From the NCBI RefSeq assembly GCF_000383235.1, contig NZ_KB910929.1, forward strand, positions 73,963 to 126,779: 52,817 nt of DNA, read 5' to 3'. Both the position numbers and the translations under genes were made by a program. Of this stretch, positions 1 to 52,817 are shown one piece after another; the first letter of the stretch is position 1, and each line of letters opens with the position of its first letter. This DNA comes from Bacillus sp. 123MFChir2 (GTDB taxonomy: Bacteria > Bacillota > Bacilli > Bacillales > Bacillaceae_G). The notes beneath the pieces were generated by a model, which had not been told where the DNA came from, did no database searches, and saw only the letters and a list, made by a program, of their open reading frames with translations.

Positions 1-104
1 AGAAGTTAGGTGGGAGATAAACTGCCCGTAAAAGCCCGATTGGTGAGAGCTGATAATCAGTGGGGGATGAAGAAAACCCCCACTGATTAAAGTTTCACTT
101 TATA
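1..104. repeat. Dispersed repeat with strong hairpin, copy 1
   Basis: This non-coding segment recurs almost unchanged at 4868-4972, with only a few substitutions and one indel. It contains a perfect hairpin at about 55-88 (AATCAGTGGGGG / CCCCCACTGATT) and a weaker stem around AGCCC before it. It starts at the window edge, so its left boundary is unknown. It could be a non-coding mobile-element end or a structured RNA; I do not recognise the family with certainty. Confidence 0.75.
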
Positions 105-281
105 GCTACTGTAACCCACAGCTCTTATCTGTTCTCCATTGTATTCAATTTATCAATAGAAAATATTTATAAATATAGAGATTACAACTAAAATTTCAAT
201 GAATTTTTCTTTTTATTTTTATTGAAGTTTGTCATAATAAAACTATTGCCTCAGTTTTCTTATACAAGGAGAGTTGTCTTT

Positions 282-2855
282 ATGTCGTTTTCATGGAAAC
301 GTATATTACAAATTGGAAAATTTATCTTTCCCTTTGTAGTACTAACAATTGTGTTTTTTCAAGCACGAAAAGAACTATCTGGTATTTCATTTCGAGAAGC
401 AGTTGAAACGATTAAGCATATTCCACCTGGTGGGTTTTTCTTAGCTGTTACGCTCGGTGCATTAGCTGTTGCTACAATGTTTTTTTATGATTTTGTTATG
501 TTGCGGCATTTACAAGCTGATATCCCAGTTAAAAAGATTTTCCGTATTTCTTGGACCGCTAATACATTCAATGGATTTATAGGATTTGGTGGTCTTGTTG
601 GGGCAGGTATACGGACTATGTTATATCGCCCTTATGTAGAGGGAAATGGTAAACTCATTCGAAGTATCGCCTGGATGACAACGGCCTTTATTAACGGACT
701 AGCATTATTATCTTTTCTCGGTCTGATTGGGGTATTAGATACAAGATTTATTTTACATGAAAAACCTTGGCTATGGCCTGTTTTCATCTTTTTCGCTCTT
801 TTTGTTCCATTATACATAGGTATTTCCAAAATAAAAAATCGCAAACAAAAAAAAGAAGAACAACAAGTAGAAAAAAATCCAACCGTCCTCTATTCATTAG
901 TTTCATTAGTAGAGTGGATATCAGCAGGAATAGTAATGTATGTCATCTTACTTCTATTCGGAATTGAAATAGAGTTCCATAAATTTCTTGGGGTATATGT
1001 CATTGCAGCTCTCGCTGGCGTTGTGAGTCTTGTACCAGGGGGGCTTGGTTCCTTTGATCTTGTTTTCTTAACAGGGATTGGACAATTCGGCGTAGATACA
1101 GGTGTATTACTCCCTGCTATGTTACTATACCGCCTTGTATATTATATTTTACCTTTTGGTCTCGGTTTGATTTTTGCAGCATTTGAAATGACAGGAGCTG
1201 CTTTAAAGAAATTTGAAGATAAACCGTTCATTGCACCTGCCCTCGAAACAACTGGAGTCATTTGGTCGCTGCAACGTGATTTTCTAGGAAAACTAGGTTC
1301 TTGGGCATCTGCAGCATTAACAATTTTCGCGGGACTTATGGTGATTTTTTCCACAATTTTTCCAACAAGTATTGAACGGGCTCATGCACTTCATATTTTA
1401 GTTCCTAAACACCTTATACAAATTTCCTTTAGTTTATCACTAACATTTGGTATCTTACTCGTTATTTTATCACGCGGTATTTATCACGGAACAAAACGTT
1501 CCTATTATATGACGATGATATCTCTAATTGGTGCCGCGATTTTCAATACACTAAAAGGAATTGACCTAGAAGAAACCTTCATCTTACTCATCGTACTCAC
1601 TGTACTATATATGATTCGCAAACGGTTTGTTCGGGAAAAAATGACGGTTTCATTCTCAGATGTAATAAAAGTTTGTCTCTTTATACTTATTATATTATAT
1701 CTTTACAAAAATCTTGGGGTACAATTTGCACAAGCCAAAGAAGTATTTAAACCTGATTTTGTTGTTCGGAATATTAAACAAGTACAACGCAGTGCCATTG
1801 CAGCAGCCTTTTTTGTACCAAGTTTTCTGCTAATTGGTTCTTTGATTGCCAATCGTTTCAAAAATAAATTTCCCGGGCAACCAGCCAATATGGCACGACT
1901 ACAGCACTTTTTAGATGAACACGGTGGAAACGTGCTAAGTCACCTTGGTTTTTTAGGAGATAAACAATTCTTTTTCAGCAGCGACGGAAAAGCAATGATT
2001 CAGTTTTCCCCTGCAGGTAAACGTCTTATTGTACTCGGTGATCCAATTGGACATTCCTCTTCTTTTCGTAAAGTTTTAGAAGAATTTCTAACAGATGCGG
2101 ATCGTTTCGGATATATTTGTGTATTTTATCAAATTGAAAGTAAATGGATGAGTTTATATCATGATTTTGGTTATAACTTCTTCAAGCTTGGTGAAGAAGC
2201 AGTTGTCAATTTGAATGATTTCACAATTACAGGAAAAAAACGAGCTGGATTGCGGGCAACTTTCAATCGTTTCGAACGAGAAGGTTATACTTTTGCAATT
2301 CATGAACCGCCATTTTCAGATGAATTGTTTGATGATCTAAAAATCGTATCAGATGCATGGCTTGGGGGAAAAAAAGAAAAAAGCTTCTCTCTTGGCTATT
2401 TTGATCGTGATTATATAAACCGTGCGCCCATCGCAACTCTCTCTGATACTGATGGGAAAATTATTGCCTTTACAACATTTATGCCTGTATACCAAGATGG
2501 TGAATTATCTGTTGATTTAATGCGTTATTACCCTGACGCACCAGGTGGAATTATGGATGCCATGTTCATTCATTTATTCCAATGGGCAAAAGAACATAAC
2601 TATCACTTCTTTAATATCGGAATGGCTCCGCTATCTAATGTCGGATTATCAGCGCAATCATTTTGGTCTGAGCGCGTCGCAGCAGCTATTTTTAATAACG
2701 TTCGTTATACATATAGCTTTAGCGGCCTGCGACATTTCAAAGAAAAATATAAACCAACATGGAGCGGGAAGTATTTAGCCTTTCGGAAAAATCATTCCTT
2801 ACCTATTACGATGCTCGCTGTAACAAAATTAATCGGGAAACGAAAAGACAGCTAA
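282..2855 (+). CDS. mprF: MprF: bifunctional lysylphosphatidylglycerol synthase/flippase
   Basis: The protein transfers lysine from Lys-tRNA to phosphatidylglycerol and flips the product to the outer leaflet. This lowers the negative surface charge and gives resistance to cationic peptides. The N-terminal ~490 residues are many hydrophobic helices (flippase part, with the conserved stretch SLVPGGLGSFDL). The C-terminal ~330 residues form the cytosolic GNAT-like aminoacyl transferase domain (DUF2156), with GDPIG, FYQIE and FNIGMAPL motifs. An upstream ATG at 222 is in frame, but AAGGAGAG at about 267 fits the ATG at 282 (MSFSWKR), giving 857 aa, the usual family length. The stop codon lies inside a terminator hairpin shared with the convergent next gene. 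The identification is firm; the aminoacyl specificity (Lys or Ala) is inferred from the family. Confidence 0.93.
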   Translation: MSFSWKRILQIGKFIFPFVVLTIVFFQARKELSGISFREAVETIKHIPPGGFFLAVTLGALAVATMFFYDFVMLRHLQADIPVKKIFRISWTANTFNGFIGFGGLVGAGIRTMLYRPYVEGNGKLIRSIAWMTTAFINGLALLSFLGLIGVLDTRFILHEKPWLWPVFIFFALFVPLYIGISKIKNRKQKKEEQQVEKNPTVLYSLVSLVEWISAGIVMYVILLLFGIEIEFHKFLGVYVIAALAGVVSLVPGGLGSFDLVFLTGIGQFGVDTGVLLPAMLLYRLVYYILPFGLGLIFAAFEMTGAALKKFEDKPFIAPALETTGVIWSLQRDFLGKLGSWASAALTIFAGLMVIFSTIFPTSIERAHALHILVPKHLIQISFSLSLTFGILLVILSRGIYHGTKRSYYMTMISLIGAAIFNTLKGIDLEETFILLIVLTVLYMIRKRFVREKMTVSFSDVIKVCLFILIILYLYKNLGVQFAQAKEVFKPDFVVRNIKQVQRSAIAAAFFVPSFLLIGSLIANRFKNKFPGQPANMARLQHFLDEHGGNVLSHLGFLGDKQFFFSSDGKAMIQFSPAGKRLIVLGDPIGHSSSFRKVLEEFLTDADRFGYICVFYQIESKWMSLYHDFGYNFFKLGEEAVVNLNDFTITGKKRAGLRATFNRFEREGYTFAIHEPPFSDELFDDLKIVSDAWLGGKKEKSFSLGYFDRDYINRAPIATLSDTDGKIIAFTTFMPVYQDGELSVDLMRYYPDAPGGIMDAMFIHLFQWAKEHNYHFFNIGMAPLSNVGLSAQSFWSERVAAAIFNNVRYTYSFSGLRHFKEKYKPTWSGKYLAFRKNHSLPITMLAVTKLIGKRKDS

Positions 2856-2877
2856 GTTTTAGCTGTCTTTTCGTTTC
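2837..2877. terminator. Bidirectional terminator overlapping both stop codons
   Basis: Perfect 17-bp arms (2837-2853 and 2861-2877) flank a 7-nt loop, AAGTTTT. The rightward stop codon (2853-2855) and the leftward stop codon (2859-2861) both sit in the hairpin. The arms encode the same final residues, KRKDS, for both convergent proteins. Confidence 0.92.
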
Positions 2878-3632
2878 TGAACTTGTAATGTAAACTGTTC
2901 TTCATATTTCTTTCCGTCTATATAAAAAGTACCCCATATTTTATAAATCCCTTCACTCGGAAACGTAACGCGAAATTGTAATTGTTCCGCATCATTATTA
3001 GAAACAACATATAGAAAATGTTGTCGCCCTCCATCCACTATACGTAATTCAGCACGTTCTCCTGTATTTGAGCGAAACTTTATCTTTTGCCCTTTTCCTA
3101 TTTGAAATTGAAACGTTAATGTTTCTTCTTCATTCGGATGTAGCGTACGAAATAATAACGATGTTTTGTAAGGACCAATATTTTTTGTTAATACCGTATC
3201 CACAGCAATTGGATTTTGCTTCTTTTCTACCACTTTATTTCCTACCACTATATTTTTTTCAGCAAACTGTTTTGCTGTATCTCCTGTTTCTTCATATAGA
3301 AAAATTGTATATTCTCCTTCTTTTTTAAACTGATAGGGAGCTTTGTAAGAACCATCCCCAACAAAAGTTGGTCTTACTTGATACGATTGTTTTAACTGCT
3401 TGTCCACAATAAACATACGAATGTGGTCGTTTACACCACGAATTTCAGCTCCTTTTTTATTTTGCAATTGAAATATAATATTCGCGATTTCATTTACATC
3501 CATATCATGCAGTTGCCACTTCACTTGCTGTATCTGTCCTGTTGTTTCTTCACTGCTTTTATATTTTTTCATATAAAATCCCCCAAGAACAATAAGAAGC
3601 AAAGCGATAACTCCAATAGTAACATTTTTCAT
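2859..3632 (-). CDS. Membrane-anchored protein of unknown function
   Basis: The 257-aa protein has an N-terminal hydrophobic segment (MKNVTIGVIALLLIVLGGF) followed by an all-beta-looking extracytoplasmic region. Two similar halves end in phrases such as 'EGEYTIFLYEE' and 'EGIYKIWGTFYIDGKKYE', suggesting two beta-sandwich (YtkA/FixH-like) modules. The start at 3632 is preferred over the in-frame one at 3644 because GGTGAT lies just upstream of the second ATG. The gene is monocistronic and convergent with mprF. No catalytic motif was recognised. A lipid- or wall-associated role is possible given the neighbour but is only a guess. Confidence 0.7.
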   Translation of the reverse strand: MKNVTIGVIALLLIVLGGFYMKKYKSSEETTGQIQQVKWQLHDMDVNEIANIIFQLQNKKGAEIRGVNDHIRMFIVDKQLKQSYQVRPTFVGDGSYKAPYQFKKEGEYTIFLYEETGDTAKQFAEKNIVVGNKVVEKKQNPIAVDTVLTKNIGPYKTSLLFRTLHPNEEETLTFQFQIGKGQKIKFRSNTGERAELRIVDGGRQHFLYVVSNNDAEQLQFRVTFPSEGIYKIWGTFYIDGKKYEEQFTLQVQKRKDS

Positions 3633-4020
3633 GAAATCACCCATTTATTTTTTAATAAATTGTAACACAATTCAGATTATTACATAAACAAAAACATCTA
3701 TTAATGCACAATTAATTTATTCTGTCTGAAGTATGTAATAATTACGCTCTGCGAATAGAAGGTATCAGCGCTTTTCCTGTCGCGTGCAATGGTAAAACCG
3801 ATGTAAGAAAGCGTGTACAATGAATTCTAAAATGAAATTTCCATCAGAAGAGTTTTCTTCCCCCATTTCCTTTGCTTCTCCCTAAATTTTGAGGTGTGAT
3901 CTTATTCTCCTGAGTAACTAAATAGATAGAAATACACTATTGTAAACGCTCTACTTCGTGTATACTACAAGATGAAGTAATATTAAGTAATACCGATTTA
4001 CATAACAAGGAGGATTTTAT
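3633..4020. repeat. Intergenic region with decayed bcr1-like repeat (core about 3751-3818)
   Basis: The stretch 3751-3818 resembles the reverse-oriented core of the bcr1-like element (ATAGAAG, CTTTTCCTG, CGTGCAA, GTAAGAAAGCGTGTA), but it is heavily mutated and lacks recognisable terminal repeats. Closer to deoD, GTATACT at about 3960 may be part of a promoter. No convincing ORF was seen here. Confidence 0.45.
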
Positions 4021-4728
4021 ATGAGCATACACATTGGAGCAAAAGAAGGCGAAATTGCAGAATCAATTTTATTACCCGGAGATCCTTTACGTGCAAAGTA
4101 TATTGCAGAAAATTTTTTAGAAGATGTAACATGCTACAACAATGTGCGTGGTATGCTAGGATTTACAGGAACATATAAAGGAAAGCGTGTCTCTGTTCAA
4201 GGTACAGGTATGGGAGTTCCTTCTATTTCTATTTACGTAAACGAGCTAATTCAAAGCTATGGGGTAAAGAATTTAATTCGTGTTGGAACGTGCGGTGCAA
4301 TTCAAAAAGACGTAAAAGTACGTGATGTTATTATTGCAATGACTGCTTGTACAGACTCAAATATAAATCGCTTAACATTCCCTGGATTTGATTTTGCACC
4401 TTGTGCAAACTTTGATCTATTGAAGAAAGCATACGATGCTGGTATCGAAAAAGGGTTACACATTCGCGTTGGTAACGTCCTAACAGCCGATGTATTTTAC
4501 CGCGAAAGCATGGATATGGTTAAAAAGCTTGGCGACTACGGTGTACTAGCAGTTGAAATGGAAACAACTGCACTATATACAATAGCTGCAAAATACGGTG
4601 TAAATGCATTATCTGTCTTAACAGTGAGTGACCATATCTTTACTGGTGAAGAAACAACTGCCGAAGAACGCCAAACAACATTTAACGAAATGATTGAAAT
4701 TGCGTTAGATGCAGCGATTCAATCATAA
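4021..4728 (+). CDS. deoD: Purine nucleoside phosphorylase DeoD
   Basis: The 235-aa hexameric-type (trimer-of-dimers, PNP/UDP family) enzyme cleaves purine (deoxy)nucleosides with phosphate in purine salvage, in the cytosol. Visible signatures are [20 protein letters not shown] at the N terminus, the phosphate/ribose region [25 protein letters not shown], and the ribose-binding VEMETTALY. The catalytic Asp is in [12 protein letters not shown]. Length matches the family. AAGGAGG is placed correctly before the ATG. It is followed by its own terminator, so it is probably monocistronic. Confidence 0.96.
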
Positions 4729-4734
4729 ATCCGA

Positions 4735-4771
4735 TAAGAACTTGTCATACGTCTGGCAAGTTCTTTTTTAT
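4735..4771 (+). terminator. deoD intrinsic terminator
   Basis: Arms AAGAACTTG and CAAGTTCTT are followed by a T-run, directly after the deoD stop codon. Confidence 0.88.
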
Positions 4772-4867
4772 CCCTCTACTAATATCCCATTTTATCCTGC
4801 TATTCGTGGACAGTAATACTCTCACCTCAAAATTCAGCGAAAGCATTGTCCAGTTCCACTTTTCTTA

Positions 4868-4972
4868 AGAAGTTAGGTGGGAGATAAACTGTCCGTAAAA
4901 GCCCGATTGGTGAGGGCTAATAATCAGTGGGGGATGAAGAAAACCCCCACTGATTAAAAGTTTCACTTTATA
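4868..4972. repeat. Dispersed repeat with strong hairpin, copy 2
   Basis: This is the second copy of the 104-105 bp repeat at the window's left edge, in the same orientation. The hairpin at 4922-4955 is conserved perfectly in both copies. The segment lies between the deoD terminator and the histidine kinase. The bases upstream (4800-4867) hold nothing recognised. Confidence 0.78.
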
Positions 4973-5086
4973 TGACTTTTTAAAATAAACTCTCTCAACA
5001 TGCGACAGATTTTCTCTCCTACTGTGTTTATTCGTTTGTTATAATAAAGTGACGATTATGGAATTTACAACTTATGAGGTGAAAAA

Positions 5087-6904
5087 GTGAAAAAAAGAAG
5101 TATTGTGTTTAAGCTTTTCTTATTAACATCAGCGTTATTTACTGCTACATTTTTACTCTTTTTCCTTGGACAATCACTATTTTTAGAGAAATTTTACATT
5201 AATAAAAAAGTTCATACGGTCCAGACTAATTTCGAGAAATTTGTAAACAAATATGAAAAAAGCAACGGATCCTTCGAAGAGCTCTCAAAGTTAAAACAAG
5301 AATTTTTTGAAAAAACAAGCGCTGAACTCGTGCTATTAGACCGCAATGGCATTATTAAAGATGATAAAAATTATCATATTGAAATTGTAGATAAATCCAA
5401 TAAAACATTTTTCATTCCATTGAATAATACATTCACAATTTCCGAATATTCTTCGTTTATCAACTTAGGATTAAAAATTTCTGACCCAATCCGTATACAA
5501 GGAATCTTAAAAAACGATATGATTATTCCGGTTGCGATTACTACTGCTGATAATAGAACATGGCAAAATGATAATATCATTTCAGATTTAAAGCTATTTG
5601 GCATCCAACTTACAGATGTCAAAAGAAACTTGTATACTAAAGATTTTAGTAATAATGTAAACACATTTGATGGCACCATATCAAAATTACACACTCCTTC
5701 CACTAACGATATTCGCCTTGCAAATAAGGATACATTAATGCAAGGCATTCAACATTGGGAGGTTTCGGTCGCATTAGGGAAAACAAATACGAGTGAAATG
5801 ACAACATATACACTAGGCGGAGAAAACGAAATTAAAAGTCAGATTTTTGTTAAACCTGTTATCACAAATGGGGAAATAAAAGAATTTGCATTTGCAATGA
5901 CATCATTGCAGCCTGTTAATGAGGCTATGCTTGTTTTGAAAGATTATTATGTCTATGCGTTAATTATCGTCTTTATTGTCATTATTTTATTATCGTTCTA
6001 TTACTCAAAAATCATTGCAAATCCGCTTATCAAAATGAATCGTGTTACAAAAAAAATGGCTAACTTTGATTTTTCTGAAAAACTCCCTATATCAACAGAG
6101 GATGAAATAGGAAGTCTATCAAGCAGCATTAATTCTCTTTCTGTAAATTTAAAAGACCGAATCGATAAATTACATGTAGCAAATACAAAACTACAGCTAG
6201 ATATTGAAAAAGAGCGGCAATTAGAAAAAACACGAAGAGAATTCATCTCTGGTGTATCACATGAATTAAAAACACCATTAAGCGTAATCCGAAGTTTCGC
6301 TGAAGGTATTAAAGATGGCGTAAGTAAAGACACTTCGTATTATACTGATGTTATTTTAGAAGAAACTGATAACATGAACCGCCTTATTGTTGAAATGCTA
6401 GAACTCGCAAAACTTGAATCTGGCACATATAAATTAGAATTAGAACCATTTTCGATAGGAGAATTGATTCAACAAGTATATACAAAGCTATTATTTAGCA
6501 TCGAAGAAAAGAATTTACAAGTAGAGCTTGCATTTGATTCCACTATTTACGTACAAGCAAACCGAAATCGTATTGAACAAGTCGTCGTCAATTTATTAAG
6601 CAATGCAATTCGCTATACACCAGCTGGAGAACAAGTCAAAGTAACTGTCAGTGAGTATGAAGAAACAATACAAGTTGAAATTGAAAATAACGGTGCGCCG
6701 ATTCCCGAAGAAAGTTTAGATAAAATATGGGATCGCTTCTATCGAATAGATGCATCACGTAGCCGTCATACGGGCGGAACTGGTCTTGGACTATCCATTG
6801 TAAAAAATATCTTAGAATTGCATCATGCTAATTACGGCGTTTATAATAAAGAAAACGGTGTTGTCTTTTACTTTCATTTGCCAAAAGTGAAAGTAATCAA
6901 ATAA
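5087..6904 (+). CDS. Orphan membrane sensor histidine kinase
   Basis: The 605-aa protein has one transmembrane segment at residues ~8-32 and a second at ~286-306, enclosing an extracytoplasmic sensor region of about 250 residues. A HAMP domain (~307-360) follows, then HisKA with the phospho-acceptor His in FISGVSHELKTPLSVI (~393). The HATPase domain has an N-box (NLLSNAIRYTP), an F-box (WDRFYRID) and a G-box (GGTGLGLSI). It starts with GTG at 5087, after GAGGTG. No response regulator gene is adjacent: deoD and a repeat lie upstream, a recombinase-like gene downstream. The cognate regulator must be elsewhere or lost. The family assignment is secure; the signal is unknown. Confidence 0.93.
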   Translation: MKKRSIVFKLFLLTSALFTATFLLFFLGQSLFLEKFYINKKVHTVQTNFEKFVNKYEKSNGSFEELSKLKQEFFEKTSAELVLLDRNGIIKDDKNYHIEIVDKSNKTFFIPLNNTFTISEYSSFINLGLKISDPIRIQGILKNDMIIPVAITTADNRTWQNDNIISDLKLFGIQLTDVKRNLYTKDFSNNVNTFDGTISKLHTPSTNDIRLANKDTLMQGIQHWEVSVALGKTNTSEMTTYTLGGENEIKSQIFVKPVITNGEIKEFAFAMTSLQPVNEAMLVLKDYYVYALIIVFIVIILLSFYYSKIIANPLIKMNRVTKKMANFDFSEKLPISTEDEIGSLSSSINSLSVNLKDRIDKLHVANTKLQLDIEKERQLEKTRREFISGVSHELKTPLSVIRSFAEGIKDGVSKDTSYYTDVILEETDNMNRLIVEMLELAKLESGTYKLELEPFSIGELIQQVYTKLLFSIEEKNLQVELAFDSTIYVQANRNRIEQVVVNLLSNAIRYTPAGEQVKVTVSEYEETIQVEIENNGAPIPEESLDKIWDRFYRIDASRSRHTGGTGLGLSIVKNILELHHANYGVYNKENGVVFYFHLPKVKVIK

Positions 6905-7009
6905 TTTGTCCTAATTTCACGAAAAGTTCACATGAAATTCACACACTTCCTTTACAGTAATAACTAGTTAATCCTTTCCTTAACACATATAAAGAGGAGA
7001 GTGCGTGAA

Positions 7010-7540
7010 ATGAAACAAGTTGGACAACCAATTCAAAACGAAAAACAATTAGAAAAAATCAAAGATATACTAATACTATCATCAAAACGTGATGCTTTAT
7101 TATTCGTATTAGCTGTAAATTCCGGATTAAAAGTAAGTGAAATATTGCAGTTAAAAGTTGGCGATGTTATCGATGAAAATGAGCATGTTCGTCATTCTAT
7201 CTTGTTCTATAATGACAAAATGAAAAAGCATAAATGGTTCGCTGTAAATGAAGAATTGCAACATACAATTGAACAATATATGAAAGAACGAAAAGTATGG
7301 AAGCGCAATGAACCATTATTAAAATCACAAAAAGGAACAAAATCTATCACAAGACAACATGCTTGGTACATTTTAAACAAAGCGGCAAAAGAAGTTGGTT
7401 TAGAAGGGATTAGCTCGCATACACTTCGTAAAACATGGGGATATTGTGCTTATAAATCTGGCGTAGATATTGCTTTTTTACAACACTTTTTTGATCATAG
7501 TACTCCATCCAAAACTTTAAAATACATCGGTATTGCTTAA
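7010..7540 (+). CDS. Short tyrosine-recombinase (phage integrase) family protein, YoeC-like
   Basis: The 176-aa protein corresponds to only the catalytic domain of tyrosine recombinases; the N-terminal core-binding domain is missing. Visible active-site positions are HTLRKTWG (His, Arg), HFFDHSTPSKT (second His) and the candidate nucleophile Tyr in LKYIGIA. The first catalytic Arg of the usual GLRxSEL motif is replaced by Lys (SGLKVSEILQL). ATG 7010 is chosen over GTG 7001 because GAGGAG ends at about 6999. It resembles the small chromosomal YoeC-type proteins of Bacillus rather than a prophage integrase, and no att site or phage gene is nearby. Confidence 0.82.
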   Translation: MKQVGQPIQNEKQLEKIKDILILSSKRDALLFVLAVNSGLKVSEILQLKVGDVIDENEHVRHSILFYNDKMKKHKWFAVNEELQHTIEQYMKERKVWKRNEPLLKSQKGTKSITRQHAWYILNKAAKEVGLEGISSHTLRKTWGYCAYKSGVDIAFLQHFFDHSTPSKTLKYIGIA

Positions 7541-7562
7541 CAATACTTACTGTAGAAATTAT

Positions 7563-7604
7563 AAAAAGAAGATAACTATTTCGAAAATAGTTATCTTCTT
7601 TTTA
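7563..7604. terminator. Strong hairpin terminator after recombinase-like gene
   Basis: Long arms (AAGAAGATAACTATTT and AAATAGTTATCTTCTT) with a short loop are flanked by A and T runs, so the site could work in both directions. Confidence 0.92.
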
Positions 7605-7623
7605 TATACCTTCTGTAACACCC

Positions 7624-7829
7624 TATATATAAATACAAATTGAAAAACTAACATAAAAACCACTTTTTTTAGGGAAGGAGACCAGAGCATCTGGCCATGC
7701 ATAGAAGCGGTCCGGGCCTTTTCCTGCCACGTGCCAAGTTTTAAACAAAGGTAGAAAGCAAGTGTAGATTATGTTGTATTTTTCATAGCAGGGATTTGTA
7801 TGTTAGTAAATCAAAATGAATGTATATAT
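7624..7829 (-). repeat. bcr1-like dispersed element, reverse orientation
   Basis: This roughly 206-bp copy starts with TATATATAAATACAAATTGA and contains the conserved core CATAGAAGCGGTCCGGGCC, CCTGCCACGTGCCAAG and GGTAGAAAGCAAGTG. The far end has decayed to GTATATAT. It lies directly upstream of the small gene at 7890 and contributes the spurious in-frame upstream extension of that gene. Confidence 0.85.
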
Positions 7830-7889
7830 CTTCCTCTTTTCTTGTTTCTCTCCTCTTCTAGTGATACTCTAATAGTAGGGGGGAGAAAT

Positions 7890-8084
7890 ATGAACACATT
7901 AACAATTGAATTACCGAAAGAAACATTAGAAAAGCTAAGTTTATTGCAGCAAGCTTACAAAAAGAAAACCGGTACTGTCGTTACTGAAAGTACCCTTATT
8001 CAATCTCTTATTTCCAGAGAATTTATTCAAGAAGTTACACCATTTGATTTACAAGAATACGTACAACAAAAAGAACAGCGCTAA
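7890..8084 (+). CDS. Small protein, ribbon-helix-helix (CopG-like) candidate
   Basis: The 64-aa protein MNTLTIELPKETLEKLSLLQ... has a short beta-strand-like start followed by two helices, as in CopG/Arc-type DNA-binding proteins or antitoxins. The ATG at 7890 follows GGGGGGAG. The longer ORF beginning at 7800 is rejected because its first 30 codons lie in and beside the repeat and have no ribosome binding site. No toxin partner is adjacent. The DNA-binding role is inferred from pattern only. Confidence 0.7.
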   Translation: MNTLTIELPKETLEKLSLLQQAYKKKTGTVVTESTLIQSLISREFIQEVTPFDLQEYVQQKEQR

Positions 8085-8142
8085 CATTTAACTTTTGTTG
8101 GTAAGCGCTTTCTAAATTGATTATTAACTTGCCATTATAGGC

Positions 8143-8207
8143 AATAAGACTCCCTCTTCTTGTGGGAGTCTTATTATTCGCAAATAGCAGGACAAACACT
8201 GCTATTT
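8143..8207. terminator. Two hairpins between convergent genes
   Basis: The first hairpin has arms AATAAGACTCCC / GGGAGTCTTATT (8143-8175). The second has arms AAATAGCAG / CTGCTATTT (8182-8207) followed by a short T-run on the plus strand. They separate the small RHH-like gene from the leftward di-heme gene. Confidence 0.75.
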
Positions 8208-8209
8208 TT

Positions 8210-10168
8210 CTATTGAATTGATTTTACATATTCCGCAATTGCATGTACTTCCTGCTTTGATAGCTGTGGCTTTTCTTCATATTGATGTTTGTCTACTGCC
8301 TCTTCAACGGTTTTCGCACTACCATCATGTAAATACGGTGCTGTCGCCCACACACCACGAAGTGTCGGGGGATCAAAGTACCCTTTTTGCCTTTTATTTT
8401 GGAAAGCACCACGTGCATCCCCATCATAACCTGTATCCGTTTCATTGGCCGTTCCGATGTTATAAAGAAAGTTTGTATTGTTCGTCGTTAATTTACTATT
8501 TTCATCAACAGCTTTTGTGCTATTTGTGAAATTATCACCGCCATGACACGTTAAACAATTTGCCTTTCCTTTAAATAATTGCTCTCCGTCTTTCGCAGTA
8601 GATGTTAATTCTCCATTTCCATGACGATACGGACTTTCTGGAACAGGGAACGAATTCGGATTATCTAAAAAAGCTTGCAAAGCATCATACATATGTTGCA
8701 CGTCTTTTGGAAGTTCTTTCCCAGGATCTAGTTCCATCATACCGCCCATTTCACCTTGTACGGTATGGATATAGTCTGTAAAATCATCTCGTGATCCATC
8801 CCACATAAACAAACCAGTTTTTGTCGTTAAGACGTTACTTGGTACATTTCGTTTCCCTTTCGGTGTCAATAGTGATAAACCATTTATTTCTCCATCACTA
8901 TGACATGTCGCACAGCTCATCCAGTTGTTTCCTGTAATTGTTGTTGCATATTTGTCGCTATTTGCACTGTAGAAAATTTCTTTTCCTTCACGTACAAGTT
9001 TTGATAAGGAATCTTTTTCAATTAATTTAACTGTCTTCTTATCAGCTTTCACTTTTGCATATGAATCATCTCCCCCTGTTTCTAGGAAAGCAAGATCATG
9101 ACTCATCGCATTATGAACTACTAATGTGTTTTCTTTTGGAAGCAACGTAATACCGCGTGGATTACTTCCTGGAATGCGCCTTACAATTTGTGTTGCATTT
9201 CCTCCACGTGTTAAATCAAAAATCATAAGATCTTCACTACCAGACATAACTACAAATGCCTTCGTTCCTTTTTCATTAAAAACTACGTCATATGGATTTG
9301 ATACAATCATCGTTTCATTTTTTGTATCTTTCACATTCATCGCTTCGAATAATTGTTTCCGTTGCTTTATAATTTCCTCATCTTTTTCTAAATCAATAAT
9401 CGACACAGTTGGGAAAACTGTTTCTTCAAACTGAATGGGTGTATCTACATTTGTAAGCATATGTGGAACCCAAGCTGTTTTTCCATCTGGTGCAATAACA
9501 AATTGCTCTAATGTATTTGGAATTCCTTGACTCTTTTTACGGTCTTCTTTGTCCGGTGAAGATGCAAGTGTAATCACTTTCTTCACTTTATTACTCTCTG
9601 TATCTACAACACTAATTTTCCCCTCTAAATAGTGCGGTACATACAATTTCTTTCCGTCTTTTGTCATCGCAAGCGTACGTGGGCGATCACCAATTTTGAT
9701 CTTTTGCACTGTTTTCTGCTTCTCAAGATCAATAACTGATACGTTACTGGAGCGAAAATTCGATACATATAACTTCGTTCCGTCTAGATTTGTAACGACA
9801 CCAAATGGTTCAATTTCAGTTGGAATTCGTTCAATCACTTTCTTCTTATCAAGTGAAACAACATCAACTTTATTATCGTACATACAAGAAACATATAATT
9901 TCGTTCCATCTGGACTGATTGTTAATTGTCTCGGTTCTTTTCCAACTGGAATCTCTGACACTACTTTTCTACTTTTTGTATCCATAACTGTTACTGTATT
10001 AATATCAATATTTGCTGTATAAATCCATTTTCCATCAGCACTCGTTACAATGTTATTACTATGAACAGCAGTGCTTCGCTTTTCTTCTTTTCCTGATGTT
10101 TTCATCCCACAACTTGCAAAAATCGCTATACATAGGAGTAATACAACCGCCATAAACAATCGCTTCAT
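8210..10168 (-). CDS. Lipoprotein: YVTN beta-propeller fused to di-heme (MauG/cytochrome c peroxidase-like) domain
   Basis: The 652-aa protein has a lipoprotein signal (lipobox FASC, Cys about 20). Residues ~40-360 contain repeated blades such as 'PDGTKLYVSCMYDNKVDVV' and 'DGKKLYVPHYLEGKISVVD', i.e. a YncE-type seven-bladed propeller. Residues ~390-652 carry two c-type heme motifs, CATCH (~419) and CLTCH (~539), plus PPTLRGVWATAPYLHDGSA, typical of the di-heme peroxidase/MauG family. It should act on the outer face of the membrane. It lies 141 bp downstream of the Fur-controlled lipoprotein gene, with a terminator in between, so co-transcription is possible by read-through only. The fold assignment is firm; the substrate is unknown. 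Confidence 0.85.
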   Translation of the reverse strand: MKRLFMAVVLLLCIAIFASCGMKTSGKEEKRSTAVHSNNIVTSADGKWIYTANIDINTVTVMDTKSRKVVSEIPVGKEPRQLTISPDGTKLYVSCMYDNKVDVVSLDKKKVIERIPTEIEPFGVVTNLDGTKLYVSNFRSSNVSVIDLEKQKTVQKIKIGDRPRTLAMTKDGKKLYVPHYLEGKISVVDTESNKVKKVITLASSPDKEDRKKSQGIPNTLEQFVIAPDGKTAWVPHMLTNVDTPIQFEETVFPTVSIIDLEKDEEIIKQRKQLFEAMNVKDTKNETMIVSNPYDVVFNEKGTKAFVVMSGSEDLMIFDLTRGGNATQIVRRIPGSNPRGITLLPKENTLVVHNAMSHDLAFLETGGDDSYAKVKADKKTVKLIEKDSLSKLVREGKEIFYSANSDKYATTITGNNWMSCATCHSDGEINGLSLLTPKGKRNVPSNVLTTKTGLFMWDGSRDDFTDYIHTVQGEMGGMMELDPGKELPKDVQHMYDALQAFLDNPNSFPVPESPYRHGNGELTSTAKDGEQLFKGKANCLTCHGGDNFTNSTKAVDENSKLTTNNTNFLYNIGTANETDTGYDGDARGAFQNKRQKGYFDPPTLRGVWATAPYLHDGSAKTVEEAVDKHQYEEKPQLSKQEVHAIAEYVKSIQ

Positions 10169-10262
10169 TATCTAACCCTTCTTTCTCACTCTACCGAGCA
10201 TTCCCTATTATCTATATCTCCTACCGATGGAAAGTTCACCTTGTTACATCCTTTTTTCATAA

Positions 10263-10294
10263 AAACCGAACAAGTTTATCAACTTGTTCGGTTT
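10263..10294 (-). terminator. Terminator after the Fur-controlled lipoprotein gene
   Basis: Perfect arms AAACCGAACAAGTT / AACTTGTTCGGTTT surround a TATC loop. Read leftward, the hairpin is followed by T residues. It lies between the two leftward lipoprotein genes. Confidence 0.9.
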
Positions 10295-10309
10295 AGTAAT
10301 ATCATAAAC

Positions 10310-12370
10310 TTATTTTGCTTTCTTCACTTCAACATTAACGAGAACTGGGGCAATACCATACTTACCGTGCCCTGATTGAATTTGCGGTACATTGTCCTTA
10401 TCAGCATTCCCAAGCTTCCCTTTTATATAAACATCGCCTGTATCCCAGAACTCACTTGTTTGCATTCCTTCTTTTAATGAAGGTCCATTGATTACTTGTT
10501 CATAAAAATCAACATAACGAGAAGTAATCGTTTTTTGTTCTAATGAATCATATTTCGTTTTATCCGTATCTGTATTACTTAAATTTTGCAATGCAACACG
10601 CAGCATTGCTGATACACTTCCAGCTGTATAAGGCGTATATTTCATTTCGCCTTTTTTCGTTTCATATGTATGTGCTTCTTTATTCCACATTTTACGATCT
10701 ACTAAATCATATAGTTTACGCGCTTCTTCGCGATACGTTTCATCTTTGATCGCTAAAAAGGCCGCTGTTAATCCTCGGATTGCTCCAAGCTGCGCTTCTA
10801 ATGTAACAGGTTCACTATCTTGTCCTTTTCCAATCGTATAACTATTTGCCATAAAACCATCTTTTGTTTTCATATTCTTTAATAGAAAATCTGCTTGCGT
10901 CTTAATCATATTAAGGGCACTTTTTCCTTCTTCTGTTTGTAAGCCTTGTGCCTCTGCCCCGCTTGCATATCCAACTGGCATACCATCAATGGCACGCTGG
11001 AATATACGAAGTGCTTCTACCATATAACCTACGTCAAACGTATCAATACGTTTTCCTTGTTCTGTTCCGCTATGTTCTGTAACAAACGCACCTGTTTCCT
11101 TATTATAGTGCATTGCTTCAATATTTTTAAAGACTTGTAACATGACATCACGATTCAATGAATAAGGATCATCTGCTTTCACATCATTCGCTACATCAAG
11201 ATCTGTATTTTCTGTTGCCGCTTTGGCAAAAGGCGTACCATCAAATGCTGCTTGGAACGCTCGGTTTACATTTTTATTGTCCGGACGCTGATCTGCCATT
11301 CCGAAAAATTCGGCAGTTGGCCATAACATCATCCATTGATCGCGAAGCATACTACGTGCGTCTTTCACTTCTAATTGACCAGCTTTCGCAATGCCATTCT
11401 TTTCATCTTCATTTACTTTAATCTCATGAGGTAAGTAAACAAAGCCACTCTCAGGGCTATATTTACTTCCTGCTCCGTTTGTTAATTGCTTTGCATTCGC
11501 ATCATAGAATAGACCATCGCGAATATATGCAAGTTTATTCCAAATTTCTTCTGTCAAAATAACACCTTGCATACCATCAGCACTACTTTTTCCAAGGCGA
11601 ATATTTGGATCTTGATCTTGCGTATTTGATGTAGCATCTAATTCTTCGTCCTTATCTACCGTATGAAAACCACCTAAAAAATCCCCTGCCCATAATGCTT
11701 GCTTTAAAAATGTTGAACCGTACGCTGCTGGTGTTAACGTTTTATTCATTTTCGAACGGTCCCAGCGCAATGTTTTAAAATCCATTTGGAAAGCTGGTAC
11801 ATATGTATTATCATCATTTTCTGCATATACGGACGTATTTACTTTTTGCATATAATGAGGGTCACCACCAGCATATTCCATAAATGTCGGATACATATTT
11901 GCAAAAATTTCTTTACGTGGATATCCTACACTATCTGCTAGTGTATAAAAACGCTCTTCTAGCCAAGACGGAGCTTCTTTATTTGTTTCTTTTGTCATCT
12001 TCTGTACAATTGGTGCATTAAGTAAATGGAAGCCAAGTCCTGATTTTTCTACTACCTCATACATCCCTTCTTCTGAGTATTCATAAGACTCAATGCCAGC
12101 TATATAATCAAATTTCGTTGGTTTATTTCGTTTTTTCGCATCTAAAATATCTAAATCCAGCCCTAAACCTTCTGCTAACGGTTCACCAGCTAATTCGAAT
12201 TCTGCATATGCAAACATATTTGCTGCCGTATCAAATGTATAATCCGTTACTGGTACACTATATGTACTTTTTCCTTTTGCCGTTTCTTCTTTCTTACCTG
12301 CACACCCTACCGAAAGTAACAGTGAGGAAACAACAGCAACTGTTGTCATCACTTTCCATGGATTTTTCAT
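10310..12370 (-). CDS. Iron-regulated lipoprotein of unknown function, 686 aa
   Basis: The signal peptide ends in lipobox LSVGC (Cys about 23). The mature part is long and soluble, rich in Asp/Lys and aromatic residues. The C-terminal half has repeated helical segments such as 'ALRIFQRAIDGMPVGYASGA' and 'TAGSVSAMLRVALQNLS', which look like an alpha/alpha-barrel as in six-hairpin glycosidases. I do not recognise a named family or catalytic motif. The promoter is a near-consensus sigma-A site flanked by two Fur boxes, so expression should rise under iron limitation. The downstream neighbour is a di-heme peroxidase-like lipoprotein, so the two may act together on the cell surface in iron or heme metabolism; that is inference. 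Confidence 0.8.
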   Translation of the reverse strand: MKNPWKVMTTVAVVSSLLLSVGCAGKKEETAKGKSTYSVPVTDYTFDTAANMFAYAEFELAGEPLAEGLGLDLDILDAKKRNKPTKFDYIAGIESYEYSEEGMYEVVEKSGLGFHLLNAPIVQKMTKETNKEAPSWLEERFYTLADSVGYPRKEIFANMYPTFMEYAGGDPHYMQKVNTSVYAENDDNTYVPAFQMDFKTLRWDRSKMNKTLTPAAYGSTFLKQALWAGDFLGGFHTVDKDEELDATSNTQDQDPNIRLGKSSADGMQGVILTEEIWNKLAYIRDGLFYDANAKQLTNGAGSKYSPESGFVYLPHEIKVNEDEKNGIAKAGQLEVKDARSMLRDQWMMLWPTAEFFGMADQRPDNKNVNRAFQAAFDGTPFAKAATENTDLDVANDVKADDPYSLNRDVMLQVFKNIEAMHYNKETGAFVTEHSGTEQGKRIDTFDVGYMVEALRIFQRAIDGMPVGYASGAEAQGLQTEEGKSALNMIKTQADFLLKNMKTKDGFMANSYTIGKGQDSEPVTLEAQLGAIRGLTAAFLAIKDETYREEARKLYDLVDRKMWNKEAHTYETKKGEMKYTPYTAGSVSAMLRVALQNLSNTDTDKTKYDSLEQKTITSRYVDFYEQVINGPSLKEGMQTSEFWDTGDVYIKGKLGNADKDNVPQIQSGHGKYGIAPVLVNVEVKKAK

Positions 12371-12390
12371 CTATTCCCGCCCCTTTGAAT

Positions 12391-12409
12391 GATACTGATA
12401 ATTATTATC
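12391..12409. promoter_or_regulatory. Fur box 2 (downstream of promoter)
   Basis: GATACTGATAATTATTATC matches 17 of 19 positions of the Fur consensus GATAATGATAATCATTATC. It sits just downstream of the predicted start point of the 686-aa lipoprotein gene, a position that blocks transcription. Confidence 0.82.
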
Positions 12410-12423
12410 ACATAAACGTTGTT

Positions 12424-12452
12424 ATTATATTATTAAATCAGTTTTTTGTAAA
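12424..12452 (-). promoter_or_regulatory. Sigma-A promoter of the 686-aa lipoprotein gene
   Basis: On the minus strand the -35 is TTTACA (12447-12452) and the -10 is TATAAT (12424-12429), with an exact 17-nt spacer. It is flanked on both sides by Fur boxes. Confidence 0.82.
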
Positions 12453-12494
12453 CTTTAAATTTTTTAAGAAAAAGATACAAAAAGCATTGACAAT

Positions 12495-12513
12495 GATAAT
12501 GATAACCATTATC
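12495..12513. promoter_or_regulatory. Fur box 1 (upstream of promoter)
   Basis: GATAATGATAACCATTATC matches 18 of 19 positions of the classical Fur consensus. No gene reads rightward from here, so the site must serve the leftward lipoprotein gene. Confidence 0.88.
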
Positions 12514-12583
12514 ATTTATTATGAAGCCAACAATTGTTAAATCAACCAAACGCTCAGTAACATTGTTACCCCTCTTTTTTCAT

Positions 12584-12631
12584 AAAGAAAAACACTGTAC
12601 ATTCCCCCTGTTTGTACAGTGTTTTTCTTTT
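12584..12631. terminator. Bidirectional terminator after DUF72 gene
   Basis: Arms AAAGAAAAACACTGTACA / TGTACAGTGTTTTTCTTT flank a C-rich loop. It separates the Fur-controlled region from the leftward DUF72 gene. Confidence 0.92.
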
Positions 12632-12660
12632 TTTTGACTAGTAATGAATGATATTTCACT

Positions 12661-13506
12661 TCACTCAAATAAATTTAGTTGTTCGGGCTTAGGTTCTCCG
12701 TACGTCATACCTAGCATATCCATGAGTTGTTTCGCGTTATCTGCTGCATCTCCGCCAGAATTATTATTAAATAGAAGATAAACTTCTTTTGTTTTTGTTT
12801 TCAATTCTTCTATCCGTTCTATCCATTCTTTTAATTCTTGTTTATTATAGCGATATAAGCAGCGAACAGCCCGCCAGTTCTCTCCCTTATCGAGCCACCC
12901 GTGTACATTGCGTCCGTGAAACCGAACTAAGGTCATTTGTTCATGCGTTGCTTCTAATACAATTGGAATAGAGCCTATTCCCGCTTGTGGCTCATCACAA
13001 ATTGTATGAATCCAACCTTCTTGTTTCATAAATTCCAACGTTCGATTACGAAATTGTGGATAAAACCAAGTCTGATTCCGAAACTCTAATGAACATGGGA
13101 TATCTTTCATTTTCTCTTTTGTATAACGTAATAAATCTACATTTTTCTTTTGACAATCAAACCAAGGTGGATACTGGAATAATACCATTTTCAGCTTATT
13201 GGCTTTTTGAAGAGGAGCAATTGACTCTTTAAATGCGTGAAACATATCATCAATATTTGCAAACGGAATTTCTCCGCGCATATGGCCTGTCATTCCTTGA
13301 TAAGCCTTTACAATAAATGCAAAGTTTGACGGTGTTTCTATAGCCCATTTCTCATAATTTCTCACAGGCTGCATAGCATAAAAAGAACTATCTATTTCCA
13401 CAATGGGAAAATTCTCACAGTATGTTTGCAGTTTATGCTTTGTTTCATATGCATCTTTATATAAAGAATCGTGGTCCCCCCAGCCCGTTAACCCAATAGA
13501 AATCAT
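12661..13506 (-). CDS. DUF72 family protein (YunF-like)
   Basis: The 281-aa protein has a TIM-barrel-like pattern. It begins ISIGLTGWGDHDSLY and contains VEIDSSFYAMQP, FAFIVKAYQGMTGH, 'MVLFQYPPWF', SLEFRNQTWF and YLLFNNNSGGDAADNA, all hallmarks of DUF72. The biochemical role of DUF72 is unsettled. The start at 13506 is preferred to 13530 because GGAGGTGG lies 8 bp upstream. It is monocistronic, with bcr1-like repeats upstream and a terminator downstream. Confidence 0.88.
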   Translation of the reverse strand: MISIGLTGWGDHDSLYKDAYETKHKLQTYCENFPIVEIDSSFYAMQPVRNYEKWAIETPSNFAFIVKAYQGMTGHMRGEIPFANIDDMFHAFKESIAPLQKANKLKMVLFQYPPWFDCQKKNVDLLRYTKEKMKDIPCSLEFRNQTWFYPQFRNRTLEFMKQEGWIHTICDEPQAGIGSIPIVLEATHEQMTLVRFHGRNVHGWLDKGENWRAVRCLYRYNKQELKEWIERIEELKTKTKEVYLLFNNNSGGDAADNAKQLMDMLGMTYGEPKPEQLNLFE

Positions 13507-13533
13507 TTGAATACCACCTCCAATCTCCAATCC

Positions 13534-13714
13534 ATTTTAATTTTTCAACATATAGATTGCGGCTATGCAGAAGAGTCTGCACTTGCTTTCTCCCTTTGTT
13601 TTAAATCTAGCACGTGGCAGAAAAAAGCCCGGACCGCTTCTATGTATAGCCAGGTGCACTCGCCCACCGATAACGAATGCTTTTATGCCGGGTTTTCTAT
13701 TTGGATTTATATAC
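13534..13714 (+). repeat. bcr1-like dispersed element (tandem pair, copy 1)
   Basis: Conserved landmarks are ATAGATTGCGGCTATGCAGA, TAGCACGTGGCAG, CCCGGACCGCTTCTATG and CACTCGCCCACCGA. The right end is TTGGATTTATATA and the left terminal repeat is degenerate. It lies immediately upstream of the DUF72 gene. Confidence 0.85.
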
Positions 13715-13733
13715 ATCTAAAAACATCTTATAC

Positions 13734-13919
13734 TATATAAATAACATATAGATTGCGTCTATGCCTAACAAAACATGACCTACTCTCGCTTTCTCCCTTT
13801 ATTTTAAATCTAGCACGTGGCAAGAAAAAGTCTGGACCGCTTCTATGCATGGCCAGGTGCACTCGCCCACCGAAAAAGAAAAAGGTTTTAATGTCATTTT
13901 TTCGATTTGTATTTACACA
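13734..13919 (+). repeat. bcr1-like dispersed element (tandem pair, copy 2)
   Basis: This lies directly beside the previous copy, in the same orientation, with the same landmarks (TATAAATAACATATAGATTG, CACGTGGCAAG, GACCGCTTCTATGCATGGCC). The right end is TTTGTATTTACA. The two copies are separated by only about 20 bp. Confidence 0.85.
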
Positions 13920-14030
13920 TACACAAAAAAGTCCATCTTTACTTTTCTTTACCTCAGCTTAACGTTAATTTAATGCTCATTTTGTATAATTCATAATGAA
14001 AGAACTTATACGAAACGAGAGTGAATATGG

Positions 14031-14483
14031 ATGAAAGTATTATCATCTATCCGCTTTTGGATTCTTCTCATGTCATGTATAACATTATGTTTTACACTCT
14101 TTTTAATTGGAGAATACAATAAACCAAAAGCTGAATTAAATGACGATACCATTCCTTATCACATCCTATATATAAAAGAAAACCACATACCACTAACGCA
14201 AACTAGACAAAAAGAAAAAATTGTTCTAAAGGGAATGGTGATTACTGATGCCACTTCCTATAAGCAACTAGAAACAATTGCAAAACAAATCAAAGAAAAG
14301 TATGCACATGCAAACCTTGATTCTATCGAACTAACTGTCCATAACAAAAGTACTGGCCAATACGATGATCTTGCTTATGAACCAATTGCAAAAGGAAATA
14401 TTATCATCTCTTATACAACGTTAGCTAACACCGACCGCAATATGCATACAAATATAAATATTCAACTCAACAAGCACTCTTAA
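14031..14483 (+). CDS. Small membrane-anchored protein of unknown function
   Basis: The 150-aa protein has an N-terminal hydrophobic anchor (FWILLMSCITLCFTLFLIG) followed by a hydrophilic extracytoplasmic part of about 115 residues. No known motif was recognised. The ribosome binding site is weak (GAGAGTGA). The 3' end overlaps its terminator, in which the last codons (KHS) form the left arm. Confidence 0.6.
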   Translation: MKVLSSIRFWILLMSCITLCFTLFLIGEYNKPKAELNDDTIPYHILYIKENHIPLTQTRQKEKIVLKGMVITDATSYKQLETIAKQIKEKYAHANLDSIELTVHNKSTGQYDDLAYEPIAKGNIIISYTTLANTDRNMHTNINIQLNKHS

Positions 14484-14507
14484 TCTAGCAGAGTGCTTGT
14501 TTTTTTA
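14471..14507 (+). terminator. Terminator overlapping the end of the 150-aa gene
   Basis: Arms CAAGCACTCT / AGAGTGCTTG are followed by seven or more T residues. The left arm contains the last codons of the gene. Confidence 0.9.
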
Positions 14508-14625
14508 TGCATACGCCCATTTTTTATAAATTAGTCAAGTATCCTAGGTCTTGTCCTGTAAAGATGAATATCATATAACGACAAATGATTTAAATAGAAA
14601 AAACCCCATTAAGGAGGAACTATGT

Positions 14626-15255
14626 ATGATGTATCCATACAATAATTCGTTTTATTCTCAAAATTCGATGAGAAATTTTAAAAATTTAATTGGCACAAAC
14701 GTAAGTGTTAATTTAGGAGGTCCAGAAAAAGGAGAGGGCACATTATTAAAAATTCAAAATGATTTTTGTGTAGTACAAACTGACGATGGTGTTGTTTACT
14801 ACCCATCACATCATATTAATGGCTTTGCTGAGCAATATGAAGATGAATCTGAAGAATCAGATGATAATGAACAAAATAACAACCAAAATAACCAAAATGA
14901 AGACCCTATCATTGTAAGCGGAACCCGTTTTGGAAGTGTTATTAACCGTCTAAAAGGGGAAACAATTCAATTGAATCAAGGTCCGAAAAAAATAGAAGGG
15001 ATTGTTGTCGGCCGTACTAGAGATCATATCCTTCTAGAAGTTGATGGTCAAATTACGTATGTACCAACGTTCCATGTTCAAAGCATGCGTTGGAACTATA
15101 ATAATAATAATAATGATGATAACAATAATGATAACAATAACGAAAATAATAACGATGCTAATAACAACGATGATAATGAAACACGTAACCAAGATTGTGC
15201 GAGAGAGAAGTGCAAAAGAAAGAAATGTAAACGACGCGAAAGACGTTGTGACTAA
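14626..15255 (+). CDS. Spore coat protein, CotB-like
   Basis: The 209-aa protein has two related LSm-like beta modules, 'FKNLIGTNVSVNLGGPEKGE...' (residues ~14-70) and 'RLKGETIQLNQGPKKIEG...' (~107-155). An Asp/Glu/Asn-rich linker joins them, an Asn/Asp-repeat tract follows, and the tail is very basic with Cys residues (CKRKKCKRRE). This matches CotB-type outer-coat proteins of the B. cereus group. AAGGAGG at 14611 selects the ATG at 14626, not the upstream in-frame start at 14551. Mother-cell expression late in sporulation is expected from the family; I did not find a clear sigma-K promoter. Confidence 0.8.
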   Translation: MMYPYNNSFYSQNSMRNFKNLIGTNVSVNLGGPEKGEGTLLKIQNDFCVVQTDDGVVYYPSHHINGFAEQYEDESEESDDNEQNNNQNNQNEDPIIVSGTRFGSVINRLKGETIQLNQGPKKIEGIVVGRTRDHILLEVDGQITYVPTFHVQSMRWNYNNNNNDDNNNDNNNENNNDANNNDDNETRNQDCAREKCKRKKCKRRERRCD

Positions 15256-15286
15256 AGTAATATCGCTCCCAGTGCTAACTATATAT

Positions 15287-15317
15287 AGATCCCAGATTAT
15301 TTAATAATCTGGGATCT
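15287..15317. terminator. Perfect bidirectional terminator
   Basis: Fourteen-bp arms AGATCCCAGATTAT / ATAATCTGGGATCT surround a TTA loop. They lie between the convergent cotB-like and penicillin-binding protein genes. Confidence 0.92.
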
Positions 15318-15322
15318 ACTTC

Positions 15323-17356
15323 TTAAAAAGATGAAAACCATTCCTTTATTTTATCCATCAAGCTCCCTTTTTGTTCGTTTCCTTGTTTTTTTTCCTGTTT
15401 TTTTTTTTCTTCTTTTCGCTTCATTTCTTTTTCAATTGTTTGTAACTGTTTTGTATACTCTGCTTCTGATATAAGAGACAAATCAAAGTTTTTTTGAATT
15501 GGCTTTCCAATTGCTTTATTCATAATATCGCGAAACATTGTTGTCGTTATTGGACTACCAGCTGGCACAAAATGTTCATTATCTGTTTTATCGTAACCAA
15601 CCCAAATGGATGCAAGCAATTCTGGTGTATAGCCAACAAACCATGAATCTTTTGAGCCTTTCTTTGATTCATCTGCTAATTGTGTTGTGCCTGTTTTTCC
15701 AGCAGTCTCTACGTTTTTAAGTTTCGCTTTTTTCCCGGTTCCTTTCTCTACAACCCCTTTTAATAAGTATGTCATCTTTTGTGCTGTTTTTTCATCTGTA
15801 ACATGAACTTCTTTTTTTAACCATCTTCCTACTGTATTCCCTTCACCATCTTGAATTTCCTGAATTGCATGTGCTTCCATTTGTACACCATCATTTGCAA
15901 ATGTCGCATACGCTTGCGCCATAACAAGAGGAGAGGTGCCTTCACTCATCCCTCCTAGCGCTAACGCATACGATCGGTCTTTTTCTTGCAGTGGAATACC
16001 AAAACGTTCTAAAGACTTCAAACCTTTTTCTAAACCAATTTGTTCTAATAGCCAAACAGCAGGTACATTATATGAATTAGCCATTGCCTCATACATCGTC
16101 ACATTACCATGATATACATTCCCGCTATTTTTTGGTTTATATTCATTAATTTCAAGCGGTTTATCTTTTAAGACATCGTATACCTCATATCCTTGCTCTA
16201 ATGCTGGTGTATATACTGCTAGGGGTTTTAATGTGGAACCTGGCTGACGTTTAAGTTGGACCGCATGATTAAACTGTAAAAATTGATATGTCCCTCTCCC
16301 ACCTACAAGGGCTGGAATACCGCCCGTTTTGGGATTCATAAGCACAACACCTGTTTGCATAATCTGATCAGAAGTAGTTTTTGGAAAATAATTATCATTA
16401 TTTACAACCTCTTCTGCAGCTTCTTGCATTTTTGGATTCAATTCTGTGTAAATATGATAACCGCCTGATAAAATTTCATTTTGTGTCAATTTATATTTAT
16501 TCATTGCCTCTCGAACAATGTAATCAACATATTGAGAGTACTTTCCTTTATATTTATCTTCGACACCGCGATGAAGTGAAAGTCCTTCATCCTGTGCTAT
16601 TTGAAATTGTTTCTCTGTAATATACCCTTGTTCCTTCATTAACGAGAGAACAACATTTCTTCTTGTAATCGACTTATTAAAGTCTTTAAAAGGTGAGTAC
16701 ATAGAAGGTGCTTTAATTAATCCAGCTAAAGTAGCAGCTTCTGGAATCGTCAATTCCTTTACTTCTTTGTCAAAATACGTTTTTGCCGCCTTTTTAATCC
16801 CCCAAGCTCCTTCACCAAAATAAATTTGATTCAAGTACATCTCTACGATTTCATCTTTTGTATATGTGCGTTCAATTTTCTTTGCAATAAAATATTCTTT
16901 AAATTTTCGTGAAAACGTTCGATCTTGTGTTAAAAATACGTTTTTAGCCAGCTGTTGTGTAATTGTACTTCCTCCAGCAACAACTTCTCCTGCTGTTATA
17001 TTTTTAACAATCGCATGAAAAATTCCGCTATAATAAACACCGCGATGCTCATAAAATTTTTTATCTTCTACTGCGACAACCGCTTCCACCATAACATCTG
17101 GAATGTCTTTTCGCTTAATTCCATCCGTTTTTGAAGAGGATAACGTTGCCGCTACTTCCTTATTTGCATCATAAATAACTGTTGGCTGAGGTACTGCTTG
17201 TTTTAATGCCGAAATATCTTGGATTGTAATCATTATATTCACAAAGATAAACAAGGATAAGAAAACAAAACCTATTGTTAACAATGCGATTCGCAACCTT
17301 TTTCTTTTTTTGAACCACTCCCGTATCTTTTGTAAACAAGTGCTGCTGAACTTCAT
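15323..17356 (-). CDS. Class A penicillin-binding protein (transglycosylase/transpeptidase)
   Basis: The 677-aa bifunctional peptidoglycan synthase has a short cytosolic basic N terminus and a TM helix at ~23-45. The GT51 glycosyltransferase (~60-240) has EDKKFYEHRG (catalytic Glu), GGSTITQQLAKN and EIYFGEG-type motifs. The transpeptidase (~320-620) has SxxK in RQPGSTLKPLA, SYN and KTGTTQ. The C-terminal ~45 residues are a Lys/Glu-rich tail. The architecture and size fit the PbpF/PbpG/PBP2d type of Bacillus; which paralogue it is cannot be told by eye. ATG 17356 is preceded by GAGGAAG. It is convergent with the coat gene, consistent with a possible sporulation role. Confidence 0.92.
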   Translation of the reverse strand: MKFSSTCLQKIREWFKKRKRLRIALLTIGFVFLSLFIFVNIMITIQDISALKQAVPQPTVIYDANKEVAATLSSSKTDGIKRKDIPDVMVEAVVAVEDKKFYEHRGVYYSGIFHAIVKNITAGEVVAGGSTITQQLAKNVFLTQDRTFSRKFKEYFIAKKIERTYTKDEIVEMYLNQIYFGEGAWGIKKAAKTYFDKEVKELTIPEAATLAGLIKAPSMYSPFKDFNKSITRRNVVLSLMKEQGYITEKQFQIAQDEGLSLHRGVEDKYKGKYSQYVDYIVREAMNKYKLTQNEILSGGYHIYTELNPKMQEAAEEVVNNDNYFPKTTSDQIMQTGVVLMNPKTGGIPALVGGRGTYQFLQFNHAVQLKRQPGSTLKPLAVYTPALEQGYEVYDVLKDKPLEINEYKPKNSGNVYHGNVTMYEAMANSYNVPAVWLLEQIGLEKGLKSLERFGIPLQEKDRSYALALGGMSEGTSPLVMAQAYATFANDGVQMEAHAIQEIQDGEGNTVGRWLKKEVHVTDEKTAQKMTYLLKGVVEKGTGKKAKLKNVETAGKTGTTQLADESKKGSKDSWFVGYTPELLASIWVGYDKTDNEHFVPAGSPITTTMFRDIMNKAIGKPIQKNFDLSLISEAEYTKQLQTIEKEMKRKEEKKKQEKKQGNEQKGSLMDKIKEWFSSF

Positions 17357-17660
17357 TCATTCACTTCCTCTATCTTACTTTCAAATGTATATATGTACGT
17401 TATACCTTTACAAATTTTCCATGATACCACTATAATTCGTCAAGTGTAAGCTCTCTTTACTAGTCATACTTTTTATAAGAAAAGGACATTCTATAGACGA
17501 GTACATTAATATTTTTTTATTAATATTGCTAATTTTTCAATATGTCTAATGTTAAGTTTTTGTAAACTTTTCGATAAAATGTTTTAAAAAACGACAGCTT
17601 TTTGATAGAATGAACTAGCCAATATGCTTTACATAACTATTTTTTGGTGGGGGTAACAAT
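17357..17660. other. AT-rich divergent promoter region
   Basis: This 304-bp gap lies between the divergent PBP and DUF47-pit genes. It is very AT-rich. GGGGG at about 17648 is the ribosome binding site of the DUF47 gene. I saw no repeat, RNA structure or clear operator. Confidence 0.4.
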
Positions 17661-18281
17661 ATGGTTTTCAAATCGAAAAAAGATAAATTTTCAGAAATGT
17701 TAACGAATATTTCCGAAAATTTAAAAGAAGGCGCGCAATTTTTTATGGAGTACAAAATTAAAAACGCAAGTGATTTAAAAGAGTTCTCCATGCGCATGAA
17801 AGAATATGAGTCAAAAGGCGACTCATATATTCACGAAATCATTATGGAATTAAACAAAGCGTTTATTACTCCAATTGAACGTGAAGACATCTTGCAACTT
17901 GCAATGAGTATGGATGATGTATTGGACGGATTAGATCATAGTGCTGGTCTATTTGAGATGTACTCTATTACAGAAGCTGACGAGTACATGATTAAATTCG
18001 TTGATGCAATTAATCAATGTGCGATTGAAATTGCTTCTTCTATTGAATTGATGTCAAATAAAAAACTGCTCGATATTCGTACAAATGCAATCAAAATTAA
18101 AGATTACGAATCCAAATGTGATGATATTCGTAGACATGCGATTAAACATTTGTTCTCTCGTGAAAAGGATCCAATTAAGATTATTCAATACAAAGAAATT
18201 TACGAAGAACTAGAAGAAGTTGCTGATAGCTGTCAAAGCGTAGCAAATGTTTTAGAAACAATTATTATGAAGAACGCATAA
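17661..18281 (+). CDS. DUF47 family Pit accessory protein (PhoU-like)
   Basis: The 206-aa all-helical cytosolic protein has repeated acidic metal-site-like motifs (EYESKGDSYIHEI; DYESKCDDIRRHA), typical of DUF47/YkaA, a distant PhoU relative. Such genes pair with pit phosphate transporters and are thought to control phosphate import. The next gene, pit, begins 11 bp after its stop, so the two form an operon. Confidence 0.9.
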   Translation: MVFKSKKDKFSEMLTNISENLKEGAQFFMEYKIKNASDLKEFSMRMKEYESKGDSYIHEIIMELNKAFITPIEREDILQLAMSMDDVLDGLDHSAGLFEMYSITEADEYMIKFVDAINQCAIEIASSIELMSNKKLLDIRTNAIKIKDYESKCDDIRRHAIKHLFSREKDPIKIIQYKEIYEELEEVADSCQSVANVLETIIMKNA

Positions 18282-18292
18282 GGAGTTTGATC

Positions 18293-19291
18293 ATGGATAC
18301 ACTCTTGATTTTAACCGTTTTAGTTGTCATTTGTGCTTTAGCTTTCGACTTTATTAACGGATTCCATGATACAGCAAATGCAATCGCAACAGCTGTTTCA
18401 ACAAAGGCTTTAAAGCCACGACAAGCCATTCTTATGGCATCTATTATGAACTTTTTAGGCGCAATGACATTTACGGGTGTAGCAAAGACGATTACAAAGG
18501 ATATTGTTGATCCATTTACATTACCAAATGGTAGCCTTGTTATTTTAGCAGCGCTTCTTGCTGCCATCGCATGGAACTTAATTACTTGGTACTATGGAAT
18601 TCCAAGTAGTTCATCTCATGCAATTATCGGTGCTATTGCTGGGGCAGCTATCGCTGCCGCTGGTGTACATTCATTAAACTATAAAGGTTTCATTAAAATT
18701 ATTGAAGCTTTAGTTACTTCACCAATTATTGCTTTCGTCATTGGTTACATCGTGTATAGCATTTTTAAAGTTTTCTTTAAAAACTTTAACCTGACGAAAA
18801 CGAATAAAAATTTCCGTATATTCCAGGTGTTCACAGCCGCAATGCAAGCTTACACACATGGCACAAACGATGCTCAAAAAGCGATGGGTATTATTACAAT
18901 GGCACTTATTGCAAATAATTATCACACTTCAACAGATATCCCTTTTTGGGTCCAACTCGCGTGTGCGACTGCAATGGGTCTTGGTACTTCTATTGGAGGA
19001 TGGAAAATTATTAAAACTGTCGGTGGACAAATTATGAAAATCCGCCCTGTAAATGGTGTAGCTGCTGATTTATCATCATCACTTGTTATTTTCGGCGCAA
19101 CTTTCATTCATTTACCAGTAAGTACAACACACGTTATTTCATCTTCTATTTTAGGTGTTGGTGCTTCACATCGCGTAAAGGGTGTAAAATGGGGAACAGC
19201 AAAACGCATGTTAATTACATGGGTTATCACACTTCCTATTTCAGCTTCATTGGCTGCTTTATGCTATTACGTATTAAATCTTATTTTCTAA
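18293..19291 (+). CDS. pit: Low-affinity inorganic phosphate transporter, PiT family
   Basis: The 332-aa integral membrane protein of about ten helices imports metal-phosphate driven by the proton gradient. It carries the two PiT signature regions: GFHDTANAIATAVSTKALKP near the N terminus and THGTNDAQKAMGIITMAL in the second half. PSSSSHAIIGA and PVSTTHVISSSILGVG are also conserved. The ATG at 18293 follows AAGGAG with 7-nt spacing; a TTG two codons earlier is not needed. It is co-transcribed with the DUF47 gene and ends in a strong terminator. Confidence 0.94.
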   Translation: MDTLLILTVLVVICALAFDFINGFHDTANAIATAVSTKALKPRQAILMASIMNFLGAMTFTGVAKTITKDIVDPFTLPNGSLVILAALLAAIAWNLITWYYGIPSSSSHAIIGAIAGAAIAAAGVHSLNYKGFIKIIEALVTSPIIAFVIGYIVYSIFKVFFKNFNLTKTNKNFRIFQVFTAAMQAYTHGTNDAQKAMGIITMALIANNYHTSTDIPFWVQLACATAMGLGTSIGGWKIIKTVGGQIMKIRPVNGVAADLSSSLVIFGATFIHLPVSTTHVISSSILGVGASHRVKGVKWGTAKRMLITWVITLPISASLAALCYYVLNLIF

Positions 19292-19327
19292 AAAAAGTCG
19301 TCTTCTACATACGAAGACGACTTTTTT
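19291..19327. terminator. pit terminator
   Basis: Fifteen-bp arms AAAAAAGTCGTCTTC / GAAGACGACTTTTTT overlap the end of the pit stop codon. Confidence 0.93.
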
Positions 19328-19402
19328 GTAAACAAACATCATTCTCATTCAAAACATTGTATAATGAATGATGTATTTGCTATAAAAGAGGAGATGTTAC
19401 AG

Positions 19403-20203
19403 TTGGAATATATTATGCTACTACTTGTTGGATTATTAGCAGGTACGATTGGAAGTCTAGTTGGCCTTGGTGGTGGAATTATTATCGTTCCTTTACTGAT
19501 TGGCTTACATAGCATTTCCCCGCAATTAGCCGTTGGTACTTCAATTATTACTGTCGTATTTACAGGTTTGGCTTCTACCCTTACTTATATGAAGCATAAA
19601 CGAATAGATTACAAAAGTGGTCTTATTTTATTTATCGGGAGTGGCCCTGGAGGAATCATCGGATCATGGGCAAATAAATTTTTAAATCAAGAATCTTTTT
19701 CTTTATATTTTGGTGTCTTTCTTATTCTCGTATCGATTTTACTAATGCTACGAGATAAACTGAAACCCATCTCCCTTTCAAACAGTTCTACTATTAAACG
19801 TTCCTTTACAACTTCAGAAGGAGAAACCATCACCTATCAGTTTCCGCCTTTTCTTGCTATCATTATTTCATTTGGTATAGGTTTTATTTCTGGGTTATTC
19901 GGGATTGGCGGAGGTGCCTTATTAGTTCCAGCAATGATGCTTCTTTTTGCTTTTCCGGCACAAATCGCCGTTGCTACATCCATGTTTATTGTTCTTTTAT
20001 CTTCAATTGTAAATTCAGCAACTCACATTTACCTCGGTAATGTTAGCTGGCTCTATGCTCTTTTTTTAATCCCCGGGGCATGGATTGGCGGAAAATTAGG
20101 AGCCTATATTAATACAAAATTAAGTGGTAATGCCATTATCAATTTATTACGTATCACCTTAATTATTCTCGGCACACGCCTCATTATTAGTTCTATTTTA
20201 TAA
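19403..20203 (+). CDS. TSUP (TauE/SafE) family membrane transporter
   Basis: The 266-aa protein of about eight helices shows the family's internal duplication: GLLAGTIGSLVGLGGGIIIV at the N terminus and 'FISGLFGIGGGALLVPAMML' in the second half. TSUP proteins export sulfite, sulfonates or related organosulfur anions; the substrate cannot be read here. The TTG at 19403 is chosen because AGAGGAG precedes it at correct spacing; the in-frame ATG at 19364 lies in the promoter region. Its stop is followed at once by a terminator. Confidence 0.87.
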   Translation: MEYIMLLLVGLLAGTIGSLVGLGGGIIIVPLLIGLHSISPQLAVGTSIITVVFTGLASTLTYMKHKRIDYKSGLILFIGSGPGGIIGSWANKFLNQESFSLYFGVFLILVSILLMLRDKLKPISLSNSSTIKRSFTTSEGETITYQFPPFLAIIISFGIGFISGLFGIGGGALLVPAMMLLFAFPAQIAVATSMFIVLLSSIVNSATHIYLGNVSWLYALFLIPGAWIGGKLGAYINTKLSGNAIINLLRITLIILGTRLIISSIL

Positions 20204-20230
20204 CGCATTCTTTTTTAGAATGCGTTTCTT
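20202..20230 (+). terminator. Terminator after TSUP gene
   Basis: Arms AACGCATTCT / AGAATGCGTT begin at the stop codon and are followed by T-rich sequence. Confidence 0.88.
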
Positions 20231-20322
20231 TATATACATGTATAAAAAAACACTCCTAAAATAATACATAATACTGAGCAGACACATAATAAAATAAAGT
20301 TAGAAACATGTAAATTTCCCAA
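20230..20322 (-). CDS. Candidate 30-aa single-helix membrane protein
   Basis: On the minus strand a TTG start at 20322 follows AGGAG with 7-nt spacing. The product is GNLHVSNFILLCVCSV... ending LGVFFYTCI, almost entirely one hydrophobic helix with four Cys. The stop abuts the neighbouring terminator, which could serve both genes. Such small membrane proteins are common in Bacillus, but the evidence is only the ribosome binding site and the hydrophobic pattern. Confidence 0.4.
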   Translation of the reverse strand: MGNLHVSNFILLCVCSVLCIILGVFFYTCI

Positions 20323-20376
20323 AACAATCACTCCTATGTTTATTGCATCTTTTTTCTTGATCCCGCTCTAACGTAC

Positions 20377-20574
20377 TATATAAATACAAGTTGACCTTTT
20401 AACATCTAAGCCGCTGCTATGCAAAACACGGCCGCTACTTGCTGTCTATCTTTGTTTTAAACTTTGCACGTGGCAGGAAAAGGAACTGACCGCCTCTATG
20501 AACTGCTAGTTGCTCTGGTCTCCTCCCCTAAAAAATTGGTTTTTATGTCATTTTTTCAATTTGTATTCATATAT
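20377..20574 (+). repeat. bcr1-like dispersed element
   Basis: This is one of the best preserved copies. It starts TATATAAATACAAGTTGA and ends TTTGTATTCATATA, giving imperfect terminal inverted repeats. Core landmarks are CCGCTGCTATGCA, TTTGCACGTGGCAGGAAAAG and TTTTTATGTCATTTTTTCAA. Confidence 0.88.
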
Positions 20575-20770
20575 AAGACTCCTACGGAAATGGGTGAAAA
20601 TGAAACTTCCATAAGAGCTTGATTGGTTCAACTAATGAAAAATTCTTATTTACTTTATCATACCGAAAAAACACAACATATACATTTACAATGCCCTAAC
20701 AATATAGAAATGAGTATTACAAATCCTATGTAATTATTACATTATATATACAATCTCATTGTTTTATCTT

Positions 20771-20974
20771 TATAAATATATGAATCCATTTTGATTTTCC
20801 GACACATAGATTGCTGCTATGCAGAAAAAAAGGAGCTTCCACTCGCTTTCTGACTTTGTTTAAACTTTGCATGTGGCAGTAAAAAGACCCTGACCGTTTC
20901 TATGCGCAGCAAATTGCTCTCGTCCATCTAAAAAGTGAAGATACTTTATGTCCGTTTTTTAACATATAAATATA
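20771..20974 (+). repeat. bcr1-like dispersed element
   Basis: This is a second copy in the same intergenic region and orientation. It has the same core (ATAGATTGCTGCTATGCAG, TTGCATGTGGCAG, CTGACCGTTTCTATGC) and an end reading AACATATAAATATA. The stretch 20575-20770 between the two copies holds nothing I recognise. Confidence 0.84.
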
Positions 20975-20975
20975 A

Positions 20976-21030
20976 AACAATCCAATACATGCTTCTTTCA
21001 TAAATGAAAAGCAGCATGTATTGGATTGTT
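20976..21030 (-). terminator. Strong terminator of the 74-aa gene
   Basis: Perfect 18-bp arms (AACAATCCAATACATGCT and its complement) enclose a loop of about 19 nt. Read leftward, a T-rich stretch follows. It directly abuts the bcr1-like element. Confidence 0.88.
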
Positions 21031-21040
21031 AACATTACCA

Positions 21041-21265
21041 TTAGTGTACAAGTGACCATCCCATAAAATCTTCATGAACTTGTCTTGCCCGTTTATCATT
21101 TCGATCGTATAACTCTGCATAACTATCAGTTTCTTCATCATATGCCATCGTATAAATAATTTGTCCATCTATTTCGACTGATAGAACAACTCCGCCCTTC
21201 ATTTCTTCTACATGTATCACTGCATCAGCTGAAATTCTCACATCAGTCATTTTTCCATCTAACAT
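21041..21265 (-). CDS. Small conserved-looking protein of unknown function
   Basis: The 74-aa acidic soluble protein MLDGKMTDVRISADAVIHVE... has a pattern of short beta strands (VVLSVEIDGQIIYTMAYDEE) followed by a short helix. There is no signal peptide or metal motif. AGGGGGC lies upstream of the ATG and a strong terminator follows. No family was recognised. Confidence 0.65.
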   Translation of the reverse strand: MLDGKMTDVRISADAVIHVEEMKGGVVLSVEIDGQIIYTMAYDEETDSYAELYDRNDKRARQVHEDFMGWSLVH

Positions 21266-21381
21266 GGTATGCCCCCTAAAAAATATTCCTTTCTAGTACC
21301 GTTCTTACACATACACACTAAACAGTATACTACTTTAATACGGTATCTTTATCAAGTATAGTTTTATATAAACAATTCCTC

Positions 21382-21387
21382 TATAAT
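21382..21387 (+). promoter_or_regulatory. -10 element (TATAAT) of the Crp/Fnr gene
   Basis: A perfect TATAAT overlaps the ATG at 21386 that would start the longer reading frame. Transcription would then start near 21394, so that ATG cannot be used and the GTG at 21422 must be the start. The -35 is not clear. Confidence 0.6.
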
Positions 21388-21421
21388 GAAATTAACAGCA
21401 AAATATAAAGAGGTGCTTACA

Positions 21422-21934
21422 GTGATTTTACATAAAGGAGAAATATTATTTCGCCAAGGAGAGGAAGGCCCTCTATATTTTATAAAAAGCGGTCTATTAA
21501 AAGTCGTTCGTGTCCAAGAAGATGGCACACCTTTTTTATTTAACATTATTGTCCCAGGTGAAACAATTCCTCATCACTCTTTAATCTCACCGAAAGAATA
21601 TCATGGTACTGCAATCGCTTTAATTAAAACAGAAGTAACACCGATTACATGCAACTCATGGTATGAACAATTACAAACAACCCCTGAATCTTATGCAAAA
21701 ATCGCCCTCCAACTGCAAACAAAGTTACGCATGATGCAGCAACGTATCGATCAACTTACAACCGTCTCACCAAAAGAACGTCTTTATCGTTTACAAGAAT
21801 GGCTTACAACCTATTTGGGAGATATCCCTATTTATGAAATCTTAACTCAAGCTGAAATTGGGCAATTAATTGGCATTCGCCGTGAAACCGTAAATCGTCT
21901 CCTTCGAGAACAAACAAAAAACGAGGTGAACTAA
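21422..21934 (+). CDS. Crp/Fnr family transcriptional regulator
   Basis: The 170-aa protein has an N-terminal cyclic-nucleotide-binding-type beta roll (ILFRQGEEGPLYFIKSGLLK, residues ~8-100), a dimer helix and a C-terminal winged HTH (~120-165). The recognition helix IRRETVNRLL matches the SRETVGR pattern of CRP, which reads TGTGA half sites. It has a single Cys, so no Fnr-type iron-sulfur cluster. GTG 21422 is chosen from AAAGAGG spacing and the overlapping -10. It is convergent with hmp, whose promoter carries a TGTGA-N6-TCACT site, so control of hmp is a reasonable inference. Confidence 0.87.
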   Translation: MILHKGEILFRQGEEGPLYFIKSGLLKVVRVQEDGTPFLFNIIVPGETIPHHSLISPKEYHGTAIALIKTEVTPITCNSWYEQLQTTPESYAKIALQLQTKLRMMQQRIDQLTTVSPKERLYRLQEWLTTYLGDIPIYEILTQAEIGQLIGIRRETVNRLLREQTKNEVN

Positions 21935-21948
21935 CACCTCGTTCTTTC
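21920..21948. terminator. Bidirectional terminator between Crp/Fnr gene and hmp
   Basis: Arms AACGAGGTG / CACCTCGTT are followed by TCTTTCT. The left arm contains the last codons of the regulator. Confidence 0.85.
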
Positions 21949-21951
21949 TAA

Positions 21952-23160
21952 TTACTGTAAGCTTGCTGCTGGTCCAAAAAATTCAAAGTGAATATGTTCT
22001 GATGAAACGCCCCATTCTGTCAAAGCTGCATGAATATGCTTCATAAATTGTACCGGTCCACAGAAATAGAAATCTGCTTCATTGGAAGGAATAATAGTTT
22101 GTAACCACGCTAAATCAACGAATCCTTCTCTATCATAATTTTTTACATTCTTATCTTGCTCAGTTGGTGCAGAGTAGCAAGTATATGCTTTTACTTGTTC
22201 ATGCTCTTGCGCTATATTTGCAACATAATCTTTCATTGCGTGTACATCGCTGTTTAACGCACCGTGAATAAAGTATACATTACGGTTTGGTGATTGCTGA
22301 ATTAATGTATTTAACATACTCATCATTGGTGTAATTCCTACTCCACCGCTAATTAACACAACTGGTAATTGTGAATCCATATTAAGTACAAAATCTCCTG
22401 CCGGTGCACTTAGGGGTAAAATATCTCCTTCTTTTACATGATCATGTAAATAATTAGATATCACTCCCTCTGGACCTTCCATACTTTTCTCACGTTTTAC
22501 ACTAATACGGTAAGAATCTTTTCCAGGAGCATCGGATAAACTATACTGACGATTATGTGTATATGTTTCTCCTTCAATGTTTATCTGTACACTTACATAT
22601 TGTCCTGGTAAGAATGAGGATAGCGCCCCTCCATCTTCCGGTTTTAAATAAAAGGATGTAATCACATCGCTCTCTTTTTCTTTCTTCACGACAATAAAGT
22701 TACGGAAATCTCTCCAACCACCTGTTTTTTCTGCTGCTTCTTCATACATCTCTGCTTCTATACTAATAAACGCATCAGCAATTACACCATAAGCTTCACC
22801 CCAAGCATCTAAAACTTCTTGCGGTGCATGAGCTACTTCTTTAATCGCTTGCAATAAACACGTTCCAACAATCGGATAGTGTTCTGCTTTAATGCCTAAG
22901 CTGCGATGTTTATGCCCAATTTGTTTTACAACTGGAATGATTACTGCTAAGTTATCAATATAATTAGCTGCTGCATATACTGCATTTGCTAATGCTTGTT
23001 GTTGTCTCCCTTTTTTTTGATTTGTATGGTTAAAAATATTTAATAGTTCTGGATGCTCAGAAAACATAATTTGATAAAAACGTGTTGTAATCTCTACACC
23101 TTTTTCTTGTAATAACGGTACAGTTGATTTTACAATTTCAATTGTTTTTGCACTTAACAT
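21952..23160 (-). CDS. hmp: Flavohemoglobin Hmp (nitric oxide dioxygenase)
   Basis: The 402-aa cytosolic enzyme converts NO and O2 to nitrate using NAD(P)H. Domains are a globin (residues ~1-138, proximal His in IGHKHRSLGI), a ferredoxin-reductase FAD domain (~150-255, RQYSLSDAPG) and a NAD domain (~260-400, SGGVGITPMMSML; FYFCGPVQFM). The ATG at 23160 is preferred to the GTG at 23169 because GAGGAG lies 8 nt upstream of it. The promoter region holds a TGTGA-N6-TCACT palindrome. Confidence 0.95.
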   Translation of the reverse strand: MLSAKTIEIVKSTVPLLQEKGVEITTRFYQIMFSEHPELLNIFNHTNQKKGRQQQALANAVYAAANYIDNLAVIIPVVKQIGHKHRSLGIKAEHYPIVGTCLLQAIKEVAHAPQEVLDAWGEAYGVIADAFISIEAEMYEEAAEKTGGWRDFRNFIVVKKEKESDVITSFYLKPEDGGALSSFLPGQYVSVQINIEGETYTHNRQYSLSDAPGKDSYRISVKREKSMEGPEGVISNYLHDHVKEGDILPLSAPAGDFVLNMDSQLPVVLISGGVGITPMMSMLNTLIQQSPNRNVYFIHGALNSDVHAMKDYVANIAQEHEQVKAYTCYSAPTEQDKNVKNYDREGFVDLAWLQTIIPSNEADFYFCGPVQFMKHIHAALTEWGVSSEHIHFEFFGPAASLQ

Positions 23161-23193
23161 ACTATTCACTCCTCTATTTCTTTATCTATTTCC

Positions 23194-23236
23194 ATTGTAT
23201 AGTATACCCAAAATAGAGGTTGTGATTTTAATCACT
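23194..23236 (-). promoter_or_regulatory. hmp promoter with Crp/Fnr-type box
   Basis: TGTGATTTTAATCACT lies at 23221-23236 and matches the Fnr/Crp consensus TGTGA-N6-TCACA at nine of ten defined bases. A minus-strand -10, TACAAT, lies at 23194-23199. The start point would be near 23187, placing the box centre about 41.5 bp upstream, the classical class II activator position. Confidence 0.75.
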
Positions 23237-23279
23237 ATAAACATGGTGATTTTGTGAAAAACTCATAAAGTAAAGATTA

Positions 23280-23795
23280 CTATTGTTGCAGTGCCTGTTC
23301 AATTAATTTTACATCTTTTCCATTTCCAAACTCTGTATAGCCCCAAATATTTGTTTCACCTGTATATTCGTTTACAATAATATCAAGATCATGATATACA
23401 CGATGTGCATAAACAACATATTCGATATTTCGAGTAGTTACTCCCTTTTTCAAAATTTCATAACTTCGTTTCACATCCCGTTTTATTTGTTTGTTTTTTA
23501 CTTTCTTCTCAAAATCTTTTAAAGCATTCTCCTGTTCTTGAAACCATTTCGTTAATTGGTCCCAATCTCCGTCTGCATACTTTTCTGCTTTTCCGTAATT
23601 TAAAAAGTTATTGTAGCTTTCATGTGTTGTTCCTATAAATTGTAGTACTTCTTTCGACTCATTCACATCTTCTACTTTTGTCATTGATGCTACACCAACT
23701 GGCTTACTCGCATAGTGTATAAAAAATTTACTTAAGCCGTAACTAGCGATTCCCATGATAAGAAGAATTCCAAGTATACTCCACATTTTTTTCAT
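23280..23795 (-). CDS. Membrane-anchored protein of unknown function (DUF6241-like)
   Basis: The 171-aa protein has one N-terminal TM helix (WSILGILLIMGIASYGLSKF). A mostly helical outer domain follows, containing 'ESYNNFLNYGKAEKYADGDW', RDVKRSYEIL and YAHRVYHDLD. The end ETNIWGYTEFG resembles a short B. cereus group family that I believe is DUF6241; the name is uncertain. It is monocistronic and unconnected with hmp by function as far as can be seen. Confidence 0.68.
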   Translation of the reverse strand: MKKMWSILGILLIMGIASYGLSKFFIHYASKPVGVASMTKVEDVNESKEVLQFIGTTHESYNNFLNYGKAEKYADGDWDQLTKWFQEQENALKDFEKKVKNKQIKRDVKRSYEILKKGVTTRNIEYVVYAHRVYHDLDIIVNEYTGETNIWGYTEFGNGKDVKLIEQALQQ

Positions 23796-23919
23796 ACACC
23801 CTACCTCTTTTCTTTATATGAATGTTACATTTATTTCTAAAAAGAGTAATATTTGTAATATTCTATAAAAAAATGAGGATTCCTGTATAAATTGTTCTTC
23901 CCTTTTCGACAACGTTTTT

Positions 23920-25017
23920 TTACAAATTACGTGTCGGAAGTTGATCTTGCAAAATAATATTTGCTTGATAGGAAGCATATCCAAGAACTGCAAGTAATAA
24001 CATGTACAAAATGAACATAGTTATACGTGTTTTCAGATTTGCAGAATAGTACTTTTCATGCTGTTCTTTTTCTTCTTCCCACTTATGTAATTTCCGCTCT
24101 GACACCGCTACTGCATCTTGCATCAATAAAAGATGCTGTTCTCTTTCCTCTTCATACGGGACGTAATCAAGTGGTTCAAATTTAGGATGTAAGTAATCTA
24201 AAGCTATTTTTCTTTGACGCTCTTCTTTTGTTACTGTTTTATCTCGTTCTTTTTGACTAAGCATCATCACTTCATGATGCATCATATAAATGGTACGATG
24301 AAGCGCACCTGTTTCTCGCATTTCTTCTTTCAAACGTATCATATATTCTTTTACAGTATTTATTTTCCACCCAAGCTCTTGGATTGGTTGATTTCGCTTT
24401 GAAACTCTGTGCCATTCTAGACAACCTAATATAAAAATAAATCCAAGAAAAATACTTTTTTGCACAATTGCATAACCGAGCAATATAACAAGGCCAAGCG
24501 CCCAAATTTTCGTACTAACAACAGAAACAATTCGTCCACCATCAAGCGGTGATACGGGAATTAAATTAAAAAAATTAATTATACTGCCAAGTACAATAAC
24601 AAGTGCCCAAAACGGCTCTTTTGTTATCATATACAGCGGAATCGCTGGTAAAAAAGAGAGTAAACCAAACAACGGCCCCATATATGCGATGTAAGCCTCG
24701 TCTTTTGCATTTTTCGGTAATTCTTTCATCCCTATAACCGCTCCCATAAATGGGATAAAAATAGCCGGTGATGTTGCAATCCCTTTTCGTCTTGCGGCCC
24801 ACAAATGCCCCATTTCATGAATCAGTAATAAGTATATAAGCGCAACGCCAAATTTCCATCCGTATATTGCTGCATAAGCGCCAAGAGATAGCAACATACT
24901 AAATACAGTAGAAAACTTTGCTAATTTCACAATAGCAAATACCCATTTTAATTTAGACAACAGAAAAACACCAACTGCTGCAATAATTCCCCATAATCCT
25001 TTTGTATTTTGTTTCAT
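23920..25017 (-). CDS. Site-2-protease-type (M50) membrane metalloprotease
   Basis: The 365-aa protein has about six TM helices in the first 210 residues. The zinc motif HEMGH lies in LLLIHEMGHLWAARRKG (~65-69), and the second conserved motif is NLIPVSPLDGGR (~150-161). The cytosolic C-terminal part is charged and helical (~205-335), and one more TM segment lies at ~335-355. This is the intramembrane protease fold related to SpoIVFB/RseP, but without a PDZ or CBS domain, so the substrate is unknown. AGAGGAA precedes the ATG. Confidence 0.88.
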   Translation of the reverse strand: MKQNTKGLWGIIAAVGVFLLSKLKWVFAIVKLAKFSTVFSMLLSLGAYAAIYGWKFGVALIYLLLIHEMGHLWAARRKGIATSPAIFIPFMGAVIGMKELPKNAKDEAYIAYMGPLFGLLSFLPAIPLYMITKEPFWALVIVLGSIINFFNLIPVSPLDGGRIVSVVSTKIWALGLVILLGYAIVQKSIFLGFIFILGCLEWHRVSKRNQPIQELGWKINTVKEYMIRLKEEMRETGALHRTIYMMHHEVMMLSQKERDKTVTKEERQRKIALDYLHPKFEPLDYVPYEEEREQHLLLMQDAVAVSERKLHKWEEEKEQHEKYYSANLKTRITMFILYMLLLAVLGYASYQANIILQDQLPTRNL

Positions 25018-25138
25018 ATTCCTCTCCTTACCAATAATCTTTTTCTTCTTATTATGTCATATTTTTTAAGTTTATTGGAAACTATCGTTTATTTCCTCCA
25101 TTTTTAGCCAATACTATTAATGCAAGGAGGTGAAAACG

Positions 25139-25336
25139 GTGACATTACAATCTGTTATGATCGGTGCCTTATCTTTTCTAGCTTCTATGCTAATTTTTTA
25201 TACTGTTGGACATGTATTACTTTTAGATTGGTTACCTGACAATATTTTTATTAGTTCCATTATCCTTTCTGCACTTATTATCGCTTATTTTATTACGCGA
25301 AAATCCATGAGTGAGCCTTCCACAAAAACAAAATAA
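25139..25336 (+). CDS. Small two-helix membrane protein
   Basis: The 65-aa protein has two hydrophobic helices (SVMIGALSFLASMLIFYTV and FISSIILSALIIAYFI) and a short basic tail. GTG 25139 is chosen because AAGGAGG ends 8 nt upstream; the GTG at 25130 overlaps that site. It is divergent from the M50 protease gene and followed by a terminator shared with the convergent lipoprotein gene. Function unknown. Confidence 0.7.
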   Translation: MTLQSVMIGALSFLASMLIFYTVGHVLLLDWLPDNIFISSIILSALIIAYFITRKSMSEPSTKTK

Positions 25337-25365
25337 AAGAGTGATGATATTTTATCACTCTTTTT
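25335..25365. terminator. Terminator between convergent genes
   Basis: Arms AAAAGAGTGAT / ATCACTCTTTT with flanking A and T runs. Confidence 0.88.
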
Positions 25366-25385
25366 CTCATTTCTTATAACAACCA

Positions 25386-26252
25386 TTATCTTTCTAACTG
25401 CATCTTCTCTCCATATTCTTTCACTATTTCAATAATGTTTTGAAACGCACCTTTCTCTTCTTTTTTATAATTAAATACGTTTAGATTGTATTGATCATAA
25501 TACGCTTCTAACGCTTTTAATTGAGATGATGATATACCGCTAGCAGGAACAACAAAGTTCACCTCATATTGTTTATATCCTTCTTTCACAAATTCACCTT
25601 GTACTTGTTCACTGTTTTCTTTATTTAGTATCTTTTGTACTTTCGAAGGAAATTGTAATTGAAAATAATAGTTTTTTTCTTTTTCCAGCTTTTTATATAA
25701 TGCATCTGAAATCGTATAATATACTGTATAATACACTGTATTTTCCTTTGTTTTAATGTGAAAACGAGTAATTTGTAAATCTTTTTTCGTAATTTTAGTT
25801 ATAGCTGATTGTTGTTCGTCATCATTTTGTATTAAAGGTGCTGATGGGAATAAAGAAAGCAGTTTTTCTGTATCCACTTTTGATAGGAGATAAAAACTTT
25901 TTGTATCTGTTTCTTTTTGTAACCACCCTGTTCTCGCTTCTGTACGAAGCCAAGCTTTATATTTCTCTTCTTGCCCATTTTTCTTAATTGTAATTACATA
26001 TTCGGGTTCACCTAATTCACCGATTACGTTTTGTTTCTCTGCTTTACTAATTATATTAGCCGCTATTTTGGCTTCTTCATCCTTCAATGTTGTTTCTGGT
26101 TTCCCTGCTAGAGATACAATTACTTGTACATCCTCTTCCATCATACGCCCCGCTTCTTTTGTTATTTTTTCACCTTGTTCTATTTTCTTATCTACTTGAT
26201 TACATGCCACTAATAAAAAAAGAAAGAACATGAATAACCACTTTTTTCGCAT
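25386..26252 (-). CDS. Lipoprotein of unknown function
   Basis: The ~288-aa protein has a lipobox LLVAC. The mature part contains two regions of alternating strands and charged helices ('ITRFHIKTKENTVYYTVYYT', 'GYKQYEVNFVVPASGISSSQ'). Three in-frame ATGs (26267, 26261, 26252) crowd the start; MRKKWLFMFF at 26252 gives the most normal signal peptide, but the upstream ones have comparable ribosome binding sites. No family was recognised. Confidence 0.7.
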   Translation of the reverse strand: MRKKWLFMFFLFLLVACNQVDKKIEQGEKITKEAGRMMEEDVQVIVSLAGKPETTLKDEEAKIAANIISKAEKQNVIGELGEPEYVITIKKNGQEEKYKAWLRTEARTGWLQKETDTKSFYLLSKVDTEKLLSLFPSAPLIQNDDEQQSAITKITKKDLQITRFHIKTKENTVYYTVYYTISDALYKKLEKEKNYYFQLQFPSKVQKILNKENSEQVQGEFVKEGYKQYEVNFVVPASGISSSQLKALEAYYDQYNLNVFNYKKEEKGAFQNIIEIVKEYGEKMQLER

Positions 26253-26363
26253 AGCTCTCATCCTCATTCCTCAAAATAAGAAAAACTTATTGTACTCGAA
26301 AGAAAACAAAATCAGCCTAACAAATGAAATTCGATATAATATACATGAAAAGGAGGTTACAAC

Positions 26364-27137
26364 ATGCCGATAAATTTTCATAGTTCAGACAACAAATATA
26401 CGTATACCAATCGTCAAGCCACAGATTCATGGACACATATGATACAAAATATTGTAGATGTCAAAGAAAAAAGAGTAATTGATATCGGATGCGGTGGTGG
26501 TATTTATACGAAACAACTCGCTTTGATGGGAGCTGAAGTAATTGGTGTTGATTTTTCAAATCAGATGATTCAAGCTGCCAAAGAAAACTGTACTCATATT
26601 TCAAATGCTTCCTTTACACAAGGTGACGCTTATAACATTCCTTTCGCAGATGAAACCTTTGATATTGTTCTATCACGAGCGGTCATTCATCATCTAGATC
26701 ATATTCCGAAATTTTTTCAAGAAGCATATCGCATTTTAAAGCGAAACGGTATCCTTATTCTCCAAGACCGGACAATTGAAGACTGTACGATTCCAGGAAG
26801 TCCAGAACATATTCGTGGCTATTTCTTTTCTTGCTATCCAAAATTAATTCATATAGAAGCAAAACGAAGACCGGAAACAAATCAAATCCTACATTTGTTA
26901 CGTGATATCGGCTTTTATACAAATCCAATTCAAAATTTTTGGGAAGTTCGTAAAATCCACTCTTCAATTAAAGATTTACTTCAAGACTTATCACCGCGTA
27001 CAGGTCGCTCTATTCTCCATGAATTATCAGACAATGAGCTTTCTGAGTTATTACAACATATTCACTCTAAGCTTTACGAGAACTCTCCTATTATAGAACA
27101 AGATCGTTGGACAATTTGGACAGCTGTGAAAGAGTAA
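26364..27137 (+). CDS. Class I SAM-dependent methyltransferase
   Basis: The 257-aa cytosolic protein has the Methyltransf_11 pattern. Motif I is VIDIGCGGGIYT, the acidic loop after strand 2 is VIGVDFSNQMI, motif II is FTQGDAYNIPFAD, and the post-II segment is FDIVLSRAVIHHLDHIPKF. The substrate cannot be told; the C-terminal helical cap (~150-250) is probably the specificity part. AAAGGAGG precedes the ATG. Confidence 0.88.
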   Translation: MPINFHSSDNKYTYTNRQATDSWTHMIQNIVDVKEKRVIDIGCGGGIYTKQLALMGAEVIGVDFSNQMIQAAKENCTHISNASFTQGDAYNIPFADETFDIVLSRAVIHHLDHIPKFFQEAYRILKRNGILILQDRTIEDCTIPGSPEHIRGYFFSCYPKLIHIEAKRRPETNQILHLLRDIGFYTNPIQNFWEVRKIHSSIKDLLQDLSPRTGRSILHELSDNELSELLQHIHSKLYENSPIIEQDRWTIWTAVKE

Positions 27138-27172
27138 CAAGCCTCACATCACGTGAGGCTTGTTACTCTTTC
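27128..27172. terminator. Bidirectional terminator overlapping two stop codons
   Basis: Perfect 20-bp arms (27128-27147 and 27153-27172; GAAAGAGTAACAAGCCTCAC) enclose a 5-nt loop. The methyltransferase stop lies in the left arm and the convergent gene's stop begins at the right arm's end. Confidence 0.92.
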
Positions 27173-27380
27173 ATAACCTTGTTCGGCAACACTCTTGATA
27201 TCCACCATTTCTTGCCTGTGCACTGCCACACTTCGAACATACTAAAAATCTGGATTGATTTGCAAACAAACTACCTTTATCAAAAAGTAACACTCCTGCC
27301 TGCTTAAGCGAACGAGAATAATATAACCATATAAAACCACAAATTGCAGTAATACACAACAATACACCCATTACAAGCAT
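27171..27380 (-). CDS. Small membrane protein with C-terminal Cys cluster
   Basis: The 69-aa protein has one TM helix (VLLCITAICGFIWLYY) and a C-terminal region with CSKCG plus ECC, suggesting a small zinc-ribbon-like end. ATG 27380 follows AGAGGTG; the longer frame from 27416 lacks a suitable site. Function unknown. Confidence 0.6.
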   Translation of the reverse strand: MLVMGVLLCITAICGFIWLYYSRSLKQAGVLLFDKGSLFANQSRFLVCSKCGSAQARNGGYQECCRTRL

Positions 27381-27624
27381 TTTCGTCACCTCTGCTTCGT
27401 TTGTTCTTTCCAGCAAGTGGATAATTACATTATTCTCTATAATAAATAATAAATCCTCCTTTTCCTCATAAAATAAAGTGACACTTCACTTAGAGAAAAT
27501 TAAAGTAAATGTATGAGAAACAAAAATTTTATAATTCCCATAAAAGATTTACGATTTTTTAATAAAATAAAAAGTTGTCCTTTTAATACAATAAAAATAC
27601 CAGTATATGTAAAGGAGTGACAAC

Positions 27625-29166
27625 ATGTTTATCTTTCTTATGTATATTCCTTTTCTTATTTCTTTCACTCTTTCTTCTGTTTTTTCCCCTCAAGAGTCTC
27701 CTGAAATACCCGTACAAATAATTGGATTAAACGATTTACACGGACAAATTAACACAACTACACCACTGCACGGAAAACCTGCCGGTCGCGCTGACTACAT
27801 AGCCTCTTATATCAACGCCTATAAACAACAATTTTCAAATACCTTACTTGTTCATACTGGTGATATGATTGGCGGCAGCCCCCCCATTTCGGCTCTCTTT
27901 CAAGATGAGCCAACGATAGAATTTTTAAACATGCTACAATTTGACGTTGGAACAATTGGTAATCATGAGTTTGACGAAGGTGTAGAAGAGCTAAAACGAC
28001 TAATTGACGGCGGGTTTCATCCAAAAACCGGTATGTTTTCAGGTAGTTCTTTCCCTTATGTTTGTGCAAATGTACTAAATGCTAACACAAATCAACCTCT
28101 ATTCCCACCATATGCAATTAAGTGGATTGATGGGATTCCTATTGCTTTTATTGGTATCGTTACAAAAGAAACACCCTTTCTTACGATGCATAGCGATATG
28201 TCGGCAGTCACTTTTATAGATGAAGCTACTGCTGTTCAAACATACGTACGAGAATTACAACAAAAAGGCATCCATGCTATTATCGTTCTTGCTCACTTAG
28301 ATGGTAAGACAACAGACGGACGTACCTACGGGCCACTTGCTGATTTAGCCAGCAAACTTGATGATGATGTAGATATACTATTTGGCGGACACAATCATTC
28401 TTATATGAATGGATATGTGAATGGAAAACTACTTGTTGAAGCGTACTCTTACGGAAGAGCTTTGGCAAATGTACAAATTACAATTAATCGCAAAACAAAA
28501 GACATCACCAAAAAAACAGCAAAGATTCTTCCTACTTATCCCGACGAAATGCAACCTAATCCGATTATCCAATCATGGATTCAAAGCTATCAAGCAAAAA
28601 TAGCTCCAATAACCGAGCGAGTACTAGGAAAAAGTGTACACGAGCTGACGCGAGATCAAAATAATGACGGAGAATCAGATCTTGGTGCTCTTCTTGCTGC
28701 ATCCCAGCGTCAAGCTATGCAAGCTGACATTGCATTTGTTAACCCTGGCACAATACGCCATAATTTACCAGAAGGTTTCATTACATGGAAACATACATTT
28801 CTCATCCAGCCTTTTGAAAATAAACTCATTAAAATGGATTTAACCGGTAAAGAAATTCGAAATGTCCTGCACGAACAATGGGATGATGCAATAAGAATGT
28901 TACAAGTATCTGGAATTCGTTACACATGGGGGAAAAATGGGGTAGAATCAATTACACTAGAAAACGGTGAGCCGCTCCAAGATTATACAACATACTCTGT
29001 CGTAGCAAATGCCTTTCTAGCAAATGGCGGAGATAAGTTTACCATATTTCAAAAAGGGCGAAATCGCGTTGAAGGCCCAACAGATCAAGAAGCATTCGCC
29101 AATTTCATCCGTTCTAATCCATCTTTAGAAAATATTCAGAGGAATCATATTCAAAAAATATATTGA
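27625..29166 (+). CDS. Secreted 5'-nucleotidase/metallophosphoesterase (UshA/YfkN-like)
   Basis: The 513-aa protein has an N-terminal signal peptide. The calcineurin-like domain (~30-290) carries the metal ligands GLNDLHGQ, GDMIGGSP, GNHEFDEG, LAHLDG and GGHNHSYM. The C-terminal 5'-nucleotidase domain (~320-480) carries the substrate-stacking region NPGTIRHNLPEG and 'SVVANAFLANGGDKFTIFQK'. It should hydrolyse extracellular nucleotides for phosphate and nucleoside salvage. AAAGGAG precedes the ATG. No LPXTG or other anchor is visible. Confidence 0.92.
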   Translation: MFIFLMYIPFLISFTLSSVFSPQESPEIPVQIIGLNDLHGQINTTTPLHGKPAGRADYIASYINAYKQQFSNTLLVHTGDMIGGSPPISALFQDEPTIEFLNMLQFDVGTIGNHEFDEGVEELKRLIDGGFHPKTGMFSGSSFPYVCANVLNANTNQPLFPPYAIKWIDGIPIAFIGIVTKETPFLTMHSDMSAVTFIDEATAVQTYVRELQQKGIHAIIVLAHLDGKTTDGRTYGPLADLASKLDDDVDILFGGHNHSYMNGYVNGKLLVEAYSYGRALANVQITINRKTKDITKKTAKILPTYPDEMQPNPIIQSWIQSYQAKIAPITERVLGKSVHELTRDQNNDGESDLGALLAASQRQAMQADIAFVNPGTIRHNLPEGFITWKHTFLIQPFENKLIKMDLTGKEIRNVLHEQWDDAIRMLQVSGIRYTWGKNGVESITLENGEPLQDYTTYSVVANAFLANGGDKFTIFQKGRNRVEGPTDQEAFANFIRSNPSLENIQRNHIQKIY

Positions 29167-29184
29167 ACACATACAGAATAAAAA

Positions 29185-29224
29185 GCACCTCCAATTGTTA
29201 GAGTGTGTCTAGCAATTGAGGTGC
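29185..29224. terminator. Bidirectional terminator between 5'-nucleotidase and liaR
   Basis: Arms GCACCTC-C-AATTG and CAATTGAGGTGC are separated by a loop of about 16 nt and lie between convergent genes. Confidence 0.8.
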
Positions 29225-29250
29225 ACTCCTGAAACGATAGGCGGGGTAAT

Positions 29251-29883
29251 TCAATTTGTAATCTGATGACGAAACGCATAAATAACTGCTTGTGTTCGAT
29301 CACTTACATGTAATTTATTTAAAATATTACTGACATGCGTTTTCACTGTTTTTAAAGCAATAAATAGTTCATCAGCAATTTCTTGATTACTCTTTCCCTC
29401 GGCAATCAATAATAAAATTTCAAACTCTCGTTCTGTTAACTCTTCATGCAGTGGCTGTTCCTTCTTTTGACGCATACGTGACATCATTTTTCCGGTAACT
29501 TTCGGTTCGAGTACTGTTTCTCCATCGTATGTCGCTCGAACTGCATCTGCTATATCACTTGCTCTAGATGTTTTCAACAAATAACTAGTTGCACCAGCTT
29601 CAATAACCGGATATAACTTCTCATCGTCTAAGAAGCTTGTCACAACAACAATTTTTGCTTCTGGCCATTCTTGAATAATCGCTCTCGTTGCTTCAACTCC
29701 GTCCATTTCATCCATAACAAGATCCATCAAAATAATATCTGGTTTTAGTAATAGTGCTAATTCTGAACCTTTTCTTCCATTTTCCGCTTCTCCTACAACT
29801 TCAATGTCTGGCTGAGTCGATAAATAGGCCGATACACCCATACGAACCATTTCATGATCGTCAACAAGCAATACTTTAATCAT
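29251..29883 (-). CDS. liaR: Response regulator LiaR
   Basis: The 210-aa NarL/LuxR-type regulator has a receiver domain with acidic pocket [10 protein letters not shown], phospho-Asp in [14 protein letters not shown] (~54) and conserved Lys in SYLLKTSRA. The C-terminal HTH has [20 protein letters not shown] and [13 protein letters not shown]. It is last in liaF-liaS-liaR and overlaps liaS by 8 bp. In Bacillus, LiaR activates liaIH on cell-wall antibiotic stress. Confidence 0.94.
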
Positions 29884-30937
29884 CTTGTTCCTCCCCTCTT
29901 TCTAAAAGAATCGGCACTTTCACCTCAATTTGCGTTCCTTTATTCGGAAAACTTAATACCTTTAAAGTTCCGCCAATTTCATGAACGCGCTCTTGCATAG
30001 AGCGAAGACCATATGATCCTGCTTTGTTCACTCCTACTTCAAAGCCTACGCCATCATCAATTATTTTTAAAATTGCATATTCATCAATTTGACGCAGTCT
30101 TACTTCTGTTTTCTTTGCTTTTGCATGCCGTAATGTATTGGATAGTGCTTCTTGTACAATACGGAATAAGTGATCTTCTACACCTTTTTTCAATTGAATT
30201 GGCTCAATCAACCATTCAATCTTCATATGCTGCTTTCTTGAAAGCTCTGTCAATAACTCTTCAATGCCTTCGGTTAACTTTTTACCTTCTAATTGGACGG
30301 GGCGTAAATGAAGAAGAAGCGCTCTCATTTCTGATTGAGCATTTACAACCATATTTTCAACAAGTTTTAATTGTTTTTGCGTACCCTCTGGTATATGAGT
30401 GGTTTGCTCATTAATTGCTGACATCATCATCGACATCGCAAAGAGCTGTTGACTAACAGAATCATGAAGCTCTCTCGCTAAACGATGTCGCTCCTCTGAA
30501 ATGGCCTGTTGCCTCATTTCTTCATTCCACTGCGCTCGTTCATTCGTTACTTTTTGAAATAATCCTGCTTGCTCTTCTAAACGTCTAGCAAGCGCAATTA
30601 CTTTCCGTTCTACTTCTTGAAATTCATCTTCCCCTGTAAACGAAGCATCTCTTGGAAAATTCCCTCTTTCTACTTCAAATAAAAAAGTCGTTAACCCTTG
30701 AATACGCTGCTGCATATAATAGCCAATTGCATAGCCAACAATTCCACCAATGAGAAGACTCGTACCTAAAATAAACAAACTAACAGGAACAGAAGCAATA
30801 GATTCTTTCCACAATAAATCATACATATTTTGCTGGCTTTTCCATATAAAAACGATAGTACAAATAAGTGCAATACTCATAGAAGACAATATCGAGTAGC
30901 GAATATACATCCATGAAATGTTCTTCTGTTTTTTCAT
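29876..30937 (-). CDS. liaS: Sensor histidine kinase LiaS
   Basis: The 353-aa protein has two TM helices (~15-32 and ~52-72) with a very short outer loop, i.e. intramembrane sensing. A HAMP-like linker, HisKA_3 (His in [16 protein letters not shown], ~156) and HATPase ([33 protein letters not shown]) follow. Its start overlaps the liaF stop by one base and its end overlaps liaR, indicating translational coupling. Confidence 0.94.
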
Positions 30938-31677
30938 TATATTTTCCTCACTTCCGTATCGCCTACGATAAGCGAAGAAATAATTTTAATACGTCGAGGA
31001 GCTTCTTTATACTGTTCCGTTCTAAACTTCACATTACGATTAAAGCCTGTTTCTTCATGCGATGGAAGCAATATTCTCCCAACAATAACAGAATGATTCA
31101 AAGATAATTCGATGTCGTATGGAACATACAAACGAATATTACCAATCACACCACGAATGACAATGACCGTTTCGCCTTCTGGAATCATAGCTGTTGTTAA
31201 ATCAATTTCAACATCACCGACTCCATATTGAATATTAACATCTTCTAACTCATATATATGGTCCATTATTCGCACGTTACCAACCATTATATTCTTTATA
31301 TACGGTTCTGTTCGATAGATTGGTTTTTCTTCATTTATATATTCTTTTTCCTTAATTTCTACCTGTACCGCTTTTGTCTTCTGCTGACCTTGCATCAGTT
31401 GGTAACCAATGAAAGCTAAACAAGCAAATAAAACGAGAACGAAAGCTGCTGATGAAAATAGGAAAAATAAGAAAACAAGTCCCCCAACAAATAGACACAC
31501 ATTCCCTCTCACATATCGATTCTTTTTTCGATAATGTCTTCCAAACATGATCATAATAAAGGCAAAAATAAGAGCACCAGGCTCAAAGTGTCCAAGAATC
31601 ATATCGAGAAAAAGACCGAATGCAAATATGACGAGGAGCATCCCTAATAATTGTGTTTTCGAAAATTGTTTCTTCAT
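30937..31677 (-). CDS. liaF: LiaF, inhibitor of LiaRS signalling
   Basis: The 246-aa protein has an N-terminal region of about four TM helices (~10-105) and a cytosolic C-terminal beta domain (~130-246; 'VRIMDHIYELEDVNIQYGVG', IGNIRLYVPYDIELSLNHS) typical of LiaF/VraT. LiaF keeps LiaS off in the absence of stress. ATG 31677 follows GGGGGGAG; the longer frame from 31785 runs back toward the repeat and is rejected. Confidence 0.93.
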   Translation of the reverse strand: MKKQFSKTQLLGMLLVIFAFGLFLDMILGHFEPGALIFAFIMIMFGRHYRKKNRYVRGNVCLFVGGLVFLFFLFSSAAFVLVLFACLAFIGYQLMQGQQKTKAVQVEIKEKEYINEEKPIYRTEPYIKNIMVGNVRIMDHIYELEDVNIQYGVGDVEIDLTTAMIPEGETVIVIRGVIGNIRLYVPYDIELSLNHSVIVGRILLPSHEETGFNRNVKFRTEQYKEAPRRIKIISSLIVGDTEVRKI

Positions 31678-31707
31678 TGCAGCTCCCCCCTTCTTTATTG
31701 TATATAC

Positions 31708-31749
31708 ATAGAAGAAAAAGGCATTGTATTCCAACACCTTTTCTTCTAT
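31708..31749. promoter_or_regulatory. Inverted repeat in the liaF leader
   Basis: Arms of 13-14 nt (ATAGAAGAAAAAGG and CCTTTTCTTCTAT, with one bulge) enclose a loop of about 15 nt, 31 bp upstream of liaF. No T-run follows in the leftward direction, so this is either an attenuating hairpin or an operator, not a clear terminator. Confidence 0.5.
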
Positions 31750-31769
31750 CACTATATCATAAGCTTGTT

Positions 31770-31976
31770 TTATATATAAATACAAGATGATTTTTCAACA
31801 TATAAATGGCTGCTATGCAGAACAAAACATGGCCGCTACTTGCTTTCTACCTTTGTTTTAAACTTTGCACGTGGCAGGAAAAGGCCCTGACCGCTTCTAT
31901 GCATGGCCAGTTGCTCTGGCCTCCTTCCTTAAAAAAAGTGGTTTTTATGTCCTTTTTTCAACTTATATTTATATAA
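31770..31976 (+). repeat. bcr1-like element splitting the lia locus
   Basis: This well-preserved copy begins TATATATAAATACAAGATGA and ends TTATATTTATATAATA. Core landmarks are GCTGCTATGCAGAACA, TTTGCACGTGGCAGGAAAAG and GCATGGCCAGTTGCTC. It lies between liaH and liaF, where B. subtilis carries liaG; no liaG-like ORF is present here. Confidence 0.9.
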
Positions 31977-31998
31977 TATACTACAATTATTTTGTTAC

Positions 31999-32649
31999 TT
32001 ATTTGTCTAAAGATACTTCTTTTTTCTCCTTCATTTCGCGTTCAAGCTTTGCAATCTTCATATCAAATGTGTCACGTGTATGATCTTCATTGATACGAAG
32101 CTCTAAATCACGAATGTGAGTTTCAATCTCTTCAAAGCGTAAAAATGGGTTGTTTTCATCCATTTTATGAAGAGCTGTATTCATGCGACGGTTCGCATGT
32201 GCCATATTTTCACGTGCCATTAATTCCATACGTTTTGCATTCATTTCTTTTAATTTATTTTTCATTTCACGAAGACGACGCTCTAACTCATCAATTTGTT
32301 CTAAAACACCTGCATACATTTCTTCTAAGCGAGCGACTTGCCCTTCGTAGTATGCCAATTCTTCTAATGCACGCTCATGCAGTTGCATTTCTCCTGCTTC
32401 TTTTGCAATTACAGCTTGCTTGGATCTCTTATTTACGAAATATCGCGCCTGCTCAAGTTCTTGAGCAAAATTAGATTTTAATGTTTTATGACGCTCAATT
32501 AACTTTTCAATTTTTGTTACTTCACGCTCGCTATCACGTAAATATTGATTTAACATCGCAACTGGATTTTTTCTTTCTTTCTCGTCTAACGTATTATGAA
32601 GATCTGCAAGTATTGCATTACGTACACGTCCAAATAATGATTGTTTCAT
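31999..32649 (-). CDS. liaH: LiaH, PspA/IM30 family membrane stress protein
   Basis: The 216-aa protein is almost wholly coiled coil, as in phage-shock PspA proteins that coat damaged membranes. Signatures are ILADLHNTLDEKERKNPVAM near the N terminus and long heptad-like helices such as 'LEEMYAGVLEQIDELERRLR'. It lies directly downstream of liaI (46-bp gap) and is the main output of the Lia response. Confidence 0.93.
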   Translation of the reverse strand: MKQSLFGRVRNAILADLHNTLDEKERKNPVAMLNQYLRDSEREVTKIEKLIERHKTLKSNFAQELEQARYFVNKRSKQAVIAKEAGEMQLHERALEELAYYEGQVARLEEMYAGVLEQIDELERRLREMKNKLKEMNAKRMELMARENMAHANRRMNTALHKMDENNPFLRFEEIETHIRDLELRINEDHTRDTFDMKIAKLEREMKEKKEVSLDK

Positions 32650-32694
32650 TTTTAATCTTCCTCTCTTCTACTCTATTATTTTTTTCATTTCATA

Positions 32695-33051
32695 TTAGTT
32701 ATTTTTCATCAATCTGTTCCACTCATCTTCAAAATTGCTATATGGCTTCGAACTATCAGAAGAAGTATCTACTACATTTTTCTCTTTTTTCCATTCACGG
32801 TATCCGTAATATAGAACGACTAATGCCGCAATACCGATTAACGCTGGAGAATGAGATAGGGCAATTGACAAGCCAATTAAACCAACGATCCCCCAAGCTA
32901 ACTTTCCAAAAAATGATTGTGCTCGCACAAATGATTTATAGCTCCAATACACAATCCCTGCTCCAATTGCTAATCCTACAATACCAGCAAGACTTCCAAG
33001 AGCAATTAAAGCCAAAATACCGGCTGCCATAAACGCTAAAAATTGTTTCAT
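32695..33051 (-). CDS. liaI: LiaI-like small membrane protein
   Basis: The 118-aa protein has about four hydrophobic segments rich in Gly/Ala/Ile and a charged cytosolic tail ending FEDEWNRLMKNN. Its position before liaH marks it as the LiaI equivalent, the membrane anchor of LiaH. GGGAGG lies about 10 nt before the ATG. It is longer at the C terminus than I would expect of B. subtilis LiaI. Confidence 0.85.
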   Translation of the reverse strand: MKQFLAFMAAGILALIALGSLAGIVGLAIGAGIVYWSYKSFVRAQSFFGKLAWGIVGLIGLSIALSHSPALIGIAALVVLYYGYREWKKEKNVVDTSSDSSKPYSNFEDEWNRLMKNN

Positions 33052-33138
33052 CTTGTGCTTGCCTCCCTTCGTTTTGATACTCTTATCTTACCTATCTTTT
33101 CATGTTTCTATAACGAGCTTAAGAACCGTTTTTCTCTC

Positions 33139-33150
33139 GGACTTAAGTCC
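33139..33150. promoter_or_regulatory. Candidate LiaR operator upstream of liaI
   Basis: GGACTTAAGTCC is a perfect 12-bp palindrome about 90 bp upstream of liaI. Read leftward, a -10-like TTATAG lies about 25 bp downstream with a poor -35, the arrangement of an activator-dependent promoter. Assigning it to LiaR is inference. Confidence 0.5.
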
Positions 33151-33198
33151 TATTTATTATCAGACCTGGAATAATAGAAAAACATGTTAAAAACCGAC

Positions 33199-33301
33199 AT
33201 ATATATACGCAAATTGAAGAACTAATATAAAAACCCTTTTCTTTTTCGGTGGGCGAGAGCAACTGGCCATGCATAGCAGCGACTTATATTTGTATAAATA
33301 A
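33199..33301 (-). repeat. bcr1-like element with internal deletion
   Basis: It has the ends ATATATACGCAAATTGAAGA and TATATTTGTATAAATA and part of the core (GGTGGGCGAGAGCAACTGGC), but about 95 bp between the two CATAG-AGCG motifs are missing. It lies between the lia promoter and the transporter terminator. Confidence 0.8.
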
Positions 33302-33330
33302 AAATGGAGTTCTATTGTTGTAATATAAAA

Positions 33331-33369
33331 AACAAAAAGGATGCCTTCTATAAGACATCCTCTTTTGTT
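33331..33369 (-). terminator. Terminator of the NhaC-family transporter gene
   Basis: Arms AACAAAAAGGATG / CATCC-TC-TTTTGTT. Read leftward, a run of T follows. Confidence 0.82.
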
Positions 33370-33371
33370 CA

Positions 33372-34688
33372 TTATGCTGTTTTTTGATATTCCTTTTTCT
33401 CAGCTTTAGGCGAGAGACGCGGGAAATTAATAATAATTGAGATAATACCGCAAACCGCAACTAACATTGGATAAAATGAGTACGGTAATAATTCAATTGG
33501 TGAAAGTGAAGCAAATCCTGCCGCCGTTAGCATTTGCGCACCGTATGGGATTAATCCTTGTACGCTACAAGAGAATAAATCTAATAAGCTCGCAGATTTT
33601 TTCGGATCAATATTATATTTGTCTGCAACATTCTTTGCTAGTGGACCTGTGAAAATAATAGAAATCGTATTATTTGCAGTGCACATATTTGTCATACTTA
33701 CAAGACCAGCAATTCCAAACTCTGCACCTTTTTTCGAACGAATATTACGCGTTAGTACATTCATTAAATAATGAATACCACCGTTATATTGAATAATTTC
33801 AACCATTCCACCGATTAAGATTGCTAATAATACAAGCTCCATCATCCCATTAATTCCTACTGTAACACTTTTAAAGAAGCTTGCTAGTGTATAGCTTCCG
33901 TCTACCATACCAATAATACCCGCTAGCACTGTTCCCCCAGTTAATACAACTAGTACGTTGCATCCAAGCAGCGCTGCAATTAATACTCCAGCATACGGCA
34001 AAATTTTTACCCAGTTAAATGCATGTGCCGTCATATTTGAATGAGTACCTAACGTAAGAACGACTAACAGTACACACGTAACAATAGCAGCTGGTAATAC
34101 AATTAAGAAATTTGTTTTAAATTTATCTTTCATTTCCGTTCCTTGTGTACGTACAGCGGCAATTGTCGTATCTGAAATAAAAGATAAGTTATCGCCAAAC
34201 ATCGCACCACCAACAACTGTTGCCATAGCAAGTGCCATAGAAATATCCGTGTTTCCACTAATCCCTACTGCAATTGGAGCCAATGCAGCAATCGTCCCCA
34301 TTGACGTTCCCATTGCTAATGAAATAAAAGCACCGATAACAAATAAACCAACTACTAAAAATCCTTGCGGCAAAATAGAAAGAGCTAAGTTTACAGTTGC
34401 CGCAACGCCGCCCATACCTTTTGCCGTTTCAGAAAATGCACCTGCTAATACAAAGATCAATACCATGATCATGATATCCGGATTGCCAGCCCCTTTAGCA
34501 AAACGTTCAACCTTTGTCGTAAAGTTTTCTTTCCTATTTATTACTAATGCAGCAGCAACTGCAATTATAATCGCAACCAAAATGGGTAACTTATAAAAGT
34601 CCCCTGTAATTACACCAGAACCAATAAATAATGCTAAAAATATGCCAAGTGGTAATAATGCCCACCCATTTCCTTTTGTTTGTTCCAA
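33372..34688 (-). CDS. metT: NhaC-family transporter under SAM riboswitch, probable methionine importer MetT
   Basis: The 438-aa protein has about eleven hydrophobic segments and the Na+/H+ antiporter (NhaC superfamily) pattern: GAFISLAMGTSMGTIAALAP, FGDNLSFISDTTIAAVRTQG and 'FTGPLAKNVADKYNIDPKKS'. By fold alone it would be called an antiporter, but a SAM-I riboswitch controls it. NhaC-type transporters under S-box control were predicted to be methionine transporters (MetT). Translation starts with TTG at 34688 after AGGAGAGG. Specificity is inferred from the leader; the fold is clear. Confidence 0.83.
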   Translation of the reverse strand: MEQTKGNGWALLPLGIFLALFIGSGVITGDFYKLPILVAIIIAVAAALVINRKENFTTKVERFAKGAGNPDIMIMVLIFVLAGAFSETAKGMGGVAATVNLALSILPQGFLVVGLFVIGAFISLAMGTSMGTIAALAPIAVGISGNTDISMALAMATVVGGAMFGDNLSFISDTTIAAVRTQGTEMKDKFKTNFLIVLPAAIVTCVLLVVLTLGTHSNMTAHAFNWVKILPYAGVLIAALLGCNVLVVLTGGTVLAGIIGMVDGSYTLASFFKSVTVGINGMMELVLLAILIGGMVEIIQYNGGIHYLMNVLTRNIRSKKGAEFGIAGLVSMTNMCTANNTISIIFTGPLAKNVADKYNIDPKKSASLLDLFSCSVQGLIPYGAQMLTAAGFASLSPIELLPYSFYPMLVAVCGIISIIINFPRLSPKAEKKEYQKTA

Positions 34689-34732
34689 CGTTATAACCTC
34701 TCCTCTTTCTAAACCTATCCTTCACAAGAGCG

Positions 34733-34893
34733 AAAAAAGACCTCTTCTGAAGAGAAGAGGTCTTATATATCATATATAAGAAACACTCTTCTCATCTATC
34801 AAGCATATCGCTTGCTGGATTTGGCACAGCACTCTATTATAAGTCCGCTGCCGAGGCATCGTAGGGCCAGTCCCTCCGCCTCTCTTGATAAGA
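34733..34893 (-). ncRNA. SAM-I (S-box) riboswitch with terminator
   Basis: Read leftward, the aptamer starts CTTATCAAGAGAGGCGGAGG, followed by GGCCCTACGATGCCTCGGCA and GTGCCAAATCCAGC, all S-box signature blocks. P1 closes with CTTGATAGATG. An intrinsic terminator follows at 34733-34764 (arms AAGACCTCTTCT / AGAAGAGGTCTT plus T-run). High SAM should therefore stop transcription of the transporter gene. Confidence 0.94.
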
Positions 34894-35030
34894 AGGTTTC
34901 ATATTATATTTTGTGTAAATTAATCTTTCCTTACTTTACTCGCTACAAGAGAAAATGTCAAACATTATTTCCATCAAAATAGTTGGTATTTTTTTGATAT
35001 ATGAGGTTTTTTAACGTGTATTTAAATAGT

Positions 35031-35063
35031 AAAAAGCCTTCACGTGCACCGTGAAGGCCTTTC
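35031..35063 (-). terminator. gltP terminator
   Basis: Arms GCCTTCAC / GTGAAGGC surround GTGCACC, with A and T runs on the two sides. Confidence 0.85.
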
Positions 35064-35069
35064 CATCAA

Positions 35070-36341
35070 TTAAGCTACTTGCTTCTCTGAAATTTCTTTC
35101 AAATAAGCTTGTCCTTTTTCTGCGTCATATTGTCCTTCCCATTTAGACATAACAACCGCAGCTAAAGAGTTCCCTACTACGTTTACTGCAGTACGTGCCA
35201 TATCTAAAATACGGTCAATACCAGCGATAAACGCTAAACCTTCAGATGGAATACCTACTGTATGAAGCGTTGCTAATAATACAACGAATGATACGCCCGG
35301 TACACCAGCAATCCCTTTTGAAGTAACCATTAATACAAGAAGTAAAGTAACTTGTTGTGAAATAGATAAATCAATACCATACATTTGCGCTAAGAAAATC
35401 GCTGCAATTGCTTGATATAACGTTGAACCATCTAAGTTAAATGAATAACCAGTTGGAATAACGAAAGATGTAATTGCTTTCGGGCATCCGAAACGCTCCA
35501 TCTTTTCCATAATCTTTGGTAGAACCGTCTCTGAGCTTGCTGTAGAATATGCTAAAATAAGCTCGTCTTTTAAAATCTTAAAGAATTGGAAAATATTAAT
35601 TCCAAATAACTTTGCCGTAAGACCTAATACAACAACAACGAAGAAAATCATTGAGCCATAAACTACAATAACTAATTTACCTAATGGAACTAATGACGCT
35701 ACACCAAACCTAGAAACCGTTACGCCAATTAACGCAAACACACCAAACGGCGCAAACTTCATTACTTGGTTTGTTACATAAAACATCGCATCGGCTACAC
35801 CTTGGAAGAAATTTAGAACTGGTTTTCCTCTTTCTCCAATTGCCGCTACACCTAAACCAAATAATACAGAGAAGAAAATAATTGCAAGCATATCACCATC
35901 TGCTAACGACTTCATAATATTCGTTGGAACAATATTTACAAACGTATCTGCAAATGAATGACTCTGTACTTGCTCTGTTGTAGCTGTATACTTAGAAATA
36001 TCTGATTTCTGTAAGTTTGACATATCCACGCCTTTTCCCGGCTGGAATATGTTTGCTACTAATAAACCAACAACAATCGCAATCGTTGTAATAATCTCAA
36101 AATAAATAATTGTTTTTCCGCCTAAACGTCCAAGCTTTTTCACATCGCCAACGCCGGCAACACCAACAACAATACTTGCTACTACAATTGGTACAACAAT
36201 CATTTTGATTAAACGAATAAAAATATCACCAATCGGTTGTAGAAACTTTGCAACCTCTGGATTCCCATAAAAAATCGCCCCTACGAGGATACCGAGAGCA
36301 AGACCTATTAAAATTTGCCATGCAAGTCCAATTCTTTTCAT
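35070..36341 (-). CDS. gltP: Glutamate/dicarboxylate:cation symporter (DAACS family)
   Basis: The 423-aa protein has about eight TM helices plus re-entrant loops. Family hallmarks are the serine-rich hairpin AYSTASSETVLPKIMEKM, the NxD substrate/cation motif in PTGYSFNLDGSTLYQ, and SKGIAGVPGVSFVVL near the second hairpin. AGIDRILDMARTAVNVVGN carries the conserved Asp and Arg for dicarboxylate binding. Likely substrate glutamate/aspartate, with C4-dicarboxylates an alternative. It is preceded by a long AT-only inverted repeat and followed by a terminator. Confidence 0.9.
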   Translation of the reverse strand: MKRIGLAWQILIGLALGILVGAIFYGNPEVAKFLQPIGDIFIRLIKMIVVPIVVASIVVGVAGVGDVKKLGRLGGKTIIYFEIITTIAIVVGLLVANIFQPGKGVDMSNLQKSDISKYTATTEQVQSHSFADTFVNIVPTNIMKSLADGDMLAIIFFSVLFGLGVAAIGERGKPVLNFFQGVADAMFYVTNQVMKFAPFGVFALIGVTVSRFGVASLVPLGKLVIVVYGSMIFFVVVVLGLTAKLFGINIFQFFKILKDELILAYSTASSETVLPKIMEKMERFGCPKAITSFVIPTGYSFNLDGSTLYQAIAAIFLAQMYGIDLSISQQVTLLLVLMVTSKGIAGVPGVSFVVLLATLHTVGIPSEGLAFIAGIDRILDMARTAVNVVGNSLAAVVMSKWEGQYDAEKGQAYLKEISEKQVA

Positions 36342-36369
36342 ACTTGCTGCAACCCCCTTCTTAGATGTT

Positions 36370-36413
36370 TTTTATTTTCATATTTTATTTTTCTATAAAA
36401 TATGAAAATAAAA
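36370..36413. promoter_or_regulatory. 19-bp perfect AT-rich inverted repeat upstream of gltP
   Basis: Perfect arms TTTTATTTTCATATTTTAT and ATAAAATATGAAAATAAAA enclose a 6-nt loop, 28 bp before the gltP start codon. The position suggests an operator or a leader hairpin. It is not a terminator for a known gene, since nothing ends here. Confidence 0.6.
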
Positions 36414-36772
36414 GTATTAAATATTGTTCGACTATTCAATACTTTCTTCCCCTCCTAAAATGATAAGACAAAAATAGAAATCTGACAACTAAATAAGTTT
36501 ACCAGCATGCAAATATTTTTGTTGACAAAAATAAAACAATGTTAGGAAACCTCACATGAGAACGATTCCTTATTTCTTATTTATTGCAATAAATCTATTA
36601 ACTATGATAAATTAATATACGTCATAGAAACGAACAATTAAGACGTAAAATTCTTCTAATTTTCGCCATTTAATAACAATTCCTTAAATATTTTTTTACA
36701 TTATCATTACAACAATAGACATTTTTCGCCTTTCTATGATTAGATAGAAACATAGGGAAAGGAGATAGGCAG
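36414..36772. other. AT-rich divergent intergenic region
   Basis: This region lies between gltP and the M23 peptidase gene. The only structure I saw is TTTCTAT-GATTAG-ATAGAAA at 36731-36750, just upstream of the M23 ribosome binding site (GGAAAGGAG). No ORF or RNA motif was recognised. Confidence 0.4.
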
Positions 36773-38029
36773 ATGAACAAAAAAATAACAGCGTTTAGTT
36801 TATTGACAGCCGGTACTATTCTCGTTTCTCCCGTGCTTTCACCAGTGTATGCGGAGACGAGTCAAGATAAATTATCTAATATTCAATCACAACTAGACGG
36901 TAAACAACAAGAGTTACATATGAAATCAGAAGAAAAACAAAAAATAGAAAAAGAAATTCAAGACTTACAGAAAAAAATCGATGAATTAACTGCTTCTATT
37001 AATAAAAATGAGACAGATTTAAAAGCAACAAAAACAGAAATTGAAAAAACACAAGCAAGTATTACAGAGAAAAAAAAGCATATCGAAGAATTACAAAAGC
37101 AAATCAATACGCGCCAAGAATTAATTAAGCAAAGATTACAATCTATGCAAGAAAAACCACGTACAAATTTAATTACAGAGGTATTAATTAATACGAACAA
37201 TATCGCTGAACTATTAGAAAATGTGTATTCTGTTAGTTTAATTTTAAATAGCGATACAGACATGGTTAAACAACAAACGCACGACCAAGATACCGTTAAA
37301 AAAGAAAAAGAAGCGGTTGAGAAAAAAGAACAGCAACTAAAAGAAGCAGAGCAAACGTTACAGAAGCAACAGCAAGAGCTTCAAGCAAATCAACAGCAAC
37401 AACAAACTTTGATTGCTGATTTACACGCAAAAGCTTCAAAAATAGATTCCGAGATGGAAAGCTTAGAAGAATCAAAAGGTATTTTAGAAAATCAGCGGAA
37501 AGCTGTCCAAAATGCAATTGAAGAAGAAAAGCGAGCAGAAGACGCTAAAAAAGCAAATGAATCGAAAAAAGCTGAAGGGCAACAGCAAACAGCTCCTTCA
37601 TCTCAAACTGCCCCTGCACCTCAAGGAGAAAGTACTGGCGGTTTCATTAAACCAGCAGCTGGTAGATTTTCTTCTGGTTTTAATGATCCAACACGTGATC
37701 GTCATAAAGGCCTAGATATCGCAGCTTCTGGTACGGTACCAATTTTTGCTGCAGCTGACGGCGTTGTTATTCGCTCTGATTTCTCTACTAGTTACGGGAA
37801 TGTTGTATACTTATCGCACCGTATAAACGGCCAAACATACACAACAGTTTATGCTCATATGAATAGCCGTTCTGTTTCGGTTGGACAAACTGTAAAACAA
37901 GGGCAACAGCTCGGAATCATGGGAAATACAGGGGATTCACAAGGACAACACTTGCACTTCGAACTGCACTTCGGCGAATGGAATCAAAGTAAATCAAACG
38001 CTGTAGATCCAGCTCCTTATATTAAATAA
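36773..38029 (+). CDS. Secreted coiled-coil M23 peptidase (EnvC/CwlO-regulator type)
   Basis: The 418-aa protein has a signal peptide of ~28 residues ending VYA. A long Lys/Glu/Gln coiled coil (~30-245) is interrupted by a conserved 'RLQSMQEKPRTNLITEVLIN' stretch. A low-complexity Ala/Pro/Gln linker follows (~260-295), then a C-terminal LytM/M23 domain. Zinc ligands are visible as DRHKGLDIAA (HxxxD) and GQHLHFELHF (HxH), so the domain is predicted active. Likely role: peptidoglycan cleavage during growth or separation. Monocistronic. Confidence 0.92.
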   Translation: MNKKITAFSLLTAGTILVSPVLSPVYAETSQDKLSNIQSQLDGKQQELHMKSEEKQKIEKEIQDLQKKIDELTASINKNETDLKATKTEIEKTQASITEKKKHIEELQKQINTRQELIKQRLQSMQEKPRTNLITEVLINTNNIAELLENVYSVSLILNSDTDMVKQQTHDQDTVKKEKEAVEKKEQQLKEAEQTLQKQQQELQANQQQQQTLIADLHAKASKIDSEMESLEESKGILENQRKAVQNAIEEEKRAEDAKKANESKKAEGQQQTAPSSQTAPAPQGESTGGFIKPAAGRFSSGFNDPTRDRHKGLDIAASGTVPIFAAADGVVIRSDFSTSYGNVVYLSHRINGQTYTTVYAHMNSRSVSVGQTVKQGQQLGIMGNTGDSQGQHLHFELHFGEWNQSKSNAVDPAPYIK

Positions 38030-38080
38030 AAAATAGCCCTTCAACTGACCCTTTCTGGTCAGATGAAGGGCTATTTTTTT
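38028..38080. terminator. M23 gene terminator
   Basis: Long arms AAAAAATAGCCCTTCA-CTGACC and GGTCAGATGAAGGGCTATTTTTTT. It overlaps the stop codon and lies just before the insertion sequence. Confidence 0.93.
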
Positions 38081-38086
38081 CATGTT

Positions 38087-39390
38087 TTAGCAGGCTGCTG
38101 TGAGATATGCCTGTATTTGGACAGACTTCAGCCCTCGGAACCGAGCGTATCGATAGCCATGTAGTTCTTTCGCATCGGCAAAACTCCGCTCAATTGTAGA
38201 ACAGCGCACTTTATATAATTGTTTTCCTGTTTTCGTTCGCTTGTATGCTCGTGCAATATCTTTATAATCTTCCCAAATATGACGTGTAATCTCTCGACGT
38301 TTTTGAGTCGCTGAAAAACAATCTGAACGCAAAGGACATACGGCACAATCCTTTTTGTCCGCTTTATAATGACGATATCCTTCTCGATCCGTCGTCGCAT
38401 ACTTCAAAATACATCCCATTGGACATGCAAATACATCACTTTCAGAAACATAACGAAATGATCGTCTTGGCACTTCCTTATTTTGATTGCCAAATCGGCG
38501 ATATCCCATCACCATGAAAATATTTTGCTCTAATAATTTCTTACAGATATGTCCTGTAAAATACCCTGCATCCAGTGCCACCGCTTCTACTTGAAATTGA
38601 AACTTTTGAACTTGAGCTTGAAGGCGTGCCAAATACACCTCGGAATCTGCCACATTTCCAGGTATAATACATGTATCCGTGATAATATTATATTTCGCAT
38701 CAACTGTTCGATGATCTAAATAGTGAAATCCATTTGGTTTTCCATCTCTCATTAAAAAACCACTGTCTGGATCTGTTGTACTTTCACGGATTTTATCTTT
38801 GTTGGCAACACCTTCCTTTTTGGGCTTTAAAGCTTTTTTCCATGATCCTCACGATTTTGTGTGACAGCCTCTTCTAATTCTTCTATACAAGATTTAGGTT
38901 TTTCTTTATGAATAAACTTATTTTTATTGGCGTTCGCTTTGATGTGAGTAGAATCTGTCATTAATGCACGACCACCTACCATTCGATGTTCCGTGGCTTG
39001 GCGTACAATTTCATCAAAGATTTCTTCAAAAATATTCGTATGAATAAAACGAGTCCGACGATTCCAGCTTATTGTGGAATGATCTGGTACAGTATCAGAT
39101 AAAGAAAATCCTAAAAACCAACGATAGGCAACATTCATTTTAATTTCTTTTTCTAATTGGCGTTCAGATCGAATTCCGTAAAAATAACCGATAAACATCA
39201 TCTTGAATAAAACAATTGGATGAATCGAAGGCCTTCCATTGTTTTCGCAATAATAAGGACGTAATTTTTCTTCAATGAAATGAAAATCAATTGTTGCCTC
39301 AATGGCACAAAGGAAATGGTATTGTGGAACTAGCTCTTCTACAGAAATTGTTACACGCTCATCACGATGATTTTTCAGTGCTCCCATCAT
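38087..39390 (-). CDS. IS1182-like transposase in two frames (possible -1 frameshift product or pseudogene)
   Basis: The first frame (39390-38827, 187 aa) has the DUF772 N-terminal region (HPIVLFKMMFIGYFYGIRS, VPDHSTISWNRR) and the first catalytic Asp (MTDSTHIKAN). It stops right after an AAAAAAG run. The -1 frame continues KALKPKKEGV..., through DAGYFTGHI (second Asp), a Cys-rich insert and TIERSFADAKELHGYRYARF (Glu) to the stop at 38087. The joined product would be 434 aa with an intact DDE triad. Either one A was lost or ribosomes shift at the slippery heptamer. No other damage was seen, so the second option is open. Confidence 0.8.
38833..38839 (-). promoter_or_regulatory. A_AAA_AAG slippery heptamer in transposase
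   Basis: Read leftward in the zero frame: GGA AAA AAG CTT TAA. The heptamer A AAA AAG is in the correct register, and a -1 slip yields GCT TTA AAG, continuing in the downstream transposase frame. A zero-frame stop follows one codon later. I found no strong downstream pseudoknot or upstream SD-like enhancer by eye. Confidence 0.55.
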
Positions 39391-39456
39391 AGGGCATTAT
39401 TCCTTTGCATCTTTTTTATCAATGTTGACAGATAAAAAGATGTTCAGACAAAAAAA

Positions 39457-39488
39457 CAGGCTGTGGAGAAGGGTTTCTGCACAGCCTG
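39457..39488 (-). terminator. Hairpin at the upstream end of the IS1182-like element
   Basis: Arms CAGGCTGTG / CACAGCCTG enclose a loop of about 14 nt. Read leftward they are followed by seven T residues. Such a hairpin upstream of a transposase blocks read-through from outside. Left-end sequence near the stop (GCAGGCTG) shares the CAGGCTG core, so it may be part of the terminal repeats. Confidence 0.65.
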
Positions 39489-39541
39489 AAAAAATGATCA
39501 TCTCGTACAATTAATGCTTTTACTGAGTTTCTATTTTTCAC
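39489..39541 (-). pseudogene. 5' fragment of a NUDIX hydrolase gene
   Basis: A GTG start at 39541 gives VKNRNSVKALIVRDDHF, which matches the first 17 residues of the intact NUDIX protein at 51276-51740 at all but two positions (M/V start codon identity and N/I). The match ends exactly at the IS1182-like element's hairpin. The rest of this gene is missing. Confidence 0.78.
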
Positions 39542-39660
39542 AACTCTTCACCATTTTCTGTGGTTTACACATAATCCTAGAAATAAGTTAACGAGAGTGC
39601 GTAACCGAACAGGTGATGTCCTTCTTCAACTACCATTGTTGTAGCTGAACAAATAGAAAC

Positions 39661-39801
39661 TTACGCTATAGTATTTTTATAAGTATTACCTGTACATTCT
39701 AAAAATACACGCAGTCTAAATCGTTCTAAATTGCGGTGTCCGTAAGCTCTTCTTTTGATGTTCTTTATTTGGTTCATCACTAGATTTTGTGATTTAAACA
39801 T
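39661..39801 (-). pseudogene. C-terminal fragment of ISL3-type transposase
   Basis: Translation gives FKSQNLVMNQIKNIKRRAYG followed by HRNLERFRLRV and a stop. This matches the conserved ISL3 C-terminal pattern N-K-I-K-x-I-K-R-x-Y-G-x-R-N. Only about 45 codons remain, with no terminal repeats. It differs from the ISL3 element at 47445-48696, so it comes from another member. Confidence 0.65.
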
Positions 39802-39955
39802 AAAAAAAGAAAATATTTATGAATCACTAGATTTTCCAAATTTTGAAGTTATTAAAATTTGGAAAAGTTATAAATTGCAACTATTTTCCTAGTTTCTGAG
39901 TCACAAGGATAGACACACCTTCAGTATAGGAAAAGGATGAATGTTCCCTCCGATA
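39802..39955. other. Unassigned AT-rich spacer
   Basis: The sequence is short and AT-rich, with the small inverted motif TTTTCCAAATTTTGAAG / AAAATTTGGAAAAG around 39830-39870. Nothing was recognised beyond this. Confidence 0.3.
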
Positions 39956-39959
39956 ACTT

Positions 39960-40228
39960 ATCGTGCCTGTACGTAACATACTAAATGGAGATTGCCTAAG
40001 TTGGAGAGCCAAAGAAGGCTATGTGCAAAGGTACTGAATATCCAATATGGTAACGGAGTTCTCGTAGTAGTCCGAGCTAGGGAAAGCCTAGTACATGGCG
40101 AAAGGAGCGAAAGGCTCTATACAAGACTCAGAAATTGTATTATACAGCCCATGTAAGTGGAAAGCCGTATACTCGGAGACGAGTACGTACGGTCGAGGGG
40201 AGTTCAAGGAAACCTACTATAGTAACAT
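39960..40228 (+). ncRNA. Group II intron remnant (domain V and VI retained)
   Basis: Domain V at 40161-40194 folds as AAGCCGTATACTCG-GAGA-CGAGTACGTACGGTC, with the AGC triad and conserved bulge region. Domain VI-like sequence with AACCTACTAT follows to about 40228. Upstream, ATGGTAACGGAGTTCTCGTA and GGGAAAGCC...GGCGAAAGGAG resemble domain I-IV parts. Total size (~270 nt) is too short for a working intron, and no reverse transcriptase is present, so it is a deletion relic. Exact ends are uncertain. Confidence 0.72.
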
Positions 40229-40449
40229 AGTAAAGCGACGAATTCTTACTCTACTACACATAACTTCACCGCATGAAAATAAAAGCAATCATTGCTTATA
40301 ACAAAAAAACGAAGGGAAACTCCTTAGTTTTGATGAATATTTCGCTCCTACTTGCGTGCGTGAACACTCTTATCGCTAGGATAGTTTTGATGATAAATAT
40401 CAAACATTGCCGTACACAAGACCAAATAAGTGTAAGACTTGCCAATTAG

Positions 40450-40741
40450 CGATGGATTCTCTTTGCCAAAAGGCTACAAAATCAAAATGGAGACCGATAT
40501 TCGGAAATATAGCGCTCCAGGTCGTGGAACAGAAGCATGAAAAAAGCTTTACAATCAAAGAAGTGCTGTCGAACGAGTGAACGCATATCTAAAAGAATCC
40601 TTTCAGTTAAAAAATGTCCGATATTGATCTGGAAAACGAGCAAAAGTACATTTCAATCTTGTGACGCTTGTTTATAATGCTTCAAAGCTAGCTGTAGATC
40701 AAATCAATCAGAAAATGAAAGAAATGAATCAAGCCGCTTAG
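40450..40741 (+). pseudogene. Decayed DDE transposase, C-terminal part
   Basis: One frame gives METDIRKYSAPGRGTEA, stop, KKLYNQRSAVERVNAYLKES, ...NVRY, stop, SGKRAKVHFNLVTLVYNASK and a proper TAG at 40739. The catalytic Glu motif (RSAVERVN) survives, but two in-frame stops break the gene. The family is IS5/IS1182-like DDE. Upstream to about 40310 is probably the same element but is unreadable. Confidence 0.72.
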
Positions 40742-40895
40742 TATTTTCAAAAAAACCACCTCTAAAATTCTGCCCATCCCACTCAAGAAAAGAAACAATT
40801 ATAAAATTGATTCTTTTATACAAATACATATAGTAATTTTTTATTATTGTGATATACTCTAATTTGATTAATATTTCATTTAATAGGGGGATATA

Positions 40896-43850
40896 ATGAA
40901 AAATGTAAGATTGATAACAAGTTTTATAGGAGTAACTTTTGCAGGACTATTTACTGTAACTTCGATTGGAAATGCAGAAAGTGCCACTTATACACAAACA
41001 GGAGGTACAGTTCATTATAATTGGGGATATGGAGCTCCTTCTGGTGTACAAAATGATCATTTCACAGCTCAATTTAATCAATCACAGAACATGAATGCGG
41101 GAGATTATTTTGTTCATACCTTGGCAGATGATCGTGTTCGAGTAACTTTTGATGGAAAGAAAGTTATTGATCGTTGGTATGATGTTGGTGGACAAATCGA
41201 TCGTGCTCTTATAACAAATGTGAAGCAAGGTGATCATAAAATTCAAACTGATTTTTATGAAAATGGTGGTCAAGCAGCTATTTTTTCCGATATTGTACCT
41301 TTTGATCATTGGTTAGCTTATTATTATCCAAATAGGAATTTAGAAGGTTATCCAGTTGATGCAAAAATCATTGCACCGCAAGGTATTGAGAAAGCACTAG
41401 TTGAAAATAGCGGAGAAGGCTCACCGTCACCTAAAATTCCTGCAGATAATTTTTCTGCTCGGTATACTACAGTAAAACGATTACCGGCAGGAGAATATAT
41501 TGTTCGTGGAAAAGCGGATGATGGTATGCGTTTATTTATCGATGGTAAACTTATCATAGATGAATGGGATACTGGAAAATGGGATAAAGAACATGCTAGA
41601 AAGATTACGATTCAAGATAACACAGCTAGTGGGGCATTTGGGTCTACAAATGAAAAGGATACTCATCTTGTAGAAGTTCAATATATGGAAGCAGTCCGTT
41701 CTAGTGATGTAAAATTTAGTATTCAACCATATAAGGATGTTGTACAGCATGATACATGGACAGCAGAATACTATAACAATACAGAATTTAAAGGTGACGC
41801 AGTTGTTGTAGCTGGTAAAAATTCTAAAGATAGAATAGATACAATTAATTTTGATTGGAAAGATGGTTCTCCACATCCAAATGTAAAAAGTGACAATTTC
41901 ACAGCACGTTTTACCAAAGTGCAAGATTTTAAATCTGGTGATTATTACTTTGGTGGCATAGTAGATGATGGTATGCGAGTATATTTAGATGATAAACTCA
42001 TTATTGATAATTGGGGGGGCGGATACGATAAAATATCTGCGAAGAAAGTCCCAGTTACTGAGGGGAAACATAAAGTCACCGTTGAATATTTAGAATTAAC
42101 TGGTGGAGCCAACTTGAAATTTGATATTGAACCATATAGTCAAGCTATTCAACAAAATACATGGACAGCAGAATACTTTAATAACACAGAATTTAAAGGC
42201 AATCCAGTCCACATAGCAGGAAAGACTAACAAAGACAAAATAGATAAAATCCAATTTGATTGGAAAAATGGTTCCCCACATCCAAGTGTACCTGCCGATA
42301 ATTTCTCAATAAGATACACAAAAATCGCCAACTTTGATGAGGGTGAATATTATTTCGATGGTGTTACAGATGATGGTGTCCGAGTATACTTAGATGATAA
42401 ACTTGTTATTGATAACTGGGGTGGCGGAGATAATAAATTATATGGATTAAATAGAGCAGTTACTGGTGGAAAACACAAGATTACTGTGGAGTATTTAGAA
42501 CTAACTGGTGGGGCTAAATTTACATTTAACTATTCTAAAAATGAGGATAAAATGTGCAAAAGACTAAATAGAACAGGCCTTCGTTCTTTACAAAGTACAG
42601 TAAAAAAGAATCCAATGGAAGAATTAAATGTAAAATCAGAATCTACTACTAATACTGTATCATTAAAATGGAATGGTATAGCTGATAAGTACAAAGTTTA
42701 CTTAAAAAATAAATTAGTATATACAGGAACAGAAGCAAGCTATACTCATAAGAATTTAAGCGATAATACACGTTACTCCTTTAAAGTTGTTGCTTTTGAT
42801 AAAGATAACAAGCCTGTTGATGTAAATATTGTACAGATAATGACTAAAGAGAACGCTAAAATGGCATTAGCACGTTCAGCAGCACCTACTAAGACTACAG
42901 TTTTAGATAATGTAACACTAGCTGCTAATATCACCAAGGATACAATTGAACAAAAATGGGATGGAAAAATTCCAGATGACGATGGCACGTATGAAGTTTA
43001 TCGTAATGATGATAAACTTGGAGAAACACAATCTTCTTGCTTCATAGATACTGCAGTAACTCCTGGTGAACACTATTATTACAAAGTTCTAGGGAAAACA
43101 AAAATAACTGATTCAAAGATGTTACAAGAAGCGAAAGATAAAGGTGTCAAGGAAGATAGCGATGGTAATTATTATTTATATTATGAAATTGGAAATGAAG
43201 CAAAAATTCCAAAGATAGAAGAGGAATATTTTTATGCTTCTCCTAAAAGAGGGGTTGCTTCTTCTGGCTATGATTATCAATATGAATTTAAGTACAAAAC
43301 CTTTATACCAAAGGATAAGGTTAGTATGGTTGGTTTTGGAGAGGGAGCAGAGTTTCATGGGGATGACAGAAAGTTCAGCTATAGTGATAACAGGTACCGT
43401 ACACAAACAGTAGTTTTAGCACGATTTACCAATGGAACTTCAAGTGCTAAATTAACAGATGAAACGGATGTTGCTGAAAGTATCCTTTACAAGCCTGGAC
43501 ACAGCCCAGAATATGCTAGAGCTTCAAAGGATGGAATCTCATTGGAAACTATTTATTCCACAAGGAATTCTTTGGTATTTACTGTAAATCACTCGGTTGG
43601 AATTCCATTTAAAGCATTCTATTATATTTCTCCACCTACAATTGATTACTGGTATGTAGCTAGCTTAAGTATGGAAGGTGATAACTCTGTTACGGGTCGT
43701 CATGATCGCGCACCGTCTCATGAGCTATATTTAACTCGTCCATATACAGACCGTCCAAGAGTAACATTGGTAAGAGATAGACATGAAGGATTTCACAATT
43801 TATTTGGTATCGGTAAAAGCTTTAAATATTATTGGGAAGGAACTTCTTAA
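40896..43850 (+). CDS. Large secreted protein with repeated PA14 domains and fibronectin III-like domains
   Basis: The 984-aa protein has a signal peptide of ~30 residues. Four PA14-like modules follow, the first partial (~32-135, ~138-278, ~283-413, ~417-550), with repeated phrases FTARFTKVQDFKSGDYYFGG and 'DDGMRVYLDDKLIIDNWGGG'. Two FN3-like domains (~575-660 and ~690-770) come next. The C-terminal ~200 residues (FIPKDKVSMVGFGEGAEFHG; SHELYLTRPYTDRPRVTLV) may be DUF3238. PA14 domains usually bind glycans, so a surface or host-polysaccharide role is plausible. There is no LPXTG or catalytic motif. GGGGG precedes the ATG. It is surrounded by transposon relics, suggesting transfer. Confidence 0.87.
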   Translation: MKNVRLITSFIGVTFAGLFTVTSIGNAESATYTQTGGTVHYNWGYGAPSGVQNDHFTAQFNQSQNMNAGDYFVHTLADDRVRVTFDGKKVIDRWYDVGGQIDRALITNVKQGDHKIQTDFYENGGQAAIFSDIVPFDHWLAYYYPNRNLEGYPVDAKIIAPQGIEKALVENSGEGSPSPKIPADNFSARYTTVKRLPAGEYIVRGKADDGMRLFIDGKLIIDEWDTGKWDKEHARKITIQDNTASGAFGSTNEKDTHLVEVQYMEAVRSSDVKFSIQPYKDVVQHDTWTAEYYNNTEFKGDAVVVAGKNSKDRIDTINFDWKDGSPHPNVKSDNFTARFTKVQDFKSGDYYFGGIVDDGMRVYLDDKLIIDNWGGGYDKISAKKVPVTEGKHKVTVEYLELTGGANLKFDIEPYSQAIQQNTWTAEYFNNTEFKGNPVHIAGKTNKDKIDKIQFDWKNGSPHPSVPADNFSIRYTKIANFDEGEYYFDGVTDDGVRVYLDDKLVIDNWGGGDNKLYGLNRAVTGGKHKITVEYLELTGGAKFTFNYSKNEDKMCKRLNRTGLRSLQSTVKKNPMEELNVKSESTTNTVSLKWNGIADKYKVYLKNKLVYTGTEASYTHKNLSDNTRYSFKVVAFDKDNKPVDVNIVQIMTKENAKMALARSAAPTKTTVLDNVTLAANITKDTIEQKWDGKIPDDDGTYEVYRNDDKLGETQSSCFIDTAVTPGEHYYYKVLGKTKITDSKMLQEAKDKGVKEDSDGNYYLYYEIGNEAKIPKIEEEYFYASPKRGVASSGYDYQYEFKYKTFIPKDKVSMVGFGEGAEFHGDDRKFSYSDNRYRTQTVVLARFTNGTSSAKLTDETDVAESILYKPGHSPEYARASKDGISLETIYSTRNSLVFTVNHSVGIPFKAFYYISPPTIDYWYVASLSMEGDNSVTGRHDRAPSHELYLTRPYTDRPRVTLVRDRHEGFHNLFGIGKSFKYYWEGTS

Positions 43851-43868
43851 TCCTCTTATATGATAAAA

Positions 43869-43939
43869 AACGTCGTTTTCACGACGTTCCAGACTGTAGA
43901 GAAGATCGATTTTCATCGAATTTGTCTACAGTCTTTTTT
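43869..43939 (+). terminator. Two hairpins after the PA14 gene
   Basis: The first is AACGTCGT / ACGACGTT (43870-43888). The second has arms AGACTGTAGA / TCTACAGTCT (43891-43934) around a nested ATCGATTTTCATCGA, followed by TTTTTT. A further perfect palindrome, AGTGCCCAGC-TAA-GCTGGGCACT, follows at 43945-43967. Confidence 0.85.
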
Positions 43940-44084
43940 ATTTGAGTGCCCAGCTAAGCTGGGCACTGCTTACCGATGAAAATCCGGTCTAGATAAGAAC
44001 TGATACTAACACAGATTTCTACCGCGCTTTCTCTTGGTGGCCTTCATAAAAAATTTCCATACATACGTTCAAATTAGTTCAGTG

Positions 44085-44265
44085 TATGATAACCAAAAAT
44101 CGAATGGATTCGTTTGGAATTGTAGAAGAACTCGATGTACGCAAATAACTATTCTTCCTCTTTTTCTCTCGTTTTATACTTCGTTTGATATACTAGCTCG
44201 CGTTTAAGAATACCGTAAAAGGATTCGATGTAAGCGTTGTTGTAACAGTTTCTCTTTCCGTTCAT
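44085..44265 (-). pseudogene. IS3-family OrfB C-terminal remnant
   Basis: Translation gives MNGKRNCYNNAYIESFYGIL, KRELVYQTKYKTREKEEE, stop, LFAYIEFFYNSKRIHSIFGY, the classical IS3 rve end including the catalytic Glu region (NAYIESF). An in-frame TAG disrupts it and the N-terminal two thirds are missing. Confidence 0.82.
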
Positions 44266-44380
44266 ACACTTCACCTCCTGTTTTCTTTATTTCCAGTGTG
44301 AACAAGAAGCTGCGGAGGTAAACCCCAAAACCTAAATATCAAACTATTAAAACTTTAGGATAACTGAGTAGTTACAAACA

Positions 44381-44400
44381 TTTTTAAGTTGATGGGCATG
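44381..44400. repeat. IS231-type terminal repeat, solitary
   Basis: Read inward from the right, CATGCCCATCAACTTAAAAA matches the IS231 (IS4 family) terminal inverted repeat. No IS231 transposase or second end was found nearby, so this is a leftover end. ACTGAGTAGTTAC just inside it (44363-44375) recurs at 49229-49241. Confidence 0.65.
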
Positions 44401-44401
44401 T

Positions 44402-44642
44402 GATCCCCCCCTCGCTATCAAGCTAAGAAAAGCAAATACCCCAAAACGAAAATTTCGTATCTCTATAGTCAATTACAGGCTGGTGATTTAGATATTCAGT
44501 AGTGTATTCATTTCCTAAAGGTATTTTATAATTGATGATTTAGTCGACTGTTCGTAATGCTGGAATTTTAAAATATATATAAGGTAAATACTATTAAAAA
44601 TAAGGCACCAACCATAATAATAAATTCTATATTTATCTCAAG
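44402..44642. other. Unassigned sequence between element relics
   Basis: No ORF, repeat or RNA signature was recognised. It lies between the IS231 end and the MITE-like palindrome and is probably decayed mobile-element DNA. Confidence 0.3.
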
Positions 44643-44747
44643 TCACTAGCGTCGCATAAACATATTTAGAATCTTCCGTTTCTTTTCTTCTTTTAAAAGA
44701 AAAAATGAAAACAGAAAATTCAAAACAAACTTGCGCGACACTAGTGA
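44643..44747. mobile_element. 105-bp palindromic MITE-like element
   Basis: The whole segment is one long imperfect inverted repeat. It starts TCACTAGCGTCGCATAAAC and ends GTTTG-type sequence complementary to TCACTAGTGTCGCGCAAG. About 40 of 52 positions pair up to the centre TTTTAAAA. This looks like two long terminal repeats of an insertion sequence joined after loss of the interior. Confidence 0.72.
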
Positions 44748-44824
44748 ACACGGAACAATTTCAAGAAAAACTAAATCACCTGAGTCCGATAGAATATCGA
44801 AATCAGGTGATAGAAAAGACATAA
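44748..44824 (+). pseudogene. IS3-family OrfB extreme C terminus
   Basis: The reading frame ...FQEKLNHLSPIEYRNQVIEK, T, stop (44822-44824) is the conserved end of IS3 transposases (KLNxxSPxEYR). It starts directly at the edge of the MITE-like element, which may have truncated it. Confidence 0.7.
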
Positions 44825-44910
44825 CAATATAGGTCTTTTCTCTATTGTCTACTTGACAGAGGTATATTCACAATTCGAAGATGTTTTTTATTCACTGCAC
44901 TGAGTTGCAA

Positions 44911-47382
44911 TTATTTTAGTACCTTTCTAAATTTGCGCCCAAAAGTAAGTACCATACCTGCAAGAACCATTAATATACCCATTGCTACACTGTTATTTGT
45001 ACTTGCACCCGTTTTTGGAAGCTCTTTATATGCATCTTCTTTTTTATCAAAAGTACTATTGTTTGCGCTATTACTGTTATCAGTATCAGGGCCATTGCTG
45101 TTGATAATACCAGTACTGCCATTATCAGTGCTATTACCGTTATTGGTATTGTTATTTCCGTTACCATTGTCCTTATCTTTCACAACCACTTTTTGTGTCA
45201 TAGTTGATTCATTACCGTCTGAGTCACGAACAAGGAATTTTACTTCATAAGTACCAGTTTTAGATGTATCTACTTCACCAAAATGCATTACTTTATCAGT
45301 AATATCGCCATCTTCTTTATCAATAGCTTTAACCCCAGACATTGGATAGAATTTGTCTCCTACATTCATATTCACTTCAGCAGGTACAGTTAATGCTGGT
45401 GCTTCATCTTTTGTTTCTTCTTTCTCTTTAACCGTTACCGTTTGTATCGCAATTACTTTATGACCTTTAGAGTCTTTAACTGTGTAAGTTAAAACATATG
45501 TATCCGGTTTAGTAGTATCTACTTTACCGTCAACTGTTACTTTATCAGTAAGGTCGCCGTCTTCTTTATCCGTAGCGGATACTCCTACCATTGGATCGAA
45601 TGAATCACCTACATTAATTATTGCTTCAACAGGTACTGTTAACTTCGGTTCCATATCTGGAGTTTCTCTGTTTTCTTCTACCTTAATTTTTACTGCATTA
45701 AAAGCCTTTTGAACTGCTTGAACTGCAGCTGAGTTCGCTTCATATTTATTTGTTGCAACTCGAAGGCATGCCGATCTCAATTCAGAGAAATCAGAAGTCA
45801 TGTTTAATTCGTCAGTGTTTGCATAGTGGAAAATATCAAACATTTTATCCTCACCAATACCTTCTACAGTTACACCGTTATGAGTGCCCCCTTTTGCAAT
45901 TAAATAAGCAACTTTATTAATAATACTTGAGTTAAAATGAACGCCTCCTTGGTCCCTTCCATTAAAATCGTTAAATTTACTATAATCATCTGGATAAGGT
46001 ACTCCATCTGAAGAATTAATTGAAGATGGATTTTCCATATCACGGAAAGCTGATCCAGTTTGTTCTCCTATTGTCCAGTTAAATCTCCCATTATTGATGT
46101 ATTTCTCAATAGCTGTTCCCATAATATCAGACAATGCCTCATTAATTGCACCAGATTCTCCGTAATATTCAAGATTGGATTCGCTAGATGTAACCGCATG
46201 TGTAAACTCATGTCCCGCTATGTCAAATGCCTTTACAAGAGGATCGCCATATACAAGCATACTACCATTATCAGCACTTAATGCATTCTGCCAATCTTTC
46301 GCATCATTTGTCTCTTCAGAATCCCAGGCATGTACAACTGATACTATTTTTTGTCCCTTATTATCAAAACTATTACGCTTGTATTTATTTTTATAAAAAT
46401 CATATACTTTTGTTGCTAAGAAATGAGCACTTACCGCCTTTGGATCATTAAATGTTGTTGAAGTGCTAGTTGCTAGTGTACCAGGGTAATAGTTTTTTTC
46501 TGTTTTAATATCTCTGTAATTTACATCATATGTTTCAATTCCTTGCCCTCTAGTGTAATCAGCAAGTGCATATTTTCCATTACTTTGTTCAGAAATACCA
46601 AATGTACGAGAGATACCTAAATCATCTTTTCCTGTTCCAGTTAGTGATGTAAGAGTGCTTTTTCTACTTTCCTTTAAGACTCCAACAAGCTTTTCACTTG
46701 CTTTTAAGTTGGATTCTTGTACCATATTTTTTAACATATCTCCATTATGTGCATTTACTAAATAGGTTCCAGATACATAGTTTGGTGTGGCAGCAGCAAA
46801 TGTAACTTGATATGCATTGCTGGCTTGTCCATTATTCTCATCAACAAAAATAATTTCCTTTACTTCTGGCTCAGAAATAAACTTGATTTCATTTCTATAT
46901 TTTGTATAAATGTATTGTTTCGCTTCTTCTTGTGATAGATTAATAGGTTTCTTTAAATCTTCTTGTTTTAAATTTTGCGCGCTATCTCCTAAAACACTTT
47001 TAATAACACCCTTTTTATCTACGTGTGCAGTCAATTGATGTCCATATACTTCTTTTCCTTCATATGTTTGTTGCATACGCAAAAGCGTTGTCCCATCATA
47101 AGAACCACGCTTTTGAAGAACCTTATAATCTACTCCTGATTCTCCATTAACTTGTTTTGAGGACAAAGCTTGTTCTGTCTTCTCCTTAAGAGCATCTTTT
47201 ACTACATTCTCTGGTGCCTTTTGTGATGGTTGTGTAAGTTCACCTGTACGGAACGAGTCCTCCTGAATTTGAACTTGTAGTTGATCTGTCTCCTTTGCAT
47301 GGCCTACTCCATATGGTGTTACAGCTGTTAAAGCTAATTGTGTTGTTAATGCAACTGTAGCTAATGTTTTTTTATTTTTCAT
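44911..47382 (-). CDS. LPXTG-anchored thermolysin-like neutral protease (M4) with Ig-like repeats
   Basis: The 823-aa protein is synthesised as a prepropeptide. A signal peptide (~1-29) is followed by FTP and PepSY propeptide regions (~55-215). The M4 catalytic domain (~225-560) has zinc motif HEFTH (~391), GAINEALSDIMG (third ligand Glu) and GGVHFNSSIINK (active-site His). Two DUF5011-type Ig-like repeats follow, each with 'DKEDGDLTDKV'-like signature. An Asn/Ser/Asp linker and a sortase signal LPKTG (~787), hydrophobic helix and basic tail close the protein. Ordinary B. cereus neutral proteases are released; this one should be fixed to the wall. It is isolated among insertion sequences. Confidence 0.93.
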   Translation of the reverse strand: MKNKKTLATVALTTQLALTAVTPYGVGHAKETDQLQVQIQEDSFRTGELTQPSQKAPENVVKDALKEKTEQALSSKQVNGESGVDYKVLQKRGSYDGTTLLRMQQTYEGKEVYGHQLTAHVDKKGVIKSVLGDSAQNLKQEDLKKPINLSQEEAKQYIYTKYRNEIKFISEPEVKEIIFVDENNGQASNAYQVTFAAATPNYVSGTYLVNAHNGDMLKNMVQESNLKASEKLVGVLKESRKSTLTSLTGTGKDDLGISRTFGISEQSNGKYALADYTRGQGIETYDVNYRDIKTEKNYYPGTLATSTSTTFNDPKAVSAHFLATKVYDFYKNKYKRNSFDNKGQKIVSVVHAWDSEETNDAKDWQNALSADNGSMLVYGDPLVKAFDIAGHEFTHAVTSSESNLEYYGESGAINEALSDIMGTAIEKYINNGRFNWTIGEQTGSAFRDMENPSSINSSDGVPYPDDYSKFNDFNGRDQGGVHFNSSIINKVAYLIAKGGTHNGVTVEGIGEDKMFDIFHYANTDELNMTSDFSELRSACLRVATNKYEANSAAVQAVQKAFNAVKIKVEENRETPDMEPKLTVPVEAIINVGDSFDPMVGVSATDKEDGDLTDKVTVDGKVDTTKPDTYVLTYTVKDSKGHKVIAIQTVTVKEKEETKDEAPALTVPAEVNMNVGDKFYPMSGVKAIDKEDGDITDKVMHFGEVDTSKTGTYEVKFLVRDSDGNESTMTQKVVVKDKDNGNGNNNTNNGNSTDNGSTGIINSNGPDTDNSNSANNSTFDKKEDAYKELPKTGASTNNSVAMGILMVLAGMVLTFGRKFRKVLK

Positions 47383-47444
47383 GTTTTTCCCCTCGCATAA
47401 TTTGCTAAAGTAGTAAACTCATAAGAGATATACTGTATATTTTT

Positions 47445-48696
47445 GGCTCATCACCAAAAGTCGTGGGTGACAAAATCAGCGACCTGTTTCTAAACGTAAA
47501 CGAAGGAATAAAGGGTCTTCATTTCGATAGCCAAAACTACGTCTTTTGATGAGTTTAATTTTATTATTCGTGCCTTCCATAATGCCATTCGATAGCGGTG
47601 AAATAATGGTATCCAGCAACGCCTTTTCACGTGTTATCAATGTTTTTGTGATTTTAGAGACGGCACCACACATATGAAATTGATATCGTTTAAACCATTC
47701 TATTAATCGTCGTTTTGCTTGAGTCATCGTTGTCGCTTTCAGTACATAACGCATATGATTCAATGCTTGATAAATGTGTTTTGTATGCAAATCTTCCTGG
47801 TGCCACTGTGCAACAAATCCGCGTTCTTCTTCAGTTAATTATTCAGGTTTTCGTGCCAAACAACTGTCAATGAATCTCAATTTATGTTGCTTTTTGGCTT
47901 CTCCTAAATAACGTTGTCTTCGCTGCTGGGCATCGGTGAAAAATTGCATAAGATGAAAGCGATCCAGCACATGAATCTCATTTGGATAAACTGCTTGTAT
48001 TGCGTTTGCCATCGCTGGAGCGAAATCACTTACCACCGCACGAATAGGCCCTGTTACTTTCTGTAAAACAGCGGTAATTGCGTATTGGTCTCGGTGAGGA
48101 ACAATCGCCAAAATACGACCTGTGTCGGCATTTAAAACACTGGTCGCATAGTTATGTCCTTTGCACAAGGCGAACTCATCTACACAGGTATTTGTGGCAA
48201 TTGCTTCAGTTAATTCTTCAGCTGCATACAAATAATACTATCGCTCAACAGTCGTATGGGGTAGTTCATATTCACACGCTACATCAGCAATGGAACGATT
48301 ATGGCAATGTCGAACAAGCTCTCTACGAAACATAGCCGATGACGTGGAATCATCATCTCAATCCAAATCAATCCGAGATGCCAACCATAGCTATGACGAA
48401 AACGACGTAATGTTTGTGCATGACCAATCGTTTTCCCTTGACAAATTGGACAGGGCACTGAATAAGCACCTACTGTAACGGGGAAAACATTTGGTTCTTT
48501 ATCAGATGGAAGAGAAACTTCGAAAAAAGATGGTAACGGTAATAGCATTTTGATAAACTTAGAGTACACAGCGAAAACTCCTCTCGTGGTTTGTCACGAC
48601 AACAAATACGATACGTGAGTTTTCGCTTTTCTTCTATAGTAAACTATAAAATTATTGAATTAATAGAAAATCAACCACAAGTTATGGTGAAGAGCC
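47445..48696 (-). mobile_element. Degenerate ISL3-family insertion sequence
   Basis: Terminal inverted repeats are GGCTCATCACCAAAAGTCGT (47445 on) and, inverted at 48675-48696, GGCTCTTCACCATAACTTGT; 22 bp each with few mismatches. Between them lies one broken transposase. No matching 8-bp target duplication was found at the ends, suggesting later rearrangement. Confidence 0.85.
47476..48569 (-). pseudogene. ISL3-family transposase, frameshifted
   Basis: Three fragments cover the gene in order: N-terminal (48569-48279, zinc-finger CPICQGKTIGH), middle (48231-47839, catalytic region VVSDFAPAMANAIQAVYPNE and LDRFHLMQFF) and C-terminal (47790-47476, MEGTNNKIKLIKRRSFGYRN). At least one frameshift near 48300, a stop near 48235 and a stop near 47838 separate them, so it is inactive. 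Confidence 0.9.
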
Positions 48697-49190
48697 GAAA
48701 TTATGCAAAAATAGTCCTGAAAAAGTAACTCCTATAAAACTTGTTATCAATCTTTACTTACATTTTTTACTATATACCTCCATTAAATGTAACATTAACT
48801 GAATTATATTATATCATAATAACCAGAAATTAACATATATACGCATGTATGTTCCTGGAATTATAATTAAAGTTTTTGGTTTTATCTTTTTTCAAAAACA
48901 CTTGAGTGATACAAATTAGTATCTTCCCTGGAAATTATGGCACTAATTCGTATCATTAAAAAGAATGTGTGCAATGGAAAATTATCAATCAGAGGAAATG
49001 GATGCTTACAGAAAAACGTGAAGTCCCTTCTCTCACAAGTTTTAACTGCTAGAAAAGCCGATGAAGAGTGGGGATGGCGGACGGGATTGTAAAGCGCGAT
49101 CGTAATCGTGGCCGTTTTTACGCAGAAAAAATTAAAAAATCCAAAGGAACTTGGTTGATTGTTCGCCAGGTTTTACTCCGTGTATACGGT
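48697..49190. other. Unassigned region right of the ISL3 element
   Basis: This is AT-rich sequence. Around 49074-49240 a frame without a good start reads MADGIVKRDRNRGRFYAEKI, KKSKGTWLIVRQVLLRVYGD and ends at 49241. It has no ribosome binding site, overlaps the next terminator, and I do not recognise it; probably a decayed gene end. Confidence 0.35.
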
Positions 49191-49194
49191 GATT

Positions 49195-49229
49195 CGAAAA
49201 GCAATAAAAATGCTTTTCGGTTGTTTTTT
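49195..49229 (+). terminator. Hairpin terminator at islet right border
   Basis: Arms CGAAAAGCA / TGCTTTTCG surround ATAAAAA and are followed by GTTGTTTTTT. Confidence 0.82.
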
Positions 49230-49328
49230 CATAGAGTGACTGAGTAGTTACGTATACTTTACGATTTTTAACACCTTCTAGGCATTACACATACAATAAC
49301 ATAAAAGCTTTTTTGAGGAGGTCCACAC

Positions 49329-49496
49329 ATGGTTCAAGAATCACAGGCAGTTGCAGTATTACAAGAAGCCAAAGAGACATTTATAGGCCGAATATTTTCA
49401 GTAGTTGGATCCGGTATCTTTTTTATCGGTTCCTTCATCGCAGCCGTTGTAGCTTTTAAAACATATACTCGTCTATTACAAACTTCTACATCATAA
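49329..49496 (+). CDS. 55-aa single-pass membrane protein
   Basis: The protein is MVQESQAVAVLQEAKETFIG followed by a hydrophobic helix (IFSVVGSGIFFIGSFIAAVV) and a short tail. GAGGAGG lies about 8 nt before the ATG, and the -10-like TACAAT is at about 49288. It is convergent with the NSS transporter. Some NSS transporters have a small partner subunit, but this one is on the other strand and does not resemble MetS, so a link is only speculation. Confidence 0.68.
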   Translation: MVQESQAVAVLQEAKETFIGRIFSVVGSGIFFIGSFIAAVVAFKTYTRLLQTSTS

Positions 49497-49502
49497 AAAA
49501 AA

Positions 49503-49520
49503 ACGGAGAATATTCTCCGT
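49503..49520. terminator. Bidirectional terminator
   Basis: The perfect palindrome ACGGAGAATATTCTCCGT is flanked by A and T runs between the 55-aa gene and the NSS gene. Confidence 0.9.
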
Positions 49521-49527
49521 TTTTTAA

Positions 49528-50871
49528 CTAAAATACACCAATAACATTTAAAAATACAAGAATAACGGTAATCGGAATGATATAACGAAGCAAGAAAAAC
49601 CATATGTTAAACAGCGTTCTTCCTCTTGTTCCTGTAACTTCCAATTCTTGCATTAACAACTCTTTCTTCATTTTATTTGGCACAAAGAGCGAAATAGCTA
49701 ACACACCGAGCGGAAGTAATACGTTACTCACCATAAAGTCCACTAAATCAAAAAATGTCTTTCCGAAAAATTTCACATCACTCATAACTCCAAACGATAA
49801 TGCTGCTGGAATTCCAACTACGAAAATGAGTAAACCAATGATGAGCGATGCTGATGGACGTTTCTTTTCATCCTCTTTCGCTACAGAAGCAACAACTATT
49901 TCCAGCATTGAAATTGCCGATGTAATCGTTGCGAAGAAAAACAGAATTAAGAATAAAATAAAGAAAAAGTGCCCGAAAGGAATTTCACCAAATACAGCAG
50001 GAAGAACGATAAATAATAATCCAGGTCCTTCTGTCGGACTAACGCCTAATGCAAAAATTGCTGGGAAGATCGCTAGTCCTGCAAGTACAGTAATAAAGAC
50101 TGTCAAGCTTGTAATAGACGTTGCTGATTTTGCTAAATGTTCTTCTTTTTTCAAATACGAACTATAGGTGACCATAACTGAAGCTCCAACCGTAAGTGAA
50201 AAGAACGATTGTCCCATCGCATATAAAATTGTTTTTGCTGTTAACTTTGAGAAATCGGGTTTTAAGAAAAATTCGACACCTTTCCACGCTCCGTCCAACG
50301 TAAGAGAACGAAAAATAATTGCAAGAAACAGAACAAATAAAAGCGGCATCATATACTTACTTGCTTTTTCAATTCCTTTTTCTACACCTTTACTTACGAT
50401 AAAAATGGTACAAAGCATAAAAGTAAATTGTGCTCCAATGGCACTGATTGGATTTGAGATTGTTTCTCCAAATAACTTTGCATAATCAGCACCATTTCCC
50501 CATAATCCACCTGTTACACTATAAAATAAATAAAGTAAAATCCATCCTCCCACAACACTATAAAATGATAAAACGCTAAAGCATGTCACTACTCCCATAC
50601 GACCAATCCATGGATATAGTTTACTATTCGGTACTAACACTTTATAAGCTGTCACCGCTTCTTTTTGCGTACTGCGACCGATCACAAATTCCGCCACTAA
50701 AAGCGGCATACCAATAAATATTGTCATGAGTAAAAAGACTAGGAAAAAGGCTCCTCCGCCACTACTTCCGGCAACATACGGGAATTTCCAAATCGCACCA
50801 AGTCCTACTGCTGCCCCGGCTGCTGCGAGTACAAAACCAATTTTCGACGTCCATTGCTGTGTTTCTTTCAT
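49528..50871 (-). CDS. Neurotransmitter:sodium symporter (NSS) family amino-acid transporter
   Basis: The 447-aa protein has about eleven TM helices. TM1 carries the family signature GFVLAAAGAAVGLGAIWKFP with the unwound substrate/Na+ site, followed by GGGAFFLVFLLM, and TM6 has LYAMGQSFFSLTVGASVMVT. A LeuT-like fold is implied. Its leader is a T-box riboswitch whose specifier reads UAU, so the substrate is probably tyrosine. ATG 50871 is chosen because AAGGAG lies 8 nt upstream, rather than GTG 50877. Confidence 0.9.
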   Translation of the reverse strand: MKETQQWTSKIGFVLAAAGAAVGLGAIWKFPYVAGSSGGGAFFLVFLLMTIFIGMPLLVAEFVIGRSTQKEAVTAYKVLVPNSKLYPWIGRMGVVTCFSVLSFYSVVGGWILLYLFYSVTGGLWGNGADYAKLFGETISNPISAIGAQFTFMLCTIFIVSKGVEKGIEKASKYMMPLLFVLFLAIIFRSLTLDGAWKGVEFFLKPDFSKLTAKTILYAMGQSFFSLTVGASVMVTYSSYLKKEEHLAKSATSITSLTVFITVLAGLAIFPAIFALGVSPTEGPGLLFIVLPAVFGEIPFGHFFFILFLILFFFATITSAISMLEIVVASVAKEDEKKRPSASLIIGLLIFVVGIPAALSFGVMSDVKFFGKTFFDLVDFMVSNVLLPLGVLAISLFVPNKMKKELLMQELEVTGTRGRTLFNIWFFLLRYIIPITVILVFLNVIGVF

Positions 50872-50952
50872 CTTCACTTCTCCTTGTCTTATCGTCTTTA
50901 TTGTTCTTAACCGTATACTTTCATTTCATACTCGCCACCTCCTTCAGAAAAC

Positions 50953-51189
50953 AAAAAAAGTCCTCTACATGCTATTACGCATATAGAGGACGATATTATA
51001 ATACCGTGGTACCACCTCAGTTGGATAAACTATCCCACTTTTCAGGTACAGGAATACTTCCGATACCTTATCCTTTTAACGGCGGAACCCGGGTTGCCTA
51101 CTAATCATTCAACATACCTCTCGCAAGCCCATTCCGTATATTTTATCGTACCGGGCTCCCACCTTTCCCCAGCTCTCTGAACGTCTCAA
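50953..51189 (-). ncRNA. T-box leader, probable tyrosine specificity
   Basis: Read leftward, Stem I begins GACGTTCAGAGAGCTGGGG and contains GGTGGGAGCCCGG. The AGTAGGC linker follows Stem I. The T-box core GAGGTGGTACCACGGTAT (51001-51018) precedes a terminator (arms GTCCTCTA / TAGAGGAC, 50960-50991) with a T-run. Aligning GCGAGAGGTATGTTGAA with the general Stem I pattern GAG-N-codon-NN-TGAA gives specifier UAU (51114-51116). Uncharged tRNA-Tyr should permit read-through. Confidence 0.88.
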
Positions 51190-51275
51190 ATATACATACT
51201 CTTCTTGCTCATCGATTTCATGTATTGAAGTTAATTGTGATTATAGAGGAGAATATTTCATTTGTAAAGAATAAA

Positions 51276-51740
51276 TTAATTGACATCTCCTAAGTATACT
51301 TCCGTTTTTTCATGATGAATATAATGTTTTTGCAGTTGTGCGCATAATGTTTGTGGATATAAGCGATACTCTGTAATGTTATGTAAAGGTAACCACTCTA
51401 TCCCCACTTGATCCGTGTCTAACTGCGTTGCTCGCTTCAAATCCGGTTCACTTAGAAGTGTACAGGAAAACATATATTCAATTTGATGAACATCAAAATC
51501 AAACTCTGCATGTTCATGATTTCTCCCAATATATTCTCTAATAAACAATAACTCATTCGGCTGCACTTCAGCACCAATTTCTTCCAAACACTCACGTTTC
51601 ACCGTCTCTGTAAAAGTTTCCCCCGGCTCTTGACCGCCGCCAACTAATAAATAATATTCCCCGTCTTGATCACACTTTTTAATTACTAAAAAATGATCAT
51701 CTCTTACAATTAATGCTTTCACTGAATTTCTAATTTTCAC
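51276..51740 (-). CDS. NUDIX hydrolase
   Basis: The 154-aa protein has the Nudix box GGGQEPGETFTETVKREC continuing LEEIGA, matching GX5EX7REUXEEXGU. It begins with GTG 51740 after GGGGGAAG. Members hydrolyse nucleoside diphosphate-linked compounds; the substrate is unknown. A 5' fragment of a close relative lies at 39489-39541, beside the IS1182-like element. Confidence 0.92.
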   Translation of the reverse strand: MKIRNSVKALIVRDDHFLVIKKCDQDGEYYLLVGGGQEPGETFTETVKRECLEEIGAEVQPNELLFIREYIGRNHEHAEFDFDVHQIEYMFSCTLLSEPDLKRATQLDTDQVGIEWLPLHNITEYRLYPQTLCAQLQKHYIHHEKTEVYLGDVN

Positions 51741-51812
51741 AGTTCTTCCCCCTTTTTAGTCACGTATTCTTTATTTTATTAAAAAGAGGGGGATATCACA
51801 AACTATCAAATA

Positions 51813-51914
51813 CTATATATAAATCCAACTTGATTTTTTACCACATAGATTGCCGCTATGCAGAATACAACATGCCCTCCTATGCACAGCCAGATACTCT
51901 CGCCCACCTAAAAA
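51813..51914 (+). repeat. bcr1-like element, internally deleted
   Basis: It begins TATATATAAATCCAACTTGA and has ATAGATTGCCGCTATGCAGA, but the middle of the core is missing: it passes directly from ACATGCCC to TCCTATGCACAGCCAG. ACTCTCGCCCACC and a long A-run follow; the right terminal repeat is not seen. Confidence 0.78.
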
Positions 51915-51953
51915 AAAAAAAAAGGAGCTGTTTATTTACCTTAATGACTCCTT
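51909..51953 (-). terminator. Probable lysA terminator
   Basis: Read leftward from lysA, AAGGAG and CTCCTT form a 6-bp stem with a long loop, followed by a run of about 14 T. The stem is weak but the T-run is strong. Confidence 0.5.
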
Positions 51954-51976
51954 CTTCAACTAAAACAAGAACGTAT

Positions 51977-52817
51977 TTATACCAATTCCTTTACACGTAT
52001 GCGATCGTTCCCAATAATATTTTCATACGATTCCCTCTCAACAACAACATGAGATTTTCCATTTTTCACAAACACAACTGCTGGTCGACGTATGCGATTA
52101 TAATTATTTGCCATCGAATAGCCATATGCCCCTGTACAAGAGATAGCTAAGAGATCACATGAAACAACTTTCGGGAGAGCTATATCCCAAATGAGCATAT
52201 CCCCACTTTCACAACACTTCCCTGCAATGGAAACGACCTCTTCAGCAGATTCATTCGCTCGGTTTGCTAGTAATGCTTCGTAACGGGCTCCGTACAGTGC
52301 CGGTCGAAGATTATCTGTCATGCCACCATCAACTGATACATATTTCCGAATACCTGGAATATCTTTAATCGCTCCCACTGTATACAAAGTTGTTCCTGCA
52401 TCACCAACAATACTACGACCTGGCTCTACCCAAATTTCTGGAAGTGGATATTCACATGCTGTAAACTGCTCGCGTACCGCATCTGTTACTGCTTGCACAT
52501 ATTCACCAAGGGCAAGCGGTGTATCCCCTTCCGTATAACGAATTCCAAAACCACCGCCGACATTTAATACGGGAGCTACATAATCCATTTCTTTTCTCAC
52601 TAATTCTAGAAATTTGCGAAGCACTTCAATTGCACGAACAAATCCTGCCGTTTCAAAAATTTGCGATCCAATATGAGAATGAATTCCTAACACATTGTAA
52701 TTTGATTTTTCTAATGCACTTTTCATTGCTCGTAAGGCATGCCCTGTTGAAATACCAAAACCAAACTTAGAATCATCTTGACCCGTTGTAATATATTCAT
52801 GCGTATGCGCTTCTACT
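51977..52817 (-). CDS. lysA: Diaminopimelate decarboxylase LysA, 3' part (runs off window)
   Basis: About 280 codons of the C-terminal part are present; the start lies beyond the right edge. The PLP-enzyme motifs GIHSHIGSQIF, LNVGGGFGIRYTEGD, EPGRSIVGDAG, ISCTGAYGYSMANNYNRIRR and GKCCESGDML are all visible. GCCCESGD-type Cys comes from the second subunit of the dimer active site. The enzyme makes L-lysine from meso-DAP, the last step of lysine synthesis. An ATG at 52726 is internal and not the start. Confidence 0.95.
   Translation of the reverse strand, partial: VEAHTHEYITTGQDDSKFGFGISTGHALRAMKSALEKSNYNVLGIHSHIGSQIFETAGFVRAIEVLRKFLELVRKEMDYVAPVLNVGGGFGIRYTEGDTPLALGEYVQAVTDAVREQFTACEYPLPEIWVEPGRSIVGDAGTTLYTVGAIKDIPGIRKYVSVDGGMTDNLRPALYGARYEALLANRANESAEEVVSIAGKCCESGDMLIWDIALPKVVSCDLLAISCTGAYGYSMANNYNRIRRPAVVFVKNGKSHVVVERESYENIIGNDRIRVKELV

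Follow-up and report, generated by a model that had tools for sequence, protein, structure and literature searches.

Two neighbouring lipoprotein genes in the window, the 52,817-nt stretch of DNA analysed here, likely belong to an unrecognised iron-uptake system common to distantly related bacteria, because they are co-present or co-absent in all 396 genomes surveyed and lie downstream of a Fur-box match. Both ORFs were confirmed on the minus strand and encode products of 686 and 652 amino acids. With a probability of roughly 0.57, the pair is read here as the surface redox module of this system, in which the 652-aa cytochrome oxidises Fe2+ and the 686-aa protein, a predicted toroid, binds iron and passes it in the direction of a permease. 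Product names in one record are 'hypothetical protein' and 'beta-propeller fold lactonase family protein', and open-access literature searches returned no description of this pair or cluster.

Layout and control region of the gene pair

The 652-aa gene is located downstream of the 686-aa gene across an intergenic gap of 141 nt (Table 1). The terminator-like hairpin within this gap, which is absent from the output of a separate pattern scan of the region, would leave the cytochrome at a lower expression level than the toroid. A mobile origin of the pair was considered, since a short tyrosine-recombinase ORF is found at 7001–7540. The toroid and cytochrome genes are also present together on one Anoxybacillus plasmid; the other four plasmid records with the toroid gene are from Aeromonas, one of them 4.9 Mb in size.

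Table 1. Features of the gene pair and its divergent control region, in window coordinates.
Feature	Position	Strand	Remarks
652-aa lipoprotein gene: YVTN beta-propeller (~38–371) and di-heme CCP/MauG/HZS-gamma-like domain (~386–652)	8210..10168	-	
Terminator-like hairpin, 14-bp stem followed by a T-run	10261..10294	-	between the two genes; z -5.58
686-aa lipoprotein gene, predicted alpha/alpha toroid	10310..12370	-	no Pfam or NCBIfam family
Fur box 1	12391..12410	-	directly downstream of where the 686-aa transcript should start
Sigma-A-like promoter of the 686-aa gene, TTTACA-17-TATAAT	12424..12452	-	11/12
Divergent promoter TTGACA-17-TATCAT, overlapping Fur box 2	12487..12515	+	11/12
Fur box 2	12495..12514	+	inside the divergent promoter
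Candidate Fur-controlled small RNA with CCCCUCUUUUUU and CCCCCUGUUUG terminator loop	12522..12632	+	start inferred from the -10

The consensus of the Fur box is GATAATGATAATCATTATC. Fur box 1 matches this sequence at 17 of 19 positions (12391–12409) and the 7-1-7 form at 14 of 14 (12396–12410), making it the sole 14/14 site of that form within the 52.8-kb window. A Fur box at the promoter is one mark of a Fur regulon, and the 686-aa gene carries one as an exact 7-1-7 box; Fur-like boxes recur upstream in relatives. Fur box 2 matches at 18 of 19 positions (12495–12513), or 13 of 14 in the 7-1-7 form (12500–12514), and lies between the -35 (12487–12492) and the -10 (12510–12515) of the divergent promoter; its distance to the -35 of the 686-aa gene promoter is 43 nt. 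The original prediction described a sigma-A promoter flanked by two Fur boxes. The promoter and both boxes are borne out, but since box 2 sits inside an oppositely directed promoter, the 686-aa promoter cannot simply be credited with a pair of flanking boxes, and box 2 is more likely part of the control of a short transcript running the other way. At the looser limit of the scan, 21 promoter matches occur in the region versus a mean of 22.3 (sd 5.2) in shuffles, which is no excess.

Judged from sequence features, the divergent promoter may drive a short RNA resembling FsrA. Five genomes, the window included, share the Fur box, the C-rich loop and the terminator of this candidate, and an environmental relative (L160) has the same arrangement. 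It is likened by these features to iron-sparing RNAs of the FsrA/RyhB type, which share a promoter Fur box, short length, a C-rich stretch and a strong terminator, and differs from them in that no Rfam family reaches its gathering score in the region; with the limit loosened to E = 5, Rfam gave only names far under those scores, including LhrC, PrrF and RsaE. For FsrA, CCCCA and CCCCU motifs are described in PMC12871923. The strong hairpin of the candidate could instead be a terminator shared with the facing DUF72 gene (12661–13530, minus strand). A divergent Fur-controlled small RNA at this position would launch an iron-sparing response simultaneously with the gene pair.

Co-occurrence and Fur-like boxes in other genomes

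The pairing of the two genes is real and strict. Both were found in the same 20 genomes of a 199-genome survey of Bacillota, and again in the same 20 of a second survey of 197 genomes, with one gene alone in none of either set (E limits: toroid 1e-20, cytochrome 1e-60). Seven of the 20 positive genomes of the second survey carry the two genes unlinked. Rare co-occurrence of the homologues had been named as a finding that would speak against a joint role; the opposite was found, all 396 genomes (199 + 197) carrying both genes or neither. Neighbourhood conservation, another proposed check, was examined in the best 80 of 160 loci (61 Bacillota and 19 other). Here, the two genes are adjacent in 61/61 Bacillota loci, with an approximate gap of -3 to 115 nt, and in seven of the 19 others; the remaining 12 are Aeromonas loci, some of them short contigs, where 'not adjacent' means not within the stretch examined. 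When ORFs of these 80 loci were clustered by BLAST, no third gene family beside the pair recurred in more than 15. A heme-uptake or siderophore operon was set aside on this ground, the smaller families being partly identified.

The toroid family is rare in Pseudomonadota, since a whole-phylum survey from one seed detected it in the centre genome only (n = 398). Other surveys for the toroid gave 4/194, 3/150 and 1/149, and a further one in Bacillota 5/19; the centre genomes, and further genomes in which the gene was known beforehand, are part of all survey counts.

Fur-like boxes of at least 12/14 are present upstream in 41 of the 61 Bacillota loci among the best 80 of 160, compared with 0.79% of controls (12,200 random windows from the same loci). 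Ten of these 61 loci have no upstream box of at least 11/14, and the 12 Aeromonas loci reach at best 8–9/14 upstream of the toroid gene. For the 17 proteobacterial and campylobacterial clusters described below, with start positions partly set by hand from tblastn matches, the best upstream box scores 11–13/14 in 13 and 10/14 in four. The Fur consensus outscores those of PerR and Zur in 51 of 62 upstream regions. Control by PerR or Zur was rejected as a general rule, though nine ties and two loci that fit PerR best remain. Passages of PMC9938188 and PMC2667191 on iron response name nothing attributable to the pair.

Domains and conserved residues of the two proteins

The 686-aa lipoprotein had been predicted to lack a recognised family, and it matches none in Pfam or NCBIfam over cut-off. 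It belongs to an unnamed family with members in Bacillota, among them the laboratory species Parageobacillus thermoglucosidasius (relative P0011), in Pseudomonadota and in one Campylobacterota MAG. DUF4856, the UniProt name given to two relatives (P0137, P0223), was discarded, as none of 26 members, both of these included, has a match to it in Pfam. Structure prediction, which the original prediction had proposed as a check, yields an alpha/alpha toroid with a pLDDT of 90. The modelled fold is that of AGE, GH76 and GH105 enzymes, and structure comparison indicates that it is best known from sugar-acting enzymes, which counts against the iron reading. No sequence match to AGE, GH76 or GH105 exceeds the cut-offs of Pfam or NCBIfam, and the best PDB profile match is to a cellobiose 2-epimerase (0.021). 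The toroid might be a carbohydrate-active enzyme in an operon that processes an iron-regulated surface glycan or a glycosylated siderophore, yet this is highly improbable: no such family reaches its cut-off or scores better than 0.0066, among the best 80 of 160 loci no third gene family is shared by more than 15, and enzymes of this kind are not commonly known to be tied strictly to a heme protein. Imelysin folds are not among the listed VIA-align rows for the protein. Similarly, imelysin (M75) and cupredoxin are not among the 10 families listed when it was searched together with 25 relatives at a limit of E = 10, a range in which HMMER filters drop most matches above 0.1.

Conservation in the toroid family is concentrated in residues 54–104, a segment chosen post hoc as the densest conserved stretch, where 30 of 51 positions are conserved in both phyla versus 15.6% elsewhere. 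This segment contains eight Glu residues conserved in both phyla, through which the toroid would bind iron before handing it toward a membrane permease. Four Trp residues (W203, W227, W346, W350) are likewise conserved in both phyla. The N-terminal Cys of the lipoprotein is invariant in 53 aligned relatives and is missing from the signal peptides of proteobacterial homologues. The proteobacterial set of the conservation alignment comprises 21 rows, excludes L075, L106, L149, L070, L076 and L078, and includes two sequences that are N-terminally incomplete (L150, L152).

In the 652-aa protein, Pfam and NCBIfam searches identified the YVTN propeller and a di-heme CCP/MauG-like domain with CXXCH motifs at residues 419–423 and 538–542, in agreement with the predicted fusion of a propeller to a two-heme domain in a lipoprotein. 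Two CXXCH motifs are present in 59/59 Bacillota cytochromes from the best 80 of 160 loci; four of these proteins are incomplete, and two of the 61 loci (L010, L055), with no start codon near the expected place, were left out. Bacterial di-heme CCPs have a bridging Trp and a catalytic Glu in the N-terminal heme domain. An alignment of 49 sequences (48 of the 59 Bacillota proteins and that of the window) places an invariant Trp456 and Glu473 in 49/49, so the two CXXCH motifs, the Trp and the Glu of a bacterial di-heme CCP all occur in the Bacillota cytochromes. The distal ligand of the C-terminal heme is a Tyr in MauG and MbnH, and a Met occupies the distal position in bacterial di-heme CCPs. 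Column 628 of the alignment pairs with the Tyr in 6e1c (the MbnH structure) and with the Met in 1iqc. It contains neither residue in the Bacillota cytochromes (0/49 for each), the counts being H 32, D 7, G 5, I 3, N 1 and V 1, and distant members have insertions at this site. His as the distal ligand was dropped, as it is present in 32/49 only. In the Pseudomonadota cytochromes, a five-heme tail takes the place of the second heme half of CCP type, and in 6/6 proteins no equivalents of Trp456 and Glu473 appear in the alignment.

The 652-aa protein might instead be a di-heme enzyme of the MauG/MbnH type that oxidises residues of the 686-aa protein into a cofactor or metal site, a proposal to which the invariant Trp456 and Glu473 and the four conserved Trp residues of the partner lend support. 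It scores against the MbnH-family model TIGR04039 (8.1e-22), the MauG model TIGR03791 (2.2e-11) and hydrazine synthase models, including gamma, but far under the curated cut-offs (77.7 of 362.85, 43.5 of 443.85, and 113.4 of 1250 and 50.7 of 625 for the NCBIfam models of hydrazine synthase). The column of the MbnH Tyr is without Tyr in 49/49, and the six aligned Pseudomonadota cytochromes keep the partner while having neither Trp456 nor Glu473. This mechanism is therefore quite unlikely, and modification of the large lipoprotein in the manner of MauG, as first suggested, is not supported as a general mechanism, given the five-heme tail as well. Even less credible is a role in iron-regulated peroxidase defence, with the cytochrome removing surface hydrogen peroxide and the toroid only a scaffold. 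The CCP-like domain with its Trp and Glu in Bacillota would suit such a role; against it stand the better fit to Fur than to PerR (51 of 62 upstream regions, with two for PerR and nine ties), the Pseudomonadota form without Trp or Glu in the alignment, and the linkage to FTR1 in 8/17 clusters.

Proteobacterial clusters, FTR1 and related systems

The 17 clusters comprise seven of the best 80 loci and L104–L107, L109, L110 and L149–L152; the count omits L108, where FTR1 lies at a contig end, and L153–L156, where the toroid gene occurs with no such cluster. Additional loci were drawn from four of 12 Moritella-like genomes (genus taken from a 96% match) and four of seven genomes with unlinked genes. 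All 17 clusters encode a four-His membrane protein, which is probably a b-type cytochrome, and a propeller cytochrome, and eight encode FTR1 (PF03239, 5.6e-44). Against the EfeU model, the FTR1 copy of L068 has a score of 205.9 of 255 bits. In two Aeromonas genomes the cytochrome and FTR1 form a cluster at a second locus (L109, L110), chosen as an FTR1 location before the cytochrome there was known, with the toroid gene elsewhere in the genome; in L105 about 8 kb of one stretch separate the toroid gene from the cluster. An amine-oxidase/UDP-galactopyranose-mutase-like flavoprotein is encoded in 11/17 clusters and a membrane protein without a family in 12/17, which weighs against the favoured reading.

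FTR1 is not an obligate partner, as it is missing from 9/17 clusters, did not turn up when the L062 and L064 genomes were searched, and gave no match with a proteobacterial query in 61/61 Bacillota loci among the best 80 of 160. Nor is it among the 14 ORFs of the window that were typed. An FTR1 homologue is present in 7/7 Bacillota genomes tested, which says little because one was also found in 4/14 control genomes, including B. subtilis.

In the favoured reading, the propeller/di-heme protein, loaded with heme, would oxidise ferrous iron to ferric, and the electrons would leave to the respiratory chain, in Pseudomonadota via the co-encoded four-His membrane protein. In Bacillota the iron would go to an unlinked permease, since none is encoded beside the pair, perhaps an FTR1 homologue. 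The FTR1 family is coupled to Fe2+ oxidation, and FTR1 is the permease wherever one is present in a cluster (8/17). The reverse direction would make the cytochrome a surface ferric reductase that frees Fe2+ to be taken up by a ferrous importer, while the toroid would retain the ferric complex. The four-His membrane protein and multiheme (c554/MtrC-like) tail of the Pseudomonadota clusters form an arrangement that is also used to carry electrons outward from quinol, and in the L062 and L064 genomes the cluster is present with no FTR1 match. The identity of the permease speaks against reduction, and Trp456 and Glu473 in 49/49 Bacillota proteins suit an oxidase or peroxidase more, which leaves the reductase an unlikely reading. 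In its favour, EfeB is assumed in PMC3143127 to turn ferric into ferrous iron ahead of EfeU, a direction opposite to the favoured oxidation.

The pair resembles the FTR1/EfeUOB systems in its working and belongs to no named system. It shares with them Fur control, FTR1/EfeU (8/17 clusters), a redox protein with heme and a companion outside the cytoplasm, and likely does the same type of job. It differs in having the unnamed toroid and a propeller/heme cytochrome in place of an imelysin/cupredoxin EfeO and an EfeB match, and no FTR1 was found beside it in Bacillota. Unlike an EfeB-type heme peroxidase (DyP, or DUF1111 in PMC3143127), the 652-aa protein has no DyP match in Pfam or NCBIfam, where it matches c-type cytochrome/CCP/MauG and propeller families. 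That paper also covers Fur-regulated operons of imelysin and di-heme (DUF1111) proteins, such as PA4370–PA4373, which likewise combine an extracytoplasmic helical protein and a di-heme protein with or without FTR1. As far as those operons are described there, the pair is set apart by a toroid unlike the four-helix bundles of imelysin, a heme domain fused to a propeller, and a weak DHOR match (PF06537; 0.0088, 15 of 22 bits, under cut-off). MbnH/MbnP and MauG have in common with the pair the di-heme fold and a gene paired with that of a partner protein, but here the scores are under cut-off, the matching column has no Tyr (49/49) and the partner has no Pfam family. Hydrazine synthase beta-gamma differs by its far-under-cut-off scores, the Fur setting and another partner. 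The original proposal of an iron redox system outside the cytoplasm gains support from the co-occurrence, which makes the large lipoprotein the constant partner, the recurrent Fur-like boxes and FTR1 in 8/17 clusters.

More tentatively, an alpha/alpha-toroid iron carrier and an obligate propeller/c-heme ferroxidase may constitute an unrecognised uptake architecture found across Bacillota, Pseudomonadota and Campylobacterota. Its full version in Pseudomonadota, as read here, would consist of the toroid, the b-type cytochrome, a propeller/hexaheme cytochrome and FTR1, and its Gram-positive version of the two lipoproteins, with a single divergent region under Fur control launching both these and an iron-sparing small RNA in this Bacillus. 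If so, c-type cytochromes connected to the respiratory chain can serve FTR1-type uptake, with the toroid replacing imelysin/EfeO, and Gram-positive bacteria would have a siderophore-independent heme redox system for iron at their surface. Two vaguely annotated proteins thereby gain a testable joint role in iron supply, and their strict pairing makes each a bait for finding the function of the other.

The lipoprotein gene pair and its distribution

The 686-aa lipoprotein, predicted to fold as an alpha/alpha toroid (the toroid protein), belongs to no family in Pfam or NCBIfam. The gene downstream of it encodes a 652-aa lipoprotein (the cytochrome) composed of a YVTN propeller and a CCP/MauG-type di-heme domain with two CXXCH motifs, as identified by Pfam and NCBIfam. 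In one annotated record these products are named 'hypothetical protein' and 'beta-propeller fold lactonase family protein', respectively.

Relatives were collected by a profile search with the 686-aa family, and the best 80 of 160 loci were used. Bacillota account for 61 of these 80, and the propeller/di-heme gene lies directly downstream of the toroid gene in all 61, at a distance of approximately -3 to 115 nt; the 141 nt gap in the window exceeds every one of these. A propeller/heme gene adjoins the toroid gene in seven of the 19 non-Bacillota loci, and the remaining 12, from Aeromonas, have no adjoining propeller/heme gene. Two genome surveys (E limits of 1e-20 and 1e-60 for the two genes), both of which contain the centre genomes plus a few previously known pair carriers, found both genes in 20/199 and 20/197 genomes, with identical toroid and cytochrome lists and no genome holding only one of the two. 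The odds of this co-occurrence by random draw are near 1e-27 per survey when shared descent is ignored. In the second survey, seven of the 20 holders carry the genes at least 46 kb apart or on separate contigs, therefore the pairing is not explained by physical linkage. The two genes form one unit, and the pairing put forward in the original prediction holds in both surveys.

The pair probably works like EfeUOB and the imelysin/di-heme operons (described in PMC3143127) but is a member of neither, because the imelysin and EfeB features looked for in the pair were absent. A search of the open-access literature found no description of the pair or the cluster.

Features of the window
Feature	Position	Strand	Basis or remark
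Short tyrosine-recombinase ORF	7001-7540	+	matches integrase catalytic domain only
652-aa lipoprotein gene, downstream of 686-aa gene	8210-10168	-	ORF reading
Terminator-like hairpin between the two genes	10261-10294	-	fold
686-aa lipoprotein gene	10310-12370	-	ORF reading
Fur box 1, exact 7-1-7 form	12396-12410		upstream of 686-aa gene
Sigma-A-like promoter, 11/12	12452-12424	-	promoter scan; upstream of 686-aa gene
Divergent promoter containing a Fur box, and candidate for a short C-rich transcript ending in a terminator	12487-12632	+	
Fur box 2	12495-12513		between -35 and -10 of oppositely directed promoter
SAM riboswitch	34789-34894	-	RNA family match
Group II intron match	40160-40254	+	RNA family match
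Large surface protein, PA14 domains and fn3	40896-43850	+	
Large surface protein, LPXTG-anchored thermolysin-type protease, Ig-like domains	44911-47382	-	
T-box leader	50983-51221	-	RNA family match

Fur boxes and a divergent transcript candidate

Fur box 1 is the single 14/14 Fur site in the window. The promoter of the toroid gene had been described as flanked by two Fur boxes; both are present, but box 2 lies 43 nt upstream of its -35 element, inside the promoter pointing the other way. Weak Fur-like hits at 15094-15177, within an ORF at 14551-15255, are likely an artefact of an AT-rich tandem repeat.

For the Bacillota loci (61 of the best 80 of 160), the scan covered the 300 nt preceding the toroid gene, and 12,200 windows drawn at random from these loci served as the control. 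Fur-like boxes of at least 12/14 occur in 41/61 loci versus 0.79% of control windows, and boxes of at least 11/14 in 51/61 versus 3.7%; the other ten have weaker sites only. Of 62 upstream regions, 51 match the Fur consensus better than that of PerR or Zur. Thirteen of the 61 loci have an extra box (11-13/14) between the two genes; almost all of these thirteen belong to Geobacillus, Parageobacillus or Anoxybacillus. With shuffling of each region as the only control, the top upstream box is 11-13/14 in 13 of the 17 Pseudomonadota/Campylobacterota clusters and 10/14 in four, and 8-9/14 for the 12 Aeromonas toroid genes among the best 80 of 160 loci.

The short stretch following Fur box 2 includes a CCCCUCUUUUUU run and a loop with the sequence CCCCCUGUUUG, and a strong terminator hairpin closes it (z -5.65 for the fold). 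This candidate divergent transcript may be an FsrA-like iron-sparing RNA, though the hairpin could merely be the terminator of the facing DUF72 gene. Rfam provided no family at the gathering threshold. Searching 19 genomes with the region gave matches in 16, mostly to the Fur box alone; alignment extends to the RNA body or terminator loop in four (G872, G001, G002 and G871). In G001 the RNA-like site precedes the toroid gene by approximately 0.8 kb; in the other three it is on a separate contig from that gene.

Cytochrome clusters and the proposed direction of electron transfer

All 17 clusters combine the propeller cytochrome with a small membrane protein, probably a b-type cytochrome, in which four His residues are conserved; at three loci (L068, L079 and L107) the two are fused as a single chain. 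The six complete cluster cytochromes examined each contain six CXXCH motifs, of which one lies in the shared region beside the propeller and the other five in a tail resembling c554/MtrC. Also encoded are an FTR1/EfeU permease carrying the two REGxE motifs (8/17), a flavoprotein (11/17), a membrane protein of unknown kind (12/17) and a small secreted protein in which the motif AYSYxAAGKEP is conserved at 90% or more (12/17). Two Aeromonas genomes with a lone toroid gene hold the entire cluster elsewhere (L109 and L110), comprising all six of these components. FTR1 is not a universal partner, and no match to it was found in the genomes of loci L062 and L064. An additional small c-type cytochrome-like ORF (CXXCH) is located immediately upstream of the toroid gene at L104 (4693-5358) and L106 (11415-12071).

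Alignment shows that the propeller and first heme (W416-M-S-C-x-x-C-H-x-D-G) are common to both phyla. Because the second redox part differs, being a CCP-type half in Bacillota and a five-heme tail in Pseudomonadota, these sequences suggest that electron transfer with iron is a likelier shared task than the MauG-type modification of a partner originally proposed. The main rival to an oxidative direction is iron reduction by the cytochrome, the direction assumed for EfeB in PMC3143127. The oxidative direction is favoured since FTR1 is present in eight of the clusters; the cytochrome would oxidise Fe2+ and then hand over Fe3+.
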